The notes below the pieces were generated by a model, which worked only from the letters and a program-made list of their open reading frames with translations, was not told where the DNA came from and made no database searches. Positions 1-64,000 of a DNA stretch of 64,000 nt are shown piece after piece (position 1 is the first letter of the stretch; each line of letters starts with the position of its first letter). The position numbers were made by a program, and so were the translations under genes. This DNA is from Rhizobium sp. ZPR4 (GTDB lineage: Bacteria > Pseudomonadota > Alphaproteobacteria > Rhizobiales > Rhizobiaceae): contig NZ_CP157968.1 of NCBI RefSeq assembly GCF_040215725.1, positions 496,001-560,000 on the forward strand. The letters are read 5' to 3'.

Positions 1-526
1 CGTCGCGCATCTGCTGGCGCAGCCGCTCATCAAGCCCGGTCAGGGGTTCGTCGAGCAAAAGGATGCCCGGCTCCATGACGAGCGCGCGTGCCAGCGCAAC
101 GCGCTGGCGCTGGCCACCAGAGAGAAGATTGACGTCGCGATCCGCAAAGCCCGACAGCTCGACAAGGTCCAATGCGCCATCGACTTTGCTCTTCAACGCG
201 CCGCCCGAAAGCCCGCGCAATTTCAGGCCGTAACCGACATTCTGGGCCACATTCATATGCGGAAAGAGCCCGAGCGACTGGAAGACGGTATTCACCGGCC
301 GGCGATTGGCCGGGACATCAGCCATATCCTTCCCGTCGAAAAGCACACGGCCCGAAGTCGGCTTGTCGAAGCCGCCGATCAGCTTCAGCAGAGAACTCTT
401 GCCGCAACCGGATGAGCCGAGCAGCGTAAAGAACTCCCCTGCCCTAATGTCGAGCGTCACGTCATCGACGGCGCGCGTCGGCCCGTAATTTCTGACGATA
501 TGGTCGAGACCGATCGCTATCGCCAT
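1..526 (-). CDS. Polyamine-type ABC transporter ATP-binding protein (N-terminal part; runs off the window)
   Basis: Translated by hand from the ATG at 526, this gives about 175 residues of an ABC ATPase of the PotA/PotG class. Visible are Walker A (GSSGCGKSS, about residues 37-45), the Q-loop ([13 protein letters not shown]), the signature [15 protein letters not shown] and Walker [14 protein letters not shown]. The H-loop and C-terminal TOBE domain lie beyond the left edge. The start is 1 bp from the hyuA stop, so it is very probably the third gene of the hyuB-hyuA operon and energises uptake of that pathway's substrate. The Pot class imports polyamines, opines and related amines; the actual substrate cannot be read from the ATPase. 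Confidence 0.9.
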
Positions 527-527
527 A

Positions 528-2591
528 CTAGACGCTTCCCCCATCACATTCGCGGATGAGCAGCAAGCCCTCGTCGCTCACTTCCAGCTCCTGCCCGGCA
601 ACCACCAGCGACGTTGCGGTCGCTTCTTCGATGATGAGAGGGCCAACAATTTTCTCGGAAGACGGCAGCCGCGTGCGTTCATAGACGGGGCACGACACCC
701 AACCGGTCACCCTGCCGAAATAGACTTCACGCCGCCCCTTGAAGGCGGCATCCAACGATCGCCCGCCGCGATCGAGTTTCGGAATAGCGATGACCGGACC
801 GTGGAGCACCGCCTCCAGATGGATCATCGTGATTTCGACCGGCGAACTGGGCAGGCAGAAGGTATAGGCGCGCTCATGGGCGGCATGGAAGCGTTCCGCA
901 AAGCTTCCGGCATCATCCTCCATTTCGAAGAGGGCGAAGACGCCGTGCTCCTGTCCGCGATAGCGGGCTTCGACGCGGCAGACGTAGCGGATCTCAGCCG
1001 CGTCACCCTTGGAGAAATATTTGACCGCCTCACGCTTCAGTTCGTCAAAACGACGCTTCAGATTGCTGATGGCTTCCGAACCAAGGGGAGAGAACCACGT
1101 GCTGCGAAAATCGGCTCGCGGCTCTGCCGCCAGCATTCCCCAGGCCGAAAAGATACCGGGATGCGGCGGCACCACGGTCATCTTCACGCCGAGATCACGC
1201 CCGAGGCGCGCAGCAAGCGCAGGTCCCGCGCCCCCGGAAATGACGAAGGCAGCGTCGCGCGGATCGTGCCCGCGCTGGACGGTTACCAGCTTCAGCGCAT
1301 TGATCATCGACGCATGGGCGATCTCGACGATCGCGAGCGCCGCATCCTCGACCGATAGCCCCATGGGCTTGGCAACCGTCGCGATTGCCGCGGCCGCCTT
1401 GGACTTGTCGAGCTGCATCTGGCCGCCGGCAAAGCTTGCCGGATCGAAAATACCGAGTGTCAGCAATGCGTCGGAAAGCGTCGGCTTGGTCCCACCGCGG
1501 CCGTAGCACGCCGGTCCCGGTGTCGAGCCCGCGCTCTCCGGGCCGACGCAGAGCGCGCCGCGCTCGTCGATACGGGCGATGGAACCACCACCGGCGCCGA
1601 TCTCAACGATATCGACCACCGGCACCTGCACCGGATAGCCGGGAGCGATGCGGGTGTGCTCGAGCTTGTATTCGCTGTCGAGCGTCGGGCGGCTGTCATG
1701 GATCAGTGAGCATTTCGCCGTCGTGCCGCCGACATCGAGCGACAGCACTTCGGATTCGCCAAGCACGGTGCCGATGCGAGCCGCACCCGCCACGCCGCCG
1801 GCCGGACCGGATTCGACCAATGTCAGCGGACTCATCTGCGCCTGATCGAAGGTGGAGATGCCACCGTTCGACTGCATGGCGTAATAAGGGCATGTGAGAT
1901 CGCGCTCGGTCAGCGCGCTTTCAAGCCGCGCAAAGTAGCGCCGGATGATCGGCTGGACATAGGCGTTGAGCACCGCCGTATTGGAACGCTCATATTCCCG
2001 CCATTGACGGGAGACCTCATGGCTGGCGCAGACCGTGACATCCGGCAACGCTTCGGCGATCGCCTTGGCGCAGGCGATCTCATGCTCAGGATTGGCGTAG
2101 CTGTGAAGGAAGATGACGGCGACAGCCTCCACCTTGCGAGCGCGGCATTCGCGGATAATCGGCTCGATGTCGCCAAGCTCAATGGGCGTCAGCACCCGCC
2201 CCTTGGCGTCCATACGCTCGCGTACCTCGAAGCGCAGGCTTCGGGGCACGAAGGCTTCCGGGCTCTTGAACTGGAGATTGTAGAGATCGGGGCGATTGCC
2301 GCGGCCGATTTCCAGCACATCGCGAAAGCCTGCAGTCGTCACGAGCGCCGTGCGGACGCCCTTTCGTTCCGTGATCGCATTGATGACCGTCGTTCCACCA
2401 TGGGCGAAAAAGATCACGTCACGGGTCGAAAGCCCGTCCTTCTTCTCGGCAAGTTCGATCGCCGTCAGCACGCCCTCGGACTGATCGTGAACGGTCGTCA
2501 GGCTCTTGGCGGTAAAGATCTCGCCCGTGCGCTCATCATAACCGACGAGGTCGGTAAAGGTACCGCCTACATCCGTCGCCAGTCTGATCAT
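528..2591 (-). CDS. hyuA: Hydantoinase/oxoprolinase family protein, subunit A
   Basis: A 687-residue protein of the HyuA / 5-oxoprolinase N-terminal-half family, which performs ATP-dependent opening of hydantoin or lactam rings (N-methylhydantoinase, oxoprolinase, acetone carboxylase relatives). It has the two actin-fold phosphate motifs DVGGTFTD (residues 7-14) and DVGGTTAK (286-293), plus SNGG (241-244) and SGPAGGV (261-267), all standard for the family. It overlaps the upstream hyuB stop by 4 bp and is followed after 1 bp by an ABC ATPase, so translation is probably coupled. The exact substrate (hydantoin, N-methylhydantoin, oxoproline or another cyclic amide) is not determined by sequence; the Pot-type ATPase suggests an imported nitrogenous compound. 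Confidence 0.9.
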
Positions 2592-4267
2592 GACGCCATA
2601 CCCTCTTCATATCCATAGAGGCTGCGCGCCACCTCGCTGGTGATGTAGCCGTCTTCGACATCGCGGCGGACCTGTTCCGGCTCGCGAGCACGCGGATCGC
2701 CCCAGCCGCCACCGCCGCCGGTGATGATCCGCACGAGATCGCCGCGCTTCAGCCCGATATGCGGCTCGCGGCCAAAATCACTGACTTTTCCGCCGTTCTC
2801 TTCCACCTGCAGAAGATTGATACTGCCGGATTTGCCGCCTTCTATACCCCAGGGAGGCGTGTCCGTTCGTCCGAAGCTGCAATAGGCCGACGCGCCGTCG
2901 CCCAGAACTTCGTAGTCACGGATGACACCAAAACCGCCACGGCGGCGGCCGGCGCCCGATCCTCCTTCGACGTTCAGCGCATAGCGGCGCACGAGCAACG
3001 GAAAGCGCGCCTCGATCACTTCGACCGAGTAATTGTAGGTATCGCCATCGGTAAGTGCGATCAGCGCATTGGCGCCATCGCCGTCCCTGCTCGCACCCCA
3101 GCCGCCGTGCTGCGGCTCGATGTGGATGAATGGCTGTCCCGCCTCATCCTTGCCAGCGACATAGACGACGCAGAGGCTCGTATAGGAACCGGCGGAAAAG
3201 CGCTCAGGCATAAGCTTGGCAAGCGCCTTCCAGACGAGTTCGGAAGCATGCACCGAGCCCTCATAATACCAGCCTGTCGGCGACGGCTTCTCGGCGGTGA
3301 AGACCGAACCTTTCGGCGCAATGACGGAGAGCGGCCGGAACCAACCCTCGTTGGATGGTGCCTGCGGCGCGACCAATGCCTTGAAGATGGTGCGCACAGC
3401 CGACTGCAAAGCACCCGCCGCACAATTGATCGGGCCCGCGACGGCCGGTGGACAACCGGTGAAATCCGCCGTCAGGCGATCTCCATCAATCGTAACAGCC
3501 ACTTTGACGGAGATAGGATCGGTGGTGACGCCATCCCCATCGATAATATCTTCCGCTTCATAGGTGCCGTCGGGCAATGCGGCGATGGCGGCGCGGGCCT
3601 GCTTCTCGCTGACCGACAGGAGGTGATAGAATGCGGCTTCGACGACATCGATGCCGTATTTGCGCGCAAGTTCGCCCATGCGGCGAGCAGCGACACGGAC
3701 GGTCGCCACCTGCGCCGTGAGATCGCCGATCGCGACTTCGGGCAGACGGACATTCTCGCGGATGATGCGCAAGACCTCACCCGAGAAGCGATCGCTGCGC
3801 ACCACCTTCACGCCGGGCAGCCTCAGGCCTTCCTGGAAGACCGAGGTGGCATTGGGCGCAAGCGAGCCCGGAACCGAACCCCCGACATCGAGATAATGGG
3901 CGACATTGATGGCATAGGCCAGAATCCGACCGTCGAAGAAGATCGGCTTGACGATGGCGAAGTCGCAGGCATGTGTGCCGCCGGAATAGGGATCATTGGT
4001 GAGCAGGATGTCACCATCTTCCAGGTCATCACCGTAGAGTGCGATCAACGACTTGACCTGAGTGCCGAAGGTGCCGGTAAACAGGGTGATGCCGTTCATC
4101 TGCGCCACCAGCTCACCTTCACGGGTGAGGAGACCACAGGCGAAATCAAGCACCTCATAGATCACAGGGCTCATCGAGGTCCTGGCCATGACCACGCCCA
4201 TCTCATCGACGGTGGCTGCCAGCTTGCCCTCGATAATCTCCTGCGTCACCGGATCGACGACGATCAC
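2588..4267 (-). CDS. hyuB: Hydantoinase/oxoprolinase family protein, subunit B
   Basis: HyuB-type subunit, partner of HyuA in ATP-dependent cyclic amide hydrolysis. Family features include the opening DPVTQEIIEGKLAATVDEMG, the block NDPYSGGTHACDFAIVKPIF and the C-terminal GGGGGWGDP. I place the start at the GTG at 4267 (559 residues): AGGGG lies 7 nt upstream and the protein then opens as family members usually do. An ATG at 4282 would add five residues, and the open frame continues to 4360 without homologous-looking sequence. It overlaps hyuA by 4 bp. The upstream neighbour on the same strand is a MalT-like regulator, with about 110 bp between them that contain a direct repeat, a possible operator. 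Confidence 0.88.
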   Translation of the reverse strand: MIVVDPVTQEIIEGKLAATVDEMGVVMARTSMSPVIYEVLDFACGLLTREGELVAQMNGITLFTGTFGTQVKSLIALYGDDLEDGDILLTNDPYSGGTHACDFAIVKPIFFDGRILAYAINVAHYLDVGGSVPGSLAPNATSVFQEGLRLPGVKVVRSDRFSGEVLRIIRENVRLPEVAIGDLTAQVATVRVAARRMGELARKYGIDVVEAAFYHLLSVSEKQARAAIAALPDGTYEAEDIIDGDGVTTDPISVKVAVTIDGDRLTADFTGCPPAVAGPINCAAGALQSAVRTIFKALVAPQAPSNEGWFRPLSVIAPKGSVFTAEKPSPTGWYYEGSVHASELVWKALAKLMPERFSAGSYTSLCVVYVAGKDEAGQPFIHIEPQHGGWGASRDGDGANALIALTDGDTYNYSVEVIEARFPLLVRRYALNVEGGSGAGRRRGGFGVIRDYEVLGDGASAYCSFGRTDTPPWGIEGGKSGSINLLQVEENGGKVSDFGREPHIGLKRGDLVRIITGGGGGWGDPRAREPEQVRRDVEDGYITSEVARSLYGYEEGMAS

Positions 4268-4335
4268 GAATCTACCCCTCATTATTATATTCGCACGAGT
4301 GCAGATTAGGTGTTTTTTCGTCCATCGATAGCCTT

Positions 4336-4380
4336 CCCGATGGGTGGGCGGCGGCGCCAAAACCTACCCGAACGGGTGGG
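4336..4380. promoter_or_regulatory. Direct repeat upstream of hyuB, candidate MalT-like regulator site
   Basis: Two related elements, CCCGATGGGTGGG at 4336-4348 and CCCGAACGGGTGGG at 4367-4380, place GGGTGGG at a 32-bp period (about three helical turns) just upstream of hyuB. MalT-family regulators bind tandem short G-rich boxes, so these are plausible targets of the adjacent LuxR/MalT-like protein. The second copy touches the stop codon of that regulator gene. No binding evidence. Confidence 0.35.
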
Positions 4381-7089
4381 TTACCGATCAAGCATGCCCT
4401 TTTGGCGTGCTGCCGTCACGGCCGCGGTCCGCGTCGAGACGTTGAGCTTCGCAAAGATATTGCGCAGGTGAAACTTGATCGTATTGTCGGACAAGGCCAG
4501 CATCCGGCCGATTTCCTTGTTGGAAAGCCCCGAACTCAGCAACTCCAGCACCATGCGTTCCCGGCCGGTAAAGGCATAGCCACCATCATCGACGGCTGGT
4601 TCCTGCACCGTCTCCCCGCTCATGAGCAGAGACTGGAGACGCTTTCGAGGAACGTTTGCAACCGTTGGATGATTGGCGAGTGCGCGAAGTTCCCCGAGTC
4701 CTGCGGAGTGATCGAGATGAAGCAGCGCCCGGTAGTCGTCGAGGGGCGTCGTCAACACGAGATCGGAAAGGCTGGCGGCAGCGAGATCCGCGCGGCCTTC
4801 CGCCAGAAGAATCCCAATTTCGATGAGAGCAAGCTCGATTGCGCGCGGGACATGCGGGCGTTGCGCCTGACGCATCTTGAACTGATCAAAGACCTCGCGC
4901 GCCTTGGCCTGCTCGCCAAGGGCCAGGTAGGCGCGAGTCCAGAAGATCGCCGGCGTCGTTCCGCGCAGATGGATGGCCAACGTATTGGCGCGATCTGAAA
5001 CGATTGCCTGCATGCCGAAACCATTGGCCTCGGCATGGCGGATTGCCTGATCGAGATCGCCCGATGCCATGAGCAGCATGGCACGCTCGCCGTCGATCAA
5101 CCGTGTGAGCCGATCGAAGCCACGCCGCCGCGCCACGGCGCGAATGCGATCCATGGCCGCGTGGGCGGCAAGCAAATCCTCACGCATCCGCAGGACCCGT
5201 TGCTCGGCCATGAAGCCAGCGGCCAGAAGGTCGAACCAGGTATCGTGAAGCTCAAGATGAGGCAGCGCCCATCCGAGCATCTCTGCCGCTGTCTCCGCGT
5301 CGCCGCGCATCGATAGAACCTCGGCCTTCAACACCTGGCCGACGGCATCGAGATCGCTGCCCGGACCGATATTCGTCTGCGCTTCGCAGATCAGCTCTTC
5401 ATAGGCCGACAGCGCGCTCGCACAATCGCCGGAGAGAAAGAAGGCCTGGCCGATATGGGTATAGAGGTGCATGGCACCAAAATCGGCACCACCGTCGCGA
5501 AAAGCGCGAATGGCCAGATGCCCGTAGTGCAGTGCCCGGTCAAGCTCGCTGCGGATCAGGAAATTGTAGGAAAGCATATTGAGCGCCAGCGCCCGATGAA
5601 TGAGTTCCATTCCATCCGGCTGGCGCAAATCGTCTTCAAGCGCGGAAAGATCGGCCGCCGTCGCCCAGTGATCCGTATAAAGCGCCAGAAGGATGCGCAC
5701 GACGCGCAGATCCTTTGCCAAGGTCGGATCTGCAGCCGTGGCCCGCTCAGCGATGACAATATAATGGTTGGCAGCAGCCAGATGCGCCGCCTTTGCGTTG
5801 AAGATCGAGAGCCCAAGTGTGGCAAGCGGAAAGCGGACAAGATCGATTTCCGAGGCACGTCCGCTCAAGGCCTGAAAGAGCGTCGCGCCGCCGCGGGTCG
5901 TGGCATAGACGCGCCGCCAGCCGCCGGCGGTCTCGACGATGCGCGCCGCAAGATTGGCGTCGCCTGCCGAAAGTGCATGATGTACAGCCCGATCTATGTC
6001 GCCGTGAGCTTCGAACCAGTGGGCCGCACGATTGAGCGCAAGATTGGCATCGACACCCCTGCGACTGGCTGTCTTCTTGAGAAACTCGTTGAAGACCGGA
6101 TGAAACCGCATCCAGTTGCCGGGGCCTGCCAGCAATGTGACCGGAAGCGCGTAGTCGGCCAGCCTTTCGCTGAGATCCGCCTGCTCTTTGCTTTCCAGCA
6201 CGGCCTCGAGCAACGAACGATTGAAGGCCGGAAGCGCTGCCGTGCCAATGAGAAACTGGCGTATGTCTTCGGGCAGATGCTCGAACACCTGCTCCGACAG
6301 ATAAGAGCCCATATCAGCGCCGCCGCCGTCGAAAGAGGCCAGAATACTGTCGCTCTCCTCCGATTCCGATAGGAGCAGGCTCACCATCTGCAGCGCGACA
6401 GCCCAGCCTTCGGTCCGGCGATTGAAAGAGCCGACCTGTTCTTCCGTCAGATGGGTGCCCTTGCCCGAGAAAAGCTCTCCCGCTTCGGCATCGGTAAAGC
6501 CGAGCTCGGCAACGCCGAACTGCTTGAACTCGCCACGCAACCGCAGTGCCGAGAGCGGAAAGCGCGGCGGGCTGCGGCTGACCAACACCAGCTTGACGTG
6601 TTCGAGCGAAAGATCCGCGATGATCTTCGCCATCAGCGCCTCGGTCGCATCCGTCTGGGCGAAATGATAGTCATCGAGAAAGACGACGAGTGGCCCTTCG
6701 ATCTTGCGCAGACGCGTCGCCAGCACGGAAAGCAGTGCTGCCGCAGGCAGGTTGCCGGCATCCGCGCCATCCTCATGAAGCAGCGTCTGCAAGGCATCGA
6801 TCAGCGCAAGCAGAAAGGCTTCCTGGTTGGTATGTTCGGCATCGAGCGACACCCAGCAAAGCTTGACACCATCCTCCTTCAGCAGCTGGTACCATTGGAC
6901 GGCAAGGGAGGTCTTGCCGTAACCGGCAGGTGCGACAATGGTCGTCAAACGGCGCAATCCGGCCCGCCGGAGCTGCCGCAACAGGTCGCTACGTTTGATT
7001 GTTTGCTGCCCGCTCGACGGGGGAGCAAATCGATTCTGTCCACTCATGGGACGGGATGATGATGTCTTGGCAGGCAGTTTGCAACCCAC
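4381..7089 (-). CDS. MalT-like LuxR-family ATP-dependent transcriptional regulator (LAL)
   Basis: A 902-residue large LuxR-type activator of the MalT/LAL family. The N-terminal STAND ATPase has Walker A APAGYGKTS (about 53-61) and a Walker B-like strand VVFLDDYHF (about 130-140). A long alpha-helical TPR-like middle follows, and the C-terminus (about 840-902) is a LuxR helix-turn-helix (FTGRERMVLELLSSGLSNKEIG, then TIKFHLRNIFAKL). Such proteins bind an inducer, multimerise with ATP and activate neighbouring catabolic genes; here the obvious targets are hyuB-hyuA-ABC ATPase directly downstream. The ATG at 7047 (MSGQNRF) is an alternative start that would remove 14 residues of poor-looking leader. 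The effector is unknown. Confidence 0.88.
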   Translation of the reverse strand: MGCKLPAKTSSSRPMSGQNRFAPPSSGQQTIKRSDLLRQLRRAGLRRLTTIVAPAGYGKTSLAVQWYQLLKEDGVKLCWVSLDAEHTNQEAFLLALIDALQTLLHEDGADAGNLPAAALLSVLATRLRKIEGPLVVFLDDYHFAQTDATEALMAKIIADLSLEHVKLVLVSRSPPRFPLSALRLRGEFKQFGVAELGFTDAEAGELFSGKGTHLTEEQVGSFNRRTEGWAVALQMVSLLLSESEESDSILASFDGGGADMGSYLSEQVFEHLPEDIRQFLIGTAALPAFNRSLLEAVLESKEQADLSERLADYALPVTLLAGPGNWMRFHPVFNEFLKKTASRRGVDANLALNRAAHWFEAHGDIDRAVHHALSAGDANLAARIVETAGGWRRVYATTRGGATLFQALSGRASEIDLVRFPLATLGLSIFNAKAAHLAAANHYIVIAERATAADPTLAKDLRVVRILLALYTDHWATAADLSALEDDLRQPDGMELIHRALALNMLSYNFLIRSELDRALHYGHLAIRAFRDGGADFGAMHLYTHIGQAFFLSGDCASALSAYEELICEAQTNIGPGSDLDAVGQVLKAEVLSMRGDAETAAEMLGWALPHLELHDTWFDLLAAGFMAEQRVLRMREDLLAAHAAMDRIRAVARRRGFDRLTRLIDGERAMLLMASGDLDQAIRHAEANGFGMQAIVSDRANTLAIHLRGTTPAIFWTRAYLALGEQAKAREVFDQFKMRQAQRPHVPRAIELALIEIGILLAEGRADLAAASLSDLVLTTPLDDYRALLHLDHSAGLGELRALANHPTVANVPRKRLQSLLMSGETVQEPAVDDGGYAFTGRERMVLELLSSGLSNKEIGRMLALSDNTIKFHLRNIFAKLNVSTRTAAVTAARQKGMLDR

Positions 7090-7386
7090 GCGAAAACGTT
7101 TGCAAAGCCAGTTTTCCCCCGTCTTTCGGAAGAAAGCGTCTTACAGGCACTGGTTGACGCCTCAAAAAATTGCAACGGCGCGACTGAAGCTTTCCTAGAT
7201 AAGGCTCGCCAGGGCGCGGAAGCTGCTTCAGCCGCCCATGAATGCGCTCGAACGGACAAATTTTTGCCGTTTCCGCCTATAAACGGTCCGTTAGGGATTT
7301 GTTGACCATAATTGGAGGGTATAGCGATGCCGCAGGCGCGGCGCCTCTGATTTCTGTTTCTCTTAGCAAGGGCGAAAGTCGTATCC

Positions 7387-8715
7387 GTGCATCACGTGAT
7401 CTTTTCCATTCCGGCGACGGTTTTCGCCACGACTTTCTCATTCGTCGCTTGCCGGGTGGCGCTGATCGCAATGGTGATGTTCGGCGCCTTTGCCGGCACC
7501 GCGGCCGCAGAGGATCGGGCGCTCAAGCTCTTCTTCACCCATACTGGGGAAAGGGCGACTATCGTCTTCAAACGCTGCGGCAGATACGATCCGAGAGGCC
7601 TTGCCCAGATCAACCGCTTCCTACGCGACTGGCGCAAGAACGAGCCGACGAAGATCGATCCGGAATTGCTCGATCTCGTCTGGGAAGTCTATAGCCGCAG
7701 TGGCGCCAAAGAAGCCATTCACGTCGTCTCGGCCTACCGCTCTCCTTCGACCAACAGCATGCTGCGCAACCGCTCGCGCAGCTCCGGCGTTGCCAAACAC
7801 AGCCAGCACACGCTCGGCAAGGCGATGGATTTCTACATTCCGGGCGTAAAGCTTGCGAGCCTGCGCGCGATCGCCATGCAGATGCAGATCGGCGGCGTGG
7901 GCTTCTATCCCAACTCCGGCTCGCCCTTCGTGCATCTCGATGTCGGCAACGTGCGCGCATGGCCGAGAATGTCGCGCCAGGAACTTTCACGGCTTTTCCC
8001 GAACGGGCGGACGCTGCATGTGCCGGCTGATGGCAGACCGCTGCCCGGCTATCAGGTGGCAATCGCGCAATCCAAGAAGCGTCCTTCACAGATGGCAAGC
8101 AAGATCGCGGCCGTCGATGACGACAATGACGATGCCGGATCATCGGCTGCATCTCGCAGCGGTGCACCCGACAGCAGCCTCATGACCAGCATGCTGCCGA
8201 CGCCGAGGAGCCGGGCCGTGAATGGGCTCGAGGCTCAGCTTGGCAAGCGCGTGGCTGAGGAAAACAGGGTTCAGCCCTTTGCCGATCTGGCTGCCTATGC
8301 CGTCCCCTTGCCGGCATGGCGGCCGACCAGCAGTATCGTCGTCATCCCGACGGCTGCTCCCGAAAGACCCGTCCCCCCCGCTGTGCTCGCAAGCCTGGTG
8401 GTCGGACGCAACGATGCCGGAAAGCTCGTCGTGTCTGACAACGCGAAGAATACGGCCGATAGCGCCATGGCAAAGATGCAGCCAATGGCACAGCTGCCGA
8501 GTTCCACCGCGCAGGAAGTATCGGGCGGCGTTGGCGCCATGTCGACCGGGGCAATCGTCGCCTGGGCCTTGCAGCCGCCGGGCATGGCCGTCGACATGAC
8601 GCTTCCGAGCCTCGTCAGCGCACCCATTCCGATGCATGACGACATGGCGGAGGCCCAGGCCGGGGCTTACGATGGCGACGACTTCGATGTCGAGCGGTTC
8701 GGCTTCGAAGGCTGA
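7387..8715 (+). CDS. Exported DUF882 / YcbK-like M15-family protein with long C-terminal tail
   Basis: A 442-residue protein with an N-terminal hydrophobic export signal (about residues 22-41, ending AGTAAA). It then has a DUF882/YcbK domain to about residue 205. Metal and catalytic-type positions of the M15 (D-Ala-D-Ala carboxypeptidase-like) fold are present: SQHTLGKAMD (H141, D148) and FVHLDVG (H183), with SAYRSP at 115-120. The likely role is periplasmic peptidoglycan trimming or binding. Residues about 210-442 are a low-complexity Ala/Pro/Met-rich tail without a recognisable domain. A GTG three bases upstream (7384) is a possible alternative start. It is convergent with the TetR gene downstream; about 300 bp upstream (7090-7386) hold no other gene I can support. 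Confidence 0.85.
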   Translation: MHHVIFSIPATVFATTFSFVACRVALIAMVMFGAFAGTAAAEDRALKLFFTHTGERATIVFKRCGRYDPRGLAQINRFLRDWRKNEPTKIDPELLDLVWEVYSRSGAKEAIHVVSAYRSPSTNSMLRNRSRSSGVAKHSQHTLGKAMDFYIPGVKLASLRAIAMQMQIGGVGFYPNSGSPFVHLDVGNVRAWPRMSRQELSRLFPNGRTLHVPADGRPLPGYQVAIAQSKKRPSQMASKIAAVDDDNDDAGSSAASRSGAPDSSLMTSMLPTPRSRAVNGLEAQLGKRVAEENRVQPFADLAAYAVPLPAWRPTSSIVVIPTAAPERPVPPAVLASLVVGRNDAGKLVVSDNAKNTADSAMAKMQPMAQLPSSTAQEVSGGVGAMSTGAIVAWALQPPGMAVDMTLPSLVSAPIPMHDDMAEAQAGAYDGDDFDVERFGFEG

Positions 8716-8746
8716 AGCAATCTCCCAATGGGTGATTTACGAAGGG

Positions 8747-9445
8747 TCAGTTCGGCTGATCCTCTGATCCTGCCGCCTGTACCGACAGAGAAAGTTGGGC
8801 AAGTCCGCCAAGCGTGAAGCGAGCAAGTCGGTCTGCCAGTTCCTCGTCGGTGGTCGTTTCCCGCCCGAGCGCCGGAATGATCTCGGACACACGTTTTTCG
8901 GCCACCAGCAGCATGAAGCACGGCGCCATCGTCGAAAGCGCGGCCTGCGCGACGAACGGATGGTCCGGTGTCACGCCGATGATCTGGGCGATAACGCCAA
9001 ACAGCAACGCTTTCTTGGGCTCGATCTCTTCGCGACGAAGCTTGTCGATATGCGGTGTCGGCGCGATCAATTCGCGGACAATTACCTTGGCCGGCCATGA
9101 ATTCTCATTCCCGGTTCGCACGACCTTGACCAACAGGCCGATGAGCCGACGCAGCTTCTCCTTCGGATCGATGTCCGCCGTGACGGTGCTGGCAAGCACA
9201 TCGTAGCTCATCAGGCGGTGATGCGCCTCGGCAAGGACATCTTCGTACAACGCCTCGATGCCGCCGAAGTGGTAATTGACTGCCGCAGCGTTGGTTTCAG
9301 CGCGCAGAGCGATTTCCTTTGCGGTCGCGCGATCGAAGCCAAATTCGGCGAAAACGGCACCGCCCGCCTCGAGCAGGCTCATCCGCGTGGCAGCGCCGTC
9401 CTGCCGATCCCGTGATCGTGCCGTTCGTCTATTGCCTCTGGCCAT
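8747..9445 (-). CDS. TetR-family regulator, CecR (YbiH)-like
   Basis: A 232-residue TetR-family repressor. The N-terminal HTH (about residues 20-68) contains AGGAVFAEFGFDRATAKEIALRA and the helix NAAAVNYHFGG. The C-terminal half resembles the CecR/DUF1956 ligand-binding domain (NSWPAKVIVRELIAPTP). It is divergent from a four-gene operon of the ybhGFSR type, the operon CecR controls in enterobacteria, and the intergenic region holds an inverted repeat overlapping the promoter. It therefore probably represses the efflux genes until a toxic ligand binds. Confidence 0.88.
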   Translation of the reverse strand: MARGNRRTARSRDRQDGAATRMSLLEAGGAVFAEFGFDRATAKEIALRAETNAAAVNYHFGGIEALYEDVLAEAHHRLMSYDVLASTVTADIDPKEKLRRLIGLLVKVVRTGNENSWPAKVIVRELIAPTPHIDKLRREEIEPKKALLFGVIAQIIGVTPDHPFVAQAALSTMAPCFMLLVAEKRVSEIIPALGRETTTDEELADRLARFTLGGLAQLSLSVQAAGSEDQPN

Positions 9446-9465
9446 GGTCTCTGCCTTTCATTAAC

Positions 9466-9507
9466 TCAAATATTAATTTGAAATTTGAATTTGACAAGTG
9501 CTATAAT
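9466..9507 (+). promoter_or_regulatory. Promoter and candidate TetR operator of the ybhGFSR-like operon
   Basis: An inverted repeat TCAAAT-ATTA-ATTTGA (9466-9481) overlaps a -35-like TTGAAA (9478-9483). An excellent -10, TATAAT, lies at 9502-9507 with an 18-bp spacer. The repeat recurs partly as ATTTGAATTTGA. The arrangement suits repression by the divergent TetR protein. Confidence 0.5.
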
Positions 9508-9577
9508 GAACCCGGATCGTTCTCGGCCACCATCCGTTTCACTAGAGCCGCCCCCTTGCCTGGAGTTCGAATAAAGC

Positions 9578-10588
9578 ATGCAACGCGTCATCATTATTCT
9601 GGTCCTGTTGATTGCCGTAGCGGGCGGCGCCTGGTGGTATTTTCATCGGAACGACGGCTCGAACGAGCTCGTCCTTTATGGAAATATCGACTTCAGGCAG
9701 CTCACCCTCGCCTTCAACGGCAGCGAACGTGTCTCCGAAGTCCTTGTCGAAGAGGGTGCGCAAGTCAAGAAAGGCCAGGTCGTCGCCAGGCTGGATACCA
9801 GTCGCCTTCAGCCTCAGGTGGCCCAGGCAGAGGCTCAGGCTGCAAGTCAACGTGCCAATCTTGAGCGCCTCAGGAACGGCAACCGTCCCGAAGAGATTGC
9901 GCAATCCCGCGCCAATCTTGAATCCGCCAAGGCGGAAGCAGTCAATGCCCGGGCGCAGTTCGAACGCCAGAATGCACTTGCTCCCAAGGCCGCAGTCAGC
10001 CAGCAGGCACTGGATGAGGCGCGCTCCGCCGCCGCCGTTGCCGACGCCAAGGTCGTTGCGAACCAGAAGGCGCTCGATCTGCTCGTCGTCGGTTCCCGCA
10101 TCGAGGACATTCAAGAGGCGGAAGCGCAGCTGCATGCGTCGGAGGCCAATGTCGCGCTCCTGCACCAGCAGCTTGCCGATGCCGAGCTGAAAGCGCCGGT
10201 CGACGCCATCGTGCAATCGAGATTGATCGAGCCCGGCGAGATGGCTTCGCCCACCCGTGCAGCCTTTTCGCTTGCTACCATCAGCCCGAAATGGGTGCGT
10301 GCCTATGTCTCGGAAACCCAGCTTGGAATGCTCCGCCCCGGCATGAAGGCGAATGTCGCGGTGGATTCGCTGCCTGGGCGTACGATCCCCGGGTGGATCG
10401 GCTTCATCTCTTCGGTCGCGGAGTTCACGCCGAAGTCGGTGCAGACGGAGGAATTGCGTACCAGCCTCGTCTATGAAGTCCGCGTTTTCGTCGATGATCC
10501 GGACGATGCGCTCCGGCTTGGCATGCCGGCAACTGTTCGCCCGCTTTCGGACGAGCAGGCGAACGTCGCAACCACGCAACAGCAATAG
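9578..10588 (+). CDS. ybhG: HlyD/YbhG-type membrane fusion protein
   Basis: A 336-residue periplasmic adaptor. A single N-terminal membrane anchor (about 2-20) is followed by a beta/lipoyl region (VSEVLVEEGAQVKKGQVVARLD). A long Ala/Gln/Arg-rich coiled-coil hairpin (about 85-185) and a second lipoyl half (LKAPVDAIVQSRLIEPGEM) come next, then a beta-barrel. This order matches YbhG-like adaptors that connect an ABC exporter to an outer-membrane channel. It is the first gene of the operon, 12 bp before the ATPase. No TolC-type channel is encoded nearby. Confidence 0.9.
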   Translation: MQRVIIILVLLIAVAGGAWWYFHRNDGSNELVLYGNIDFRQLTLAFNGSERVSEVLVEEGAQVKKGQVVARLDTSRLQPQVAQAEAQAASQRANLERLRNGNRPEEIAQSRANLESAKAEAVNARAQFERQNALAPKAAVSQQALDEARSAAAVADAKVVANQKALDLLVVGSRIEDIQEAEAQLHASEANVALLHQQLADAELKAPVDAIVQSRLIEPGEMASPTRAAFSLATISPKWVRAYVSETQLGMLRPGMKANVAVDSLPGRTIPGWIGFISSVAEFTPKSVQTEELRTSLVYEVRVFVDDPDDALRLGMPATVRPLSDEQANVATTQQQ

Positions 10589-10600
10589 AACGGGGATGCC

Positions 10601-12361
10601 ATGAGCGCCGGCGATCTCTCGGTCATAGCAAAGAATGTCCGCAAGACGTTTCGGCGCGACACTGGCGAGATGGTGGAGGCGCTTGCCGATGTCTCGCTCG
10701 ACGTCCGCAAAGGGGCATTGACAGCGCTGGTCGGCCCGGATGGCGCCGGCAAGACGACATTGCTGCGGCTGGCATGCGGCCTCATCGCGCCGGATGGCGG
10801 CAATCTGCAGGTGATCGGCGTCGACATCGCCAAAGAGCCGCAGCATGTTCAGGACCGGATCGGCTATATGCCGCAAAAGTTCGGCCTCTACGAAGATCTG
10901 AGCGTTCAGGAGAACCTCGATCTCTACGCCGATCTGCACGGTGTCACGCAATCCCAGCGCGACGAAACCTATCCGCGCCTCTTCGAAATGACGCAGCTCG
11001 GCCGCTTCAAGGGACGTCCGGCAGGGAAGTTATCGGGAGGCATGAAGCAGAAGCTTGGCCTTGCCTGCACGCTGGTGCGGGCGCCGGAGCTACTGCTCCT
11101 CGACGAGCCTACCGTCGGTGTCGATCCGCTGTCGCGTCGCGAGCTTTGGGAAATCGTCTTCAAGCTCGTCAAGGAGGACGGGCTCTCGGTGATCGTCGCA
11201 ACCTCCTATCTCGACGAGGCCGAACGCTGTGAACATGCTGTCCTCATGCATGCGGGAAAGATCCTCGATCAGGGTCTACCAGCCGAAATCACGGCGAAGG
11301 CAGACGGCTGCTGCTTCATGGTCAGCACTCCCGGTGGTATGCCAGCCCGGTCCCTGCAGGCCCGCCTCTTCGCACAGCCCGGTATCGTCGATGCCGTGCC
11401 GGAGGCCGGGCGCGTCCGGATCGTCCGCAAGCCGGGCCAGAAGGACGAGCCGCTGCAGCTGGACGGCACGAAGCTTGAGACGGAAAGCGTGGCGCCTCGC
11501 TTCGAAGATGCTTTCATGATGCTGTTTGCTGCCGTTGTTGATGATGCCGAACGCAAGGGTCATGACGGCGCTTCATCGGCCAATCGTAATGGCGATGGAA
11601 CAGTCGTTGAGGTTCGCAACCTTGTCCGCAAGTTCGGGGATTTTACCGCCGTCGATCATGTCAGCTTCAGTGTCCGCAAGGGTGAGGTCTACGGGCTGCT
11701 CGGTCCGAACGGAGCTGGAAAAAGCACGACCTTCCGCATGCTCTGCGGCCTGCTTCCCGCCAGCGGCGGCACCTTAATGGTCGCGGGCGCCGATCTGCTG
11801 ACGGCAGGGGCCAAGGCGCGAGAACGGCTCGGCTATGTCGCGCAGAAATTTTCGCTCTACGGCCAGCTCAGCGTCGACGAGAATCTGGAATTCTTCGCAA
11901 GCGCCTACGGGCTGCGCGGCAGGCGCAGGAAGGACAGGATCGCCGCCCTGAAAAGCCAGTTCGAGCTCGACCAGTTTTCAAGACTGCCGAGCGGGCAGCT
12001 TCCGGGCGGGTTCAAGCAGCGCCTGGCGCTCGCCGCCGCTCTCCTGCACGAGCCGGACATTCTCTTCCTCGATGAAGCCACGAGCGGCGCCGATCCATTG
12101 GCAAGGAGGCAGTTCTGGGGCCGGATCACCGCCCTGTCCGAGCAGGGCGTGACAATCATCGTGACGACGCATTTCATGGAAGAGGCCGAATATTGCGATC
12201 GGATCATCATCCTCGATGCCGGCAAAAACCTGGCGGAGGGAACACCGGTCGAGATCCGCGCCCATGCCGGCGCGCATGGCGAGGCGGCCGCGACGATGGA
12301 GGAGGCCTTCATCGCCATCGTCGAGAAAGAACGGCACAAAAAAGCGGAGATGGCGGCATGA
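10601..12361 (+). CDS. ybhF: Tandem ABC exporter ATPase, YbhF-like
   Basis: A 586-residue protein with two fused nucleotide-binding domains. The first has Walker A GPDGAGKTT, signature LSGGMKQKLGLA and Walker B LLLLDEPTVGVDP. The second has Walker A GPNGAGKST, Walker B ILFLDEATSGADP and H-loop TTHFMEEAEYC. The second signature reads LPGGFKQRLALA (Pro for Ser), and the first H-loop position reads ATSYLDEAERC with no His. The two ATP sites may therefore be unequal, as in other tandem ABC exporters. It drives the two ABC-2 permeases downstream; the start of ybhS overlaps its stop by 4 bp. Confidence 0.92.
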   Translation: MSAGDLSVIAKNVRKTFRRDTGEMVEALADVSLDVRKGALTALVGPDGAGKTTLLRLACGLIAPDGGNLQVIGVDIAKEPQHVQDRIGYMPQKFGLYEDLSVQENLDLYADLHGVTQSQRDETYPRLFEMTQLGRFKGRPAGKLSGGMKQKLGLACTLVRAPELLLLDEPTVGVDPLSRRELWEIVFKLVKEDGLSVIVATSYLDEAERCEHAVLMHAGKILDQGLPAEITAKADGCCFMVSTPGGMPARSLQARLFAQPGIVDAVPEAGRVRIVRKPGQKDEPLQLDGTKLETESVAPRFEDAFMMLFAAVVDDAERKGHDGASSANRNGDGTVVEVRNLVRKFGDFTAVDHVSFSVRKGEVYGLLGPNGAGKSTTFRMLCGLLPASGGTLMVAGADLLTAGAKARERLGYVAQKFSLYGQLSVDENLEFFASAYGLRGRRRKDRIAALKSQFELDQFSRLPSGQLPGGFKQRLALAAALLHEPDILFLDEATSGADPLARRQFWGRITALSEQGVTIIVTTHFMEEAEYCDRIIILDAGKNLAEGTPVEIRAHAGAHGEAAATMEEAFIAIVEKERHKKAEMAA

Positions 12362-13509
12362 ACCAGCCCGTCGACAGATCCGGCCAGGGATTTCGCGCAG
12401 CCCTGCGCCGCATCCGCGCGCTCATCCGCAAGGAGACCTGGCAGCTCCTGCGCGATCCGAGCAGCATCGCGATCGGCATCGTCATGCCGGTGGCGCTGCT
12501 GATCCTGTTTGGATACGGCATCAATCTCGACGTCAAGAACGTTCCCGTTGCGATCGTCATGGAAGAGAATTCGGCCGAGGCGCGCGGGCTCGCCTCGGCC
12601 TTCGAACTCTCCAGCTATTTTTCTCCAAAGCCTGTCAAGACGATGGTGGAAGCCGAAAGCATGATGCTGTCATCGCAGGCAAGGGCCATCCTGCGCATCC
12701 CCTCGGATTTCGCGCGCAAGGTCGCTCAGGGGAATGGCGAAGTCCAGGTCGTCGTCAATGGCAGCGATGCAAACACGGCGCGAATATCGCTGAGCTATGC
12801 CGAAGCGGCAGTCGGCGTCTGGGCCGCCAAGGAAGCGGCGCGCAAAGGAGCGATCAGCGGCAGCGGCGTGACGATCGAATCCCGGCTGTGGTTCAACGAA
12901 GCCAATGACAGCAGCTATTTCCTCGTCCCAGGTCTTGTCGTTCTCGTCATGACGCTGATCGGCGCGCTTCTGACCGCTCTCGTCATGGCCAGGGAATGGG
13001 AGCGCGGCACCTTCGAGGCGCTGTTCGTGACGCCGGTGCGCTCGAGCGAAATCCTGCTCGGCAAAACGGTGCCTTATTTTCTATTGGGGCTCGCGGGCCT
13101 TGCCCTTTGCGTCGTCGGCAGCCGGCTGCTCTTCGGCGTGCCGCTTCGAGGGTCGCTGCTAATCCTCACCGTCGTCTCCATGCTCTACCTTCTGGTCGCG
13201 CTCGGCCTCGGGCTCGCCATATCCTCGATCACGAAGAGCCAGTTCATCGCCAGCCAGGTCACCGTGCTCGTGACCTTCCTGCCGGCCATGATGCTCTCGG
13301 GCTTCATGTTCGACCCGAGAAGCATGCCCTTGGCGGTGCAGGTCATCACCTACATCTTCCCCGGCCGATATTTCGTCACCCTGCTGCAGACCTTGTTTCT
13401 CGCCGGCAATATCTGGAGCGTCATCCTGCCCAATGCCGTCGTGCTCGCCGGCATGGCGGCAGCACTTCTGGCACTCGCCGTGCGCATGACCCGCAAGAGG
13501 ATCGCATGA
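12358..13509 (+). CDS. ybhS: ABC-2 type permease, YbhS-like
   Basis: A 383-residue membrane subunit starting at the ATG that overlaps the ybhF stop (ATGA). It has one N-terminal membrane segment (about 38-58, GIVMPVALLILFGYGI), a large periplasmic domain (about 60-190) and a cluster of about five C-terminal membrane helices with the ABC-2 motif MAREWERGTFEALFVTP. It pairs with YbhR to form the transmembrane channel of the efflux pump. The open frame extends 165 bp upstream, but that part overlaps ybhF and has no signal. Confidence 0.92.
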   Translation: MNQPVDRSGQGFRAALRRIRALIRKETWQLLRDPSSIAIGIVMPVALLILFGYGINLDVKNVPVAIVMEENSAEARGLASAFELSSYFSPKPVKTMVEAESMMLSSQARAILRIPSDFARKVAQGNGEVQVVVNGSDANTARISLSYAEAAVGVWAAKEAARKGAISGSGVTIESRLWFNEANDSSYFLVPGLVVLVMTLIGALLTALVMAREWERGTFEALFVTPVRSSEILLGKTVPYFLLGLAGLALCVVGSRLLFGVPLRGSLLILTVVSMLYLLVALGLGLAISSITKSQFIASQVTVLVTFLPAMMLSGFMFDPRSMPLAVQVITYIFPGRYFVTLLQTLFLAGNIWSVILPNAVVLAGMAAALLALAVRMTRKRIA

Positions 13510-14633
13510 CCATGTCGTTCGCATCGCTTCTGCGCATCCTGACGCTGATCCGCAAGGAACTCCTCGTCATCCTGAAGGATCCCCGAAGCCGGGCAAGCCT
13601 CGTCGTCCCGCCCATTCTCCAATGCCTGATCTTCGGCTACGCCGCCACCTATGACCTCAATACGGTTCCCTATGCGCTCGTCGATCAGGACAGGACGACG
13701 ACGTCCAGAAACCTTGTCGCGAAGCTTGAAGGATCGGGCATTTTCGAAAGGGTAGCGACACTGACGCAGACGGGCCAGGCGGTCAGGCTGCTCGATACCA
13801 AGCGGGCTGTGCTGATCATCGTCGTAGATCGCGATTTCGAGAGGCAGCTGGAAGCGGGTAGCCCCGGCACCGTACAGGTCATCGCGGATGGCCGAAATTC
13901 CAACACGAGCGGTATCGCGCAAGGCTATGCCAATACGATCGTCGGCGACTTCACCGCCGATTGGCTTGCACAGAAGGGCAGCTCGGGCAATGCCGTGCAG
14001 GTCACGACCCGCGCCTGGTACAATCCGCAGCTGGAAACGCGGTGGAGCATGGTGCCCTCGCTCATCGGGACGATCACCATGCTGATGACGATGATGCTGA
14101 CTGCCATGTCCGTTGCGCGCGAACGCGAGGAAGGAACCTTCGATCAGCTGCTCGTCGCGCCATTCACGCCGACAGAGATCATGATCGGCAAGGCCGTTCC
14201 CTCGATGATTGTCGGCATCACTCAGGCATCGACGATCCTGCTGGTGTCCTTGTTCTGGTTTCGCATTCCGTTTGCCGGCTCGTTCCTGACGCTCTATCTC
14301 GGGCTCAGCCTCTTCCTTGCCGCGGCGATCGGTTTCGGACTGTTCCTGTCATCCATCGCCGCCAACATGCAGCAGGCGATGATCCTCTGCTTCGTCTTCC
14401 TGATGCCGTTCATGCTGCTCTCCGGCCTTATGTCGCCGACCGACAACATGCCTGAGATCCTGCAATATGCGACGATGATCAATCCGCTGAAATATGCGAT
14501 CAGCATCACGCGCGGCGTCTATCTCGAAGGCGCCGGCATCGAGGCGCTGTTTCCGGACATGCTGGCGCTTCTTGCCATTGCCGCCGCGACGATGCCGGTC
14601 GCCGCCTGGATGTTCCGTCATCGTTTGAACTGA
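13506..14633 (+). CDS. ybhR: ABC-2 type permease, YbhR-like
   Basis: A 375-residue second permease of the pump, with the same topology as YbhS: a first membrane segment followed by a periplasmic domain (about 55-180) and five to six C-terminal membrane segments. ABC-2 motif: AREREEGTFDQLLVAPFTP. The ATG at 13506 overlaps the ybhS stop by 4 bp; an ATG at 13512 is an alternative. It is the last gene of the operon. A RIME-like fragment begins at the stop codon and the next gene is convergent. Confidence 0.92.
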   Translation: MTMSFASLLRILTLIRKELLVILKDPRSRASLVVPPILQCLIFGYAATYDLNTVPYALVDQDRTTTSRNLVAKLEGSGIFERVATLTQTGQAVRLLDTKRAVLIIVVDRDFERQLEAGSPGTVQVIADGRNSNTSGIAQGYANTIVGDFTADWLAQKGSSGNAVQVTTRAWYNPQLETRWSMVPSLIGTITMLMTMMLTAMSVAREREEGTFDQLLVAPFTPTEIMIGKAVPSMIVGITQASTILLVSLFWFRIPFAGSFLTLYLGLSLFLAAAIGFGLFLSSIAANMQQAMILCFVFLMPFMLLSGLMSPTDNMPEILQYATMINPLKYAISITRGVYLEGAGIEALFPDMLALLAIAAATMPVAAWMFRHRLN

Positions 14634-14661
14634 ACCGCTTCGCATTTTTCCTGGAATTGCT
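14633..14661 (-). repeat. Truncated RIME-like intergenic repeat (half-element)
   Basis: Read on the minus strand, this stretch (AGCAATTCCAGGAAAAATGC and the following AAGCGGTT) matches the first palindromic arm of the fuller RIME-like element at 36354-36452 almost base for base, in opposite orientation. It stops before the second arm. It lies between the convergent ybhR and btuD-like genes. Confidence 0.55.
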
Positions 14662-14699
14662 CCGAGCGGATCGAGGGCGGCGGACGTGCCGCGATGGCA

Positions 14700-15464
14700 T
14701 CAACCCGCCATATATTGGATGTTGCAGCGGCCATGAACCGAGGACTTCTGCACATGCGCGCGCACGCCGAATACCCGCTCGATCAGTTCCTGCGTCAGCA
14801 CCTCTTCCGGCGGGCCGGCCGCGACCACTTCACCCTTCTGCAGCACCGCAAGACTGTCGCAGAACATGGCCGCCAGATTGAGGTCGTGCAGCGCGACGAT
14901 CGAGGTGACATCGAGCCTGGAGACCAGACCGAGAATATCGAGCTGGTGCTGAATATCGAGATGGTTCGTCGGCTCGTCAAGCAGCAGCTCACTCGGCGTC
15001 TGGGCGAGCGCTCTTGCTATGTGGACGCGCTGTCGCTCGCCTCCTGAAAGCGTCTGCCACAGCTGCCCGGCACGGCCCTGCATGCCGACGCGGGCAAGCG
15101 CGTCCGCAACCGCCGCATCGTCATGAACACTCCAGACCGACAGGGGGCCGCGATGCGGCGTGCGGCCGAGGCGCACGACATCCATCACGGTGACCTGGGT
15201 ATCGGTCGTCGCCTGCTGTTCGACGAGCGCGATGCGGCGGGCGATATCCCCGCGCGAGATCGAGGCTATGTCGCTGCCGCCAAGCCGGATGATACCGCTC
15301 TTGACCTTGCGCAGCCGACATATCAGCCGCAGCAAGCTCGATTTTCCCGAGCCGTTCGGTCCGAGAAGGCCGAGCACCTTGCCCCTTTCCACCGCCAGGC
15401 TGACGCCGTTGACGATCAAAGTATTGCCGGCCGCAAAGGTTACCGTATCAACAGCGATGCTCAT
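14700..15464 (-). CDS. btuD: Iron/cobalamin-type ABC transporter ATP-binding protein (BtuD/FecE-like)
   Basis: A 254-residue FecE/BtuD-class ATPase: Walker A GPNGSGKSS (about 34-42), signature LSGGERQRVHIARAL, Walker B ELLLDEPTNHLD and H-loop VALHDLNLAA. It overlaps the permease gene by 4 bp and is the last gene of a three-gene operon led by a cobalamin riboswitch, which supports corrinoid rather than siderophore uptake. The symbol reflects that inference; sequence alone does not separate BtuD from FecE or FhuC. Confidence 0.88.
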   Translation of the reverse strand: MSIAVDTVTFAAGNTLIVNGVSLAVERGKVLGLLGPNGSGKSSLLRLICRLRKVKSGIIRLGGSDIASISRGDIARRIALVEQQATTDTQVTVMDVVRLGRTPHRGPLSVWSVHDDAAVADALARVGMQGRAGQLWQTLSGGERQRVHIARALAQTPSELLLDEPTNHLDIQHQLDILGLVSRLDVTSIVALHDLNLAAMFCDSLAVLQKGEVVAAGPPEEVLTQELIERVFGVRAHVQKSSVHGRCNIQYMAG

Positions 15465-16498
15465 GCCGTCCTCCGCGCGCGATAGAGAATGATGGCGAAG
15501 GCCGGAGCCCCGAACAGGGCCGTGACCACGCCGATCGGCAGGATCTGCTGGGGAATGATGATTCTTGAAATGATATCCGCACCGACCATGAAAATGGCGC
15601 CGGCCAGAGCTGCTGCCGGCAGCAGCCGATCATGGCTTGGCCCGACCACGAAGCGGGCGGCATGCGGAATGACAAGCCCGACGAAGCCGATCGAACCGAC
15701 GATGCTGACGACGGCTGCGGTCATGAAGGCCGTCACGCCGAGCAGGACGATCTGCGCGCGTCTGACCGCAATGCCGAGTGAGGCGGCCGCATCGGTACCG
15801 AAGATGAAGGCATCGAGCACGCGCACATGCGCCATGCAGACGACAAAGCCGATGATGGCGACCGGCCCAGAAAGATAGACGTCCGGCCAGCGCACACCGC
15901 TCAAGGAGCCGAGCAGCCAGAACATGACGCCCCTTGCCTGCTCGGCATTGGCCGAGGTGGTGACGATGTAGGAGGTGAGCGCGTTGAAAAGCTGCGAACC
16001 GGCAACACCGCAAAGAATGATGCGCTCGCTCGTGCCGCCGACACCGGCGGCCAACAGGCCGACGAAGAGGAAGGCGACGGCCGCACCGATGAAAGCGCCG
16101 CCGGAAAGCCCCAGAATGCCGTAGCCGAGCCCGAGGATCATGATGCAGACCGCTCCGGTCGAAGCCCCCGCCGAAATGCCGAGCACATAGGGTTCGGCAA
16201 GCGGATTGCGCAGCAAGGCCTGCAGGATCACACCGCTCAGCGCCAGCGCCGCGCCGGTGCTGGCGGCGACCAGCGCCCGGCTCAGCCGATAATCCCAGAC
16301 GATGCCCTGATGGATACGGCTAAGCTCGAAACTCGTTCCGAACATCCGGTTCGAGACCGCCTTGGCGGTGGTCGACAGCGGGATGGAAATCTCGCCGATC
16401 GACACCGCAAGGCTGATCATGAACGCCAGGATCATGATGGCAGCCAGGGCGAGCGCCAGAAGCGCCCACCATGACCGACGTTCCGCAACGAGACTCAT
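15461..16498 (-). CDS. btuC: FecCD/BtuC-family ABC permease
   Basis: A 345-residue FecCD-family permease with roughly ten membrane helices. Family signatures are visible: RLSRALVAASTGAALALSGVILQALLRNPLAEPYVLGISAGAS (about residues 70-110, the cytoplasmic coupling region) and the late GSIGFVGLVIPHAAR. It lies 3 bp after the binding-protein gene and overlaps the ATPase gene by 4 bp. Inferred role: inner-membrane channel for cobalamin or cobinamide. Confidence 0.9.
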   Translation of the reverse strand: MSLVAERRSWWALLALALAAIMILAFMISLAVSIGEISIPLSTTAKAVSNRMFGTSFELSRIHQGIVWDYRLSRALVAASTGAALALSGVILQALLRNPLAEPYVLGISAGASTGAVCIMILGLGYGILGLSGGAFIGAAVAFLFVGLLAAGVGGTSERIILCGVAGSQLFNALTSYIVTTSANAEQARGVMFWLLGSLSGVRWPDVYLSGPVAIIGFVVCMAHVRVLDAFIFGTDAAASLGIAVRRAQIVLLGVTAFMTAAVVSIVGSIGFVGLVIPHAARFVVGPSHDRLLPAAALAGAIFMVGADIISRIIIPQQILPIGVVTALFGAPAFAIILYRARRTA

Positions 16499-16501
16499 AT
16501 C

Positions 16502-17518
16502 TTACTGCGCCAGGCCGAAGGACTTGATGCCCTTGGCCAGGATTTCGATGCCGTCGATGGTGCGGATGGTCGGGTTCATCGACTGCGCATCCATCATGAC
16601 GAAATGCTTGTTCCTGACGGCATCGAGCTGGCTGGTGACCGGATCCTTCTTGAGGAAATCGACTTTGACCTTCGGATCATCGGCGGCATAGCGGCGGCGG
16701 TCCATGGTGGCGATCACGATCACGGCCGGATTTGCCTGCGCGATGGTCTCCCAGCCGACGAGCGGCCATTCTTCCTCGGTCGTCACGACGTTCTTGGCGC
16801 CGATCGTCTTCAGGATATAGGCCGGCGCGCTGTTCTTGCCGGCGATAAAGGCATCGCCGCTGACTTCCTTGCTGGAAAACCAGAAGACAATCGGCAGATC
16901 CTTGGACTTTGCGCCTGAAATCGAGGCGACAGCATCCGCTTCGCGCTTCTTCAGGGCCGCGATCAAGGCATCGCCGCGATCTTTCACATCGAAGATCTCC
17001 GCGAGTTCGTCGATCTCCTGATAGACCAGGTCCATCGTGAACAGTTCCTTGCGCACGCCGTCGCCGCCATCGGTGTTGACCTTGGCGACGCAATCCGTCG
17101 GCGCGATATAGGTGTTGATGCCGAGTTCGGAAAACTGCTCGCGCTTGCCGACGGAGCCCTGTGCGCCGACATGCCACTCGAATTCGGCGGCGACGAGATC
17201 CGGTTCCTTGCCAACAACGGATTCGAAGCTCGGATCATTATCGGCAAGCCGCGGGATCTTGCTGTTCGCCTCGGCATATTGCGGCAGCACCGGGCCGACC
17301 CAGACGGCGGTGCCGGCGATCTTGTCGGCCAGACCGAGCGAGAGCAGGATTTCGGTCATGCCCTGGCCGATCGAAACGATCCTGGCCGGCAGCTTCTGGA
17401 AAGTGACCTTCTGGCCGCAATTATTGATGGTGAGCGGATATTGTGTGGCGGCGAAACTGGAGGCGGCAAACCCGGTCAGCCCAAGTGCAAATGTAATAGT
17501 CGTCAAAAAATGGCGCAT
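16502..17518 (-). CDS. btuF: Periplasmic corrinoid/iron-complex binding protein (BtuF-like)
   Basis: A 338-residue cluster-8 (FepB/BtuF-like) solute-binding protein. The start at 17518 gives a normal signal peptide (MRHFLTTITFALGLTGFAAS, cleaved near SFAA). The longer open frame to 17602 adds 28 residues without a signal. Family features are the early strand ARIVSIGQGMTEILLSLGL and the typical two-lobe layout. A cobalamin riboswitch about 180-400 bp upstream indicates that the ligand is a corrinoid, although the fold is shared with siderophore binders. It is the first main gene of the operon with BtuC/BtuD-like partners. Confidence 0.85.
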   Translation of the reverse strand: MRHFLTTITFALGLTGFAASSFAATQYPLTINNCGQKVTFQKLPARIVSIGQGMTEILLSLGLADKIAGTAVWVGPVLPQYAEANSKIPRLADNDPSFESVVGKEPDLVAAEFEWHVGAQGSVGKREQFSELGINTYIAPTDCVAKVNTDGGDGVRKELFTMDLVYQEIDELAEIFDVKDRGDALIAALKKREADAVASISGAKSKDLPIVFWFSSKEVSGDAFIAGKNSAPAYILKTIGAKNVVTTEEEWPLVGWETIAQANPAVIVIATMDRRRYAADDPKVKVDFLKKDPVTSQLDAVRNKHFVMMDAQSMNPTIRTIDGIEILAKGIKSFGLAQ

Positions 17519-17553
17519 GAAAGATCTCGATCGGAGAGGGAAACTGGGCGGTG

Positions 17554-17649
17554 TCAGCACGATCGCGCTGAGAAAGACCGCCGCCGGTTGCGAGGATCCC
17601 AATCAAGGCCGATAGAGGTCGGATAATATCGAAGGCTCAGGTCAATCAT
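17554..17649 (-). CDS. Possible 31-residue leader peptide between the riboswitch and btuF
   Basis: An ATG at 17649 opens a 31-codon frame (starts MIDLSLRYYP, ends FSARSC) that stops 35 bp before the btuF start. It is preceded by AAAGGA at ideal spacing, better than the site before btuF, and that ribosome site immediately follows a CCGGGC/GCCCGG hairpin. It could be a translated leader through which the riboswitch acts, or simply a chance frame. No homology is recognisable. Confidence 0.25.
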   Translation of the reverse strand: MIDLSLRYYPTSIGLDWDPRNRRRSFSARSC

Positions 17650-17695
17650 TCTCTGTCCTTTCCGGGCATCCCCGCCCGGCTGATTGGATCGTGAT

Positions 17696-17923
17696 CGACG
17701 GCAGGTCTCCTGGCTTGCGGATCTCTGACGATCATCCGCCTTCCCGCAAGCTTGCTTGCAGTGGCATGGCTTTAAGCCTCGGGAGATAACTTAAAAAAGG
17801 TCACTCCCGGATGATCGGCAATCCGCTTACATTTGCGGGGGCAGCCACGGTCTAGGTCCCTCTTGGGTCTTCCTCACCGTGTTCCCTATTAATCCCCGCG
17901 GAGTCTTCCTTGGGGAACCGTCG
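17696..17923 (-). promoter_or_regulatory. Cobalamin (adenosylcobalamin) riboswitch
   Basis: On the minus strand the RNA contains the conserved B12-aptamer elements in order: GGGAACACGGTGAGG, then GGCTGCCCCCGCAA followed by GTAAGCGG, then GCCACTGCAAGC with GGGAAGGC, and finally the B12 box AGCCAGGAGACCTGCC (about 17700-17715). A closing P1 helix is visible as CGACGG (17918-17923) pairing with CCGTCG (17696-17701). Just downstream is a CCGGGC-ATCCCC-GCCCGG hairpin (about 17662-17679) adjoining AAAGGA, with no U-run, so translational control seems more likely than termination. It should shut off the BtuFCD-like transporter when cobalamin is abundant. Confidence 0.93.
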
Positions 17924-18017
17924 CGTTCAGTTATTCCGGACAGGGCCTTCTCGTCAAGAACGCTTGGATGGCAAAAAGAAAGAGAGCATCATGCTCATCG
18001 CCGAAGGCAGGGCGCGG

Positions 18018-19112
18018 CTAGGCGGCCTCGGCCAGCTCAACCCGATTTCTTCCGCTCGCCTTCGCCCGATAGAGCGCCTTATCGGCGGCCTCGAGCACAT
18101 GCTTGAAATCCGTGGTCGGCTCAAGGGAGCAGGCGATGCCGATGCTGACAGTGACGTGAACGGCTTCCTGCTCGAACATCAGGGTCGTGCCCTCGATATC
18201 CCTGCGAATTTTCTCCGCGACGGCAGCTGCGGCCCTCGTATCCGTGTTCGGCAGCAGCACCACGATCTCCTCGCCGCCATAACGGGCGGCGATATCGGTC
18301 TTGCGCACGGTTTGCCGGATCACATCAGCCACTCGTGCCAGGACGGTGTCGCCGAAGGAATGCCCCCAGCTATCGTTGATCTTCTTGAAGTGATCGATAT
18401 CGAGCATGATGATCGAGAAAGGAATGCGGCGCATGCCCGCTTCCTTGCTGCATCGATCGCCTTCGCGCTGCAATACGCGGCGGTTGGGCAGTCTTGTCAG
18501 CGGGTCGAGGCTCGCTTCATTCTCCAGCGCGCGTTGGATACCGATGCGATATTGCTCCCGCTGCAGCAGATCCGATAGCAGCATGACACCGAGTATATTG
18601 ACGGTCGTCACCGGAAGTGTCGCCGAGAGGAGAAGAGCGCGCGCAACCGCCCATGGCAGAAAGAAGAGAACCACGAGGGATGAGCAGGTCGCCAGACCGA
18701 ACAGGGCCGATCGTCTCCAGCCCGTGCCGGTCCATTGCCGCGGCAGGAGGCTGAGCACATAGCCCGCGATCGCAACGATCACGATACCGGCAACGCCGCC
18801 CACCGCACCCATACCGCCGACCAGAAACCGAAACAGAGCCATCATCGCTGCAGCGACAATGGTTCCCAGAAGGCCACCATAGATCGGCGCAAGGACAAGG
18901 AGGATCGAGCGGCCATCCTGAATAACGCCCGGCATCCATTGTATCGGATCGCCCATGGACAGGATGCCGACCAGCCCGAACAGCAACCCGATGGCCACGG
19001 ATTTCAGAGCGCCGCGTTCGACGATCCGGATGACCCAGGAATAAGCATAGACGATGATCGCCACCTGGCCGAGGACGCGTATCAGCGAAACCAAATGTGT
19101 TTCAATTTCCAT
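18018..19112 (-). CDS. Membrane diguanylate cyclase (5TM-LYT-like sensor + GGDEF)
   Basis: A 364-residue protein using the start at 19112 (MEIETHLV); a longer frame to 19241 has no ribosome site or homology. The N-terminal half has five to six membrane helices with LVLAPIYGGLLGTIVAAAMMALFR and a Gly-rich segment, resembling the 5TM-5TMR_LYT sensor domain. The C-terminal half is a GGDEF domain: DPLTRLPNRR, IIMLDIDHFKKINDSWGHSFGD, and GGEEI at the active site (GGEEF-type, predicted active). RxxD at the I-site is not apparent. Predicted to make cyclic-di-GMP in response to a membrane or cell-wall signal. It is monocistronic. Confidence 0.88.
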   Translation of the reverse strand: MEIETHLVSLIRVLGQVAIIVYAYSWVIRIVERGALKSVAIGLLFGLVGILSMGDPIQWMPGVIQDGRSILLVLAPIYGGLLGTIVAAAMMALFRFLVGGMGAVGGVAGIVIVAIAGYVLSLLPRQWTGTGWRRSALFGLATCSSLVVLFFLPWAVARALLLSATLPVTTVNILGVMLLSDLLQREQYRIGIQRALENEASLDPLTRLPNRRVLQREGDRCSKEAGMRRIPFSIIMLDIDHFKKINDSWGHSFGDTVLARVADVIRQTVRKTDIAARYGGEEIVVLLPNTDTRAAAAVAEKIRRDIEGTTLMFEQEAVHVTVSIGIACSLEPTTDFKHVLEAADKALYRAKASGRNRVELAEAA

Positions 19113-19624
19113 TGCTGTTCCCAGTCCTCGCAACGAACCGCAACGAATGACCTGTACCGGCATAGTCGAAGTCGGTGTGGGATACCATGCGATCTCCACA
19201 AAATGGTTTACCAAGCCTCTCACTGATCGGCAGTGTGACAATAATGTTCGGGCGGGAACTGGAAGTGAGGGTCATCGTCGCAATCGAATTTCTGAAGCAA
19301 TATATCTCAATATCGCTGCGTCCGGGATCTGTAGTTCAGGCCAGATGCAGTCATGCGTCCTTTAGAGATCTTAGACCATCGGGGGAAACGAACTATGAAA
19401 GCCGACGGATCGAGACGTCGACGGCACCGGGCAGAAGGCGAGTTATCAAAGCTGCTCATGATCGCCTTTCTGCCGAGCACAACCCACGGATCCGAATGAT
19501 CAGCCCTATCTGGCGCCCTGCGCCGAACGATCAAGAGCTCTCCGCCAATTTGGCGTTCGCCGAGACGCGTCGACCGCGCGTCCTTGACTAGTACCGGCTT
19601 CCGCAAACCTCGGCACGGCACGAA
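19113..19624. other. Intergenic stretch without a supported gene
   Basis: About 510 bp between the divergent GGDEF gene and the copper-associated cluster. A 34-codon frame at about 19395 (RBS-like GGGGGAAAC, Arg-rich start) is the only small candidate; it has no recognisable features, so I do not call it. Confidence 0.4.
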
Positions 19625-19656
19625 TTGACGCATTGCGCTTGCAATGGGCCTATCCT
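19625..19656 (+). promoter_or_regulatory. Candidate promoter with inverted repeat before the copper module
   Basis: TTGACG (19625-19630) is followed by an inverted repeat CATTGC-GCTT-GCAATG (19631-19646) and a CCTATCC stretch that could serve as the -10 region. The repeat sits in the promoter spacer, where a metal-responsive repressor or MerR-type activator would bind. No specific regulator gene is adjacent. Confidence 0.3.
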
Positions 19657-19698
19657 ATGACTGCAACCTCATCCGCGAATGCGGTGGTGGGGACAAGA

Positions 19699-20103
19699 AT
19701 GCGGAAGACCATTTCGCGTACAGGACAGTGGAGCGCGCGCATTCTTTGCGCCGTTGCGTTGTTGCTTGTCGGCTTCGCCCATCAGCCTGTCGTCGCAACA
19801 GCGGATGAGATATCCCCGATCGAGCTTGCCCAATACAGGCTTCCGGATGGATCTCTGCCGATCCTCTGCATTACCTACAAGGATGCCGACGGCAAGGTGC
19901 ACGGAAAAGCCTATGCGCCCGGATGCGAGGCATGCCGGATCGCGTCTGCCGCGGTTGTGCCCACGCCTCCGACCGAAATTTGCGAGCGCCTTGCCTCCGT
20001 GCGCGGAGAGACCGTCGTCGCAAGATCGGAGGCTTTCCACCGCCAGCTTTATCCGCCGAACACAGGCCCGAGAGCGCCACCCCTCCTCGACATCGTTGGC
20101 TGA
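19699..20103 (+). CDS. Small exported protein, DUF2946-like
   Basis: A 134-residue protein with an N-terminal signal or anchor (about 13-36, ARILCAVALLLVGFAHQPVV). A short domain follows with LPILCITYKDADGKVHGKAYAPGCEACRIAS. The ICT...C..C pattern resembles DUF2946 proteins that accompany copper and TonB-type metal genes; the match is by eye. The start at 19699 is chosen for GGGGACAAGA before it; an upstream ATG (19657) falls inside the likely promoter. The two Cys of CEAC could bind metal. It precedes the PepSY, PCuAC, SCO and CopC genes on the same strand. Confidence 0.6.
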   Translation: MRKTISRTGQWSARILCAVALLLVGFAHQPVVATADEISPIELAQYRLPDGSLPILCITYKDADGKVHGKAYAPGCEACRIASAAVVPTPPTEICERLASVRGETVVARSEAFHRQLYPPNTGPRAPPLLDIVG

Positions 20104-20326
20104 ACCGGCGTTCCGGCCCTGCCGTGACGCTCGCCGTCAACGCTGCCGCATCGCGACCCTTAGGTCGTAAAATCTGAGGATTGGTGTTCCTGACTGTACT
20201 TTGCCGAACGAGGCGGGACCGATTGGTCCAGCTGGCCGTGTGAAGCAAGCTCACCTCAAATGGCGAACCATCGCCCGCCCCCTCCTCAGATCGATCGTGG
20301 CAGCCTGCCGATCTTCGGAGGATTTC

Positions 20327-21700
20327 ATGTCTGCCTTTACCGCTGCAGAGCCTGCAGTTGCAGCAACCCATAATATCTCGCTCTATCGCGCGATCTGGCG
20401 CTGGCACTTCTTCGCCGGTCTGCTCGTCATTCCTTTCATGCTCAATCTGGCGATCACCGGCTCGCTGTATCTGTTCAAGGATCAGATTGCCGATACTTTC
20501 TACTCGCATCGCTACCTCGTTGCCGAAACCGGCACGATGCTGCAGCCGCAGCAGATCGCCGATGCCGCACTCTCGGCCTTTCCGGGCGCCCGCGCGACCT
20601 CATATCACGAAGCGTCGGCGCCGAACCGCTCGGCCTGGATAACGCTTTCCAAAGATGGCCAATCGACCATCGTCTACGTCAACCCCTATGACGGCGGCAT
20701 TCTGGGGTCGGTCGGCTCGCAGCAGGAGTTTGCCTGGGTCGTCAAGCGCATCCACAGCCTCGAATATTTCGGGAAATGGACCAATCGCCTCATCGAGATC
20801 GTCGCGGGCTTTGCCCTCGTCCTTGTGGTGACCGGCATCTATCTGTGGTGGCCGCGCCAGCAGAGCGGTGGCGTGCTCACGGTTCGCGGCAATCCATCGC
20901 GGCGCGTTTTCTGGCGCGACCTGCATGCCGTGACGGGCGCGCTTGCCGGCATCCTTATCTTTTTCCTGGCCTTCAGCGGCATGCCATGGTCCGGTTACTG
21001 GGGCGCCAACGTCAATGCCTGGCTGACGGCAAATAATCTCGGAACACCGGCTGCGGTCTGGGACGAGGTGCCGAAATCGACGAAGGTCACACAGGATATC
21101 GTCAGCCGCGCCGGCTGGGTGGTTGAAAACGCGCCAGTTCCACTGTCCGATATCGCCGCGGCGCAGTCGGCAAAGCCGATCGGTCTGAACAAGGCCGTCG
21201 ACATCATGCATGGGCTTGGCATGGTCGCCGGCTCCGATCTTGCAATCCCTTCGGATGAGACCGGCGTCTACACCGCAAGCCATTATTTCGGCGATCTCGG
21301 CAAGGAGCGCACCGTTCACATCGACCAATATTCCGGCAAACCGCTGGTCGACATCTCCTACGCTCAGTATCCGGCGCTCGGCAAGGCGATCGAATGGGGC
21401 ATCAATGTCCATCAGGGGCAGGAATGGGGTCTCTTCAACCAGCTTCTGATGCTCGCCGCATGCCTCGCCATCATCCTTTGCTGCGTGACGGCGGCAATCA
21501 TGTGGTGGAAGCGCCGGCCATCGGGCCGACTCGGCGTACCGCCTATGCCGCCGCAGAAGTCCGTCTATGTCGGCCTCTGGCTCATCGCCATCGTCTTCGG
21601 CGTGGCTTTCCCACTGACGGGAGCTGCCATCGTCGCGATGCTGCTCCTCGACCAGTTCGTAGTTCGTTTCGTGCCGCCGCTCCGGCGTTTCTTTTCCTGA
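20327..21700 (+). CDS. PepSY-associated membrane protein (PiuB-like)
   Basis: A 457-residue inner-membrane protein. The start at 20327 is fixed by GGAGGATTTC just upstream; the longer frame to 20201 is unlikely. An N-terminal helix (RAIWRWHFFAGLLVIPFMLNLAITGSLYLF) is followed by a PepSY-like periplasmic part. A second helix follows (about residues 155-175), then WWPRQQSGGVLTVRGNPSRRVFWRDLHAVTGALAG, and a C-terminal pair of helices. The pattern WR.HF/RDLHAVTG is diagnostic of the PepSY_TM family, linked to iron and copper handling and membrane reductase functions. Cotranscription with PCuAC and SCO suggests a role in copper or haem-copper oxidase supply. Confidence 0.88.
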   Translation: MSAFTAAEPAVAATHNISLYRAIWRWHFFAGLLVIPFMLNLAITGSLYLFKDQIADTFYSHRYLVAETGTMLQPQQIADAALSAFPGARATSYHEASAPNRSAWITLSKDGQSTIVYVNPYDGGILGSVGSQQEFAWVVKRIHSLEYFGKWTNRLIEIVAGFALVLVVTGIYLWWPRQQSGGVLTVRGNPSRRVFWRDLHAVTGALAGILIFFLAFSGMPWSGYWGANVNAWLTANNLGTPAAVWDEVPKSTKVTQDIVSRAGWVVENAPVPLSDIAAAQSAKPIGLNKAVDIMHGLGMVAGSDLAIPSDETGVYTASHYFGDLGKERTVHIDQYSGKPLVDISYAQYPALGKAIEWGINVHQGQEWGLFNQLLMLAACLAIILCCVTAAIMWWKRRPSGRLGVPPMPPQKSVYVGLWLIAIVFGVAFPLTGAAIVAMLLLDQFVVRFVPPLRRFFS

Positions 21701-21764
21701 CGAGATCGGGCGGAGCCCAAAGGCTTCGCCTGCCCGCTCCTTTTCCGGATCAAGGATATCGATC

Positions 21765-22244
21765 ATGCTGAAACAGATTTCTGCCCTTGCCGCCTTCGGG
21801 CTTGCATTCCTGTCTTCCTCCCTCGCTTCCGCCGACGATGTCAAAATCGGCAACCTCACCATTTCCGCACCCTATGTTCGCGCCATGGTGCCGGGAGCTC
21901 CCGTCGGTGGCGGTTATATGACCATCACGAATACGGGCGACACCAACGACCGGCTGGTGGCTGCGAGCTCACCGCGCGCTGCAACGGTCCAGATTCACGA
22001 GATGAAGATGGACAAGGAGGTCATGATCATGCGCGAGCTTGCCGGCGGCCTGCCGATACCGGCGGGCCAGACCGTCGAACTCAAACCCGGCGGCTATCAC
22101 GTCATGTTCATGAAGGTTGCCGAGCCCTTCCTTCAGGGCCAGACGGTGAGGGCAACGCTCCAGTTCGAAAAGGCCGGCTCAATCGACGTCGATTTCCCTG
22201 TGGGATCGATAGCGGCGAACAGGGAGACGTTCCATGTCAAATAG
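21765..22244 (+). CDS. Periplasmic copper chaperone PCu(A)C
   Basis: A 159-residue exported protein with signal peptide (MLKQISALAAFGLAFLSSSLASA). The PCuAC fold has its Cu(I)-binding pattern: HEMKMDKEVMIM in the middle and GYHVMFM about 45 residues later (H/M ligands). Family members deliver Cu(I) to the CuA centre of cytochrome c oxidase together with SCO, and the SCO gene follows with an 11-bp overlap. A hairpin-like GGCGGAGCC/GGCTTCGCC lies in the gap before it (about 21708-21729). Confidence 0.92.
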   Translation: MLKQISALAAFGLAFLSSSLASADDVKIGNLTISAPYVRAMVPGAPVGGGYMTITNTGDTNDRLVAASSPRAATVQIHEMKMDKEVMIMRELAGGLPIPAGQTVELKPGGYHVMFMKVAEPFLQGQTVRATLQFEKAGSIDVDFPVGSIAANRETFHVK

Positions 22245-22830
22245 ACGACGTTTCGTTGCAACTGCCTTCGCCCTCACGCTTGCCGCCGGTGCGGGTGTGA
22301 TCGGCTACGCGACGTTCCTCATGGTTCCTGAGGTGCAGGCCACGGGCAGCCTCGGCACAGCCTTCACGCTCACGGACGATCGCGGTGAGCCCATCACCGA
22401 AAAGGCCCTGTCGGGCCATCCGTCGCTCGTCTATTTCGGCTACACGCATTGCCCCGACGTTTGCCCGACAACGCTTTACGATATGACGGGGTGGTTCAAG
22501 ACGCTCGGACCGCAGGCCGATGGGCTGAAAGCCTATTTCTTCACCGTCGACCCGGAGCGCGACACGCCGGAGATCATGCACAGCTACACGGGCAATTTTA
22601 CCGACCGCATCACCGGGATCACGGGTGATCCCACCGAAATGCAGAAGGCCATCAAGAGCTGGCGCATCTATGCCAAGAAAGTGCCGAGCCCGGACGGCGG
22701 ATACACCATGGATCATACCGCCTCCGTGCTGCTCGTCGATGCCGGCGGCAATCTCAGAGGCACCATCGCCTATCAGGAAAACAACGATGTCGCGCTGCAG
22801 AAGATCCGAAATCTGCTGCGGCAGGATTAA
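22234..22830 (+). CDS. SCO1/SenC family copper metallochaperone
   Basis: A 198-residue membrane-anchored thioredoxin-fold protein. It has an N-terminal anchor (about 6-28), the copper-binding CPDVCP motif in YFGYTHCPDVCPTTL, and the conserved His in YTMDHTASVLLVD. All three copper ligands are therefore present, which predicts a functional Cu donor for CuA assembly. It overlaps the PCuAC gene by 11 bp, a classic pairing. Confidence 0.93.
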   Translation: MSNRRRFVATAFALTLAAGAGVIGYATFLMVPEVQATGSLGTAFTLTDDRGEPITEKALSGHPSLVYFGYTHCPDVCPTTLYDMTGWFKTLGPQADGLKAYFFTVDPERDTPEIMHSYTGNFTDRITGITGDPTEMQKAIKSWRIYAKKVPSPDGGYTMDHTASVLLVDAGGNLRGTIAYQENNDVALQKIRNLLRQD

Positions 22831-22834
22831 TTCC

Positions 22835-22852
22835 GTGGCGCGTAAGCGCCAC
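22835..22852 (+). repeat. Perfect intra-operon hairpin after sco
   Basis: GTGGCGC-GTAA-GCGCCAC is a 7-bp GC-rich stem with a GTAA tetraloop, four bases after the SCO stop. There is no U-run, so it is more likely an mRNA stabilising or processing element than a terminator; copC follows about 110 bp later. Confidence 0.5.
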
Positions 22853-22965
22853 TGGGACACGAGAATTCCGTCCGGCTTTGCCGGGAACGGATATCGGCGA
22901 TCGAGCGATCGCCATCACACGATCCGCAGACTTTCCGCGGATCGCCAACAGGATGAGGAAATCAA

Positions 22966-23334
22966 ATGCCCCCGATCAAGAAATTGTTCCCCGTTGCCAT
23001 CGCAATCAGCGTCGCTTTTGCCGGCCAGGCTATGGCGCATGCCCATCTGAAGTCGGCCGTTCCGGCCGCCGACGGCATAGTCAAGGCCGCACCATCCGAA
23101 CTCGACCTAACCTTCTCGGAGGGCCTCAATTTGAAATTCAGCGGCATCAAGGTAACCGGCCCCGACAAGACGAACGTCAAGACCGGAGAAGGCATGCTGA
23201 TGAACAGCGGCACCACGCTGATGGTGCCCGTGACCGACAAATTGTCAGCCGGCAAGTACACGGTCGAATGGCATGCGCTCTCCACGGACGGCCACAAGAC
23301 CAACGGGAGCTACAGTTTCACCATCGTGCCTTGA
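22966..23334 (+). CDS. copC: CopC-domain periplasmic copper-binding protein
   Basis: A 122-residue protein, typical CopC/YobA length. The signal peptide ends at AMA, leaving a mature N-terminal HAHLKSAVPAADG whose first His is a Cu(II) ligand. The C-terminal block WHALSTDGHKTNGSYSFTI supplies the Asp and His ligands. It probably buffers or delivers periplasmic copper. No CopD partner is adjacent; the PepSY membrane protein upstream may fill the membrane role. It is the last gene of the module and convergent with a tetR gene. Confidence 0.92.
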   Translation: MPPIKKLFPVAIAISVAFAGQAMAHAHLKSAVPAADGIVKAAPSELDLTFSEGLNLKFSGIKVTGPDKTNVKTGEGMLMNSGTTLMVPVTDKLSAGKYTVEWHALSTDGHKTNGSYSFTIVP

Positions 23335-23379
23335 CCGGTCCGAAGACCGCCGGCAACCGCGCGGGCAGCTTAGCCCTTC

Positions 23380-23408
23380 CATTTCCGGCTCACGCCGAGC
23401 CGGAAATG
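23380..23408. terminator. Bidirectional terminator-like hairpin between copC and tetR
   Basis: A perfect 12-bp stem, CATTTCCGGCTC / GAGCCGGAAATG, with a 5-nt loop overlaps the last codons of the minus-strand tetR gene and lies 46 bp after the copC stop. It has only short T-runs, so termination efficiency is uncertain, but position and symmetry fit a shared terminator. Confidence 0.6.
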
Positions 23409-24046
23409 CAGCCTTGCAGGAAGATCGCCGCACATTCCGTCGCGCGGGTTCTAATTTCCTCGTCATCAGGCGCCTGCCGCTGGCCCAGCATGACAGCCCG
23501 CTGCGGCTCCATGGTCATCATGCCCCTGAGGAAGCCGGCCGCGAGGGGGATATTGGCTATTCTAATCACTCCCTTATCGTGCTGGCTGCGCAGCCAGACC
23601 TCGAAGACCACCGTCGAGGCCTTGATCGCCCGCTCGTAGAAGGACGCCGCGATTTCTGGAAAGCGATCGACCTCGGCTACGGCCAGACGATTGATCGCGA
23701 TGGTTTCCGGGTCCAGTGCCAGACGGCCGTAAGCGATCAGGATCTGTTCCAGCCCGTGATGCAGATCCGTGTGCTTGAGCAAGCCCTGATCCACTTCGAC
23801 GTTGAAGCGCGCGATGCGGTCCGTAATCACGGCATTGAAGATCTCGCCCTTACTTTCAAACAGCCGATAGACGGTTTTGGTCGATACCCCCGCATCCTGG
23901 GCGATGTCGTTGACGCATGCCGAAGCATAGCCCGCCTCCAGAAAATGCTTGCGCGCGGACGAAAGCACGATCGCTCTGGTGTCGTCATCACAACGAACCT
24001 GCGGTCGTCCTCGTGGTCGTTTCGCGGCTTTTTGATTTAGGACCAT
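23390..24046 (-). CDS. TetR-family repressor of the emrAB-like operon
   Basis: A 218-residue TetR/AcrR regulator starting at 24046. Residues 20-70 form the HTH (HFLEAGYASACVNDIAQDAG, then VSTKTVYRLFESKGEIF). The C-terminal part resembles the TetR_C_7/AcrR-like effector domain (RAIKASTVVFEVWLRSQHDKG). The same frame stays open to 25393, but that part is antisense to emrA and spurious. It is divergent from an EmrAB pump with a perfect inverted repeat between them, so local repression is the likely role. Confidence 0.9.
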   Translation of the reverse strand: MVLNQKAAKRPRGRPQVRCDDDTRAIVLSSARKHFLEAGYASACVNDIAQDAGVSTKTVYRLFESKGEIFNAVITDRIARFNVEVDQGLLKHTDLHHGLEQILIAYGRLALDPETIAINRLAVAEVDRFPEIAASFYERAIKASTVVFEVWLRSQHDKGVIRIANIPLAAGFLRGMMTMEPQRAVMLGQRQAPDDEEIRTRATECAAIFLQGCISGSA

Positions 24047-24051
24047 AGATA

Positions 24052-24100
24052 TTTTCCAAAATCTAGTTGACTTCGATCTTATAGCTCTTATTTTGGAAAA
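24052..24100. promoter_or_regulatory. Operator/promoter of tetR and emrAB: perfect 11-bp inverted repeat
   Basis: TTTTCCAAAAT at 24052-24062 and ATTTTGGAAAA at 24090-24100 are exact inverted copies with 27 bp between them. A -35-like TTGACT (24067-24072) and -10-like TATTTT (24089-24094), 16 bp apart, lie inside, so the right arm covers the -10 of the emrA promoter. A degenerate third half, TTTCTAAAAT, follows at about 24108. Confidence 0.65.
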
Positions 24101-24169
24101 CATCAAGTTTCTAAAATGAACTTGGCCGCTACCCCTGCCCGGCAGCGACCCGTTGTCAGGAGCAAGTAC

Positions 24170-25363
24170 ATGGCTAACAATCTGCATATCGTAACGTCGG
24201 AAGGCGCTTCCAGCGAGGCGCAGGAAACTGTCGAAGCAAAGGCCAAGGAAGGGGTAACAGCCGAGCCCCGTCCGGAGGCACCGCAGGGACAGGCAGGCGG
24301 TAATGCCGCTGCTAAGCGCAGCAAAACGCCGCGCCGGTTGATGTATGGCGTGGGTGCGATCGTCATTATCGCTGCCGCAGGCTATTACGGACACGACTAT
24401 TGGCAGAACGGCCGTTTTGAGGTGTCGACCGATGACGCCTACGTCCAGGCCGACAACAGCTCGATCGCCCCGAAGATCTCGGGCTATCTGGCGGAAGTCC
24501 TGGTCAAGGACAACGAGACCGTGAAGGCCGGCCAGCCGCTCGCGCGCATCGACGACCGTGACTTCCGTGCCGCACTCGACCAGGCAAAGGCCGATGTCGC
24601 TGCGGCACAGGCAACCATACTGGCCGAGCAAGCCTCGCTCGATATCCAGCAATCGACGATCGCCGCAGCGAGGGCAACGCTGGATGTGGACAAGGCGAAC
24701 GAAACATTCGCCGAACAGAACAACAAGCGCTACGCTAGCCTCGCCTCCAACGGCTATGCGGCCGTGCAGACGGCCCAGCAGGCGGCATCGCAGATCGCCG
24801 CAGCCCAGGCTTCCATCGTCAGGGACACCGCAACCCTGGAAGGTGCCGTCAAACAGGTCGCGCTTCTGAAAGCCCAGATCGGACAAGCAACCGCCGCCCT
24901 GCAGAAAAGCCAGGCCGTCCAGCATCAGGCCGAGCTGAACCTCTCCTATGCGACCATCATGGCCCCCGTCGACGGCACCGTCGGCAACCGCACGCTGCGT
25001 ATCGGCCAATATGTTCAGGCCGGAACGCAGCTGATGTCGCTCGTGCCGACCGACCAGGCCTATGTCGTCGCCAATTACAAGGAGACGCAACTGACGAACG
25101 TCCATGCTGGCCAACCTGTCGATATCGAAGTCGACATGTTCCCCGGCAAGGTCTTCCATGGCCATGTCGACAGCCTTGCGCCGGCGAGCGGACAGGAATT
25201 CGCGCTGCTGCCGCCGGACAATGCGACGGGCAACTTCACCAAAGTCGTGCAGCGAATTCCGGTGAGGATCGCGCTTGACCCGCAGACGATGAACGGTGGC
25301 GAGCTGCGCCCCGGAATGTCCGTCGAGCCGAGCATCAACACGAAAGCAGGCGCCGCGCTGTAA
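24170..25363 (+). CDS. emrA: HlyD/EmrA-type membrane fusion protein
   Basis: A 397-residue adaptor starting at 24170, preceded by AGGAG at 8 nt; an upstream in-frame ATG at 24116 has no such site. A polar N-terminal tail (1-60) leads to one membrane helix (about 63-80). Then come DDAYVQADNSSIAPKISGYLAEVLVKDNETVKAGQPL (lipoyl half), an Ala/Gln-rich coiled coil (about 120-240) and APVDGTVGNRTLRIGQYVQAG (second half). It forms a tripartite drug efflux system with the MFS gene 23 bp downstream. Probably induced when the divergent TetR repressor binds a drug-like ligand. Confidence 0.92.
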   Translation: MANNLHIVTSEGASSEAQETVEAKAKEGVTAEPRPEAPQGQAGGNAAAKRSKTPRRLMYGVGAIVIIAAAGYYGHDYWQNGRFEVSTDDAYVQADNSSIAPKISGYLAEVLVKDNETVKAGQPLARIDDRDFRAALDQAKADVAAAQATILAEQASLDIQQSTIAAARATLDVDKANETFAEQNNKRYASLASNGYAAVQTAQQAASQIAAAQASIVRDTATLEGAVKQVALLKAQIGQATAALQKSQAVQHQAELNLSYATIMAPVDGTVGNRTLRIGQYVQAGTQLMSLVPTDQAYVVANYKETQLTNVHAGQPVDIEVDMFPGKVFHGHVDSLAPASGQEFALLPPDNATGNFTKVVQRIPVRIALDPQTMNGGELRPGMSVEPSINTKAGAAL

Positions 25364-25386
25364 AGCTGCCGGCGGGAGCCCCCACA

Positions 25387-26982
25387 ATGTCAACGATTAC
25401 AATAGATGGCCGTGCGATGCCGGCCGCTGCGGCGCAGCCGCGCGCATCGACAAGAGAGTGGATCGCAGTCTTGGCCGGCATGATCGGCGCGTTCATGGCG
25501 ATCCTGAATATCCAGATCACCAATGCCTCCCTCCTCGATATCGAAGGGGGGATCGGCACCGGGGTGGATAACGGCGCCTGGATCTCGACCTCCTATCTGA
25601 TCGGCGAGATCGTCGTCATTCCGCTCACCGCCTATCTCAGCAGCGTCTTCTCGTTTCGCCGTTACATTCTGGTGAACTCGGTGCTGTTTCCGCTGTTGTC
25701 GCTGTCCTGCGCCTTTGCCCACGATCTCGGAACAATGATCGTGCTACGCGGCCTGCAGGGGTTTGCCGGCGGCGTGTTGATCCCGATGGCCTTTACCATG
25801 GTGTTGACGAAGCTTCCGAAGCCGCAACAACCTTTAGGGCTGGCAATCTTTGCATTGTCCGTCACCTTTGCGCCGGCCATCGGCCCGACCATCGGCGGCT
25901 ACCTGACCGAGAATTACGGCTGGCAGACCATCTTCTTCATCAATGCCGGCCCGAGCGCCATCATGGTGGTGGCGCTTGCCCTGACACTGGAAAAGCAGCC
26001 CATGCAGCTGAAACTTCTGCGTGAGGGCGACTGGGCCGGCATCGTGACGATGGCGATCGGCCTCTCTGCCCTGCAAACCGTGCTTGAAGAGGGCAACAAG
26101 GACGACTGGTTCTCCTCGCCCTTCATCGTCCGGCTCAGCATCGTCGCAGCCGTGTTCCTGACGCTCTTCATCATCATCGAGCTGAAGGTTTCAAAGCCGC
26201 TGGTGAAACTGCAGCTGCTAAAACAGAGGAATTTCGGGCTTGGCGTGCTTGCCAATATTCTCGTCGGCGTCGCGCTGTTCGGGACGGTCTACATCCTGCC
26301 GCAATATCTCGGCCAGGTGCAGAAGTACAACGCCGAGCAGATCGGCAACGTCCTGGCCTGGACGGGGTTGCCGCAGCTGCTGCTGATCCCGCTGGTTCCG
26401 CTGATGATGAAGCGGGTTGATGTGCGCTGGCTTGCCTTCTTCGGCATTGCGGTCTTTTCGCTGAGCTGCTTCATGAACGTCACGCTTTCGGCTGACAATG
26501 CCGGAGATCAGTTCTTCATTCCGAACATCGTTCGCGCAATTGGCCAGGCCTTCGTCATCACGCCCGTCACCGCGATCACGACAGCAGGAATTGCTCCGGC
26601 TGACGCTGCCGCTGCCTCCGGCTTGACGAACATGCTGCGCAATCTCGGCGGCGCGGTCGGCACGGCCTCGCTTGGGACCATCCTGACCAAACGCGAGCAG
26701 TTCCACTCCAACATCATCGGCCAATCCGTAACCCTTGGCCGCGACGAGGTTCGCGAACGGATCGACCAGATGACCGGCTACTTCCTGTCGCACGGGGTCT
26801 CGGACCATCAGGCAGCCCAACAGAAGGCGGTCATCGCCCTCGGCCAGATCATCAAGAGACAGGCGCTGATCATGGGCTTCAGCGACACGTTCGCCGTCAT
26901 CGGCGTCGTGCTTGCCATCGCAGCGATCACCATGCTGTTCGCCAAGCGCCCTCAAGCCGGCGGCGGCGCAGGTGCCCACTGA
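25387..26982 (+). CDS. emrB: DHA2-family MFS multidrug exporter (EmrB-like)
   Basis: A 531-residue, 14-helix drug:H+ antiporter of the EmrB/QacA group. Early motifs are IQITNASLLDIEGGIGTGVDNGAWISTSYLIGEI, GRGLQGFAGG-like RGLQGFAGGVLIPMAF, and motif C FAPAIGPTIGGYLTENYGWQ. It works with the EmrA adaptor; the outer-membrane component must be elsewhere. It is the last gene of the operon. Confidence 0.92.
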   Translation: MSTITIDGRAMPAAAAQPRASTREWIAVLAGMIGAFMAILNIQITNASLLDIEGGIGTGVDNGAWISTSYLIGEIVVIPLTAYLSSVFSFRRYILVNSVLFPLLSLSCAFAHDLGTMIVLRGLQGFAGGVLIPMAFTMVLTKLPKPQQPLGLAIFALSVTFAPAIGPTIGGYLTENYGWQTIFFINAGPSAIMVVALALTLEKQPMQLKLLREGDWAGIVTMAIGLSALQTVLEEGNKDDWFSSPFIVRLSIVAAVFLTLFIIIELKVSKPLVKLQLLKQRNFGLGVLANILVGVALFGTVYILPQYLGQVQKYNAEQIGNVLAWTGLPQLLLIPLVPLMMKRVDVRWLAFFGIAVFSLSCFMNVTLSADNAGDQFFIPNIVRAIGQAFVITPVTAITTAGIAPADAAAASGLTNMLRNLGGAVGTASLGTILTKREQFHSNIIGQSVTLGRDEVRERIDQMTGYFLSHGVSDHQAAQQKAVIALGQIIKRQALIMGFSDTFAVIGVVLAIAAITMLFAKRPQAGGGAGAH

Positions 26983-27279
26983 ACCATGCAGGTTCACGCT
27001 CACGCATACGATACCGTATGGCCTGAAGCCGGTAAGAGCGATCGCGCCTGTACCATGACAATCATACGATGCGCCTCAATGGCGTCCGGAAACCCCGGGC
27101 GCCATTGTTCAATTCCCGTCAGTCTGCCGAACAGAGACGCAAGGGCAACAGCAAATCGTTGCGATCAGCTTGCGCCGCGCACGAGCCGAAGCCACGCGCG
27201 GTCTTGGCAGGACGATAGGGAAACGGTGAACTGAGGAAGCAAATCGAGTGGTGCTGGGATATTCAGGCGCCGAAAGCGG
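26983..27279. other. Intergenic region with no supported gene
   Basis: Between emrB and the small minus-strand frame at 27280. It contains short inverted repeats (TGAACC/GGTTCA at the emrB stop, and CATACG-ATAC-CGTATG shortly after) that may act as a weak terminator. No convincing coding frame was seen. Confidence 0.4.
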
Positions 27280-27372
27280 CTACCTGTTCATGTCCTCGAC
27301 GACCCAGCGGAAAAATAACAGTATAATGGCCGCAAATAGTAATAGCTGCATCAATTTAGGTAATTCAAGCAT
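27280..27372 (-). CDS. Possible 30-residue single-helix membrane protein
   Basis: A frame of 30 codons from the ATG at 27372 to a TAG at 27280. It starts MLELPKLMQLLL, continues with a strongly hydrophobic run of about 14 residues (LLLFAAIILLFF) and ends with a charged tail (RWVVEDMNR). GAGAG lies at about 8 nt before the start. The size and composition are those of small inner-membrane regulatory subunits (KdpF or CydX class), although I do not recognise a family. It sits in an unusually AT-rich island upstream of the dctD-like 3' end. Supported only by composition and a modest ribosome site. Confidence 0.4.
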   Translation of the reverse strand: MLELPKLMQLLLFAAIILLFFRWVVEDMNR

Positions 27373-27430
27373 ATCATAGCTCTCTAATTTAATTGCTGCA
27401 TCATGCAGACGAGCCACAATATCCTAACAT

Positions 27431-27478
27431 GTATTAATTATTCTCTATTTTTCACGCAGAATAATTATGATTAATACG
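27431..27478. repeat. AT-rich inverted repeat
   Basis: TAATTATTCT (27435-27444) and AGAATAATTA (27458-27467) are exact inverted copies around a 13-nt loop. An outer pair, GTATTAAT (27431-27438) and ATTAATAC (27471-27478), extends the symmetry. It lies about 60 bp upstream of the small membrane-protein frame and could be its operator or part of its promoter. Confidence 0.45.
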
Positions 27479-27612
27479 TAGTTAATCTAATTTATACATC
27501 GCATATCTATAAAGTTATGAGGGAAATTACACTAAATACAAATTACGACGCCAAGTTGAGCAAGTAAAACTATGCTCGACCTATTCCTTTCACTCTCGAC
27601 ATGGCCCCCGTC

Positions 27613-28917
27613 TCACTTACGGTAAACCGACGGATTGATGCCGTGACGTTGCAGACGGGCATAGAGACTTCGGCGCGGCAGCTTGAGTGCCTGCGCGACC
27701 TCAGCAATATCCCCCTCATATCGCTCCAGCGTGGCCCGCAGAATATTCGCCTCGAAGTGATCCATCTGATCGGAGAGGCCGAACTCGATGGAAGGCTGGC
27801 TGCGAGCGGAAGCGAGGCCAAGCGCGGCTTGGGTCGCATAGTTGCGCAGCTCCCGGACATTGCCTAGCCAATCGTCAGTTAGAAATCGTGCCTCCATCGC
27901 GGCATCGATGGGCGGACGCGGCACGCCGTGCAGGCGGGCGGCCTCGTCGAGGAAGGCGCTGAACAACAGGCCGATATCTGCGCGGCGCTCCCGCAAGGGC
28001 GGGATGCGGATCCGCACGGTTTCCAGCCGGTAGAGCAGATCCGCCCGAAAGCGATCATCGGCAACCGCGCCATGCAGATCGCTTTTCGTCGCAGCGACGA
28101 TGCGCAGATCGACAGGGGCCGGCTCGCCGCTCGCCGAAGGCAGCTCGCGCTCCTCGACAACCCGCAGAAGCCGGCCCTGCAGCAGGGGTGACATGCTGTC
28201 GATCTCGTCGAGAAACAACGTGCCGCGATCGGCCTCGGCGATGCGTCCGCGCCGGACGCGGTTTCCGAACAGAGTCTCGTCGGCGATCGCATCCGGCAGA
28301 GCGGCGCAATCGACCGCGACGAAACTGCGGGCGCGCCGCCTGCTCCAGCGGTGGATGAGGCGGGCGACCAGCTCCTTGCCGGTGCCGGTTTCGCCTTCGA
28401 CCAGGACATCCACGTCTGCATTTGCGACCTGACGGATCGTTTCACGCAATCGTGCCATGACCGTCGTCTGGCCGAGGAGCGGCGACGCATCCTCCGCCTC
28501 GGCGGCTGCCTGCCGCAAGCGCCGGTTTTCCAGCACCAGGCGGCGCGTCTCCAGCGCCCGCCGCACGGATGCGATCAGGTGATCGGTGGCAAAGGGCTTG
28601 GCAATAAAATCGTAGGCGCCCTGTTTCAATGCACCGACCGCCATGGCGATGTCGCCGTGGCCGGTCATCAGGATAACAGGCAAGTCCGGATCGCGCGCCA
28701 GCACTGCCTCCAGCAGATCGTGCCCATCGATGCGCGGCAGGCGGATGTCGCTGACGATCACCCCAGGCAATGCGGTTGCAAGGCTTGCCAGCGCCGACTG
28801 CCCGTCACCATGCGTCTCCACATCGAAGCCCGCTATGACGAAGGAATCGGTAAGCGCGGCATTGAAAGGACCATCGTCCTCGACCAGAAGGATTTTCTGC
28901 GACGCTTGTAGGGTCAT
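27613..28917 (-). CDS. DctD-like NtrC-family response regulator lacking the GAFTGA loop
   Basis: A 434-residue receiver-AAA+-Fis protein. The receiver (1-125) has DD at 14-15, phospho-acceptor D57 and K107. The AAA+ core has Walker A GETGTGKE (175-182), Walker B GTLFLDEI (232-239) and the RADLLYRLETVRIRIPPLRER block. The C-terminal Fis-type HTH is IAEVAQALKLPRRSLYARLQRHG. Between ETLFG (215-219) and GRIAEADRG (224-232) the L1 segment that normally carries GAFTGA is absent. GAFTGA contacts sigma-54, so this protein probably cannot remodel sigma-54 holoenzyme. Its gene overlaps the sensor kinase gene by 4 bp. DctD normally controls C4-dicarboxylate uptake; here the divergent KgtP-like permease is the likely target. 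Confidence 0.88.
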   Translation of the reverse strand: MTLQASQKILLVEDDGPFNAALTDSFVIAGFDVETHGDGQSALASLATALPGVIVSDIRLPRIDGHDLLEAVLARDPDLPVILMTGHGDIAMAVGALKQGAYDFIAKPFATDHLIASVRRALETRRLVLENRRLRQAAAEAEDASPLLGQTTVMARLRETIRQVANADVDVLVEGETGTGKELVARLIHRWSRRRARSFVAVDCAALPDAIADETLFGNRVRRGRIAEADRGTLFLDEIDSMSPLLQGRLLRVVEERELPSASGEPAPVDLRIVAATKSDLHGAVADDRFRADLLYRLETVRIRIPPLRERRADIGLLFSAFLDEAARLHGVPRPPIDAAMEARFLTDDWLGNVRELRNYATQAALGLASARSQPSIEFGLSDQMDHFEANILRATLERYEGDIAEVAQALKLPRRSLYARLQRHGINPSVYRK

Positions 28918-30668
28918 GCCTGCCTCATAGTCATTACGAAAGCCGCGCCACCGAGCGGCGACGGGCCAATGGTCAACGATCCGCCGAGATCGTTCATGAT
29001 GTCCTGCGCGATCCCGAGCCCAAGACCGAGCCCGTCGGGCTTACCGGTCATGAATGGGCGGAATATTTCCTTGGCCAGCAGAGGATCGATGCCAGGGCCA
29101 TTGTCGGCGACAATCAGCCTCACCACATCCTTCCCCTCGGCGTCGATGAGCAGAGCGACATGCGGATCGGCAATCTCGGCAACGGCGTCGATGGCGTTCT
29201 GCATGAGATTGACGATGACCTGCTCCAGCCGCACGCGTTCGGCAAGTACATGCGGCTGCCCCTCCGCCGGCAGATCGAGCCGCACACCTGCTTTGCGGAA
29301 CCGGTTGCCGACCAGCAGCAAGGCGCCGGCAATGATGGCATCGAGCGGCTCCGCTCCCGCCGCATGACGTCCCCGGCGCGAAAACCGTCGCATCTCCTGG
29401 GTAATCGTCCCGATGCGCGCCGTCACCTCGACTGCAGCATCGAGATTGGCGCCGACGCGATCGAGGCGATTGGCCGCGAGATGATGGCGGGCATTCTCGG
29501 CGAGAGTGCGGATGGTGGCGACCGGCTGGTTGATTTCATGCATCAATCCCGCCGTGATCGAACCGACGGAAGCAAGCCGATTGGCCTGCGCAAGTTCCTC
29601 GCGGGCATCGCGATAGCGATCCTCGGCGCGCGTCCGTTCGGCCATTTCATCGCGTAGCTCGGCCGTGCGCGCGGCGACAGCCTTCTCAAGCGCCCGCCGG
29701 TCGGCTGCCGCTCTTGCTGCACGCGTCATGCGCCACCAGATCGCGGCCGTGATAACAGCCAATCCCAGGATGGCGGGCAGCGCCAGAAGCCAGGCCTCCG
29801 CCTGGGCTTCCTGCAATGCCGTTCGGGTGTCAAGAAGATGCAGGAGGCGCAGCTGCGTGCCGGCGACCGGCTGCTCCGCCGAAATCATGATCTGATGCCG
29901 CGGACCGCGGACCCGACCGGCATCCTCGGCACGATAATAGCCCGGCCCAAGTGCGGCGTCGCGATATTGCCCGCTTGCGACGATGCTGGCCCGGTCTTCC
30001 GGCGACAGGGGCGCAAGCGCGGTCAGCACCTGTGACGGATCGGACGCGGCAAGAATGATCTGATGTTCGTCGACGACAAGCGTTACGCCCGGATCATTCG
30101 CCCAGATCCGCGACACTGCATCGAACTCGAATTTGACCACCACGACTCCCGCCGGAGCGGCGGCATCGCCAACCCTGCGGGCCAGAAACAGGCCTGGCCG
30201 GCCGCTGATCGCTCCGGCACCATAATATTCCGCCGTGCCATCTTTGAGCGCCTCGGAAAAATAGGGACGAAAGCTGAAGTTCTTGCCAACGAAACTGTCT
30301 TCGGTCCCTGCATTCGACGCGGAAATCACAAGTCCCTTGTGATCGACAAGATAAATGATGTAGGCGCCGGTTTCGCGAGCCAGGAAGCTGAGCTTTTCGT
30401 CAAGCCGACGGGCCGCATCCGCCGTAGGGCTTGCAAGCGCCTCGCCAAGATCGCGATATTCGCCAAGCGCGATCGGAAGAAGCCGGAAACGTGCCAGTTC
30501 GCTGTCGAGCAAACGACTATGCTGTACCGCAAGCCCCCCTGCCTCCACAGCCAGCCGCCCAAGCGCACCCTGACGCGACAGCGAGAGCGCCGCATACCAG
30601 ATTCCGACTGCGACGGCCAAACCGGCCGCTACCAGAAACACAATTCGCTTGAGGCCCGATCCGCTCAT
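28914..30668 (-). CDS. DctB-like sensor histidine kinase
   Basis: A 584-residue membrane kinase starting at the ATG at 30668. A first helix (about 8-28) and a second at about 295-315 flank a periplasmic double-PAS/PDC-like domain. That domain includes RETGAYIIYLVDHKGLVISASNAGTEDSFVGKNFSFRPYF, typical of DctB ligand domains. A coiled-coil linker leads to the H-box LMHEINQPVATIRTLAENARH, N-box VIVNLMQNAIDAV, and G-boxes DNGPGIDPLL and GLGLGIAQDI. Predicted to sense a dicarboxylate or related acid and phosphorylate the downstream regulator. The same frame extends 23 codons further to a TTG without a ribosome site. Confidence 0.9.
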   Translation of the reverse strand: MSGSGLKRIVFLVAAGLAVAVGIWYAALSLSRQGALGRLAVEAGGLAVQHSRLLDSELARFRLLPIALGEYRDLGEALASPTADAARRLDEKLSFLARETGAYIIYLVDHKGLVISASNAGTEDSFVGKNFSFRPYFSEALKDGTAEYYGAGAISGRPGLFLARRVGDAAAPAGVVVVKFEFDAVSRIWANDPGVTLVVDEHQIILAASDPSQVLTALAPLSPEDRASIVASGQYRDAALGPGYYRAEDAGRVRGPRHQIMISAEQPVAGTQLRLLHLLDTRTALQEAQAEAWLLALPAILGLAVITAAIWWRMTRAARAAADRRALEKAVAARTAELRDEMAERTRAEDRYRDAREELAQANRLASVGSITAGLMHEINQPVATIRTLAENARHHLAANRLDRVGANLDAAVEVTARIGTITQEMRRFSRRGRHAAGAEPLDAIIAGALLLVGNRFRKAGVRLDLPAEGQPHVLAERVRLEQVIVNLMQNAIDAVAEIADPHVALLIDAEGKDVVRLIVADNGPGIDPLLAKEIFRPFMTGKPDGLGLGLGIAQDIMNDLGGSLTIGPSPLGGAAFVMTMRQA

Positions 30669-30669
30669 C

Positions 30670-30687
30670 TGTGCAGAATATTGCACA
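30670..30687. promoter_or_regulatory. Palindrome overlapping the dctB-like translation start region
   Basis: TGTGCA-GAATAT-TGCACA is a perfect 6-6-6 dyad one base upstream of the kinase start codon, in the space where a ribosome site would lie. It could be an autoregulatory operator of the two-component system or fold in the mRNA leader. Confidence 0.35.
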
Positions 30688-31022
30688 AATTTCAAAATAG
30701 CCACGCAGAATCTTGCGCGCAATACCCTGAGGGCCAACGCGATGTCTGGAGAAAATCAAGGTATATCAATGGGGTATCCTTATGTATCCCTAAACCTCGT
30801 GCCTCGCGCCTTCCACACGTATCAATGCGAAGACTGGGAGAGTGGTCCTCAATACATAGAAAAGCTGGCTGTCAGCCGGGCAATTGGCTTTGCCGATGCC
30901 GTCTCGGCGAGACTGGCCGGCAGCCACCCGCAAGCATACGGCCCCTCCCGGCGAACCCGTCGTTCGCAGCGGTTCACCGCTCCCTTACGACGATCCGAAG
31001 CAAGAACGGGAGGAGAGGCATA

Positions 31023-32348
31023 ATGCTGAAGACATTCGAAGATCCCATCGTAACGACAGCAAAGGCGGAAGCAGCCGAACGGCGCAAACGTCTGAAATCG
31101 ATCATCGGCGGTTCCACCGGCAATCTGGTCGAATGGTTCGACTGGTATGTCTATGCCGCATTCGCGCTTTATTTTGCGCCGCATTTCTTCCCCGCCGGCG
31201 ACCAGACGGCGCAGCTGTTGAATTCGGCAGCGGTCTTTGCCGTCGGTTTCGTCATGCGGCCGATCGGTGCCTGGATCATGGGGCTCTATGCCGACCGTAA
31301 GGGCCGCAAAGCCGGCCTCGCCCTTTCGGTGACGCTGATGTGCGCCGGCTCGCTGATTATCGCGCTGACCCCTGGATATGAAACCATCGGCGTGATGGCA
31401 CCGGCACTTCTGGTTCTCGCCCGCCTGATGCAGGGTCTGTCCGTCGGCGGCGAATACGGCGCCTCGGCAACCTATCTTTCCGAAATGGCCGGCCGCCAGC
31501 GCCGCGGCTTCTTCTCGTCCTTTCAGTATGTCACGCTGATCTCAGGCCAGCTCCTGGCTATTGCACTGTTGATCCTGTTGCAGGCCGTAATGACGACGGA
31601 AGCGCTGAACGCCTGGGGATGGCGCATTCCCTTCTTCATGGGAGCAGCACTTGCAGTCGTGGTCTTCTGGCTGCGGCGCGGCCTTGCCGAAACCGAGAGC
31701 TTCAAGAATGTGCAGGCAAGCGATGCACAGAAGTCCGGCTTCTGGATGCTCATCACCCGGCATCCCAGGGAAACTGCGCTCGTCATGCTGCTCACAGCCG
31801 GCGGCACGCTCGCCTTCTACGCCTACTCGATCTACATGCAGAAATTCCTGGTCAACACCTCTGGGTTCAGCCGGGAAACATCGAGCGAGATAAACGCAAT
31901 CACGCTGTTCATCTTCATGCTCCTGCAGCCGATTGCAGGCGGGCTCTCCGACAGGATCGGCCGCAAGCCCCTGATGATCGGCTTCGGTCTTTGCGGCATG
32001 CTGTTTACCTATCCGATCTTTTCGGCGCTAGAAACCACGAAAGATCCTCTCATCGCTGGACTGCTGGTCATGGGCGCATTGGTCATCGTCACCGGCTACA
32101 CATCGATCAACGCGGTCGTGAAGGCGGAACTGTTTCCCGCTCACATCCGTGCTCTCGGCGTCGCGCTGCCCTATGCCCTCGCCAACACATTGTTCGGCGG
32201 CACAGCAGAATTCGTGGCGCTGAAATTCAAGAGCAGCGGCTGGGAGCAAGGCTTCTACTGGTATGTGACGGCAATGATCGGCATCTCGCTCATCGTCTAT
32301 CTCTTCATGCGGGATACGGCGAGAAACAGCGCCATCCAAGAAGATTGA
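31023..32348 (+). CDS. KgtP-like MFS dicarboxylate/2-oxoglutarate:H+ symporter
   Basis: A 441-residue, 12-helix member of the metabolite:H+ symporter group (KgtP, ProP, CitA). Motifs are GGSTGNLVEWFDWYVYAAFALYFAPHFFP at the start, DRKGRKAGL in loop 2-3, LMQGLSVGGEYGASATYLSE (helix 4-5 signature) and DRIGRKPLMIGFG in loop 8-9. The ATG at 31023 follows GGGAGGAG at good spacing; the frame open further upstream is antisense to dctB. It is divergent from the DctB/DctD-like pair. Likely substrates are 2-oxoglutarate or another C4-C6 acid. Confidence 0.9.
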   Translation: MLKTFEDPIVTTAKAEAAERRKRLKSIIGGSTGNLVEWFDWYVYAAFALYFAPHFFPAGDQTAQLLNSAAVFAVGFVMRPIGAWIMGLYADRKGRKAGLALSVTLMCAGSLIIALTPGYETIGVMAPALLVLARLMQGLSVGGEYGASATYLSEMAGRQRRGFFSSFQYVTLISGQLLAIALLILLQAVMTTEALNAWGWRIPFFMGAALAVVVFWLRRGLAETESFKNVQASDAQKSGFWMLITRHPRETALVMLLTAGGTLAFYAYSIYMQKFLVNTSGFSRETSSEINAITLFIFMLLQPIAGGLSDRIGRKPLMIGFGLCGMLFTYPIFSALETTKDPLIAGLLVMGALVIVTGYTSINAVVKAELFPAHIRALGVALPYALANTLFGGTAEFVALKFKSSGWEQGFYWYVTAMIGISLIVYLFMRDTARNSAIQED

Positions 32349-32597
32349 TCCGTCCCGCCCATGGAAGATCGCGGGATCGGGAGAATGCGAGCCGGCGGGA
32401 ACATCGATGATGACCCGCCGGTGTTCAGCTTGGCGACTTGTCGGCGCCGAAATCCTTCCTCACCATCCTCAACCAGATCAGTCTGGCGATCTTTATTGGC
32501 GACGAGCAGATGAACGTCCGCCCGATTTCCCAACAACGCCGCGTCGATCAACTGTGATTGGGTCCCGCGTGCGGGCCTGGCACGGGGTTGCAGCACG

Positions 32598-32879
32598 CTA
32601 ATGCACCAATGCGCGGCTTTTCTTTCGCCCATTCAGCAGGTGAATGAAAGTGATCCCCTGCTCCAGCAGCAGTTCTGCCGCTTTCAGATCGTTCGGACCG
32701 AGATCGGACGAACAGCCGCGAAGATTGCATGCCAGGAACAGCGAATTGGTAGCGGCGAGCGCATCGCCATCCTCCTCGGCTTCCTCGGCGGTGGCTTGCA
32801 GTACGTCCGCGACGGCCGCCATAAGATCAGCGCGCTCCTGCAAGTTCATTTCGCCAAGACTTTTCGTGATCTCATTCAT
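32598..32879 (-). CDS. Small acidic hypothetical protein
   Basis: A 93-residue protein beginning MNEITKSLGEMNLQERADL, with AAGGAG at 7 nt before the ATG. The first half is helical and acidic (ATAEEAEEDGDALA). The second half holds two Cys (LACNLRGCSSDLGPNDLKAAELLLEQG) and ends basic (GRKKSRALVH). There is no signal peptide or membrane helix, and I do not recognise a family. The open frame extends upstream to 33113 but the start chosen has the ribosome site. Confidence 0.6.
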   Translation of the reverse strand: MNEITKSLGEMNLQERADLMAAVADVLQATAEEAEEDGDALAATNSLFLACNLRGCSSDLGPNDLKAAELLLEQGITFIHLLNGRKKSRALVH

Positions 32880-33248
32880 GACTTCTCCTTGGCGCGCCCG
32901 ACCATTCACGACATTCGTCGGGATCGGCGCAGCTCGTAATTTGGAAATGATTGAAATGCGGTTGGTAAGTGAAATATGGCAATGAAAGCCGGGACCGGCA
33001 AGGCATGGCTTCCATGCTGGAAACGCATGGCGTTGCGATTGGTTCACAATGCGCGAGATAGCGATGTCGGCGATCGCGGGATCTGGCCCGAAGTCCAGTC
33101 CATGGCGCGGCAAGTTTTAAAGTCGCGCTATCCGGTCGTGATCCGGATGCGGTCTTTCAAGCCAGAGACGTAAGTCAACTCTTTCCGAAACGGCAAACCT
33201 GGGATCGATCGACCGATCCCAGGCGCAAGACATCTCGGTTGCCGCCAC
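32880..33248. other. Intergenic region, nothing seen
   Basis: About 370 bp between two minus-strand genes. It contains the promoter side of the small hypothetical gene; no other gene, repeat or clear hairpin was found. Confidence 0.4.
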
Positions 33249-33890
33249 TCAGCGCGGGCGGCGGATTACCCGCAGCTTGCCGCTACCGCCACCACCGGCG
33301 TAGAAGCGGTCCTTGCCATCGGATTCCAGGCCGGAAACGCCGGTGCCCTCTGGCATTTCGAGCCGTTCCAAAACTTCTCCCGTCGCCGGATCGACGCGGC
33401 GGACGTCGCTTTCGTCGCCCTCCCAGGTGCCATGCCACAGCTCGCCATCGACCCATGTCACGCCGGTGACGATACGGTTGGATTCGATGGTGCGGCGGAT
33501 GGCACCGGTTTCCGGGTCTATCTCGTAGATCTTCCGACCGCGATGCTGCCCCACCCAGAGACTGCCATCGCTCCAGGCAAGACCTGAATCGCCACCATTG
33601 CCCGGTGCGGGAATAGTCGCAACGATCGTGCCCGTCTGAGGATCGACCTTGTGAATCTTGTCCTCGGCAATCTGATAGAGATGGTGGCCGTCGAAAGCGG
33701 TGCCGGCGTGCGAGGCAATGTCGATCGTACGCGCCTGCTCGCCGCTCTCAGGGTTCAGAGCATGGAGCTTTTCGCCGGAGGCGAACCAGACATGCTGCCC
33801 GTCGAAGGTGACGCCGTTCACGCGGGGCGCGTTCTCGAAGGGACCGTATTCGCGAATGATTTCCGCTTGGGACTTTTTCATGGCTTCCAT
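33249..33890 (-). CDS. Small beta-propeller protein (Vgb / glutamine cyclotransferase-like)
   Basis: A 213-residue protein made of about five 40-residue repeats of the pattern GVTFDGQHVWFASGEKLHALNPESGEQ / GLAWSDGSLWVGQHRGRKIYEIDPETG / GVTWVDGELWHGTWEGDESDVRRVDPATG. This is a Vgb- or glutaminyl-cyclotransferase-like propeller without a signal peptide. An ATG at 33881 (MKKSQAEI) may be the true start. The C-terminus is short (GKLRVIRRPR). Catalytic residues of glutaminyl cyclotransferase cannot be confirmed by eye, so the role is open. It is downstream of the winged-helix regulator gene on the same strand. Confidence 0.7.
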   Translation of the reverse strand: MEAMKKSQAEIIREYGPFENAPRVNGVTFDGQHVWFASGEKLHALNPESGEQARTIDIASHAGTAFDGHHLYQIAEDKIHKVDPQTGTIVATIPAPGNGGDSGLAWSDGSLWVGQHRGRKIYEIDPETGAIRRTIESNRIVTGVTWVDGELWHGTWEGDESDVRRVDPATGEVLERLEMPEGTGVSGLESDGKDRFYAGGGGSGKLRVIRRPR

Positions 33891-33930
33891 CCTCCGGTCG
33901 GGATCGGTTGAGTGTCAATGATGCGAGAGC

Positions 33931-35151
33931 CTAGTCGCTCGGCAGCGGGCCTGGGAGTAACAATGTTGTCGGGAAGCCGACGACCGGCGGCATCATCCAG
34001 CGACAGGCCCGTCCGTTGCCGACGCTTTGCACCATCCCGATAGCAGCAAGCGCGTCGAGCGCGCGCTGCACCGTACGTGGGCTTGTAGACAGTGCGATCG
34101 ACAATGCCGAACTCGACCAGGATTCACCATCCGAGAGCAAAGCGAGCACTGAGGCATTCTCGACCTCAACCGGCGGCGCCAGCACGACGACGTTACGCGC
34201 ATGCCGCGGCGTCAGCACAAAACCTTCCGCAGTCGCGCTGATCTCGGCGAGCGGTTCCAGAGCGGCGCGAAGCCTTCCGATCTCGACCCTCAGCCGTGCC
34301 CTGTGAGATTCATCGGCGTGGCGGGCACGAAATGCACGGGAAAGCAACAGCGCGCGCGACGCATCGGCTGGAGCCGCTTCCGCAAGCACGCGAGCAAGGG
34401 CAAAAAGCACCGGCCGGCTCGCAAGCGATATGATGCCCCCGCCACTGCGCACGACGTTGCGACAGGCATCGACGACCAAGACATCGGACGCTAAAAGCGC
34501 CTCGACCTCATCCAGCGACAATGACCTTTCGCTCCCTTTGGCCACCAGGCGGGCGGCCGGTTCGTCGAGAATACGCGCCGCATCACGCACCTCGATTGCA
34601 AGAGCGGGGATTCCTGCCTTGCGGGCTGCTTCCTCCGCACGCGTCAGAGCGGCACGCGCAGGCTCGATCCGCAGGCGGCGAACGGCGATACCGGCGACCG
34701 CCAGTTCATGGCTTGCCCTTGCGGCAGGCGGCAGGGGCGATGGGTCGAGTTTCGCCAGCAATCGCTCGGCCTCATCCAGATGACCGACGAGCAGCAGGCG
34801 GCGGATCTGCAGATTGCGGGCATGGGCGGCATTGATCCGGTCACCCTGCTTTTCGAGTGCAGCCCGCGCCGTTTCCAACGCCTTTTCCGGCCAGCCGAGA
34901 TCTCGCGAAACCAACGCAATCTCCGCCTCGGCCACCACGCAGCGAGCACGGGCAACAGTCTCGCGCGGCCCGAAGGCCCGCGCGGCACTCTTCAATAGCA
35001 CCTTGGCACGGACGAGATCGCCGAGCTGCGCCATGGCGATGCCGCGAAGCGCCAGTGCCGGCCCATCGTCCCGCAGCGCCACGCGCTTCAGCGCGCCCAA
35101 CGCATCACCGGCGGCGAGCGCCTGAGCTGCCGCGACGATCAGCGAGTCCAT
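33931..35151 (-). CDS. TPR/winged-helix transcriptional regulator
   Basis: A 406-residue protein. Residues 1-200 are Ala/Leu/Arg-rich helical repeats with TPR character (RVALRDDGPALALRGIAMAQLGDL, ARAALEKQGDRINAAHARNL). About 285-335 resemble a SARP/OmpR-type winged helix (RLRVEIGRLRAALEPLAEISATAEGFVLTP). About 345-390 form a second winged HTH (ALSIALSTSPRTVQRALDALAAIGMVQSV). It is divergent from the DUF899 gene, so it probably regulates it and possibly the downstream propeller gene. The effector is unknown. Confidence 0.72.
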   Translation of the reverse strand: MDSLIVAAAQALAAGDALGALKRVALRDDGPALALRGIAMAQLGDLVRAKVLLKSAARAFGPRETVARARCVVAEAEIALVSRDLGWPEKALETARAALEKQGDRINAAHARNLQIRRLLLVGHLDEAERLLAKLDPSPLPPAARASHELAVAGIAVRRLRIEPARAALTRAEEAARKAGIPALAIEVRDAARILDEPAARLVAKGSERSLSLDEVEALLASDVLVVDACRNVVRSGGGIISLASRPVLFALARVLAEAAPADASRALLLSRAFRARHADESHRARLRVEIGRLRAALEPLAEISATAEGFVLTPRHARNVVVLAPPVEVENASVLALLSDGESWSSSALSIALSTSPRTVQRALDALAAIGMVQSVGNGRACRWMMPPVVGFPTTLLLPGPLPSD

Positions 35152-35271
35152 CGAAATCCCGTCACACTTGTAACTCCCACCCCTTACGCCTCCAGCGGTA
35201 AGTTATCGCATATCGGCTGGCAAGATGCAGTGCCGACAAGGACAGACCTGACAGACAAGAGGAGATGAACC

Positions 35272-36069
35272 ATGACGATGCATAAGACAGGAACGCGCAA
35301 GGAATGGCTTTCAGCCCGGCTTTCCCTATTGGAGCAGGAAAAGGAGCTGACCCGGCGCAGCGACGAGATCGCCGCGAGCCGCCAGGAATTGCCCTGGGTA
35401 AAGGTCGAGAAGGACTACCGGCTCGAGACCGAGCAGGGCGTCGTGCCTCTCTCGGCCCTCTTCAAGGGTCGCTCGCAGCTTCTCGTCTATCATTTCATGT
35501 TCGGAACGGATTATGCGGCCGGCTGCCCATCCTGCTCGTCAATCGCCGACGGCTTCAACGGCATCGCGGTGCATCTCGAAAATCATGATGTCGCCTTTTC
35601 CGCGGTCTCCCGCGCGCCTCTCATGAAATTGCAGGAATTCAAGCGGCGCATGGGCTGGACCTTCAACTGGGCCTCTTCGGCCAACAGCGATTTCAACCAT
35701 GATTTCAATGTCTGGTTCACGCCGGAGGAACAGCGCGACGGCAGCATCGAATATAATTACCGTCGCGAGCCGCCGATGCCCGATGCTCAAGCGGGCAAGA
35801 CGATGCAGCAATGGGAGCTGCGCGGCAGCGAAGGCCCGGTCGAACTGATGGCGTCAATGACGGGGACGGATGTCGCGACCTACACGCGCGACCGGCCTGG
35901 CGTCAGCGCCTTCGCGATACAGGACGGCGACATCTATCACACCTACTCGTCCTATGCCCGCGGCCTTGATGGTCTCTGGGGCATGTATCAGTGGCTCGAT
36001 CGCGCACCACTCGGCCGCAATGAGACCGGCGTGTGGTGGAGGCATCACGATCGCTACGGAGCGAACTGA
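35272..36069 (+). CDS. DUF899 family thioredoxin-like protein
   Basis: A 265-residue DUF899 protein: LPWVKVEKDYRLETEQGVVPLSALF, LLVYHFMFGTDYAAGCPSCSSIADGFNG and FNHDFNVWF. The GCPSCS segment occupies the position of the thioredoxin-like active loop, with a CxxC present. The C-terminal WMYQWLDRAPLGR-type end (WGMYQWLDRAPLGRNE) is also typical. GAGGAG precedes the ATG. The family is proposed to be thiol-redox or peroxide linked but has no firm function. The next gene starts within its stop codon (TGATG). Confidence 0.85.
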   Translation: MTMHKTGTRKEWLSARLSLLEQEKELTRRSDEIAASRQELPWVKVEKDYRLETEQGVVPLSALFKGRSQLLVYHFMFGTDYAAGCPSCSSIADGFNGIAVHLENHDVAFSAVSRAPLMKLQEFKRRMGWTFNWASSANSDFNHDFNVWFTPEEQRDGSIEYNYRREPPMPDAQAGKTMQQWELRGSEGPVELMASMTGTDVATYTRDRPGVSAFAIQDGDIYHTYSSYARGLDGLWGMYQWLDRAPLGRNETGVWWRHHDRYGAN

Positions 36070-36353
36070 TGTCTAGCTCATCCGAAAGCAACGAAAGGGC
36101 CGGCGGACATGCCGCCGACCCTGCGCTACCTGTCATCGCCAGTCGATGGCTGGCATTAGCGGCAGCCCCGAGCTTCGCCCTCATGACCGCACTATCGGCC
36201 TATGGCGCGGACGGCGATATGATCTGCTCGGCCCATGATAGCTCGATGTTTGGTGGGATGGCGCCGATGTATCTGCTCATGGGCCTTTTTCACTGCGGCC
36301 CCTGGCTTAAGCTGCTCGCGAGAGAAGGACATGGCGCTCGTGTGACGGGCTAA
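36069..36353 (+). CDS. Small two-helix membrane protein coupled to the DUF899 gene
   Basis: A 94-residue protein starting at the ATG that overlaps the DUF899 stop by 1 bp. A polar N-terminus (1-30) is followed by two hydrophobic segments (about 33-50 and 66-82; WLALAAAPSFALMTALSAYG and GMAPMYLLMGLFHCGPWLKLL), with ICSAHDSSMFGGM between. No recognised family. The coupling suggests a membrane partner of the DUF899 protein. Confidence 0.7.
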   Translation: MSSSSESNERAGGHAADPALPVIASRWLALAAAPSFALMTALSAYGADGDMICSAHDSSMFGGMAPMYLLMGLFHCGPWLKLLAREGHGARVTG

Positions 36354-36452
36354 AGCAATTCCAGGAAAAGTGCGCAGCAGTTTTCCGTCCGGAATTGCAC
36401 AGGAACAAACAGATAGAGCGGTTTGGCGATTCCGTGAAACGCTGAACCGCTC
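36354..36452 (+). repeat. RIME-like rhizobial intergenic mosaic element
   Basis: A 99-bp element with two palindromic arms. The first is AATTCC-A-GGAAAA against TTTTCC-GTCC-GGAATT (36358-36397). The second is GAGCGGTT (36416-36423) against AACCGCTC (36445-36452). Size, position between genes and double-palindrome design match the RIME family described in Rhizobium. It begins directly after the stop of the small membrane-protein gene and may serve as its mRNA 3' end. A partial copy lies at 14633-14661. Confidence 0.72.
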
Positions 36453-36467
36453 CATGTCCCGGCAACG

Positions 36468-37280
36468 CTAAGCCAGGTTCTTGAGATAGAGCGAGAGCAG
36501 CTGGGTCTGGGAGGAAATGCCGAGCTTGCGATAGACGTTGCGCCGGTGGACCTTCACCGTGCCGGTCGAAATATTAAGCTTCAGGCCGATCGATTCCGAC
36601 GAATGCCCCTGCAGGACGAGCTCGACGATCGCGGTCTCCCGGCTCGTCAGATTGAGATCCCGCCAGACGGCTTCGGCTGGCGGGACGGCCTCGCTCTCGC
36701 CTTTTCTGCGCCGGCTCCTGCCACCGGCCGCCAGTTGCGCATCGAAGCGGGAAGCCAAGCCGGACCAATAATGTCTCACCATGCTTGCAACGAGCGGCTC
36801 GACCTTCTTCAGCGTCATGAATTCCGCCGGCGGGAAAACACCGGTCTTCTCACGTCGCATCAATGAGAGGACGATCGTAACGTTCTCGTCGGCATTGACG
36901 AAAAAGCCGATCTCCTCGGCCAAGCCGGTTTGGACATAATAGGTCCGGTAATACTCGCTGGAAAAGAAGCGATCCGGCGCCAGTTCTCGCATCCTGAGCA
37001 CGCCTTCGCGGCGGCTGCGCGCCGTGTGGTAGAAGGGATCGAGTAGATAAGGGCCGGCCTGATAGAGCGTGACGAAAACGATATGCTCGTCGCGGTCGAA
37101 GGTGCTGTAGAGGTCGATCGGCCGTTCCTTGCCGCGATAGGCGAAGACGACCACATAGTCGAACCGCACAAGCGCCGCCATCATCTGCCGAAAGGTCTCG
37201 CCGAATTCGGAATCCGTCATCGTCGATCGGCCGATCGTCGTGTTGAAGGCAGTAAAAAGCCCCTCAAGGTCGGTGCTCAT
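36468..37280 (-). CDS. LuxR-family transcriptional regulator
   Basis: A 270-residue regulator starting MSTDLEGLF at 37280; the frame open to 37340 adds an unlikely leader. The N-terminal region (about 1-170) has no clear PAS or autoinducer motif (MMAALVRFDYVVVFAYRGKERPIDLYSTFD). The C-terminal LuxR HTH is complete: LNLTSRETAIVELVLQGHSSESIGLKLNISTGTVKVHRRNVYRKLGI. It is divergent from the Pot-type transporter operon, which it most likely controls. Tandem TATATACC elements lie between the two start sites. Confidence 0.88.
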   Translation of the reverse strand: MSTDLEGLFTAFNTTIGRSTMTDSEFGETFRQMMAALVRFDYVVVFAYRGKERPIDLYSTFDRDEHIVFVTLYQAGPYLLDPFYHTARSRREGVLRMRELAPDRFFSSEYYRTYYVQTGLAEEIGFFVNADENVTIVLSLMRREKTGVFPPAEFMTLKKVEPLVASMVRHYWSGLASRFDAQLAAGGRSRRRKGESEAVPPAEAVWRDLNLTSRETAIVELVLQGHSSESIGLKLNISTGTVKVHRRNVYRKLGISSQTQLLSLYLKNLA

Positions 37281-37324
37281 GTGACGGATCCCCTCTGCCG
37301 CCCTGCGCCAACAAGCGCAGCCCC

Positions 37325-37383
37325 TATATATACCTTCCACGAAGTCTTTTGCGCCGAAATACCTCTTTCGGGGTATATACCTC
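37325..37383. promoter_or_regulatory. Candidate LuxR regulator binding elements
   Basis: A palindrome GGTATATACC (37372-37381) and a second TATATACC copy (in CCCCTATATATACCTTCC, about 37322-37338) lie roughly 48 bp apart in the divergent region between the LuxR gene and the transporter operon. Two spaced copies of a dyad element in a divergent promoter suggest regulator binding. Confidence 0.4.
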
Positions 37384-37467
37384 GCAGGAAGCCCAGGCTT
37401 ACTCTTTCCTTAACGACGGTGGCAATAAGGCAGATCAAAGACTGCCGACCAACCGCAGGGAACAGAC

Positions 37468-38559
37468 GTGGCATCCGCTTCAACGAACGATATCGAATTC
37501 CGTTCGGTCACGAAAAACTATGGCGCCGTGACCGCCGTAACGGACATCAATCTCAATGTGCCCAAGGGCGCATTCCTGGCGCTTCTCGGGCCTTCCGGCT
37601 GCGGCAAGACGACGTGCCTGCGCATGATCGGCGGCTTCGAACAGCCGAGCGAAGGCACCGTGCTGATCGATGGGCGCGAGATGAACGGCGTGCCCGCTTA
37701 CCGGCGCCCGGTCAACATGGTGTTCCAGCACTATGCGCTGTTTCCACATTTCAACGTCGAGCAGAACGTTGCTTATGGGCTGAAGCAGATGCGTCCGAAG
37801 ATCAAGTCGGCCGAGGTCGAGCGCCGCGTCGCCGAAGCGCTCGAGATGGTACGGCTCGGTGGCTTTGCCAAGCGGCGTATCCACGAAATGTCGGGCGGCC
37901 AACAGCAGCGCGTCGCGCTGGCGCGCGCCATCGTCAACCGTCCTTCCGTGCTCCTGCTCGACGAACCGCTTGCCGCGCTCGACAAGAAGCTGCGCTCGGC
38001 CATGCAAATCGAGCTTCAGACGCTGCAGCGCGAACTCGGCATCACCTTCGTTCTCGTCACCCATGACCAGGAAGAGGCGCTGTCGATGGCCGATATCGTC
38101 TGCGTGATGAGCGCCGGCCGTATCCGGCAGCTTGGCACGCCTCAGGAGGTCTACGACCGTCCCGCCGATCTCTTCGTCGCCGATTTCGTCGGCAAGACGA
38201 ACCGCATAGAAGCGACGATGGAAGCCGATGGCGAGACGCTTCGCCTTGCGGACGGCTCGGTCCTTTCGGCTGGCAAGCGGCTGGCACCGGGAGCGGCGAT
38301 CGCAGCGCTCCGCCCGGAAGCAATCCATCTCAGTCGCGGTGCGGTCGCTTCGGGCATGTCCTTCAAGGGCACGGTGACGCATCGCATCTTCCTGGGCTCG
38401 TCGGCCGAATATGCGGTCACCGTCCCCGGGCTTGGTGATTTCCTGATTACCTCAGATCGCCGCAGCATGAACGAAAGCGATCTCGTGGGTCCGGGCGAAG
38501 ATGTCTTCCTCGGCTTCGACCCCAAAGCCTTACACGTCTTTCCAGCATCGAATGCATAA
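37468..38559 (+). CDS. Polyamine/opine-type ABC transporter ATP-binding protein (PotA-like)
   Basis: A complete 363-residue PotA-class ATPase: Walker A GPSGCGKTT (about 38-46), Q-loop NMVFQHYALFPHF, signature [15 protein letters not shown], Walker B VLLLDEPLAALDKKLR, H-loop VTHDQEEALSMAD. A TOBE-type C-terminal regulatory domain covers about 245-363. It is the first gene of a five-gene operon with a binding protein, two permeases and an SDR. It resembles the partial ATPase at the left window edge but is a distinct gene. Confidence 0.92.
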   Translation: MASASTNDIEFRSVTKNYGAVTAVTDINLNVPKGAFLALLGPSGCGKTTCLRMIGGFEQPSEGTVLIDGREMNGVPAYRRPVNMVFQHYALFPHFNVEQNVAYGLKQMRPKIKSAEVERRVAEALEMVRLGGFAKRRIHEMSGGQQQRVALARAIVNRPSVLLLDEPLAALDKKLRSAMQIELQTLQRELGITFVLVTHDQEEALSMADIVCVMSAGRIRQLGTPQEVYDRPADLFVADFVGKTNRIEATMEADGETLRLADGSVLSAGKRLAPGAAIAALRPEAIHLSRGAVASGMSFKGTVTHRIFLGSSAEYAVTVPGLGDFLITSDRRSMNESDLVGPGEDVFLGFDPKALHVFPASNA

Positions 38560-38581
38560 GCCAAAACAAGGGAACAGCATC

Positions 38582-39745
38582 ATGAGCAAGGATTATAAGG
38601 ACAATCTCCCCATCTCCGCCGAAGGCTTCATGGATGAGTTCATGCGCCTGAAGCGCGGCTCCGTCAGCCGTCGTCACTTCCTGAATATCACCGGCCTCGG
38701 CCTTGCGACCGCGGTTCTGTCGCGCGTCCCGGGCGCACTGTCGACGCCGGCCTATGCAGCCGGCGAGCTCGGCACGCAAATGTCGATCGCCACCTGGCCG
38801 AACTATCACGACCCGGCAACCTTCGAGAACTTCAAGGCGGCAACCGGCGTCGCCGTCGAGGTCAATGTATTCGGCTCGAACGAGGAAATGCTCGCCAAGC
38901 TACAGGCGGGTGCCTCAGGCTGGTCGCTGTTCGTACCGACCAACTACACGATTTCGACCTATCATAAGCTCGGCCTCATCGAAGAACTCGATCTCTCCAA
39001 GATCCCGAACTTCAGCCAGACAACGGAAAGCCCGCGCTTCACCAAGGAAGGGCAGATCGACGGCAAGACCTATGCCGTGCCGAAGAACTGGGGCACGACG
39101 GGCTTTTCCGTGAACACCAAGAAGATCAAGACAAAGCTTGCGAGCTGGAAGGACTTTTTCGAGGTGGCGCAGACAGAGGCCGATGGTCGCGCCATGGTAC
39201 ACGACTATCAGCTGACAACCATTGGCAGCGCGCTGGTCTCTCTCGGCTACGACTTCAACTCGATCAAGCAGGACGAGCTTGCCAAGGCAGAGCAACTGCT
39301 GATCAAGGTCAAGCCTCATCTCTTCGCCATCAATTCCGACTACCAGCCGTCAATGCGCTCAACCGACGCCTGGCTGACCATGTGCTGGACCAATGACGGT
39401 GCGCAGCTCAATCGCGACATGCCCGAACTAGCCTATGTGCTCGGCACGGACGGCGGTGAAATCTGGACCGACTATTATGCGATCCCGAAGGATGCGCCGA
39501 ACAAGGCGGCCGGCTACGCCCTGCTCAACTATCTCATGGACCCGAAGAACGCGGTGAAGGAGCATATCGCCAACGGCGCGCCGACCACCGACAGCCGCGT
39601 CATCGAGCTCCTGCCCAAAGAGATCACGTCGAACAAGATCGTCTATCCGGATGAGGCCGCGCTGACACCGCTCGAATTCGGTGCAGCAGTCACGCTCACC
39701 GATCCGAGCCGCGCCGAGCTGATGGCCCGCTTCAAGTCGGCCTGA
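38582..39745 (+). CDS. Periplasmic binding protein, PotD/PotF-like, with Tat-type signal
   Basis: A 387-residue solute-binding protein. The N-terminus carries SRRHFLNITGLGLATAVLS, a twin-arginine signal (about 28-55). The mature part begins GELGTQMSIATWPNYHDPATFENF, the strand pattern of PotD/PotF. Later blocks are YAVPKNWGTTGFSVNTKK, GEIWTDYYAIPKDAPNKAAGYALLNYLMDP and ITSNKIVYPDEAAL. The ligand is an amine or amino-acid derivative; the surrounding catabolic genes make hydroxyproline or related betaines possible, but this is inference. A strong hairpin follows the stop. Confidence 0.9.
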   Translation: MSKDYKDNLPISAEGFMDEFMRLKRGSVSRRHFLNITGLGLATAVLSRVPGALSTPAYAAGELGTQMSIATWPNYHDPATFENFKAATGVAVEVNVFGSNEEMLAKLQAGASGWSLFVPTNYTISTYHKLGLIEELDLSKIPNFSQTTESPRFTKEGQIDGKTYAVPKNWGTTGFSVNTKKIKTKLASWKDFFEVAQTEADGRAMVHDYQLTTIGSALVSLGYDFNSIKQDELAKAEQLLIKVKPHLFAINSDYQPSMRSTDAWLTMCWTNDGAQLNRDMPELAYVLGTDGGEIWTDYYAIPKDAPNKAAGYALLNYLMDPKNAVKEHIANGAPTTDSRVIELLPKEITSNKIVYPDEAALTPLEFGAAVTLTDPSRAELMARFKSA

Positions 39746-39761
39746 TCGGCTTCGCTTAACT

Positions 39762-39793
39762 CCGGCCCCTGTCGCCATGGCGGCAAGGGCCGG
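39762..39793 (+). repeat. Intra-operon hairpin after the binding-protein gene
   Basis: CCGGCCC (39762-39768) pairs with GGGCCGG (39787-39793), with an inner CGCC/GGCG pair. There is no U-run. Hairpins at this position commonly protect the abundant binding-protein transcript and lower expression of the permeases. Confidence 0.5.
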
Positions 39794-39829
39794 CCTCGCG
39801 CTTAGAACCGGCGGATAAAGAACTTTTCG

Positions 39830-40696
39830 ATGCCCCTTAACCCTGCCACCAAACGGCGCCTCGTCACCGCTGCCCTTGTCGGGCCGGCAAGCATCTGGCT
39901 GTTCGTTTTCCTAGTGCTGCCCTTCATCGCCATCATCATCTTCGCCTTTGGCGAGCGTGCACCTGAGGGCGGCTATCAGGCCGCCTTTACTTTCGCGCAA
40001 TTCGCCAACCTTGGCTCGCGCTCGGCCGCCTTCGTCAATACGCTCATCCTTGCGCCGATCGGTGCCGCCGCCTGCCTGCTCGTAGCCTATCCGGTGGCCT
40101 ATTATCTCGCCGTCAAGGCGAGCCCGCAGCGCCGCCTCCTGCTCGTTTCTCTTGTTGTCGTGCCCTTCTGGACGAGTCTCCTGGTGCGCACATACGCCTG
40201 GATGTATCTGCTCGGCGCGCGCGGTATCCCGCATCTGCTTGAATTCGTCGGCATCGAGAACGTCAGGCTCATCAATACGCCCGGTGCCGTTCTGCTTGGC
40301 ATCGTCTACGGCTATCTGCCGCTGATGATCATGCCGATCTTTGTCAGCCTCGAAAAACTCGATCGCCGACTGCTCGAGGCATCAGCCGACCTCGGCGCCA
40401 GACCCGTCTCGACCTTCTTCGGCATTACGCTGCCGCTGTCCTTGCCCGGCGTCATGACCGGCGTCGCCTTGGTGACGATCCTGCTCCTCGGGGAATATCT
40501 GATCCCGCAGTTGCTGGGCGGCGGCAAGGTGTTCTTCATCGGCAATGCACTTGTCGACCTCTTCCTGCAATCACGCAACTGGCCGTTCGGATCGGCGATC
40601 GCCGTGACGCTCGTTGCCGTCGTCGTCATCGTGCTGCTGGTTGCCATGCGCATCGCCTGGCGCGTTGCTGGCACCCGCCAGGTGGATCTCGTCTGA
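39830..40696 (+). CDS. ABC permease, PotB-like
   Basis: A 288-residue permease with six predicted helices and the cytoplasmic EAA-type loop LEASADLGARPVSTFFGITLPLSLPGVMTG, as in PotB. The first helix is ASIWLFVFLVLPFIAIIIFAFG. The stop overlaps the next permease start by 1 bp. It forms the heterodimeric channel with the PotC-like subunit. Confidence 0.92.
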   Translation: MPLNPATKRRLVTAALVGPASIWLFVFLVLPFIAIIIFAFGERAPEGGYQAAFTFAQFANLGSRSAAFVNTLILAPIGAAACLLVAYPVAYYLAVKASPQRRLLLVSLVVVPFWTSLLVRTYAWMYLLGARGIPHLLEFVGIENVRLINTPGAVLLGIVYGYLPLMIMPIFVSLEKLDRRLLEASADLGARPVSTFFGITLPLSLPGVMTGVALVTILLLGEYLIPQLLGGGKVFFIGNALVDLFLQSRNWPFGSAIAVTLVAVVVIVLLVAMRIAWRVAGTRQVDLV

Positions 40697-41508
40697 TGCG
40701 CGCGCTCGTTACTTTCGTCTATCTGTTCCTCTACACACCGATAGCGCTCGTCGTCCTGTTCTCGTTCAATGCGGGTCGCAATGCCAGCGAGTTCACCGGC
40801 TTTTCGACGCAGTGGTACGGGCGGGCACTGTCGAACACCTTCCTGATGGAAGCCCTGCAGAACAGCCTTATCATCGCCTTTACCAGTGCGGCACTCGCGG
40901 CAATCTTCGGCACCATGGCCGCAATCGGCCTGGAGCGGCTCGGTCCTCGCGCCCGTGCCGTCTTTGACGGGCTCTTTGCTGCGGCGATCGTCGTGCCGGG
41001 TGTCGTTATCGGCATTGCGACGCTGGTGGCACTGGTCGAGGTTTTCGGCATCATCAACCCGCTGATCGCGGCCGTCTGGCCCGGCGATCAGCCGCCTAAA
41101 TTCGCACTCGGCTATGGCTCGATCATCGCCGCACACGGGCTCTTCACCATGGCGCTGGTGACGATGATCGTGAAAGCGCGTATCGCAAGCCTCGGCCGCG
41201 ATATCGTCGAGGCGTCGAGCGATCTTTACGCGACGCCGTTGACCACCTTCCGGCAGATCGTGCTGCCGCAGATCATGCCGTCGATCCTCGCCGGCTTCCT
41301 GCTCGCCTTCACCTTCTCCTTCGACGATTTCATCATCGCCTTCTTCGTCGCGGGATCGAACACCACGCTGCCGATCTATGTCTTCGCCTCGATCCGTCGC
41401 GGCGTCACGCCGGAGATCAACGCGATCGCAACCATGGTGCTGATCGCATCGCTCTTCCTCATTTTCATCGCGCGTTTCCTGATGCGTGAAAAGACAACGA
41501 CAAACTGA
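40696..41508 (+). CDS. ABC permease, PotC-like
   Basis: A 270-residue permease with six helices and the EAA loop VEASSDLYATPLTTFRQIVLPQIMPSILAG. The end is a single membrane helix followed by a basic tail (RFLMREKTTTN). Start overlaps the PotB-like stop. The SDR gene follows after 13 bp, so transporter and oxidoreductase are one transcription unit. Confidence 0.92.
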   Translation: MRALVTFVYLFLYTPIALVVLFSFNAGRNASEFTGFSTQWYGRALSNTFLMEALQNSLIIAFTSAALAAIFGTMAAIGLERLGPRARAVFDGLFAAAIVVPGVVIGIATLVALVEVFGIINPLIAAVWPGDQPPKFALGYGSIIAAHGLFTMALVTMIVKARIASLGRDIVEASSDLYATPLTTFRQIVLPQIMPSILAGFLLAFTFSFDDFIIAFFVAGSNTTLPIYVFASIRRGVTPEINAIATMVLIASLFLIFIARFLMREKTTTN

Positions 41509-41521
41509 CCAGGGAAAACAC

Positions 41522-42283
41522 ATGATACTCAAGGATCGGGTCGCAATCGTCACCGGAGCTGGCTCCGGCATCGGCCGCGCCGGCGCGCTGATCATGGCGC
41601 GCGAAGGCGCGCATGTGATCGTCGCTGACATCGATTTGGCAAATGCCGAAGAGACGGTGCGCCAGATCGCGGCTGCCGGCGGCAGCGCCGAAAGCCTGGT
41701 TGTCGATGTCACGAACGATCAGGCGCTTGAGGCAGGCATTGCAGCGATTGCAGCGAAGCACGGCCGTATCGATATCCTGCACAATCACGCGGGATCGCAG
41801 GTGGCAGGCAGTTTGGAAGACGTCGCAATCGCGGGCTTCGACACATCCTGGAACCTGAACGTCCGCGCACATTTCATGGCCTCGCGCTTCGTCATGCCAA
41901 TCATGAAAAAGGCCGGCAAGGGCGTAATCCTCAACACCTCGTCGTCATCGGGCGTCCTCTATGATCGCGAGATGATCGCCTATACCACCTCCAAGCACGC
42001 GGTCATCGCCATGACCAAGCAGATGGCGGGCGACTATGCCCGCTTCGGCATCCGCGTCAACGCGCTCTGCCCCGGCTGGGTCGACACGCCCTTCAATGCG
42101 CCGTTCATCGCGCAAATGGGCGGACGCAGCGCCATCGAAAGCTATATCGCCGAGAAGGTGCCGTTTGGGCGCTGGGCCGACGTTTTGGAGATCGCCGAGC
42201 CGATCCTCTTCCTTGTTTCGGATCGCTCGTCTTACATGACGGGCCAAATCCTCGTGGTCGATGGCGGCGAAACGGTCGTCTAG
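41522..42283 (+). CDS. SDR-family oxidoreductase
   Basis: A 253-residue classical short-chain dehydrogenase. Cofactor motif TGAGSGIG (11-18), VADIDLA after strand 2 (Asp favours NAD), HNHAG at 87-91 (NNAG variant), Ser in NTSSSSG (about 138-144) and YTTSK with Y154 and K158. C-terminal GQILVVDGG. It is in the transporter operon, so it probably oxidises a hydroxyl of the imported compound or of a product from the neighbouring cluster. Convergent with the GntR gene. Confidence 0.92.
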   Translation: MILKDRVAIVTGAGSGIGRAGALIMAREGAHVIVADIDLANAEETVRQIAAAGGSAESLVVDVTNDQALEAGIAAIAAKHGRIDILHNHAGSQVAGSLEDVAIAGFDTSWNLNVRAHFMASRFVMPIMKKAGKGVILNTSSSSGVLYDREMIAYTTSKHAVIAMTKQMAGDYARFGIRVNALCPGWVDTPFNAPFIAQMGGRSAIESYIAEKVPFGRWADVLEIAEPILFLVSDRSSYMTGQILVVDGGETVV

Positions 42284-42321
42284 CCTATGGCGTGATCGAA
42301 AGCGGATACTGCGGGCCGCCG

Positions 42322-42996
42322 TCAGCGCCGCTTGGCGGGAAGGTGGTGCAATAGCGACTGGCACGCCTGCATGATGTGATCGGTCAAAAAAGCGGCTGCC
42401 TTTTCCACGTCGCCGGTTTTGCAGATCGCCAGCAATTCGCGATGCTCGCGGTCGGCTGTTTCCTTGCCGTGCGACAAGGTGAGCTGGACCCGCAAGTAGC
42501 GTTCGAGCCGGTCGTTGACGGAGCGAATCGTGCTGACCAGATAAGGCCTCTGCGCGTCTTCGTAGAGGCAGCTGTGAAATTGCCAGTTCAACTCCGACCA
42601 GCGCGCAGCGTCCGCCTCCCCCGCAAAGGCGTCGCAATAACCCTGCGCCTTCTCGAAGGTCGCCTCCGTCATGAAGGGCACGGAAAGCCTCAGCGCATTC
42701 GATTCCAGAATGGCGCGGACTTCGAAGATCTGCGCGATCTCAGGCTCCGAAACCCTGGTGACGATCGCCCCTTTGTTGCGATGGAATTCCACCAGCCCTT
42801 CTGCCTCAAGGCGCTTCAGCGCCTCGCGGACCGGGATCTTGCTGACATTGAAGAGACGCGCGACATCGTCCTGACGGATCGGCTCGCCTTCGTCGAGGGA
42901 ACCGTCGGCGATCGAATCCCGGATGAATTTCAGGATCACGTCGGATGTGCTCGGCGCCTTTCCCAGATTGGGTATCTCTTCGACATTAAGAGGCAT
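42322..42996 (-). CDS. GntR-family regulator (FadR/FCD subfamily)
   Basis: A 224-residue GntR regulator. The winged HTH at about 15-80 contains LDEGEPIRQDDVARLFNVSKIPVREALKRLEAEGLVEF. The FCD all-helical effector domain (about 90-215) has HSCLYEDAQRPYLVSTIRSVNDRLERYLR. It is divergent from the racemase-family gene. The region between contains a perfect 19-bp inverted repeat with GntR-type GTATAC cores. Probably a repressor relieved by a hydroxyproline-pathway metabolite. Confidence 0.92.
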   Translation of the reverse strand: MPLNVEEIPNLGKAPSTSDVILKFIRDSIADGSLDEGEPIRQDDVARLFNVSKIPVREALKRLEAEGLVEFHRNKGAIVTRVSEPEIAQIFEVRAILESNALRLSVPFMTEATFEKAQGYCDAFAGEADAARWSELNWQFHSCLYEDAQRPYLVSTIRSVNDRLERYLRVQLTLSHGKETADREHRELLAICKTGDVEKAAAFLTDHIMQACQSLLHHLPAKRR

Positions 42997-43113
42997 TCAG
43001 TCGTTATTCCCCGGAGACGGCAAAAGCTGATCGAAGCTTGGCGCCGCGATATGCTTTCAATATCTTGATCTTCCTGAACGGCGCAAGATGCGCCATGCAC
43101 CTTGACCGGCACC

Positions 43114-43162
43114 CAAGATCGTATACGTTATCTGAAATTATAGGATAACGTATACGATCTTG
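43114..43162. promoter_or_regulatory. Perfect double operator for the GntR regulator
   Basis: CAAGATCGTATACGTTATC (43114-43132) and its exact reverse complement (43144-43162) flank an 11-bp AT spacer. Each arm itself has a CGTATACG dyad, the shape of FCD-type GntR operators, giving two sites whose centres are about 30 bp apart. It lies between the divergent GntR and racemase-family genes. Confidence 0.75.
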
Positions 43163-43233
43163 AAATTGCGTTGGTGATCGTTTGATCAAGTTTGACTATT
43201 CACCACATGGGAATCCGGAGGACCGAAACAGAG

Positions 43234-44262
43234 ATGCGCACATCGAAAGTCGTTCATGTTGTCAGTTGCCACGCCGAGGGAGAAGTCGGCGATGTCATCG
43301 TCGGCGGGGTTGCCCCTCCTCCCGGCGCGACCGTTTGGGAGCAGTCGCGCTGGATCGCCGAGGACGAAACCTTGAGGAATTTCGTTCTGAACGAGCCGCG
43401 CGGCGGCGTTTTCCGCCACGTCAACCTGCTGGTTCCGCCGAAAAACCCCGAAGCGCAGATGGCCTGGATCATCATGGAGCCGGCCGACACGCCGCCCATG
43501 TCCGGATCGAACTCGATCTGCGTTTCCACCGTTCTGCTCGACACCGGCATCATCCCGATGCAAGAGCCGATCACGCGTATGGTGCTGGAGGCGCCGGGCG
43601 GTCTCATTGAAGTGAAAGCGGAGTGCCGCAACGGCAAGGCTGAGCGCATTCATGTGCGCAATGTCCCGTCCTTTGCCGACAAGCTCGATACGAAGCTGGA
43701 AGTCGAAGGCATCGGCACGATCACGGTGGATACCGCCTACGGCGGCGATAGTTTCGTGCTCGTGGATGCGGCGTCGATTGGCGTGAGCCTTCAGCCCGAC
43801 CAGGCACGCGACATCGCCCGGCTCGGCGTGAAAATTACCGAAGCAGCCAATGAACAGCTCGGTTTCCGCCATCCCGTCAACGACTGGAACCACATCTCCT
43901 TTTGCCAGATCACCGATCCCGTGCAGATGAAGGATGGCGTTTTGTGGGGGAAGAACGCCGTCGCGATCCGCCCCGGCAAGATCGATCGATCGCCGACCGG
44001 CACCGGATGCTCGGCGCGCATGGCCGTTCTGCACGCAAAGGGTCAGATGAAGGTCGGCGATCGCTTCGTCGGGACGTCGCTCATCGATACGGAATTCCAT
44101 TGCAGCATCGACGGCGCCGTCGATCTCAACGGCAAATCCGCGATCAGCCCGATCATATCAGGCCGCGCCTGGGTCATCGGCACACATCAGCTGATGGTCG
44201 ACCCGGATGACCCCTTCCCGGCCGGCTATCGGCTGTCGGACACCTGGCCGATGGATGATTGA
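43234..44262 (+). CDS. Proline racemase/hydroxyproline epimerase-dehydratase family enzyme with Ser/Thr in place of Cys/Cys
   Basis: A 342-residue protein using the ATG at 43234 ([20 protein letters not shown]); GGAGG lies 12 nt before it, and another ATG is at 43207. The fold is that of proline racemase: [34 protein letters not shown] and [14 protein letters not shown]. In racemases and 4-Hyp epimerases the two catalytic bases are Cys in MCGH and SPCGTG. Here they are Ser90 (MSGS) and Thr255 (SPTGTG). Thr at the second site is known from trans-3-hydroxy-L-proline dehydratases, while Ser at the first and loss of the following His are unusual. With an AcnX dehydratase and a reductase alongside, dehydration of trans-3-hydroxyproline is the best guess. 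Confidence 0.82.
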
Positions 44263-44277
44263 ACGGGAAATATTGCT

Positions 44278-44307
44278 GCGGAAGGCATTTACCAGAATGT
44301 GTTCCGC
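44278..44307. terminator. Hairpin between convergent racemase-family and acnX genes
   Basis: GCGGAA-GG-CATT-TACCAG-AATG-TG-TTCCGC forms a 10-bp stem with one internal 2x2 mismatch, 15 bp after the racemase-family stop. It has no U-run on either strand; a weak shared terminator or mRNA 3' structure. Confidence 0.35.
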
Positions 44308-44356
44308 AAATCTGAATGAGGACATTTTTGCGCCGGATCATCCGACGCTGATTTCC

Positions 44357-46045
44357 TCAAAGCCAGCTAGGAAGACTCGCAGCCACACGTCCTGTGACAG
44401 CCGCCTCCACGCAATCGGCAAGGCTTCCGAAACGAACCGCGCGGCCGCTGAGCCCCGGCCCGTAATGCGCGTACTTGCCTGAATTGGTCATGACCGCCCG
44501 CGTGCCGGGCGGAAAGACTGGCTCGGAGATCGAACACCAGCAGAGATCAGGCAGAACCTGCACACCGCTGTCGTGCAACCGCGCCAGCGTCCCATCCGCC
44601 TCGGCAGCGGTGATGACATCGCGCCCTGCCGTGACGATGACCATCACCTCAGGCAGACGACGCCTCCCGCCAAAAGCGTCAGCGAGTGCCCGGCATTCGG
44701 CAAGCGAGGCGTGCGGACTGCCGATGGCGACGAGCTCGACGGTCTCCGGTCCCTCGTTCAGCATTTTCCAAGCGGCAGCCATGTCGGTGCGCGTGATCGC
44801 GAGACGATCGGCCTTCGGATTGAGAGCATCGACAGCCTCCGGCGTTACGCCTTCCACATGCAGCATGGGCGCCGCCGAGGTGGTACCGAAGGCAGCGCAG
44901 AGCGCCTTCAGGTCGTCGCGCGACGGGTGCCCGGCGGCCAGACCGCGCAGCAACGGAATGCGATCGGGAGACGCTTTACCGGCGAGATAGCCGACGAGCG
45001 GCCAAAAAGCATCATCGCGGCCCTCCGGCAGTTTGACGTCCAGAATACGTGTCGCCTTGCGGTTCTCATCGAGATAGGCGCCTGAAAGCGGCGCTCGGCC
45101 GGTCAAGGCGATGCAGAGATCGAGGAAGTCCGGATGCTTTGCCGTGCGCGCGCCAAGCACGCTGTTGGCAAAGATGACGGCATTGGACTCCGCCCAGCCG
45201 ATGGCCTCGCCGGCGCCCGGCGCGCTATCGAGCAGATAGGGCGAACAAGTGAACGTCGGGCGGCAGCCCATGCGCACATAGGCGTCCGCGAGCCGCGCAG
45301 CGGGGTCGCCGAAGTCCTCGGGTACGCCCTGCGACCGCCAATTGGCGCGATCGACCGAAATGGCGTTCATGGTCGTGGGTACACGCACGCGTCCGCCAAG
45401 CTCCGCCATTTTTTCGGCAAAGGTCAGGTTGGCCGGGCTCGCATAGATACATCCATCGATATGGCCCTGCGTCACGTCGATAAGGGAAGTGGCACCCTGT
45501 TGAGCCGCCATCGCGGTCAGGATGCGCATGGCTTGAGCAACAGCAACGCCTTCGCCTCCGGCAAGCATGGAGCGGTCGGCGTCCGTCAGCGTGAGCGCCG
45601 AGGTGGCAGGCGGCGCAAGCGGCATCGTCTCGCCATCCGCCATGATGACGGTGCTTTCGATCCGAATCGTCTTTGCCTGCGACAGGCGCGCAAAGACTTC
45701 AGGCTGGAGCCGCACGACCGGCAGCTGCCGGCCGAACATTTCGGCGGCAACAAGCGCGCCGAGCGTCAGTACATCTTCTGCCTCGCAAAAGATCAATGCA
45801 GCCGGTGCGCGGCCGGTCAGCGCCAGATCGAGCAGCACGCCGGAGCCACTGCAGGAACCGCGGCTCGATGGCATCATCAGCACCGCGCTTGTCAGACATT
45901 CGCCATGCAGGGGATGATGGATATCGATGACCTTGCCGGTGGCGGGGTCAACCCCGCCCCAAAAACTGAGAGCTTCCTGCGTGGCGACGACGCGGCCCTC
46001 TGCCGTGCCGCCCATGATGCTGCGAGCCGATGTCGTGTCGTTCAT
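44357..46045 (-). CDS. Aconitase X (AcnX), probable cis-3-hydroxy-L-proline dehydratase
   Basis: A 562-residue fused AcnX. The small-subunit DUF126 swivelling domain (about 1-130) has [24 protein letters not shown] and [20 protein letters not shown]. The DUF521 catalytic part (about 155-562) has [45 protein letters not shown] and [43 protein letters not shown]. Bacterial AcnX proteins in hydroxyproline clusters dehydrate cis-3-hydroxy-L-proline to delta1-pyrroline-2-carboxylate. The gene lies 72 bp after the DadA-like gene on the same strand; convergent with the racemase-family gene. Confidence 0.88.
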
Positions 46046-46117
46046 GTCACCATAGATCCAGATGCGAGAGGATCGTAAGCACCGATGCGGAAGCCTACAT
46101 CGGCATGCCTGTTTGCA

Positions 46118-47359
46118 TTAAAAGCGTTGCGGCGAGAATGGCGTCAGATCGATCGCCGGTGCCTGCCGTGTCAAAAGATCGGCGACGATACGCGCCGTGC
46201 CAGCCGACTGGGTCAAGCCAAGGTGGCCATGGCCGAATGCATAGATCACGTCCGGCGTCGCCTTGGCGCTACCGATCGCAGGCAGGCTGTCGGGCAACGA
46301 CGGACGGAAACCCATCCACTGCACACCGCCCTCCGGCTTGAGACCGGTCAGGAAGGTGCGCGCCTTCTGCAGCATGGCTTCGGAGCGGCGAAAATTCGGT
46401 GGCAAGGCAAGTCCGCCCAGCTCCACCGCACCACCGACGCGGATGCCGGTCGAAAGCTTGCTGACGACGAAACCGTGGCCGCCGAAGGTTACCTGCGTGC
46501 GCAGATCGAAGGCGTCGACCGGAAGTGTCGTGTTGTAGCCGCGTTCGGTCTCGAGCGGAATATGTTCGCCAAGCGTCTTGGCTATCCGGTGCGAGAAGGC
46601 GCCGGCGGCCAGAACGACCTTGCCGGCCTGGCGCAGCTTTCCATCCGCAGCCACCACTTCGACCCCAGCAGGCATTGCACGAAGTGACGAAATCTCCGCC
46701 GTCTCGATGACGCCGCCGCGGCTACGAAAATGCGCGGCCAGCGCCAGTGTGTAGAGCTTGGGATCAGCAATGGAATACCAGCCGGGCGTGAAGGTGCCGA
46801 GGATGAAGCGCGATGCAAGCCCCGGCTGGATCGCTGCCATCTCGTCGGCTTTCAGATGCTGGAATTCGATGCCGTGATTGCGGCGCACGTCCCAACCGGG
46901 CAGAGAAGAGCGGAATTCCGCCTCGCTTTCATAGACCTGCAGATTGCCCTCCTTGCGCAACATGGAGAGCGTATTTGTCGCGGCTAGGAAAGGCTCCAGC
47001 TCCGCCTTGGAGAGATCCATCAGGCTTGTCTGTGCCGCCGTGGAATGGGCAACGCGCGAGGGCTGGCAGGCCCGCCAGAAACGGAACATCCAGGGCGCGA
47101 TCTGCAGCGCATAAGCAGGCGGCACCGACAACGGCCCAAGTGGATCGAGGAGCCATTTCGGCGCCTTCTTCAAAATGCCTGGCGATGCAAGCGGCAGGAT
47201 ATCCGTGAAGGCGAAGGCTCCGGCATTGCCGGCGGAAGCGCCAGCAGCCGGTCCCTCACGGTCCATGACCACGACGCTCAAACCGCGCGACTGCGCCGTA
47301 ATCGCTGCGGAAAGGCCGACGACCCCAGCCCCAATGACGATAACGTCCGGTCTTGCCAT
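46118..47359 (-). CDS. DadA-like FAD-dependent amino-acid oxidase/dehydrogenase
   Basis: A 413-residue flavoprotein of the DAO superfamily. The N-terminal FAD-binding motif is VIGAGVVGLSAAITAQSRGLSVVVMDR and the adjacent ASAGNAGAFAF is typical of D-amino-acid dehydrogenases in hydroxyproline loci. C-terminal MGFRPSLPDSLPAIGSAK and YAFGHGHLGLTQSAGTA complete the DadA pattern. Predicted to oxidise cis-4-hydroxy-D-proline (or D-proline) to the pyrroline. The ATG at 47359 overlaps the stop of the upstream ABC remnant. Confidence 0.88.
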   Translation of the reverse strand: MARPDVIVIGAGVVGLSAAITAQSRGLSVVVMDREGPAAGASAGNAGAFAFTDILPLASPGILKKAPKWLLDPLGPLSVPPAYALQIAPWMFRFWRACQPSRVAHSTAAQTSLMDLSKAELEPFLAATNTLSMLRKEGNLQVYESEAEFRSSLPGWDVRRNHGIEFQHLKADEMAAIQPGLASRFILGTFTPGWYSIADPKLYTLALAAHFRSRGGVIETAEISSLRAMPAGVEVVAADGKLRQAGKVVLAAGAFSHRIAKTLGEHIPLETERGYNTTLPVDAFDLRTQVTFGGHGFVVSKLSTGIRVGGAVELGGLALPPNFRRSEAMLQKARTFLTGLKPEGGVQWMGFRPSLPDSLPAIGSAKATPDVIYAFGHGHLGLTQSAGTARIVADLLTRQAPAIDLTPFSPQRF

Positions 47360-47637
47360 CAACGCACGCTCGCGAGAAATTTCTGTGTTTCCAGATGTTC
47401 GGGCTTGCCGATCTTGGTCATGATGCCCTGATCGAAATAGTCGACTCGATCCGAGACATCGCGGGCAAACGCTGTTCTAAGCGTCAGGCAGATCATGGTC
47501 ATCCCTCCTCCCGGTGTGGGATCAAGCGCAGATATTACTTCATCAAACAACATATGTTCCGGCGACATGGCAAGCGCTCTAGCCGGAGGAGTCGGGAACG
47601 TCTCGGCAACGCCAGTATGAGTTTGCTTTGCCGTCAT
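47359..47637 (-). pseudogene. Decayed remnant of an amino-acid ABC transporter ATPase (GlnQ/HisP type)
   Basis: A 92-codon frame whose last 70 residues align by eye to the C-terminal half of polar amino-acid ABC ATPases. ARALAMSPEHMLFDEVISALDP corresponds to ARALAMxPxVMLFDEPTSALDP, and GMTMICLTLRTAFARDVSDRVDYFDQG to GMTMxCVTHEMGFAREVADRVIFMDxG. Walker A and the signature are gone, about 15 residues are deleted after the D-loop, and the H-loop His is lost. It cannot be a working ATPase. It shares its last bases with the DadA-like start and suggests that an amino-acid importer once belonged to this locus. Confidence 0.8.
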
Positions 47638-47790
47638 TTCTTCAGCTGCAGCGGCCTGCTATTTGCGGGTGACGGTAATTCCACTGACCTTCCTCAGCTG
47701 AAGCCGAAATGCGCGACAGCATTCCATGTCGATCTTTTGTATTCTTTTTGTATTTATAATTTTCAAGTCTATGATGCAAGCGAGCATATC

Positions 47791-48843
47791 ATGGGAGAAC
47801 CGAAATTGACCGACGTGACCACCCTGACACCGGATGCGCTGCGAGGCCGTGTCGAAGCGATCCTTTCAAAAGCCGGCATCAATGCGCAGCAGGCCGGGGC
47901 GATCGCGCGGGTGATCGTCGCAGGCGAACGTGATGCCTGCAAGTCCCACGGCATCTACCGCATCGAAGGCGTGTTGCGCGCGGTCAAGGCCGGCAAGGCA
48001 CGGCCGGATGCGGTGCCGGTTCTCGAACAAAATGATGGCTCCGCCGTCGTCCGCGTTGATGCCAAGAGCGGTTTTTCCAATGCCGCCTTCGAACTCGGCA
48101 TGCCTGTGCTTGCAGAACGGGCTCGCCGCTTCGGCATTGCCGCACTTGCCATCAACGACTGCACACATTTCGCCGCGCTCTGGCCGGAAGTGGAAGCCCT
48201 GACCGATCGCGGCCTTGCCGCCTTCGCCATGTGCCCGAGCTATTCCACCGTGGCGCCGGCCGGCGGCTCGGCACCGCTCCTGGGAACGAACCCCTTCGCC
48301 TTCGGCTGGCCGCGCCTTGACAGCCCGCCTTATGTTTTCGATTTCGCGACTTCGGTTGCCGCCCGCGGCGAAATCGAGCTGCACCGACGCGCAGGCAAGC
48401 CGCTTCCTGAAGGCTGGGCGATCGATGCCGACGGCCAACCGACCACGGATCCGGAAGCCGCCCTCGCTGGCGCAATGCTGCCGTTCGGAGGGCACAAAGG
48501 CTCGGCCATCGGCACGATGATCGAACTTCTGGCCGGCGTCATGATCGGTGACTTCACCAGCCGCGAGGCGCTCGATTATCTCGGCTCTACGGCCTTCGCA
48601 CCGCGGCACGGCGAACTCATCGTCGCCTTCTCGCCGGAGACCTTCGCGGCCGGTCGACCTGGAAATCCGCTCGCCCGTGCCGAAGTGCTGTTCGAAGCGA
48701 TTGTCGGCCAAGGCGCGCGTCTGCCCTCGCAGCGTCGCTTCGCCGCTCGCGCTCGTGCGGAAAAGGATGGCATCCCGCTGACCGCGGAGGAAATCCGCCA
48801 GCTCGACCGCCTACAGGAACTCGGCCTTGACGCCGTGGTCTGA
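47791..48843 (+). CDS. LDH2/MDG2-family dehydrogenase, probable delta1-pyrroline-2-carboxylate reductase
   Basis: A 350-residue malate/L-lactate dehydrogenase-2 family protein: IVAGERDACKSHGIYRIEGVLRAV, INDCTHFAALWPEVEALTDRGLAAFAMC, GTNPFAFGWP, DFATSVAARGEIELHRRAGKPLPEGWAID and MLPFGGHKGSAIGTMIELLAG. In hydroxyproline loci this family reduces delta1-pyrroline-2-carboxylate to L-proline with NAD(P)H, completing the pathway begun by the two 3-Hyp dehydratases. The start at 47791 lacks a strong ribosome site; a TTG at 47806 preceded by GGGAG is an alternative. Divergent from the DadA-acnX unit, convergent with the DHDPS-family gene. Confidence 0.85.
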   Translation: MGEPKLTDVTTLTPDALRGRVEAILSKAGINAQQAGAIARVIVAGERDACKSHGIYRIEGVLRAVKAGKARPDAVPVLEQNDGSAVVRVDAKSGFSNAAFELGMPVLAERARRFGIAALAINDCTHFAALWPEVEALTDRGLAAFAMCPSYSTVAPAGGSAPLLGTNPFAFGWPRLDSPPYVFDFATSVAARGEIELHRRAGKPLPEGWAIDADGQPTTDPEAALAGAMLPFGGHKGSAIGTMIELLAGVMIGDFTSREALDYLGSTAFAPRHGELIVAFSPETFAAGRPGNPLARAEVLFEAIVGQGARLPSQRRFAARARAEKDGIPLTAEEIRQLDRLQELGLDAVV

Positions 48844-48881
48844 ACGACTTTGAAATGTAAGTGAATACAAACGTAAGATAA

Positions 48882-48907
48882 TAAAAAAGAGGCCCCGTGG
48901 GGGCCTC
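48882..48907 (-). terminator. Rho-independent terminator of the DHDPS-family gene
   Basis: GAGGCCCC (48889-48896) and GGGGCCTC (48900-48907) form a perfect 8-bp stem with a 3-nt loop. On the minus strand it is followed by a run of six T. It lies about 30 bp after the stop of the minus-strand gene and also lies between two convergent genes. Confidence 0.85.
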
Positions 48908-48938
48908 TCGCATCTTGCGCCTAGGCTATCACAAGAGC

Positions 48939-49901
48939 TTAGGCCTTGTACTTTTCCACGGCACCAGGAAGCTTGCTCCACTCGGCGTACCAGCTATTAA
49001 ACAGCTTGAACTGCGCCTCAACATAGCCGCGCTGGCTGTCGTTCAAGACATCGCTTTCATTGAAATGCAGCTCATATTCCTTGTCGCCCTCCAGTACCAT
49101 CATATGCTTGAAGAAGAGAACCAGATCCGGGCCTTCGTCGAAAGAGGAAAGGACAGCGAGTGCGGCTTCAAGCTCCAGCGCACGCTGGCGTGCATCGACG
49201 TCGCCCTTGGCTGCAGCCTGGGCGAGGTTGCAGAGATGGATGACTTCCTTGGGTAAGACGTTGCCGATGCCGGTGATGGCGCCGGTCGCACCACAATTGA
49301 CGAAGCCGTGGAACACGGCCGTGTCGACGCCGATCATCAGCGTGACGTCGTCATTGCGGCTGGTGATGTTTTCGGCGGCATAGCGCATGTCGGCAGGACC
49401 GCCGAATTCCTTGAAACCAACGAGATTGGCATGTTCAGCGCGCAGCGCGAAGAACAGGTCGGCGCGCGTTGCAAAGCCATAATAGGGGCTGTTGTAGATG
49501 ACGGCCGGAAGATCGGGTGCCGCCGTGAGGATCGCCTTGAAATGCGCCTTCTGTGCGGAGATGACCGAGCCGCGCGAGAGCACACGGGGGATGACCATCA
49601 GACCCTTCGCGCCAACCTTCTGCGCGTGTGCCGCATGGGCGACGGCCGATGCCGTGTTGACGGCGCCGGTGCCGACGATGACCGGCACTCCCGCCTTGAC
49701 CAGCCGTTCTACGCCTTCCATGCGCTGCGCATCGGTCAGCAGCGGCCAATCGCCCATCGAGCCGCAATAGACGACAGCCGACATTCCCTCGGCGATCAGC
49801 TGCTTGCCCTTGCGCACGAGCGCATCGAAATCGGGGCTGCGATCGGCTTTGCACGGGGTCATCAGGGCTGGGATCACGCCGGAGAAAATGCTTGCAGTCA
49901 T
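48939..49901 (-). CDS. DHDPS-family lyase, probable delta1-pyrroline-4-hydroxy-2-carboxylate deaminase
   Basis: A 320-residue protein starting MTASIFSGVIPALMTP at 49901; the frame open to 49958 adds 19 unlikely residues. Schiff-base Lys is K164 in LVGFKEFGG, and the catalytic Tyr is Y136 in VIYNSPYYGF. The substrate loop reads YCGSMGDWPLLTD rather than the GTTGE of DapA, as in the hydroxyproline-pathway deaminase (HypD/LhpC type) that yields 2-oxoglutarate semialdehyde. No semialdehyde dehydrogenase is in the window, so the last step must be encoded elsewhere. A GntR gene lies upstream on the same strand. Confidence 0.88.
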   Translation of the reverse strand: MTASIFSGVIPALMTPCKADRSPDFDALVRKGKQLIAEGMSAVVYCGSMGDWPLLTDAQRMEGVERLVKAGVPVIVGTGAVNTASAVAHAAHAQKVGAKGLMVIPRVLSRGSVISAQKAHFKAILTAAPDLPAVIYNSPYYGFATRADLFFALRAEHANLVGFKEFGGPADMRYAAENITSRNDDVTLMIGVDTAVFHGFVNCGATGAITGIGNVLPKEVIHLCNLAQAAAKGDVDARQRALELEAALAVLSSFDEGPDLVLFFKHMMVLEGDKEYELHFNESDVLNDSQRGYVEAQFKLFNSWYAEWSKLPGAVEKYKA

Positions 49902-49992
49902 CTGTCTATCCTCTTGGACCGGGAGTGGATCGGTTACCAGCCCAGCAGCATCAGCCACCGCGCCTCACCATCTTTGCAGCATTGATATACCC

Positions 49993-50013
49993 TTGTATTT
50001 ATTTTGTCGACAA
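49993..50013. promoter_or_regulatory. Candidate GntR operator upstream of the DHDPS-family gene
   Basis: The palindrome TTGTCGACAA (50004-50013) has the TTGT-N2-ACAA form of FCD-type GntR operators. Adjoining it, TTGTATTTAT (49993-50002) recurs exactly at 47748-47757, in the promoter region of the pyrroline-2-carboxylate reductase-like gene. The shared word suggests co-regulation of the two divergent parts of the pathway. Confidence 0.45.
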
Positions 50014-50025
50014 GAAATATGCAGA

Positions 50026-50727
50026 TTAAAGTCTGACGTCGAGGCGATCTCCGCGCATCAGCAATTTCTGTATCTGGGCGACAATCTGTTCAGCATGTTC
50101 GCGCGCGAGGCGCTCGGCAAGTTCCGTATCCCGCGTCTCGACGGCGGCAATGATTTCATCATGCTCCTCGACGAAACCGCGCGGCAGACGATCGTTGTAG
50201 GATTGATAATAGAGGCGCAGGAGGCGCCGGCCCTCATTCAGCAATCGCGAGAAGAGGCCAGTGAAATAAGGGTTACGGCCAGCCTCGGCGATCGCAAGAT
50301 GCAGCGCGGCGTTGGTGGAGATCATGGCGAGCGCATCCTGCGCTTCGACGGCATCGGCGAATTCAGCCTGAAGCGCGCGCACACCTTCGAGATCTTCCGG
50401 ACGGTGATATTTCGCGGCAAGCTGCGTTGTCACCCGGTACATCAGGACCAGGGCATCGAAATAGCTGTGCATGTTGAGAAAGTCGATCTGGGAGACCATG
50501 GTCGAGCGGTTGGGTAGCGTGTCGATCAGCCCTTCGCCCGCCAACCGCACCAACGCTTCGCGGATAGGCGTGCGCGACATGCCGAAACGTTCGGAAAGCT
50601 GCACCTCATCGATGGGGCTGCCCGGTGGCAGTTCCAGATCCAGAATCTCGTCCCGCAAGATATCGTAGACCACCTTCACGCCGGAGCCGCGCTTGCGCTC
50701 GTTTCGGAGGCTTGTTTCATTATCCAT
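50026..50727 (-). CDS. GntR-family regulator (FCD subfamily)
   Basis: A 233-residue GntR protein. The HTH (about 15-80) has LELPPGSPIDEVQLSERFGMSRTPIREALVRLAGEGLI. The FCD domain (about 95-220) has NAALHLAIAEAGRNPYFTGLFSRLLNEGRRLLRLYYQSY with the metal/effector His pattern H...H (HLAIAEAG, EEHDEIIAAV, EHAEQIV). Its gene is 124 bp upstream of the deaminase gene; candidate operator at 50004-50013. It probably senses a hydroxyproline or a pathway intermediate. Confidence 0.92.
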   Translation of the reverse strand: MDNETSLRNERKRGSGVKVVYDILRDEILDLELPPGSPIDEVQLSERFGMSRTPIREALVRLAGEGLIDTLPNRSTMVSQIDFLNMHSYFDALVLMYRVTTQLAAKYHRPEDLEGVRALQAEFADAVEAQDALAMISTNAALHLAIAEAGRNPYFTGLFSRLLNEGRRLLRLYYQSYNDRLPRGFVEEHDEIIAAVETRDTELAERLAREHAEQIVAQIQKLLMRGDRLDVRL

Positions 50728-50987
50728 GGCTAACTGACCTCTTCTTTCAGCGTGAGAAATAAAGGGGCATGCCAGCTAAATCAACGCCGCTTCCCGGCAT
50801 TCCAGGCCTTTGCCAGAAATCGAGAATTGCCTCGTTCCTATTCAGCAACCTCGATGCCGACGCTATGCTCTGCAACGGTCTGCAAGCAACATGATACGCC
50901 GGCCTCCGTTGCTTGCCCCTACTCCGTCTCCAGATATTCTTTCGAAAGCGCCTTCAGGTCACAATGATCCGGCGAGTTGAGCGGGGA

Positions 50988-52154
50988 TCATGCCGAGCGA
51001 ACGTAACCTTCAGCGACAAAGTCGCTGCTCGCGTCACACACCCGGTTTCGTCCGGCTGCCTTTGCCAGATAGAGGGCACGATCCGCTTCGCGGCAAAGCT
51101 CGGAAAGCGACCTGCATTCCCGGCTCACCTTCGAAATGCCAATGCTTGTCGTCACCACCACATCGGCCCCGAGATCCGGAAATCTGGTTCGCTGAACAGC
51201 TTCCCGAATGCGCTCGGCCTGAACAAGCGGATATCCTGCTTTCAAGGGAAGAAAGACTATGAACTCCTCGCCGCCCTGCCGTGCAAAAATGGCGGAAGCC
51301 GGCAGGACCGCCTCTATCGTTCGCGAGACGGCAACAAGAACGTCATCTCCCGCCGCATGACCCCAACGATCGTTGAGATGCTTGAAGTGATCGATATCGA
51401 GATAAAGAAGAGCATCTCCATCCCGAAGCCGTCCGGACACGTTCTCATTGAAGAAGCGGCGATTATAGAGACCCGTTAAGCCATCCCGCTCGGCTGTTTG
51501 TCTGAGTTTTACCTGTTGGCGCTCGCTTATGAAGATGACAATCGACAATGCCAGCACGAACTTGGAAAGGATCATCAGCAGGAAGCCGCTCGCCACATCG
51601 AAAAGGACGAAAGAATGGAACGAAAACTCGAGGGCCATTATCAGCGATAACAGGCTGCAGGCCAATAATATTGCGGCAACGAATTTTCTGATCGGCAACG
51701 GTTCGCGAAACGAGTCCCTGAAGATGACGATCGCCGCACCGGCAAGCATCACGCAGGCGAGGAAATTGAATGCCGCTGCCCGATATGTATTGTTCAAATG
51801 AAATGCCGTGAGAGCTCCGGCGAGCAAGGTCAGCAGTCCGGGCAGCAATGCAAAAGCCGGCATCACCTTTCTGTCGGGATCGCTGATCACCACGAAAGAT
51901 GAGCCGAGCAACGAATATCCAAGCACGGCGCAAACGAGATTGATAAGGCTGAGAGGCGCATAGAATGCCGGGTGGGTTTCGGCATATCCGGCCAATGTTG
52001 ATGCCGCCGCGAGAATTACGAAACTTGAGGCAAGCAAACCGATGCCGCGGCTTTCATTTGCGCTGTACTTCAAATAACCCAAAGTCACCGCACCAGCGAT
52101 ATAGGATGTCTTTTGAAGAAAGAGCACCGTTGGCATATCTAATTCATTGATCAT
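50988..52154 (-). CDS. Membrane diguanylate cyclase (GGDEF)
   Basis: A 388-residue protein. The N-terminal about 205 residues hold seven to eight hydrophobic helices (a MASE-like sensor; no family assigned with confidence). The GGDEF domain (about 220-375) has ERDGLTGLYNRRFF, LLYLDIDHFKHLNDRWGHAAGDD, GGEEF at the active site and EADRALYLAKAAGRNRV. Predicted active. It is isolated between the catabolic island and the GST gene and is the second GGDEF protein of the window, unrelated in its sensor part to the first. Confidence 0.88.
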   Translation of the reverse strand: MINELDMPTVLFLQKTSYIAGAVTLGYLKYSANESRGIGLLASSFVILAAASTLAGYAETHPAFYAPLSLINLVCAVLGYSLLGSSFVVISDPDRKVMPAFALLPGLLTLLAGALTAFHLNNTYRAAAFNFLACVMLAGAAIVIFRDSFREPLPIRKFVAAILLACSLLSLIMALEFSFHSFVLFDVASGFLLMILSKFVLALSIVIFISERQQVKLRQTAERDGLTGLYNRRFFNENVSGRLRDGDALLYLDIDHFKHLNDRWGHAAGDDVLVAVSRTIEAVLPASAIFARQGGEEFIVFLPLKAGYPLVQAERIREAVQRTRFPDLGADVVVTTSIGISKVSRECRSLSELCREADRALYLAKAAGRNRVCDASSDFVAEGYVRSA

Positions 52155-52327
52155 CGAAAACTACCAAAGCAACCGGAAAGCATCGCGGCCTCGATACTCC
52201 GGACGATCTAAAGATTTTGCCAACTGGGCTGCTAAAGATCTTGCCGATCAGGCAGGTAGCTCGGCTTCACTCCGACCGGGGCTTCTGGACGTCGCATTCG
52301 AATTGTCGGAATTATCCCTCATTCCAA

Positions 52328-52966
52328 CTAGGTTATGGCCCGCGTTTTCCGGAAGCTTTCTCGATAGCCCATTCGCTGCTGCCACTCCCATAGATTTGGT
52401 ATTTCAACGAGAGTTTTCCTGCCTTCGGGAAGCATAAGGAAGTAGTCAAGCATTGGCGCGACATAGAGATCGGCAAGCGTGAGATCGTCACCGGCAAGCC
52501 AAAGGCCGGTGCCAAGGAGTTCGGATAGAGCCTTCAAGCATATCGCAGCTTTTGCCCGGGATAGAGCCACGCGGCTCTCATCGGGCTGCTCACCTCGCGC
52601 CGGCTTGGCTGCAAGCTCAACATACATCCCCCAAACCAGATACGGATAGACATAAGCGTCAGCTATGCTGATGATCTGGTTCATCCGAGCCCGCTTTCTC
52701 GGCTCCGCCGGTTGAAGGGCGCTTCCCGGAAAAGCGTCATCCACATATCGGGCAATCGCTCCGGTCTCATACAAGCGAAAGTCATCATGCTCAAAGGACG
52801 GGATTTTGCCGAAAGGCTGCCTCTCCAGATAGGTCGCCGAAGCACTCTCCGAGGCAAATATATCGACTGGAACCAAGTCGTAATCGACGTTTTTCTCAAG
52901 AAGCGCGAGACGGCAGATCCGCACGTAAACGCTGTAGTCTGCACCGAACAACCGCGGCTTGCTCAT
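52328..52966 (-). CDS. Glutathione S-transferase family protein
   Basis: A 212-residue GST. The N-terminal thioredoxin-like domain begins KPRLFGADYSVYVRICRLALLEKNVDYDLVPVDIF; the SVYVR stretch holds the catalytic-region Ser/Tyr. The cis-Pro and glutathione-binding motif is PFGKIPSFEHDDFRLYETGAIARYVDD. The alpha-helical C-terminal domain ends with LAGDDLTLADLYVAPML. Probably a cytosolic detoxification enzyme. No operon partner. Confidence 0.9.
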   Translation of the reverse strand: MSKPRLFGADYSVYVRICRLALLEKNVDYDLVPVDIFASESASATYLERQPFGKIPSFEHDDFRLYETGAIARYVDDAFPGSALQPAEPRKRARMNQIISIADAYVYPYLVWGMYVELAAKPARGEQPDESRVALSRAKAAICLKALSELLGTGLWLAGDDLTLADLYVAPMLDYFLMLPEGRKTLVEIPNLWEWQQRMGYRESFRKTRAIT

Positions 52967-53051
52967 TATCCTCAGTCCAAATGTGTCGTTATCGCGATAA
53001 GGATACTCATTGACACCGGTATGGCTTTAAACCCGAAAGCTTACTGCCCGA

Positions 53052-53558
53052 CTACGGTGTGCTCAGCTCAGAATGGTAAGCTTCCGTGATCCGTCGCGCC
53101 ATCTGCGCCATTTGGTCATCAGGTATATGCAGAACCCCATGTTCCGCCATCAATGCATGATATTGCTGCTCTTCGAGCGGCACACCTGCCGGCAAGGGGA
53201 CGACATGAAAATGTAAGTGGCTATTGGCTTTTTGGCTGCCGAGCGAAAGTACATAAATTCGCTCGGCGTCAAACGTCCTTTTTAGGGCGCGGGACAACAC
53301 ATGCACCTTCTTCTATAATCTGAGATATTCATCCGTCGACATATCTTGAGCCAAATCCTCGCGGTGCTCCCTCGGGCAGACAAGGCAGTAACCGGGCAAA
53401 GTTGGGTATTTGCTCAGAAAGATAATCGTCTCGCTATCCTCAAAAATGCGGTGGTGAAAGCATAAAGGATCATTCCTGACCAGGCCGCAGATGAAGCATG
53501 GTTTTGTTTCGCTGTCGTGCACGTAGGCCTTGAGATCAAATGGCTGCCGGTCGTTCAT
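53052..53558 (-). pseudogene. HIT-family hydrolase gene interrupted by one in-frame amber codon
   Basis: Reading from the ATG at 53558, the protein starts MNDRQPFDLKAYVHD with CFICGL (N-terminal Zn/Cys region). It continues through MSTDEYLRL to a TAG at 53313-53315 and then, in the same frame, KKVHVLSRALKRTF to the HIT triad NSHLHFHVVPLP and a stop at 53052. The two halves make one 168-codon HIT protein of normal length, with the triad intact. A single change (for example CAG to TAG) explains the break. It is therefore a recent nonsense pseudogene, an amber-suppressed gene, or a sequencing error. Confidence 0.85.
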
Positions 53559-53641
53559 TCTGAACCTGTGCCCTGCTACTCGGCGACGTATCGACTTTCA
53601 GTTTAGCGCATCAATTCAGGTTGGGAAGTCACACCGGCAAT

Positions 53642-53686
53642 GCCATCCATTCTGCTCCACTTGCTAGATGGAGCAGAATGGATGGC
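53642..53686. repeat. Perfect 18-bp inverted repeat with 9-bp loop
   Basis: GCCATCCATTCTGCTCCA (53642-53659) and its exact reverse complement (53669-53686) surround CTTGCTAGA. It lies about 85 bp upstream of the broken HIT gene and about 230 bp downstream of doxX. No U-run follows, so it is not a standard terminator; it may be a mobile-element relic or a folded leader. Confidence 0.6.
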
Positions 53687-53916
53687 GTGTCTCGGATTTG
53701 GGGAGTGAGCGGCGAGCGCGCCGCGTCAAATTGAGCTATCGATAACTCTGCACCTCGCAGGGAACTGAGTGCGAAGCTACATCAGCGCCTCATTACCAGG
53801 CCGCAATGCTGTAACTTCAGCCTTCCGCGCGTGCAGTTCTTCGACAGGCCTGCGCCTTAGCCATCTGCGATTAGAAGGAGAATGTGGGGCAAGTCCCAGC
53901 TCCTGATAGAGCTGCA

Positions 53917-54342
53917 TCATATCCTCTCCGACCAGGGTGCCCACTTTGCGGCCAACACGCTGCCCGGTCCATGTACGGCGGCAAAGAGCAGTCCCGCTAC
54001 GAAAACGAAGTGGTCTACGAAAAAGCCGAATTCGGCTTGGTTGCCGGCCCAGCGTGACGGGCCGTGAAATGAAAATCCGAGGAAGATGACATAAACGGCG
54101 GCGGCGAGCGATGCCGGAGTGAACAAAGCACCGGTCAAGAAAGCAATGACAAGCAGTACTTCAAGGATCGCGGCGCACCAAGCCAGGAATAACGGGAACG
54201 GGAAACCGGCGGCGGCGATATAGCCGGCGGTCGCGCCCATATCCATGAACTTGAACGAGACGGCCATCACGAAGACGGCGGTGAAGATCAGGCGAGCGAT
54301 GAGAATGGCGGCAGTCTGCCAGACTGATTGAGCGTTTTCCAC
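53917..54342 (-). CDS. DoxX-family membrane protein
   Basis: A 141-residue protein with four membrane helices and the DoxX features ARLIFTAVFVMAVSFKFMDMGATAGYIAAAGFPFPLFLAWCAAILEVLLVIAFLTG, followed by FSFHGPSRW and a last helix (VDHFVFVAGLLFAAV). DoxX-like proteins are associated with quinone or thiosulfate oxidation and oxidative stress, without a firm general function. It is monocistronic; the ATG at 54342 is followed directly by the family sequence. Confidence 0.88.
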   Translation of the reverse strand: MENAQSVWQTAAILIARLIFTAVFVMAVSFKFMDMGATAGYIAAAGFPFPLFLAWCAAILEVLLVIAFLTGALFTPASLAAAVYVIFLGFSFHGPSRWAGNQAEFGFFVDHFVFVAGLLFAAVHGPGSVLAAKWAPWSERI

Positions 54343-54720
54343 GATATTCCTCCAGATTGAAGCGGTTGATGCCCCAAGGACGGCCGGCAGAAGGCTATCC
54401 CGACAAGAAGGATGGGAAAAATTATTTGCCGATGCTGATCACCTGCAGCATGAAACAAGTGGTCGAGAACGCTTCTCCCACGGTTGGCGTATTACGTCCT
54501 TCTGCCGAACAGGATTGGATCTCGACAAGGCCGAACTCGACAAAGAGGTTGCGCTGTCTCCAAATCAGCCCCTTTACCCCTCCATCGAGTAAATGGGGCG
54601 CGTTCGGTGGCGACGGTGAAAACTTCAGCGCCCTCAGGCTTCAAACATGTGCAAATTTGCGATAGGCCAATAGCTGTGACGCGGCTCTGCGGTCTAACTC
54701 AAAAATCTGGATCTCGGGCA
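54343..54720. other. Intergenic stretch, no supported gene
   Basis: About 380 bp between doxX and the hypothetical gene at 54721. Short frames here are Arg/Pro-rich and lack ribosome sites; no repeat or hairpin of note. Confidence 0.35.
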
Positions 54721-55137
54721 ATGATCTGGTTTGATGCTTTGCTGGAAAAGACCGCGGACGACAATCTTCTGCAGCGTTGTGTTGCGGTCGTACTGAACAT
54801 CGATGCTTGCGACATAGACGTTATCCACGACATCGGCCAAATCTCCGATGTGCCGGTAACATGCCTTGTGAAATCGGAGGCTTTGGATGACTATGCGCAG
54901 ATCATCAGCATCTACCATTCCAGCGACCTTGATCCGCCACCCATTCTCGAAGCTGCTGGTCGATTGGCACGTTTGCTCGAGACATCGCTGTTGGTTGCCA
55001 ATGACGAGACGGCGAATCCATATTCCTTCATCCTGATGTCTCAATTCGGACAGGCATCCGTCGCCTTGGTGGATCCTGACGAGTTGGACAAGAACAACCG
55101 CTATGTGATCACGAGCCATACTCCAGTTTCGAGCTGA
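54721..55137 (+). CDS. Hypothetical protein, 138 residues
   Basis: Begins MIWFDALLEKTADDNLLQRC. It is acidic (many D/E), has no signal or membrane helix, and alternates short helices and strands (CVAVVLNIDACDIDVIHDIG, PVTCLVKSEALDDYAQIISIYHSS, SFILMSQFGQASVALVDPDELDKNNRYVI). The frame is open upstream to 54484 but that part looks non-coding. No family recognised. The small acidic alpha/beta character would suit an immunity-type or antagonist protein, but no toxin gene is adjacent. Confidence 0.5.
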   Translation: MIWFDALLEKTADDNLLQRCVAVVLNIDACDIDVIHDIGQISDVPVTCLVKSEALDDYAQIISIYHSSDLDPPPILEAAGRLARLLETSLLVANDETANPYSFILMSQFGQASVALVDPDELDKNNRYVITSHTPVSS

Positions 55138-55534
55138 GAAAACAAGAAGTCCGGCCGATTCATTCCCTTCGGTCTGCGACCTTGCGGCAGCGGCTGCCCG
55201 ATGACTTGATTGGTTCAGGACGAAAAATCACATGCCTCCCAATCTGTCCCACCTATCCTCCATCTACCCAGGAGAACTCAAACGACAGGTTTCGCAATAG
55301 CTTGAGATTATGGTTAACACTTCGCTTAGCCGAAGCTATTTGAGGTTTTGCTTCCGCCACACGCGCCGCTCTTGCAATCGGGTTTGAGCGAGGCTGAAGG
55401 GTCGGATGCGGAATATTGAACCGGGAGCCGCTTCAAAGCAGTCGATCGCAATTCCCATCTTCTTCAGCGGAAGGCCATGCCTCGCTTGCCTTCCAACTGC
55501 GGAAGAACACAGAGGCGCTATCCCGCAGCGCGCA
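55138..55534. other. Intergenic stretch, no supported gene
   Basis: About 400 bp between convergent genes. No coding frame, repeat or clear terminator identified. Confidence 0.35.
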
Positions 55535-56071
55535 TTACTTCGGCAGCGACTGCATACTCTTCATGGCCTTGAGGTCTTCATGTGAAACGAATTCGCAAGC
55601 CAGCAGGGTCTTGTCGGGGAAGGCCGCAGATTCGCGAGCGATCACGGACACCACTCCCATCTCGGCCGCGGGCTGCTCGGCCTTGGACAAGGTGCGCCCG
55701 TATGACTTCGTTGCGGTGCCGAAGAGATTGCCAAGGCCATCAGATGTGAGGTGATAGGTCTTGGCCAGATCGTCCGCCCTCAAGCCCTCCACCAGAACGC
55801 CGAAGCTGGTTCCAGCGAAGACGATTTCATTCGTCTTGAAGCCCTGGCGTCCGAAGTCCGCGGACATTTTGTAGACGGCAGCCGTCATGAGTGATGTATC
55901 TGCCTTCGCGAGCTTTTCAGCCTCATCATACATCTTTGTCGCGCTGGCGGTCGAATAAGGCGGCTTGCAAAGAGCCGCATCGAAGAAGGAAGCCTTGTCG
56001 AAAGCCAACGCGCTCGAACCGAGCGCAAGCGAAACAACGACGCCCAGCGAAAGGGATGCTGCTATATTCAA
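55535..56071 (-). CDS. Exported hypothetical protein
   Basis: A 178-residue protein with a clear signal peptide (MNIAASLSLGVVVSLALGSS, cleaved after ALA). The mature domain has no family I recognise (FDKASFFDAALCKPPYSTAS, AVYKMSADFGRQGFKTNEIVFAGTSFGVLVEG, LLACEFVSHEDLKAMKSM). Two Cys, near the mature N-terminus and C-terminus, could form a disulfide. It contains a GTCCGCGGAC core at 55856-55865 like the parS-type palindromes around repABC. No partner gene. Confidence 0.65.
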   Translation of the reverse strand: MNIAASLSLGVVVSLALGSSALAFDKASFFDAALCKPPYSTASATKMYDEAEKLAKADTSLMTAAVYKMSADFGRQGFKTNEIVFAGTSFGVLVEGLRADDLAKTYHLTSDGLGNLFGTATKSYGRTLSKAEQPAAEMGVVSVIARESAAFPDKTLLACEFVSHEDLKAMKSMQSLPK

Positions 56072-56998
56072 GAATATTTCTCCCGATGACTAATAAGCCA
56101 TTCGAACTCGGATCGTGTCGGCCGCGCTGCTGTATCTACCGCTACGGCCACCGCCAGCCAAGCCGCTCGGAACAACTATCTCCAGATTTTTCATCGGGCT
56201 CACAGATTACATCGCGACGGCCGCGGAATGTGCTTTAACCTATGCGGTGCCACCCGATATAGAACCGCCCTCTTCAATGCACTGAAGGATGGCGGCCTGG
56301 CTTAACGACGCAAGAGGATGGATCGCACCCTCCCGCTCGACAGCCGGCCCCTGCCCTGTATGGCTTCATTCTCGCAAATCCCTTCTCCGTCTGCGGCGCT
56401 ATTCAAATGCAAATACTCCTTTCCCTACCCTGCCGAGGAAAAATGCTATGGGATGCCGAATTGATGGCACCAACGGCGAGCCTCGGACCACAGAAGCCAG
56501 CCGCTGGCGTTGGCAAGCAAAGCTCGAATCCGAACAATGCTCTGCTTTACCGCTCAGCGCGCCGACCATTCGAAAGAAGCGACTTCACCAGATCTTTTGA
56601 ACGACGGCAAACACAGCGCGGACTATCGATTGCCGCCGATTGGCCGCGACTTGCTCCGCCAGCATCTGGTTTGCAGCTGCCGGGTAAAGAGCCCTCCCCG
56701 TTTAGGACACGGCTGTCCGCACAAGCCAGAGCCCTGCGACATTTTCGCAAGCAGCTTGTTACGAATTCGGGATTGAGGGAAGATGCGCCGCGTACGCACT
56801 ACCTATCGCGGCTTTGCGAACGCTAGCCGCCCAACTATAAAAATCTCGTTAACCAAAACTTGCTGCAGGCTGCACCAACTCATATATGAACGTCGGCTTG
56901 GCGTGAGGGCGAACAAGCGGGGACAGATTTCTTTGCCATCCCGTCAAAATCACTTCACAATCAATCCGTAATGGAATTGTACGCAGAGGAACGATTTG
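56072..56998. other. Long non-coding stretch upstream of the replicon genes
   Basis: About 930 bp with only short, compositionally unconvincing frames on both strands (the longest about 140 codons at 56407, Arg/Pro-rich, no ribosome site). It may be degraded sequence marking the edge of the repABC core. Confidence 0.4.
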
Positions 56999-57475
56999 AT
57001 GGAAGAACCCTCGACAACCAATCGCGAGCCGATCGCGGCGACCGAGCTCGATGTCAAGAAGGCGACCGCGATCAACACGCTCTTGCTTCGCCCTATCGGT
57101 ATCCTGCCCGCCAAAGCCGGCGACCCTATCCGTCCTTTTGCGCTTGGCCTCTGGAATGAAATCCGTCCGCTTTTGAAACCTGACGTGCCGGTCATGTCTC
57201 TGCGTCGCTCCACCAGCGCGTTTCTGCATTCCAAGCGATATTATCATGCCTGCGCCCAGCCGGAATCCATGCGGCACGATCTTGCCGGCAATCCCGTCGA
57301 GCCGCTTTCGGCCGAAGATAGGCTTGCCGCACAGCAGCGCCTGATCACGCTCCGTCAAACGCAGGCCAAGGCTACGGTTCAACGCGACGAGCCGCCACCA
57401 CCGCCAGTCTTGAGCAAAGCAGAACTCATTCGAGCCTCTCTCCTGGGCCGGCGCTCCGATCGCGCCGCTCGCTGA
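56999..57475 (+). CDS. ProQ/FinO-domain RNA chaperone
   Basis: A 158-residue protein starting MEEPSTTN at 56999, with GAGGAACG before it. The central FinO/ProQ fold is recognisable at about 35-115. FALGLWNEIRPLLKPDVPVMSLRRSTSAFLHSKRYYHACAQ matches the family pattern of an early conserved helix, the R-rich helix and YxxA/YH. RHDLAGNPVEPLSAEDRLAAQQRL matches the R-x-DLxGNP-x-E-x-SxEHRxxA signature. The N-terminus is short and the C-terminal tail is Pro-rich and basic (PPPPPVLSKAELIRASLLGRRSDRAAR). FinO/ProQ proteins bind and stabilise structured antisense RNAs and sRNAs. It sits immediately upstream of parS-like sites and repABC, whose RepC is controlled by an antisense RNA. Confidence 0.85.
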   Translation: MEEPSTTNREPIAATELDVKKATAINTLLLRPIGILPAKAGDPIRPFALGLWNEIRPLLKPDVPVMSLRRSTSAFLHSKRYYHACAQPESMRHDLAGNPVEPLSAEDRLAAQQRLITLRQTQAKATVQRDEPPPPPVLSKAELIRASLLGRRSDRAAR

Positions 57476-57595
57476 TGCGCCTGGGCGCATCGCCTGTAAC
57501 CTTCTCACCTTTATTGTAATGACCACAATGGAAACGCTGCGCCTTTAGCGCGGTGACGCAACGCTGTGGTGGGCGGCAACTCCGGCGGCATCCCG

Positions 57596-57611
57596 GTAGT
57601 CCGCGGACTAC
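57596..57611. promoter_or_regulatory. parS-like palindrome 1
   Basis: GTAGTCCGCGGACTAC, a perfect 16-bp palindrome extended to 22 bp by flanking CCG/CGG (57593-57614). It lies between the ProQ/FinO gene and repA. It differs at one position per half from the repABC centromere pattern GTT-N4-GC-N4-AAC. Likely RepB-binding site. Confidence 0.65.
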
Positions 57612-57696
57612 CGGCCAATTGAGCTTCATGCGCGAAGCGTCATCCTTAGACGCTTAGACGCGATCACTCTAGAATCCTGCCCAGCCTCCAACGTGA

Positions 57697-57712
57697 GTGG
57701 TCCGCGGACTAC
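57697..57712. promoter_or_regulatory. parS-like palindrome 2
   Basis: GTGGTCCGCGGACTAC, one mismatch from perfect symmetry and sharing the GTCCGCGGAC core with sites 1 and 3. It is about 100 bp from site 1 and 240 bp before repA. Confidence 0.6.
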
Positions 57713-57865
57713 TCATCGCTTTATCCAGGAACATCAGGTGGAGCGAATCACTTTCGCGATCGGCGCTACTCAAATCGTCGGAATAGTAAAGCGGCCACAG
57801 ATCGAACGTGGCAGAGCGCTGTTGATGCGCAAAAACGCATCAAAAACTGCCTTTTATCTAAGCAT

Positions 57866-57938
57866 TTGTAAAACGGACACGAATCGGAGCATATTGTAAC
57901 TGCGTAGTTCAGTAGCATTCCGTCACAATTGCGCAGTT
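57866..57938 (+). promoter_or_regulatory. Candidate repA promoter and operator
   Basis: TTGTAA (57866-57871) and CATATT (57890-57895) are spaced 18 bp. Downstream, an inverted repeat AACTGCG (57898-57904) / CGCAGTT (57932-57938) straddles the expected start of transcription and ends 16 bp before the repA ATG. This suits autorepression by RepA/RepB. Confidence 0.45.
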
Positions 57939-57954
57939 AATTGGGAAAACAACC

Positions 57955-59148
57955 ATGCAGCCGAGCCTCGCGCTACAAGAAGATCAAGAGCACCTTCCAA
58001 CGCTTCTGGCAACAGATGCGCAGGAATTGTCTTATCAGCTCCAGCAACATCAGGCAAAGATCTTCCCGCCGCAGTCACAGAAAACTATGCGGATGTTTTC
58101 GCCGGCCGAAGCTGCAGCCTTCATCGGCATCGGTGAGGGTTATCTTCGCCAGATCGCAGCTGAAGGCCATGGGCCCGACCCGCTTTCCAATGGGCGTCGG
58201 CTTTATGCCGCCCAAGACATGGACCGCATCCGCAAGGTACTGGATGAGCGCAACGGGGCACCCAAATATGTTCCCTGGCGTAGAGGATCGGAAAAGCTCC
58301 AGATCGTCTCGGTTATGAATTTCAAGGGTGGCTCAGGCAAAACCACCACCGCCGCCCACCTCGCCCAGTATCTGGCGCTGAGGGGCTATCGCGTGCTGGC
58401 TATCGATCTCGATCCGCAGGCCTCCTTGTCTGCTCTTTTTGGCCATCAACCGGAACTTGATGTCGGCGAAAATGAAACGCTCTACGGCGCCATCCGCTAT
58501 GAAGAGCCGCGTCCGATCGCCGATATCGTCCGCTCGACCTATACGCCGAACCTGCATCTTATCCCCGGCAATCTCGAGCTCATGGAGTTCGAGCACGAAA
58601 CGCCGCGCGCAATGGCGGCAGGTCGCGCCGAGACGATGTTTTTTGCCCGCATTGGTGAGGTTCTGACCGAGATCGAAAGCTTCTACGATGTCGTCGTTAT
58701 CGACTGCCCACCGCAGCTGGGCTTCCTGACGATGTCTGCGCTCTGCGCCGCGACATCAATCCTTATCACCGTTCATCCGCAGATGCTCGACGTCATGTCC
58801 ATGTCGCAGTTTCTCACCATGACGAGCGAGCTTATGTCCGTGGTCGAGAATGCAGGCGGCCGTACCAGCTACGACTGGATGCGTTATCTCGTCACCCGTT
58901 TTGAGCCGAACGACGGACCGCAAAGTCAGATGACCGGCTTCATGCGAGCAATCTTCGGCAACCGCATGCTGCAGAATGCCATGGTCAAGTCGACGGCCGT
59001 TGCCGACGCCGGTGTCACCAAACAAACGCTTTATGAGGTCGATCGTGCCCAGTTCACCAGGGGTACCTACGACCGGGCTCTGGATTCGCTCAATCTCGTC
59101 AACAGCGAGATCGAGACGCATCTCCGCCTGACCTGGGGAAGGAAATAA
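57955..59148 (+). CDS. repA: Plasmid partitioning protein RepA (ParA-type ATPase)
   Basis: A 397-residue RepA of the repABC family. The N-terminal HTH region (about 45-100) has MFSPAEAAAFIGIGEGYLRQIAAEG. The deviant Walker A is FKGGSGKTTTAAHLA (KGGSGKTT at 124-131), followed by VLAIDLDPQASLSALFG (A') and VVVIDCPPQLGFLTMSAL (Walker B region). RepA ATPase segregates the plasmid by acting on RepB-parS complexes and represses the operon. It lies 4 bp upstream of repB. Confidence 0.96.
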   Translation: MQPSLALQEDQEHLPTLLATDAQELSYQLQQHQAKIFPPQSQKTMRMFSPAEAAAFIGIGEGYLRQIAAEGHGPDPLSNGRRLYAAQDMDRIRKVLDERNGAPKYVPWRRGSEKLQIVSVMNFKGGSGKTTTAAHLAQYLALRGYRVLAIDLDPQASLSALFGHQPELDVGENETLYGAIRYEEPRPIADIVRSTYTPNLHLIPGNLELMEFEHETPRAMAAGRAETMFFARIGEVLTEIESFYDVVVIDCPPQLGFLTMSALCAATSILITVHPQMLDVMSMSQFLTMTSELMSVVENAGGRTSYDWMRYLVTRFEPNDGPQSQMTGFMRAIFGNRMLQNAMVKSTAVADAGVTKQTLYEVDRAQFTRGTYDRALDSLNLVNSEIETHLRLTWGRK

Positions 59149-59152
59149 ATAG

Positions 59153-60154
59153 ATGGCGCGCAAAAACCTCCTTGAAATCTCGGCGCCGAGCACGGCGCGC
59201 ACGGATGCGCCGACAGCAAAGGACAATCGTCCGATTGCTGGCTTCCTGCCACAGGCGAGGGGTGCCGGTCCTGTAGGTGGCATTACGAGGACGCTCGGAA
59301 ACATCACGGAGAAGATGGAACGCGCCAGCGATCTCGAACGGCAGCTGGCAGAGGGACAAACGGTCGTCGACATCGATCCCGATGTCATTGACGGGTCCTT
59401 CGTTACCGATCGCCTCGAAATAGATCCGATTGAGCTTGGCCAGCTGGTTGAGCAGATACGCGAGCACGGCCAGCAGGTCCCGATCCTTGTGCGACCGCAT
59501 CCGGAGGCCAAGGGGCGCTTTCAGGTCGCCTACGGCCATCGGCGACTGGCGGCCACGAAGGAACTCGGCATTAAAGTGCGCGCGGTCGTGCGTCAGCTCA
59601 CGGATGACCAGCTGGTCGTCAGTCAGGGCCAGGAAAACAGCGCACGCACCAATCTCTCCTATGTTGAGCGAGCATTGTTCGCATTGCGCCTCGAGCAGCG
59701 TGGTTTTGGCCGCGATGTCATCATGGCTGCGCTTGGCGTCGACAAGGCAGCGCTTTCCAAGATGCTGATCGTCACGAGACAGGTGCCTCTGCCGCTTATC
59801 AGCGCGATCGGGCCGGCTCCCGAAATCGGCCGCAGGCGATGGCTAGAGCTGGGAGAGCGTCTTGAGAGCATTGCTTCCGAGCCGATCACTGCGGAGTTGT
59901 CCGCGGACAACTATCGGAAGATGTCGAGCGATGAGCGCTTCCAGCGTGCACTCATTCTGGCAATGGGCAAGCCCACTTCTGCCAAGAGTGTAGCAGCTCC
60001 CTCATCCATGACCGGAGTTCCAGTAACTTTTAAGCGAACACCCGCGCGCGCCACCTTTGTTTTCGACAGCAAGGCTGCGCCTGGTTTCGACGAGTTCGTG
60101 CAGGAGAGACTGCAATCTCTCTTCAACGAGTTTCAGCAAGGAAAGGAAACGTAA
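59153..60154 (+). CDS. repB: Plasmid partitioning protein RepB (ParB-type)
   Basis: A 333-residue RepB. It has an N-terminal RepA-interaction region, then the ParB/Sulfiredoxin-like domain (about 80-165; IDPIELGQLVEQIREHGQQVPILVRPHPEAKGRFQVAYGHRRLAATKELG). Box II is QGQENSARTNLSYVERALFA, followed by an HTH (RDVIMAALGVDKAALSKML). It binds parS and works with RepA. A parS-like palindrome lies inside its coding sequence at 59896-59911. Confidence 0.96.
   Translation: MARKNLLEISAPSTARTDAPTAKDNRPIAGFLPQARGAGPVGGITRTLGNITEKMERASDLERQLAEGQTVVDIDPDVIDGSFVTDRLEIDPIELGQLVEQIREHGQQVPILVRPHPEAKGRFQVAYGHRRLAATKELGIKVRAVVRQLTDDQLVVSQGQENSARTNLSYVERALFALRLEQRGFGRDVIMAALGVDKAALSKMLIVTRQVPLPLISAIGPAPEIGRRRWLELGERLESIASEPITAELSADNYRKMSSDERFQRALILAMGKPTSAKSVAAPSSMTGVPVTFKRTPARATFVFDSKAAPGFDEFVQERLQSLFNEFQQGKET
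59896..59911. promoter_or_regulatory. parS-like palindrome 3, inside repB
   Basis: GTTGTCCGCGGACAAC fits the repABC centromere pattern GTT-N4-GC-N4-AAC exactly and is palindromic over 18 bp (59895-59912). It shares the core of sites 1 and 2. An intragenic parS is less common than sites upstream of repA or downstream of repC. Confidence 0.7.
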
Positions 60155-60164
60155 CCCGCAAAAG

Positions 60165-60215
60165 AAAAAGGCCCCCAAACGACGTCGTCGTGGAAGCCCT
60201 TCTCTGATCTTAAGC
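60165..60215 (-). ncRNA. Counter-transcribed RNA (ctRNA, incompatibility RNA) of repABC
   Basis: In the repB-repC gap the minus strand has a promoter, TTGACT (60250-60245), 17-bp spacer, GATTCT (60227-60222). About 50 nt downstream is a terminator: GGCTTCC-ACGAC pairing with GTCGT-TTGGGGGCC, followed by TTTTTC. This is the position and design of the small antisense RNA that folds the repC leader into a repressive form and sets copy number and incompatibility. The 5' end is estimated from the promoter. Confidence 0.82.
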
Positions 60216-60309
60216 AAATCGAGAATCGCATTTCCCCGAATCACAGTCAAGAGTCTTTGACGCCGTTTTGGTGAGCTGTCTTCTTTTGCCACAACGTAGG
60301 TGAAAGAAA

Positions 60310-61623
60310 ATGGAAGCCGAATATGTGACGACGCCTTTTGGGCGGCGGCCGATGACGCTTGCCATGTTGATGGCTCAAAGACGAGCCGAGCATGGGAAGC
60401 CCATCAGGTCTGTCGACAAATGGAAGATTTATCGCGCGCTCTGTGAAGCCAAGCCTCTTCTCGGGGTGACGGACCGCGCACTTGCAGTTCTCAATGCACT
60501 CTTGAGCTTCTATCCGAAGAACGAGTTATCGGATGATGCCAACCTGATCGTGTTTCCTTCGAACGCGCAATTGTCCTTGCGCGCTCATGGGATGGCCGAG
60601 CAGACCATTCGCCGTCATCTGGCTGCGTTGATCGCTGCCGGGCTTCTTGTGCGCAGAGATAGCCCCAACGGCAAGCGTTATGCTCGTCGGAGCAGGGCAG
60701 GGGACCTCAATGAGGCCTATGGCTTCTCATTGGCGCCTCTTCTCTCGCGAGCGGAAGAGATCGAACATCTTGCCGCCCAGGTCGCAGCCGAGCGGCTTCA
60801 TATCCAGAGCCTGCGCGAGCGCATCAGCCTCCACAGACGCGATATTGCCAAACTGATCGAAACCGCCATTGCCGAGGCCGTGGAAGGCCCCTGGGAGGCC
60901 GTCTATGTGGCTTTCCGTGCATTGATCGACGGGCTTTCAAGATCCCCGACGGCAATGGAGCTGGAAGTTCTTCTCGATAAGCTCGGCCACCTACATGACG
61001 AAATCATCAACCAGTTGGAAACATACATAAAAACCACGAAATTAAGCGGCAATCCCTATCAAAATGAGCGGCACATACAGAATTCAGACTCCGAATCCTT
61101 CATTGAATCTGAAACCGGAGCCAAACAGCGAACAATACCGCTGAACCAATCTGCATTTCCGCGGACAACTCCAACAACCCCCAAAGCCCAAACATCTTCG
61201 GATACTATCCGACCAACACCTTCAACATCACATGGCTTTTGCACTGAAACTCGTAAGGAGATTCCAGCGGAACTGAAATCTTTCCCGCTGGATCTCATCC
61301 TCCGTGCTTGCCCGGACATCACGGCTTATGCACCGGCCGGCACTATCAGCAACTGGCGCGATCTGCTTGCAGCCACGATCATCGCCAAATCAACACTCGA
61401 TATTAGCCCTGGAGCCCATCAGGAGGCCTGCAGGGTCATGGGGACAGAAAATGCTGCCACTGTGATCGCCTGCATCCTCCAACGCGCCGCACACATCAAT
61501 TCTGCCGGTGGTTATCTCCGAGATCTGACCCGGCGAACGGAGAAGGGAGAATTTGCGATTGGTCCCATGCTTATGAGCCTTCTGCGGGCAAATATGACCA
61601 CGACAGCGCGAAAGGTGGCCTAG
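60310..61623 (+). CDS. repC: Replication initiator protein RepC
   Basis: A 437-residue RepC, the initiator unique to alphaproteobacterial repABC replicons. The N-terminal DNA-binding half is TTPFGRRPMTLAMLMAQRRAEHGKPI, LLGVTDRALAVLNALLSFYPKNELS, NAQLSLRAHGMAEQTIRRHLAALIAAGLLVRRDSPNGKRYARR. The second half has DISPGAHQEACRVMG and GGYLRDLTRRTEKGEF-type blocks. AGGTG lies 7-8 nt before the ATG. Expression is set by the ctRNA in the 155-bp leader. The replication origin of such replicons lies within repC. Confidence 0.96.
   Translation: MEAEYVTTPFGRRPMTLAMLMAQRRAEHGKPIRSVDKWKIYRALCEAKPLLGVTDRALAVLNALLSFYPKNELSDDANLIVFPSNAQLSLRAHGMAEQTIRRHLAALIAAGLLVRRDSPNGKRYARRSRAGDLNEAYGFSLAPLLSRAEEIEHLAAQVAAERLHIQSLRERISLHRRDIAKLIETAIAEAVEGPWEAVYVAFRALIDGLSRSPTAMELEVLLDKLGHLHDEIINQLETYIKTTKLSGNPYQNERHIQNSDSESFIESETGAKQRTIPLNQSAFPRTTPTTPKAQTSSDTIRPTPSTSHGFCTETRKEIPAELKSFPLDLILRACPDITAYAPAGTISNWRDLLAATIIAKSTLDISPGAHQEACRVMGTENAATVIACILQRAAHINSAGGYLRDLTRRTEKGEFAIGPMLMSLLRANMTTTARKVA
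61015..61145. other. AT-rich segment inside repC, candidate oriV region
   Basis: Within repC the composition drops sharply to AT-rich (ACATACATAAAAACCACGAA and following), unlike the rest of the gene. In studied repABC plasmids the origin lies in an AT-rich stretch in the middle of repC. A degenerate parS half (CCGCGGACAAC) follows at 61159-61169. Assignment is by analogy. Confidence 0.4.
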
Positions 61624-62115
61624 CTGGTTCCGATTTCAGTGTAAAAAAATTGATATCCGGTTCCGCTTAGCCCCCAAATTCGTGGCGCTGATTTAACGCG
61701 GACCTGATCAAGTCTGCTGAGACGCATCGACGACGGTTTCGTTGATGCGAAAGTTAGTGTGCGACCTTCGTGCAGGGCTAGCGGCAGCAAAGGGAAAAAT
61801 AGCTTCTATTTGAGGCTTTATTTCAATGAAATCAATCGGCTAGAGACTATATAAAATTCAGCCAAATTGACCGAATAAGTCATGGGAAACGCTCTTATCG
61901 TTCGCCGATACCAAGTTTTTATGCCGTTTTTGCTGGCAAATGTCCATATATTTTCGCATATGGGTTCTCGGTCCGATGCTACAATATGCATAGGTGAGGA
62001 TACTGGACGGCATGCCGGCGGCGTATGGGAATTGTATCCCCGGCTCGCTCAAACAGGCACGACAATGATCCCTGCCGTTGCCTGTCAAACGACCTGACTT
62101 GGCCGTTGGTCACTG
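61624..62115. other. Intergenic stretch downstream of repC
   Basis: About 490 bp with relatively low GC and no convincing gene. It could contain the repC terminator; no clean stem with a T-run was found. Confidence 0.4.
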
Positions 62116-63123
62116 TCACTGCTGGTCGCAGATCGGGATCGGCTTGGCAGGCGGAACCGGATGGTCCTTCTTGTACTGAACGATGATCGGCTCGAGGGTT
62201 TCCTTGGGCCAGAACTTAGGCGTGCCGATTTCCTTCAGGCAGGAATCGTTCCAATACAGTCCGGATTGGGCCGGAGAGCGTCCCGCCGCAACGGCCTTGG
62301 CGATTGCCTTGATGTCTAAAGACTCCGGGTAGATATAGAGTGTCGTCGGATTGTCCTTGACCATGGAGATGATCTGATTGGCATCCGATGCCGCCCAGCT
62401 GGTGCAACCATCACTGCGGCCGCCGGCATATTCCACCAGCTTTCCGAGCGGAACATAGCCGTCCCGGTTGGCATAGGGGCTCTGCGGATCCTTCTTCATG
62501 CAGATGCCCGCAACCTTGGCGGCGGCATGTCCGCCGATCGCTCGCTGCCGCGCATTGGCGGTCTCGCCTTCACCGTCGAATTGGAGGAACGTGCGAAGGT
62601 AGGCGGCCTCCTTCGTTTGGGAGAGCTTGTAGTAACCCTTGAAGGTCGTCTTCGTCTCTTCGGTCACATAGGAGCCGCCCATCGTGAGGTTCGAGTCCAT
62701 CGCGTTGCCGAAGTTCTTCGCGCACATGCGTCCATTGCCGAAGTCGGCAACACCTTTGAGGTCGCGGCCGCTGCCGTGGCCCGATGAAACGACACGGAAG
62801 GTCTGTGTCGCCTCGCAGACGATATAGAAGCGACCCGCGGACTTGCCGTCATTTGGAGCGTTTGGACGGGTTGCGTCCATGGCGAAATAGCAGGGATTTT
62901 TGACCGTGCCTTCGCTCACTTTTCGCATGTAGAGCGCGCGGGCTCTTTGCAGGATCGGTTGGGCAATCTGCCCTTCACCGGTACCGACATAGGCTCCGAG
63001 CCAGGCCGGAATGTCCGGCTGCCGGGTCGCGGCCAGGGATTGCGATGTTGCGGGAATGACGAGGGCGAGGGAGCAAAGGCTGAGCATCTGGGGGACGCTT
63101 CGAAGGGCATATCTCAACCGCAC
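62116..63123 (-). CDS. Exported L,D-transpeptidase-like (YkuD_2 family) protein
   Basis: A 335-residue protein with signal peptide (MRLRYALRSVPQMLSLCSLALVIPATS). The catalytic-type core has NPCYFAMDATRP, GRFYIVCEATQTFRVVSSGHGSGR, FGNGRMCAKNFGNAMDSNLTMGGSYVT and GRSDGCTSWAASDA. The His/Ser-x-Gly-Cys arrangement (SDGC) is that of murein L,D-transpeptidase domains of the YkuD_2 type. Probably acts on peptidoglycan cross-links in the periplasm. Monocistronic. Confidence 0.75.
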   Translation of the reverse strand: MRLRYALRSVPQMLSLCSLALVIPATSQSLAATRQPDIPAWLGAYVGTGEGQIAQPILQRARALYMRKVSEGTVKNPCYFAMDATRPNAPNDGKSAGRFYIVCEATQTFRVVSSGHGSGRDLKGVADFGNGRMCAKNFGNAMDSNLTMGGSYVTEETKTTFKGYYKLSQTKEAAYLRTFLQFDGEGETANARQRAIGGHAAAKVAGICMKKDPQSPYANRDGYVPLGKLVEYAGGRSDGCTSWAASDANQIISMVKDNPTTLYIYPESLDIKAIAKAVAAGRSPAQSGLYWNDSCLKEIGTPKFWPKETLEPIIVQYKKDHPVPPAKPIPICDQQ

Positions 63124-63487
63124 GGAATTAGTTCTCCTATCAAATATCCCGGGCCCTCACGCGCCGCTGCCGTCAAAAGCAATGTTGACAGCCTGCCTGC
63201 CCCACAAGCTCGACTGGCACGCGCTCAGATCCGGAAATCATACTTGTGCGCTGCTTTGCTGAACGAGACCCTAACAGATACGGGAAATCCTGGTTGACAA
63301 GGAAAATTGCTCGCCTGTCATTGATTGTCGACATCCGTTTCGCGCCAGCATTCTTCAGCGATCACGGCGCAAATATGGCGGACTTCAGGCGAGCAGGGCG
63401 CCAGAAGCTAGGAACTCGTGGGAATGCCTTGGAACCGCCGATGTAGCTCTTCCGCGTCTGGATCAGGTTGGCAGGGTGGCCGGTCAC
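63124..63487. other. Intergenic stretch, nothing seen
   Basis: About 360 bp between two minus-strand genes; presumably the promoter of the L,D-transpeptidase-like gene. No gene or repeat supported. Confidence 0.35.
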
Positions 63488-64000
63488 TTATTGCGAAGAC
63501 AGATGCGGGGCAGGAAAATCCAGCACCCGGCTGGTATAGCTTTCGATCAGCGCGCTGAACGGTGTTCCATCCGGCAGTTTCAGCACGGCATGGTGTTCGA
63601 GAAGAAACGAAGGCAGCGCGAGAGACGCGTTTCCGGATGGCGGCAGATCGGCGCCCGTGTCCCATCCTTGCGGGAGAGGCGACCAGAGCAGCTTTGCCGA
63701 CAGGTTCGTACGCGTGAAATTGAGGGCCTGAACGGCGCGGCCGAATGCGATATCGCTGGTATCGAGCGACTTATTCATCTCGGCTGTGAGCTTTGCCGGC
63801 ACGTACCAATTATCCGCCTCGGACAGAATACGATCCCCGCAGGCCAGGCGAACGCGACGATAGGCGACAGGCTCGTCGGATCCGACCGCCAGCAACTTCC
63901 GGATGGAAGCATCGGCCGGTTTGTCCTGACCGCGCACGCGCTGTGCGATGATCTTCGAGCCTTCCGGCGCAAGCTTATGCGCGGCGCACCAGCGGTCGAG
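63488..64000 (-). CDS. Chorismate lyase/UbiC-like domain protein (C-terminal part; runs off the window)
   Basis: 171 codons are visible, open to the right edge, where the frame reads LDRWCAAHKLAPEGSKIIAQR. The later part has VAYRRVRLACGDRILSEADNWYVPAKLTAEMNKSLDTSDIAFGRAVQALNFTRTNLSAKLLW and AVLKLPDGTPFSALIESYTSRVLDFP. This pattern (EAxNWYVPxxLT, a T/DxxFGRAV helix, ESYxxxxL) resembles chorismate pyruvate-lyase (UbiC)/UTRA-fold proteins. An N-terminal signal, if any, lies outside the window. The assignment is by pattern only. Confidence 0.6.
   Translation of the reverse strand, partial: LDRWCAAHKLAPEGSKIIAQRVRGQDKPADASIRKLLAVGSDEPVAYRRVRLACGDRILSEADNWYVPAKLTAEMNKSLDTSDIAFGRAVQALNFTRTNLSAKLLWSPLPQGWDTGADLPPSGNASLALPSFLLEHHAVLKLPDGTPFSALIESYTSRVLDFPAPHLSSQ

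Follow-up and report, generated by a model that had tools for sequence, protein, structure and literature searches.

FinO-domain gene and repABC operon in the window

The window, that is, the whole 64,000-nt stretch analysed (Rhizobium sp. ZPR4 contig NZ_CP157968.1, 496,001-560,000, part of a very large plasmid; all coordinates are window positions), carries a gene for a FinO/ProQ-domain protein followed in the same orientation by a complete repABC operon with its ctRNA and S-element (Table 1). The three rep genes were called with NCBIfam equivalog cut-offs, which all of them passed, and the two RNA elements were scored at the Rfam gathering threshold; the order repA-repB-repC with a ctRNA in the repB-repC gap is that of a repABC replicon. 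The repA gene starts 479 bp 3′ of the FinO gene, whose stop codon lies 2.68 kb from the ctRNA. This arrangement agrees with an earlier note on this DNA, which had placed the FinO gene just upstream of repABC, co-oriented with it and 2.7 kb from a ctRNA with a hairpin at 60165-60215.

Table 1. Features of the FinO-repABC region, in window coordinates
Feature	Position	Strand	Basis
Promoter-like site TTGCCA-17-CACAAT, overlapping element GTCAAAATCACTTCACAATC	56933..56961	+	Scan
Element GTCAAAATCACTTCACAATC, conserved 5′ of FinO genes	56943-56962		Comparison of 80 loci
FinO/ProQ-domain protein gene (ATG to end of stop codon)	56999..57475	+	ORF; PF04352 match
parS-like palindrome GTAGTCCGCGGACTAC, between FinO and repA	57596..57611		Pattern scan
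Second parS-like palindrome GTGGTCCGCGGACTAC	57697..57712		Pattern scan
repA, ParA-type partition ATPase	57955..59148	+	TIGR03453, 636.6 bits
repB, ParB-type partition protein	59153..60154	+	TIGR03454, 359.5 bits
Third parS-like palindrome GTTGTCCGCGGACAAC, within the 3′ part of repB	59896..59911		Pattern scan
ctRNA (ctRNA_p42d, RF00489), counter-transcribed antisense RNA of repC	60158..60203	-	Rfam, 68.1 bits
S-element (RF00490) in the repC leader	60245..60312	+	Rfam, 56.8 bits
repC, replication initiator	60310..61623	+	NF040974, 513.3 bits

The 158-aa product matches PF04352 over residues 39-124 (Pfam profile search; 49.7 bits against a curated cut-off of 27, E = 4.2e-13), and this is the only match to that profile in the seven contigs of the genome. 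The protein scores far below the NCBIfam cut-off for the ProQ equivalog (NF003434, 20.8 bits vs 127) and, unlike chromosomal ProQ, is encoded on a repABC replicon. The AlphaFold model consists of a FinO core at approximately residues 11-125, a proline-rich linker and a C-terminal segment (residues 140-155) modelled as a helix; block means were 95-98 for residues 11-120 and 51-67 for residues 131-158, so that linker and helix are of low model confidence. All 26 top Foldseek matches of the predicted fold were FinO-family chains (probability 1.00, TM-score 0.51-0.67 by target length). The nearest structures were those of FinO and RocC, some RocC chains being in complex with a transcriptional terminator. 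Profile match and predicted fold bear out the compact ProQ/FinO-domain protein that the earlier note had claimed. The domain is that of F-plasmid FinO, which also provides the nearest solved structure (1dvo), but the protein differs from it in scoring far below the NCBIfam FinO cut-off (NF010317, 19.3 bits vs 136). It also carries a conserved C-terminal motif, SKxExIRAxLLxR, whereas FinO is described with a disordered N-terminal extension in excerpts of PMC9977716. This motif is present in 76 of the 80 repABC-type members and absent from the Ti and ArdC-type members examined. The gene product is a plasmid-borne FinO-family protein of a distinct alphaproteobacterial subfamily.

Upstream of the gene, element GTCAAAATCACTTCACAATC was found with at most 5 mismatches in 19 positions in 64 of the 80 loci compared, the best of 80 shuffled upstream regions having 7. 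The promoter-like site that overlaps it is weak evidence by itself, since the region scanned contained 2 such sites vs 1.7 expected. Downstream, the three palindromes of Table 1 (0.02 matches expected in the window) probably act as parS, as judged from GTTNNNNGCNNNNAAC, which we take to be the repABC parS consensus. A further conserved RNA between FinO and repA was considered as a ligand and seems less likely: in the 5 of 20 gap sequences compared, conservation was confined to the region of the repA promoter and to the parS-like palindromes.

The ctRNA consists of a hairpin followed by UUUUUCUUUU; like the S-element, it is a typical representative of its Rfam family, as in repABC ctRNA control (RepE/incA/inc-alpha). 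Fold prediction for the 53-nt stretch that contains the ctRNA gave -24.9 kcal/mol (z = -4.4 vs 200 shuffles). In this predicted fold the U-tail pairs with bases 5′ of the hairpin, so accessibility of the tail to the FinO protein cannot be assumed. Structure is also predicted for the repB-repC leader (z = -2.25), with 5 of 200 shuffles folding equally well.

FinO genes are often linked to repABC, always on their 3′ side

We surveyed 80 loci of the FinO subfamily, taken from a collection with one genome per species, and considered as linked those with repABC genes within 10 kb of FinO. Linkage was found in 52 loci, 51 with a whole operon and one (L190) with a RepC fragment; the other 28 had no repABC in the flank examined. 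In every linked locus repABC lay 3′ of FinO; the FinO gene was upstream of repA in 20 cases and tail-to-tail with repC in 32, 10 of these overlapping. One linked FinO gene (L075) is split into two frames. When FinO sequences were clustered at 75% identity, 13 of the 25 clusters had at least one linked member, and linkage extended to other genera than that of the window (L098, L099, L100). In a separate survey of 60 genomes, 28 of 46 FinO places were within 10 kb of RepC, or 30 when two places with contigs cut open there are added; about 0.6 would be expected by chance, in an estimate that ignores relatedness. Among surveyed genomes with at most seven contigs and a FinO match, the FinO contig also had a RepC match in 13 of 13. 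Both surveys thus indicate that FinO and repABC are neighbours more often than by chance. The association with repABC, which the earlier note had proposed to survey, is conserved. Most of the repABC loci surveyed have no FinO neighbour (261 RepC matches vs 46 FinO places in the 60 genomes; 2364 vs 233 PLSDB records).

Distances between FinO proteins tracked those between the Rep proteins of the same loci (r = 0.86 for RepC, 0.78 for RepB and 0.71 for RepA; 53 representatives). A preferential co-inheritance with RepC appeared when all loci were reduced to 9 representatives (0.87, vs 0.32 for RepA and 0.50 for RepB). We do not claim it, because it was gone once the Ochrobactrum-type loci were left out (0.80 RepC, 0.81 RepB, 0.74 RepA; 50 representatives) and was reversed at the coarsest setting without them (0.59 RepC, 0.74 RepB, 0.67 RepA; 27 representatives). 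Overall, the linkage of the FinO gene with repABC is conserved, oriented and co-inherited.

Such linkage might have no functional meaning and reflect mere synteny in a small number of plasmid lineages. In line with this, two clusters (29 and 21 loci) account for 37 of the 52 linked loci, and the order panC-FinO survives where repABC is absent (L078, L112). We consider this explanation very improbable: linked members occur in 11 further clusters (10 without the L190 RepC fragment) and in a second taxonomic family, in records named Brucellaceae (L193, L195), and in loci L188 and L193 repC and FinO remain closely paired (distances of 0.09 and 0.11) although RepA differs (0.39).

Transfer genes and Ti-plasmid relatives

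FinO-domain proteins of the fertility-inhibition type would control conjugation of their own or of a co-resident plasmid, and proximity to repABC would then be hitchhiking on the plasmid backbone. Several relatives fit this explanation. In two Ti plasmids (L080, L082) the homologue lies between traH and traM, separated from traH by one small hypothetical gene, and in four other plasmids of the Ti/pAt kind (L079, L081, L111, L115) it accompanies ParB-like and ArdC or metallopeptidase genes; also, 139 of the 233 PLSDB records with FinO are typed conjugative. The same records include 88 typed non-mobilizable, and the Ti and ArdC-type members examined are those devoid of the C-terminal motif. Moreover, profile search with a T4SS coupling-protein family (PF02534) and VirB4 (PF03135) gave no match on the contig of the window (C2), while contigs C1, C4, C5 and C6 of the same genome did match the T4SS families searched. 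Judged by these two families, contig C2 differs from the conjugative plasmids that carry F-type FinO, an argument against cis-acting fertility inhibition. We therefore regard a role in conjugation as unlikely.

A phage origin of the FinO gene was also considered and rejected: 26 stretches of viral contigs fitted the pattern and none was confirmed, and the phage genomes searched contained no relative. One PHROG, of unknown function, matched the protein with 27 bits.

Possible control of RepC through the ctRNA

FinO domains are known for binding terminator-type 3′ ends. We propose the ctRNA hairpin with UUUUUCUUUU as the ligand of the FinO protein, and our favoured reading, to which we give a probability of roughly 0.45, is that this protein exerts accessory replication control of repABC through ctRNA-assisted repression of RepC. 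The ctRNA is made from the repB-repC gap, and the FinO domain would grip its terminator hairpin and U-tail at the 3′ end, thereby either stabilising this RNA or speeding its pairing with the repC leader. The paired ctRNA would favour the terminator upstream of repC and so keep RepC low. With little RepC, the replicon would stay at about one copy per cell, by analogy with the action of FopA on Inc/repZ of an IncI-alpha plasmid. That the same pairing of genes recurs in many related bacteria suggests that the FinO protein helps an antisense RNA to limit plasmid copying.

This reading is favoured because of precedents in other plasmids, the FinO fold, the linkage and the low median dN/dS of FinO genes (0.12-0.17). 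According to excerpts of PMC9977716, FopA of the IncI-alpha plasmid pCol1B9 is a FinO-domain protein that acts through the antisense RNA repressing a replication initiator (Inc/repZ), and PcnR of IncI2 plasmids is a FinO-family copy-number repressor of its own plasmid that acts on the stem-loop of the rep leader without antisense RNA. Salmonella FinO, as excerpted in PMC8136791, can bind a foreign copy-control RNA, RepX. Compared with FopA by description, the window likewise combines on one plasmid a FinO-domain protein and a replication-control RNA, in conserved association with the replicon; unlike the IncI replicon of FopA, with its pseudoknot-dependent repZ translation, it has a repABC replicon with leader attenuation. 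RNA binding is reported for FopA in the excerpted text, whereas the protein of the window is known from its sequence. As described there, PcnR resembles it in being a plasmid-encoded member of the FinO family. With FopA and PcnR as close precedents, the mechanism put forward in the earlier note, binding of the ctRNA or the repC leader that tunes copy number or incompatibility, is plausible.

The leader might itself be the target: by analogy with PcnR, the protein could bind a stem-loop of the repB-repC leader (the large hairpin or the S-element) and repress repC without the ctRNA. The predicted structure of the leader, its S-element and the precedent agree with this, and nothing in the data separates leader from ctRNA as ligand. 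Yet a terminator-type 3′ end, as bound in the RocC-terminator structure, is offered more plainly by the ctRNA, and we judge action on the leader to be quite unlikely.

Several observations weaken the ctRNA reading. Most repABC loci surveyed do without the gene, and the p42d basic replicon, repABC with flanks of 86 bp (upstream) and 500 bp (downstream), keeps parental stability and copy number with no further gene named in the excerpts of PMC3155836. FinO is also kept where repABC is absent and is split in L075, relatives on Ti plasmids sit among transfer genes, the U-tail is paired in the predicted fold, and the cell holds four other ctRNAs. Furthermore, a FinO signature in linked ctRNAs was sought and rejected. 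The ctRNAs of 51 linked loci (L190, with its RepC fragment, was left out) and of 34 of 40 unlinked ones, chosen among the RepC matches listed (the other 6 did not fit the search pattern), showed no clear difference in tail length (P = 0.39), T count (P = 0.35) or fold energy (P = 0.06). Hairpins were longer in the linked set (median 30 vs 28.5, P = 0.0004), a difference given no weight because the loci fall into groups that share a replicon lineage and some hairpins were truncated by the search pattern.

In the excerpts of PMC6090056 and PMC4492784, repC is described as controlled by the operon's own RepA, RepB and ctRNA, and repABC itself is said to contain the replication, partition and incompatibility elements; the excerpted account of repC control in PMC6090056 mentions no RNA-binding protein, RNA chaperone or Hfq. 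In agreement with the earlier note, which knew of no such control layer, we found no FinO/ProQ-type protein described in repABC control in the excerpted literature on repABC with FinO or ProQ; PMC7143759 names repABC in the title of a reference, and the FinO match in PMC6315104 belongs to the word FINOVI. Among the megaplasmids and chromids of rhizobia and agrobacteria, repABC is a main type of replicon. A widespread, oriented and co-inherited RNA-chaperone gene beside it suggests that a protein component of ctRNA control has been overlooked. If the ctRNA reading is true, repABC replicons would join the IncI plasmids as a second class in which FinO-family proteins police copy number.

Finally, the protein may act in trans or, like ProQ, regulate many RNAs or RNAs other than its neighbouring ctRNA, whether chromosomal transcripts or ctRNAs that belong to different replicons; the repABC site would then be only a stable spot on large plasmids. 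Purifying selection acts on FinO even without an adjacent repABC: a clade of 10 R. leguminosarum-type loci lacks repABC next to FinO but retains the FinO gene (dN/dS 0.17). Also, five ctRNAs in the genome of the window exceed the gathering score, against one FinO gene. Set against this, linkage recurs in 13 of the 25 clusters and in two arrangements, always 3′ of FinO, and plasmid-borne members of the family are called narrow specialists in excerpts of PMC9977716; a general regulator therefore seems unlikely. More speculatively, and unlikely in our view, a dedicated FinO chaperone may have been taken up several times by repABC replicons of Rhizobiaceae and Brucellaceae, or inherited with them over long times, as an added control layer; one such protein would act in trans on several ctRNAs and couple copy numbers across the multipartite genome, which would explain the retention of FinO where the neighbouring repABC is gone. 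The FinO gene gives direct genetic access to the question of how five repABC replicons are kept in step within one cell.

The FinO gene and its repABC neighbourhood

The earlier note had placed a gene for a compact ProQ/FinO-domain protein just upstream of repABC, together with a counter-transcribed RNA carrying a strong hairpin, and both were recovered. The predicted FinO protein matched Pfam PF04352 (ProQ/FINO) with 49.7 bits (cut-off 27), and a 479-bp gap separates its gene from repA, with repA, repB and repC all running in the direction of FinO. Since the protein scored far under the NCBIfam cut-offs for ProQ (20.8 of 127 bits) and FinO (19.3 of 136 bits), it is a member of the family that belongs to neither named subfamily. 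It represents the only PF04352 match in its genome (7.7 Mb, 7 contigs), and the contig carrying the window measures 1.82 Mb.

An AlphaFold model built from 42 aligned relatives reached a mean pLDDT of 85.3, with block means of 95-98 over residues 11-120, and placed a C-terminal helix at residues 140-155 with low confidence (51-67). The 26 best Foldseek matches of this model were FinO-family chains without exception: FinO, RocC alone and terminator-bound, Neisseria NMB1681 and a ProQ homologue from Legionella. The first match beyond them had an E value of 2.1. Of 80 family members, 73 fitted a pattern for the C-terminal motif (S/T)KxExIRAxLLxR; inspection by eye added loci L168, L177 and L191, which makes 76 and leaves L179, L181, L187 and L192 without it.

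Rfam detected the counter-transcribed RNA (ctRNA) of repC, and this RNA ends in the strong hairpin followed by UUUUUCUUUU. In the predicted fold of a 53-nt stretch, part of this tail pairs with nucleotides that precede the hairpin. The genome contains five ctRNAs above the gathering score, one apiece on contigs C2 (that of the window) to C6, and a sixth under it on C1. Three parS-like palindromes were found in the window against 0.02 expected by chance, and the copy inside repB agrees with the repABC parS consensus. The GTCAAAATCnCTTCACAATC element, common to FinO genes from Rhizobium through Ochrobactrum, may be a promoter whose spacer contains an operator. Just 3′ of repC lies an L,D-transpeptidase-like gene whose cluster is found in 9 loci that share this arrangement, one of them the window. 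The window also includes a cobalamin riboswitch.

Features located in the window
Feature	Position	Strand	Remarks
Cobalamin riboswitch	17683-17937	-	99.3 bits
Conserved element GTCAAAATCnCTTCACAATC	56943-56962		5′ of FinO gene; in 64/80 relatives
FinO/ProQ-domain ORF	56999-57475	+	158 aa
parS-like palindromes around GTCCGCGGAC	57596-57611, 57697-57712		FinO-repA gap
parS-like palindrome around GTCCGCGGAC	59896-59911		inside repB
repABC ctRNA	60203..60158	-	Rfam
S-element (repC leader)	60245-60312		Rfam
L,D-transpeptidase-like gene	62116-63123	-	YkuD_2, 28.5 bits, cut-off 27

Conservation of the linkage

Profile searches of 60 genomes of the genus identified PF04352 in 43 genomes, at 46 places, and RepC in all 60 (261 matches by table sum). 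Flanking stretches showed repABC within 10 kb at 28 of the 46 places, own locus counted, versus about 0.6 expected by an arithmetic that ignores relatedness. FinO lay upstream of repA at 9 of these linked places and tail-to-tail with repC at 19. At two further places (L066, L071) FinO and RepC occupied opposite ends of the same contig, and the 4.5-kb contig of L032 was too short to judge linkage.

PF04352 matched 13 of 199 family genomes and 13 of 385 class genomes, both tallies counting the own genome. The 20 stretches examined cover part of these matches, those of three class genomes, for example, lying outside the set. Four of the 20 have repABC beside FinO, three in other genera (L098, L099, L100) and one in the window's own genus (L101).

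When one genome per species (GTDB) was searched, 134 stretches matched, 101 encoded a relative and the best 80 were kept, some records having a flank under 10 kb on one side. The association with other repABC loci was kept: 52 of these best 80 of 101 relatives had repABC genes in the flank (all three in 51, a RepC fragment only in L190), in every case 3′ of FinO. FinO was upstream of repA and co-oriented in 20, the open frame lying 315-517 bp away in 19 and 3.2 kb away in L187; the other 32 were tail-to-tail with repC, 10 overlapping and the rest 0.2-6.4 kb apart. An extra RepC match lay 5′ of FinO in L193 and L195, as well as in L098 and L099 of the family and class survey. The FinO-repABC gene association is real and conserved.

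A 2020 review states that, among alpha-rhizobia, only R. leguminosarum bv. viciae has ProQ (PMC7143759); in the present surveys the ProQ/FinO domain is much more widespread.

Among the matches listed, six contigs of the surveyed genomes carried two RepC matches each (G045:C2, G023:C2, G055:C6, G009:C7, G040:C5, G016:C3) and look like fused replicons; FinO was near only one RepC in five of them and near neither in G016:C3.

Inheritance and loss

The 80 FinO loci formed 25 clusters at 75% identity (13 with a linked member) and 9 at 65% (4 with one). On a FinO tree obtained by a quick method, with 29 of 76 inner branches open and several long rows, the three arrangements needed 12 changes versus 37 with shuffled labels, and the upstream-of-repA arrangement formed a single clade plus L187. 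Ten R. leguminosarum-type loci without adjacent repABC are nested inside a tail-to-tail clade, so this group reads as having lost the neighbouring repABC while keeping FinO; two complete members (G026, G039) have RepC elsewhere on the FinO contig. All three groups tested showed purifying selection on FinO (median dN/dS 0.12, 0.17 and 0.17, with dS near saturation in the first). FinO distances correlate with Rep protein distances. Preferential co-inheritance with RepC was rejected, the apparent preference hinging on Ochrobactrum-type loci; separate recombination of repABC genes is known (PMC2783167). Broken FinO copies were seen in L075 (9809-10161, two frames, beside a repABC operon) and L040 (9751-10095, internal stop), and the gene is therefore not indispensable everywhere.

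Candidate roles in replication and transfer

In published work, repC has two controls: RepA/RepB repress it, and pairing of the ctRNA shifts the balance towards a terminator ahead of the gene (PMC6090056, PMC3155836). Precedents are FopA, which makes the Inc antisense RNA of pCol1B9 more stable and promotes its annealing, PcnR, which binds the leader of IncI2 plasmids (PMC9977716), and Salmonella FinO, which binds RepX of pRSF1010, a plasmid whose copy number rises without FinO (PMC8136791). The simplest reading is that the FinO protein would act on the ctRNA; we infer the identity of the ligand as well as any effect on RepC or on copy number. A function of the FinO gene beside repABC is credible, testable and unproven. 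The earlier note had proposed this layer as one not known to be described for repABC, and the literature searched, with most subscription papers outside its coverage, contained no statement of a FinO/ProQ link to repABC; the association is undescribed as far as we could find.

Relatives of the FinO protein may serve transfer, because on two Ti plasmids (L080, L082) traH and traM flank a FinO-family gene, and others accompany ParB-like and ArdC or zincin-like genes on pTiCFBP5499, pEHA105, pAtG3_79b and a plasmid of Rhizobium sp. ZX09 (L079, L081, L111, L115), a setting that we take to be a conjugative leading region. The C-terminal motif was missing in these six members examined. T4SS coupling-protein and VirB4 families had no match on the window's contig and matched on C1, C4, C5 and C6, so that control of transfer of its own plasmid by the FinO protein is unlikely, and control of that of a co-resident plasmid is possible. 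In L080 (9001-9333) and L082 (8971-9405) the FinO-family gene sits just 5′ of traM, annotated as transcriptional repressor TraM, and could possibly provide an RNA-level layer in Ti transfer control.
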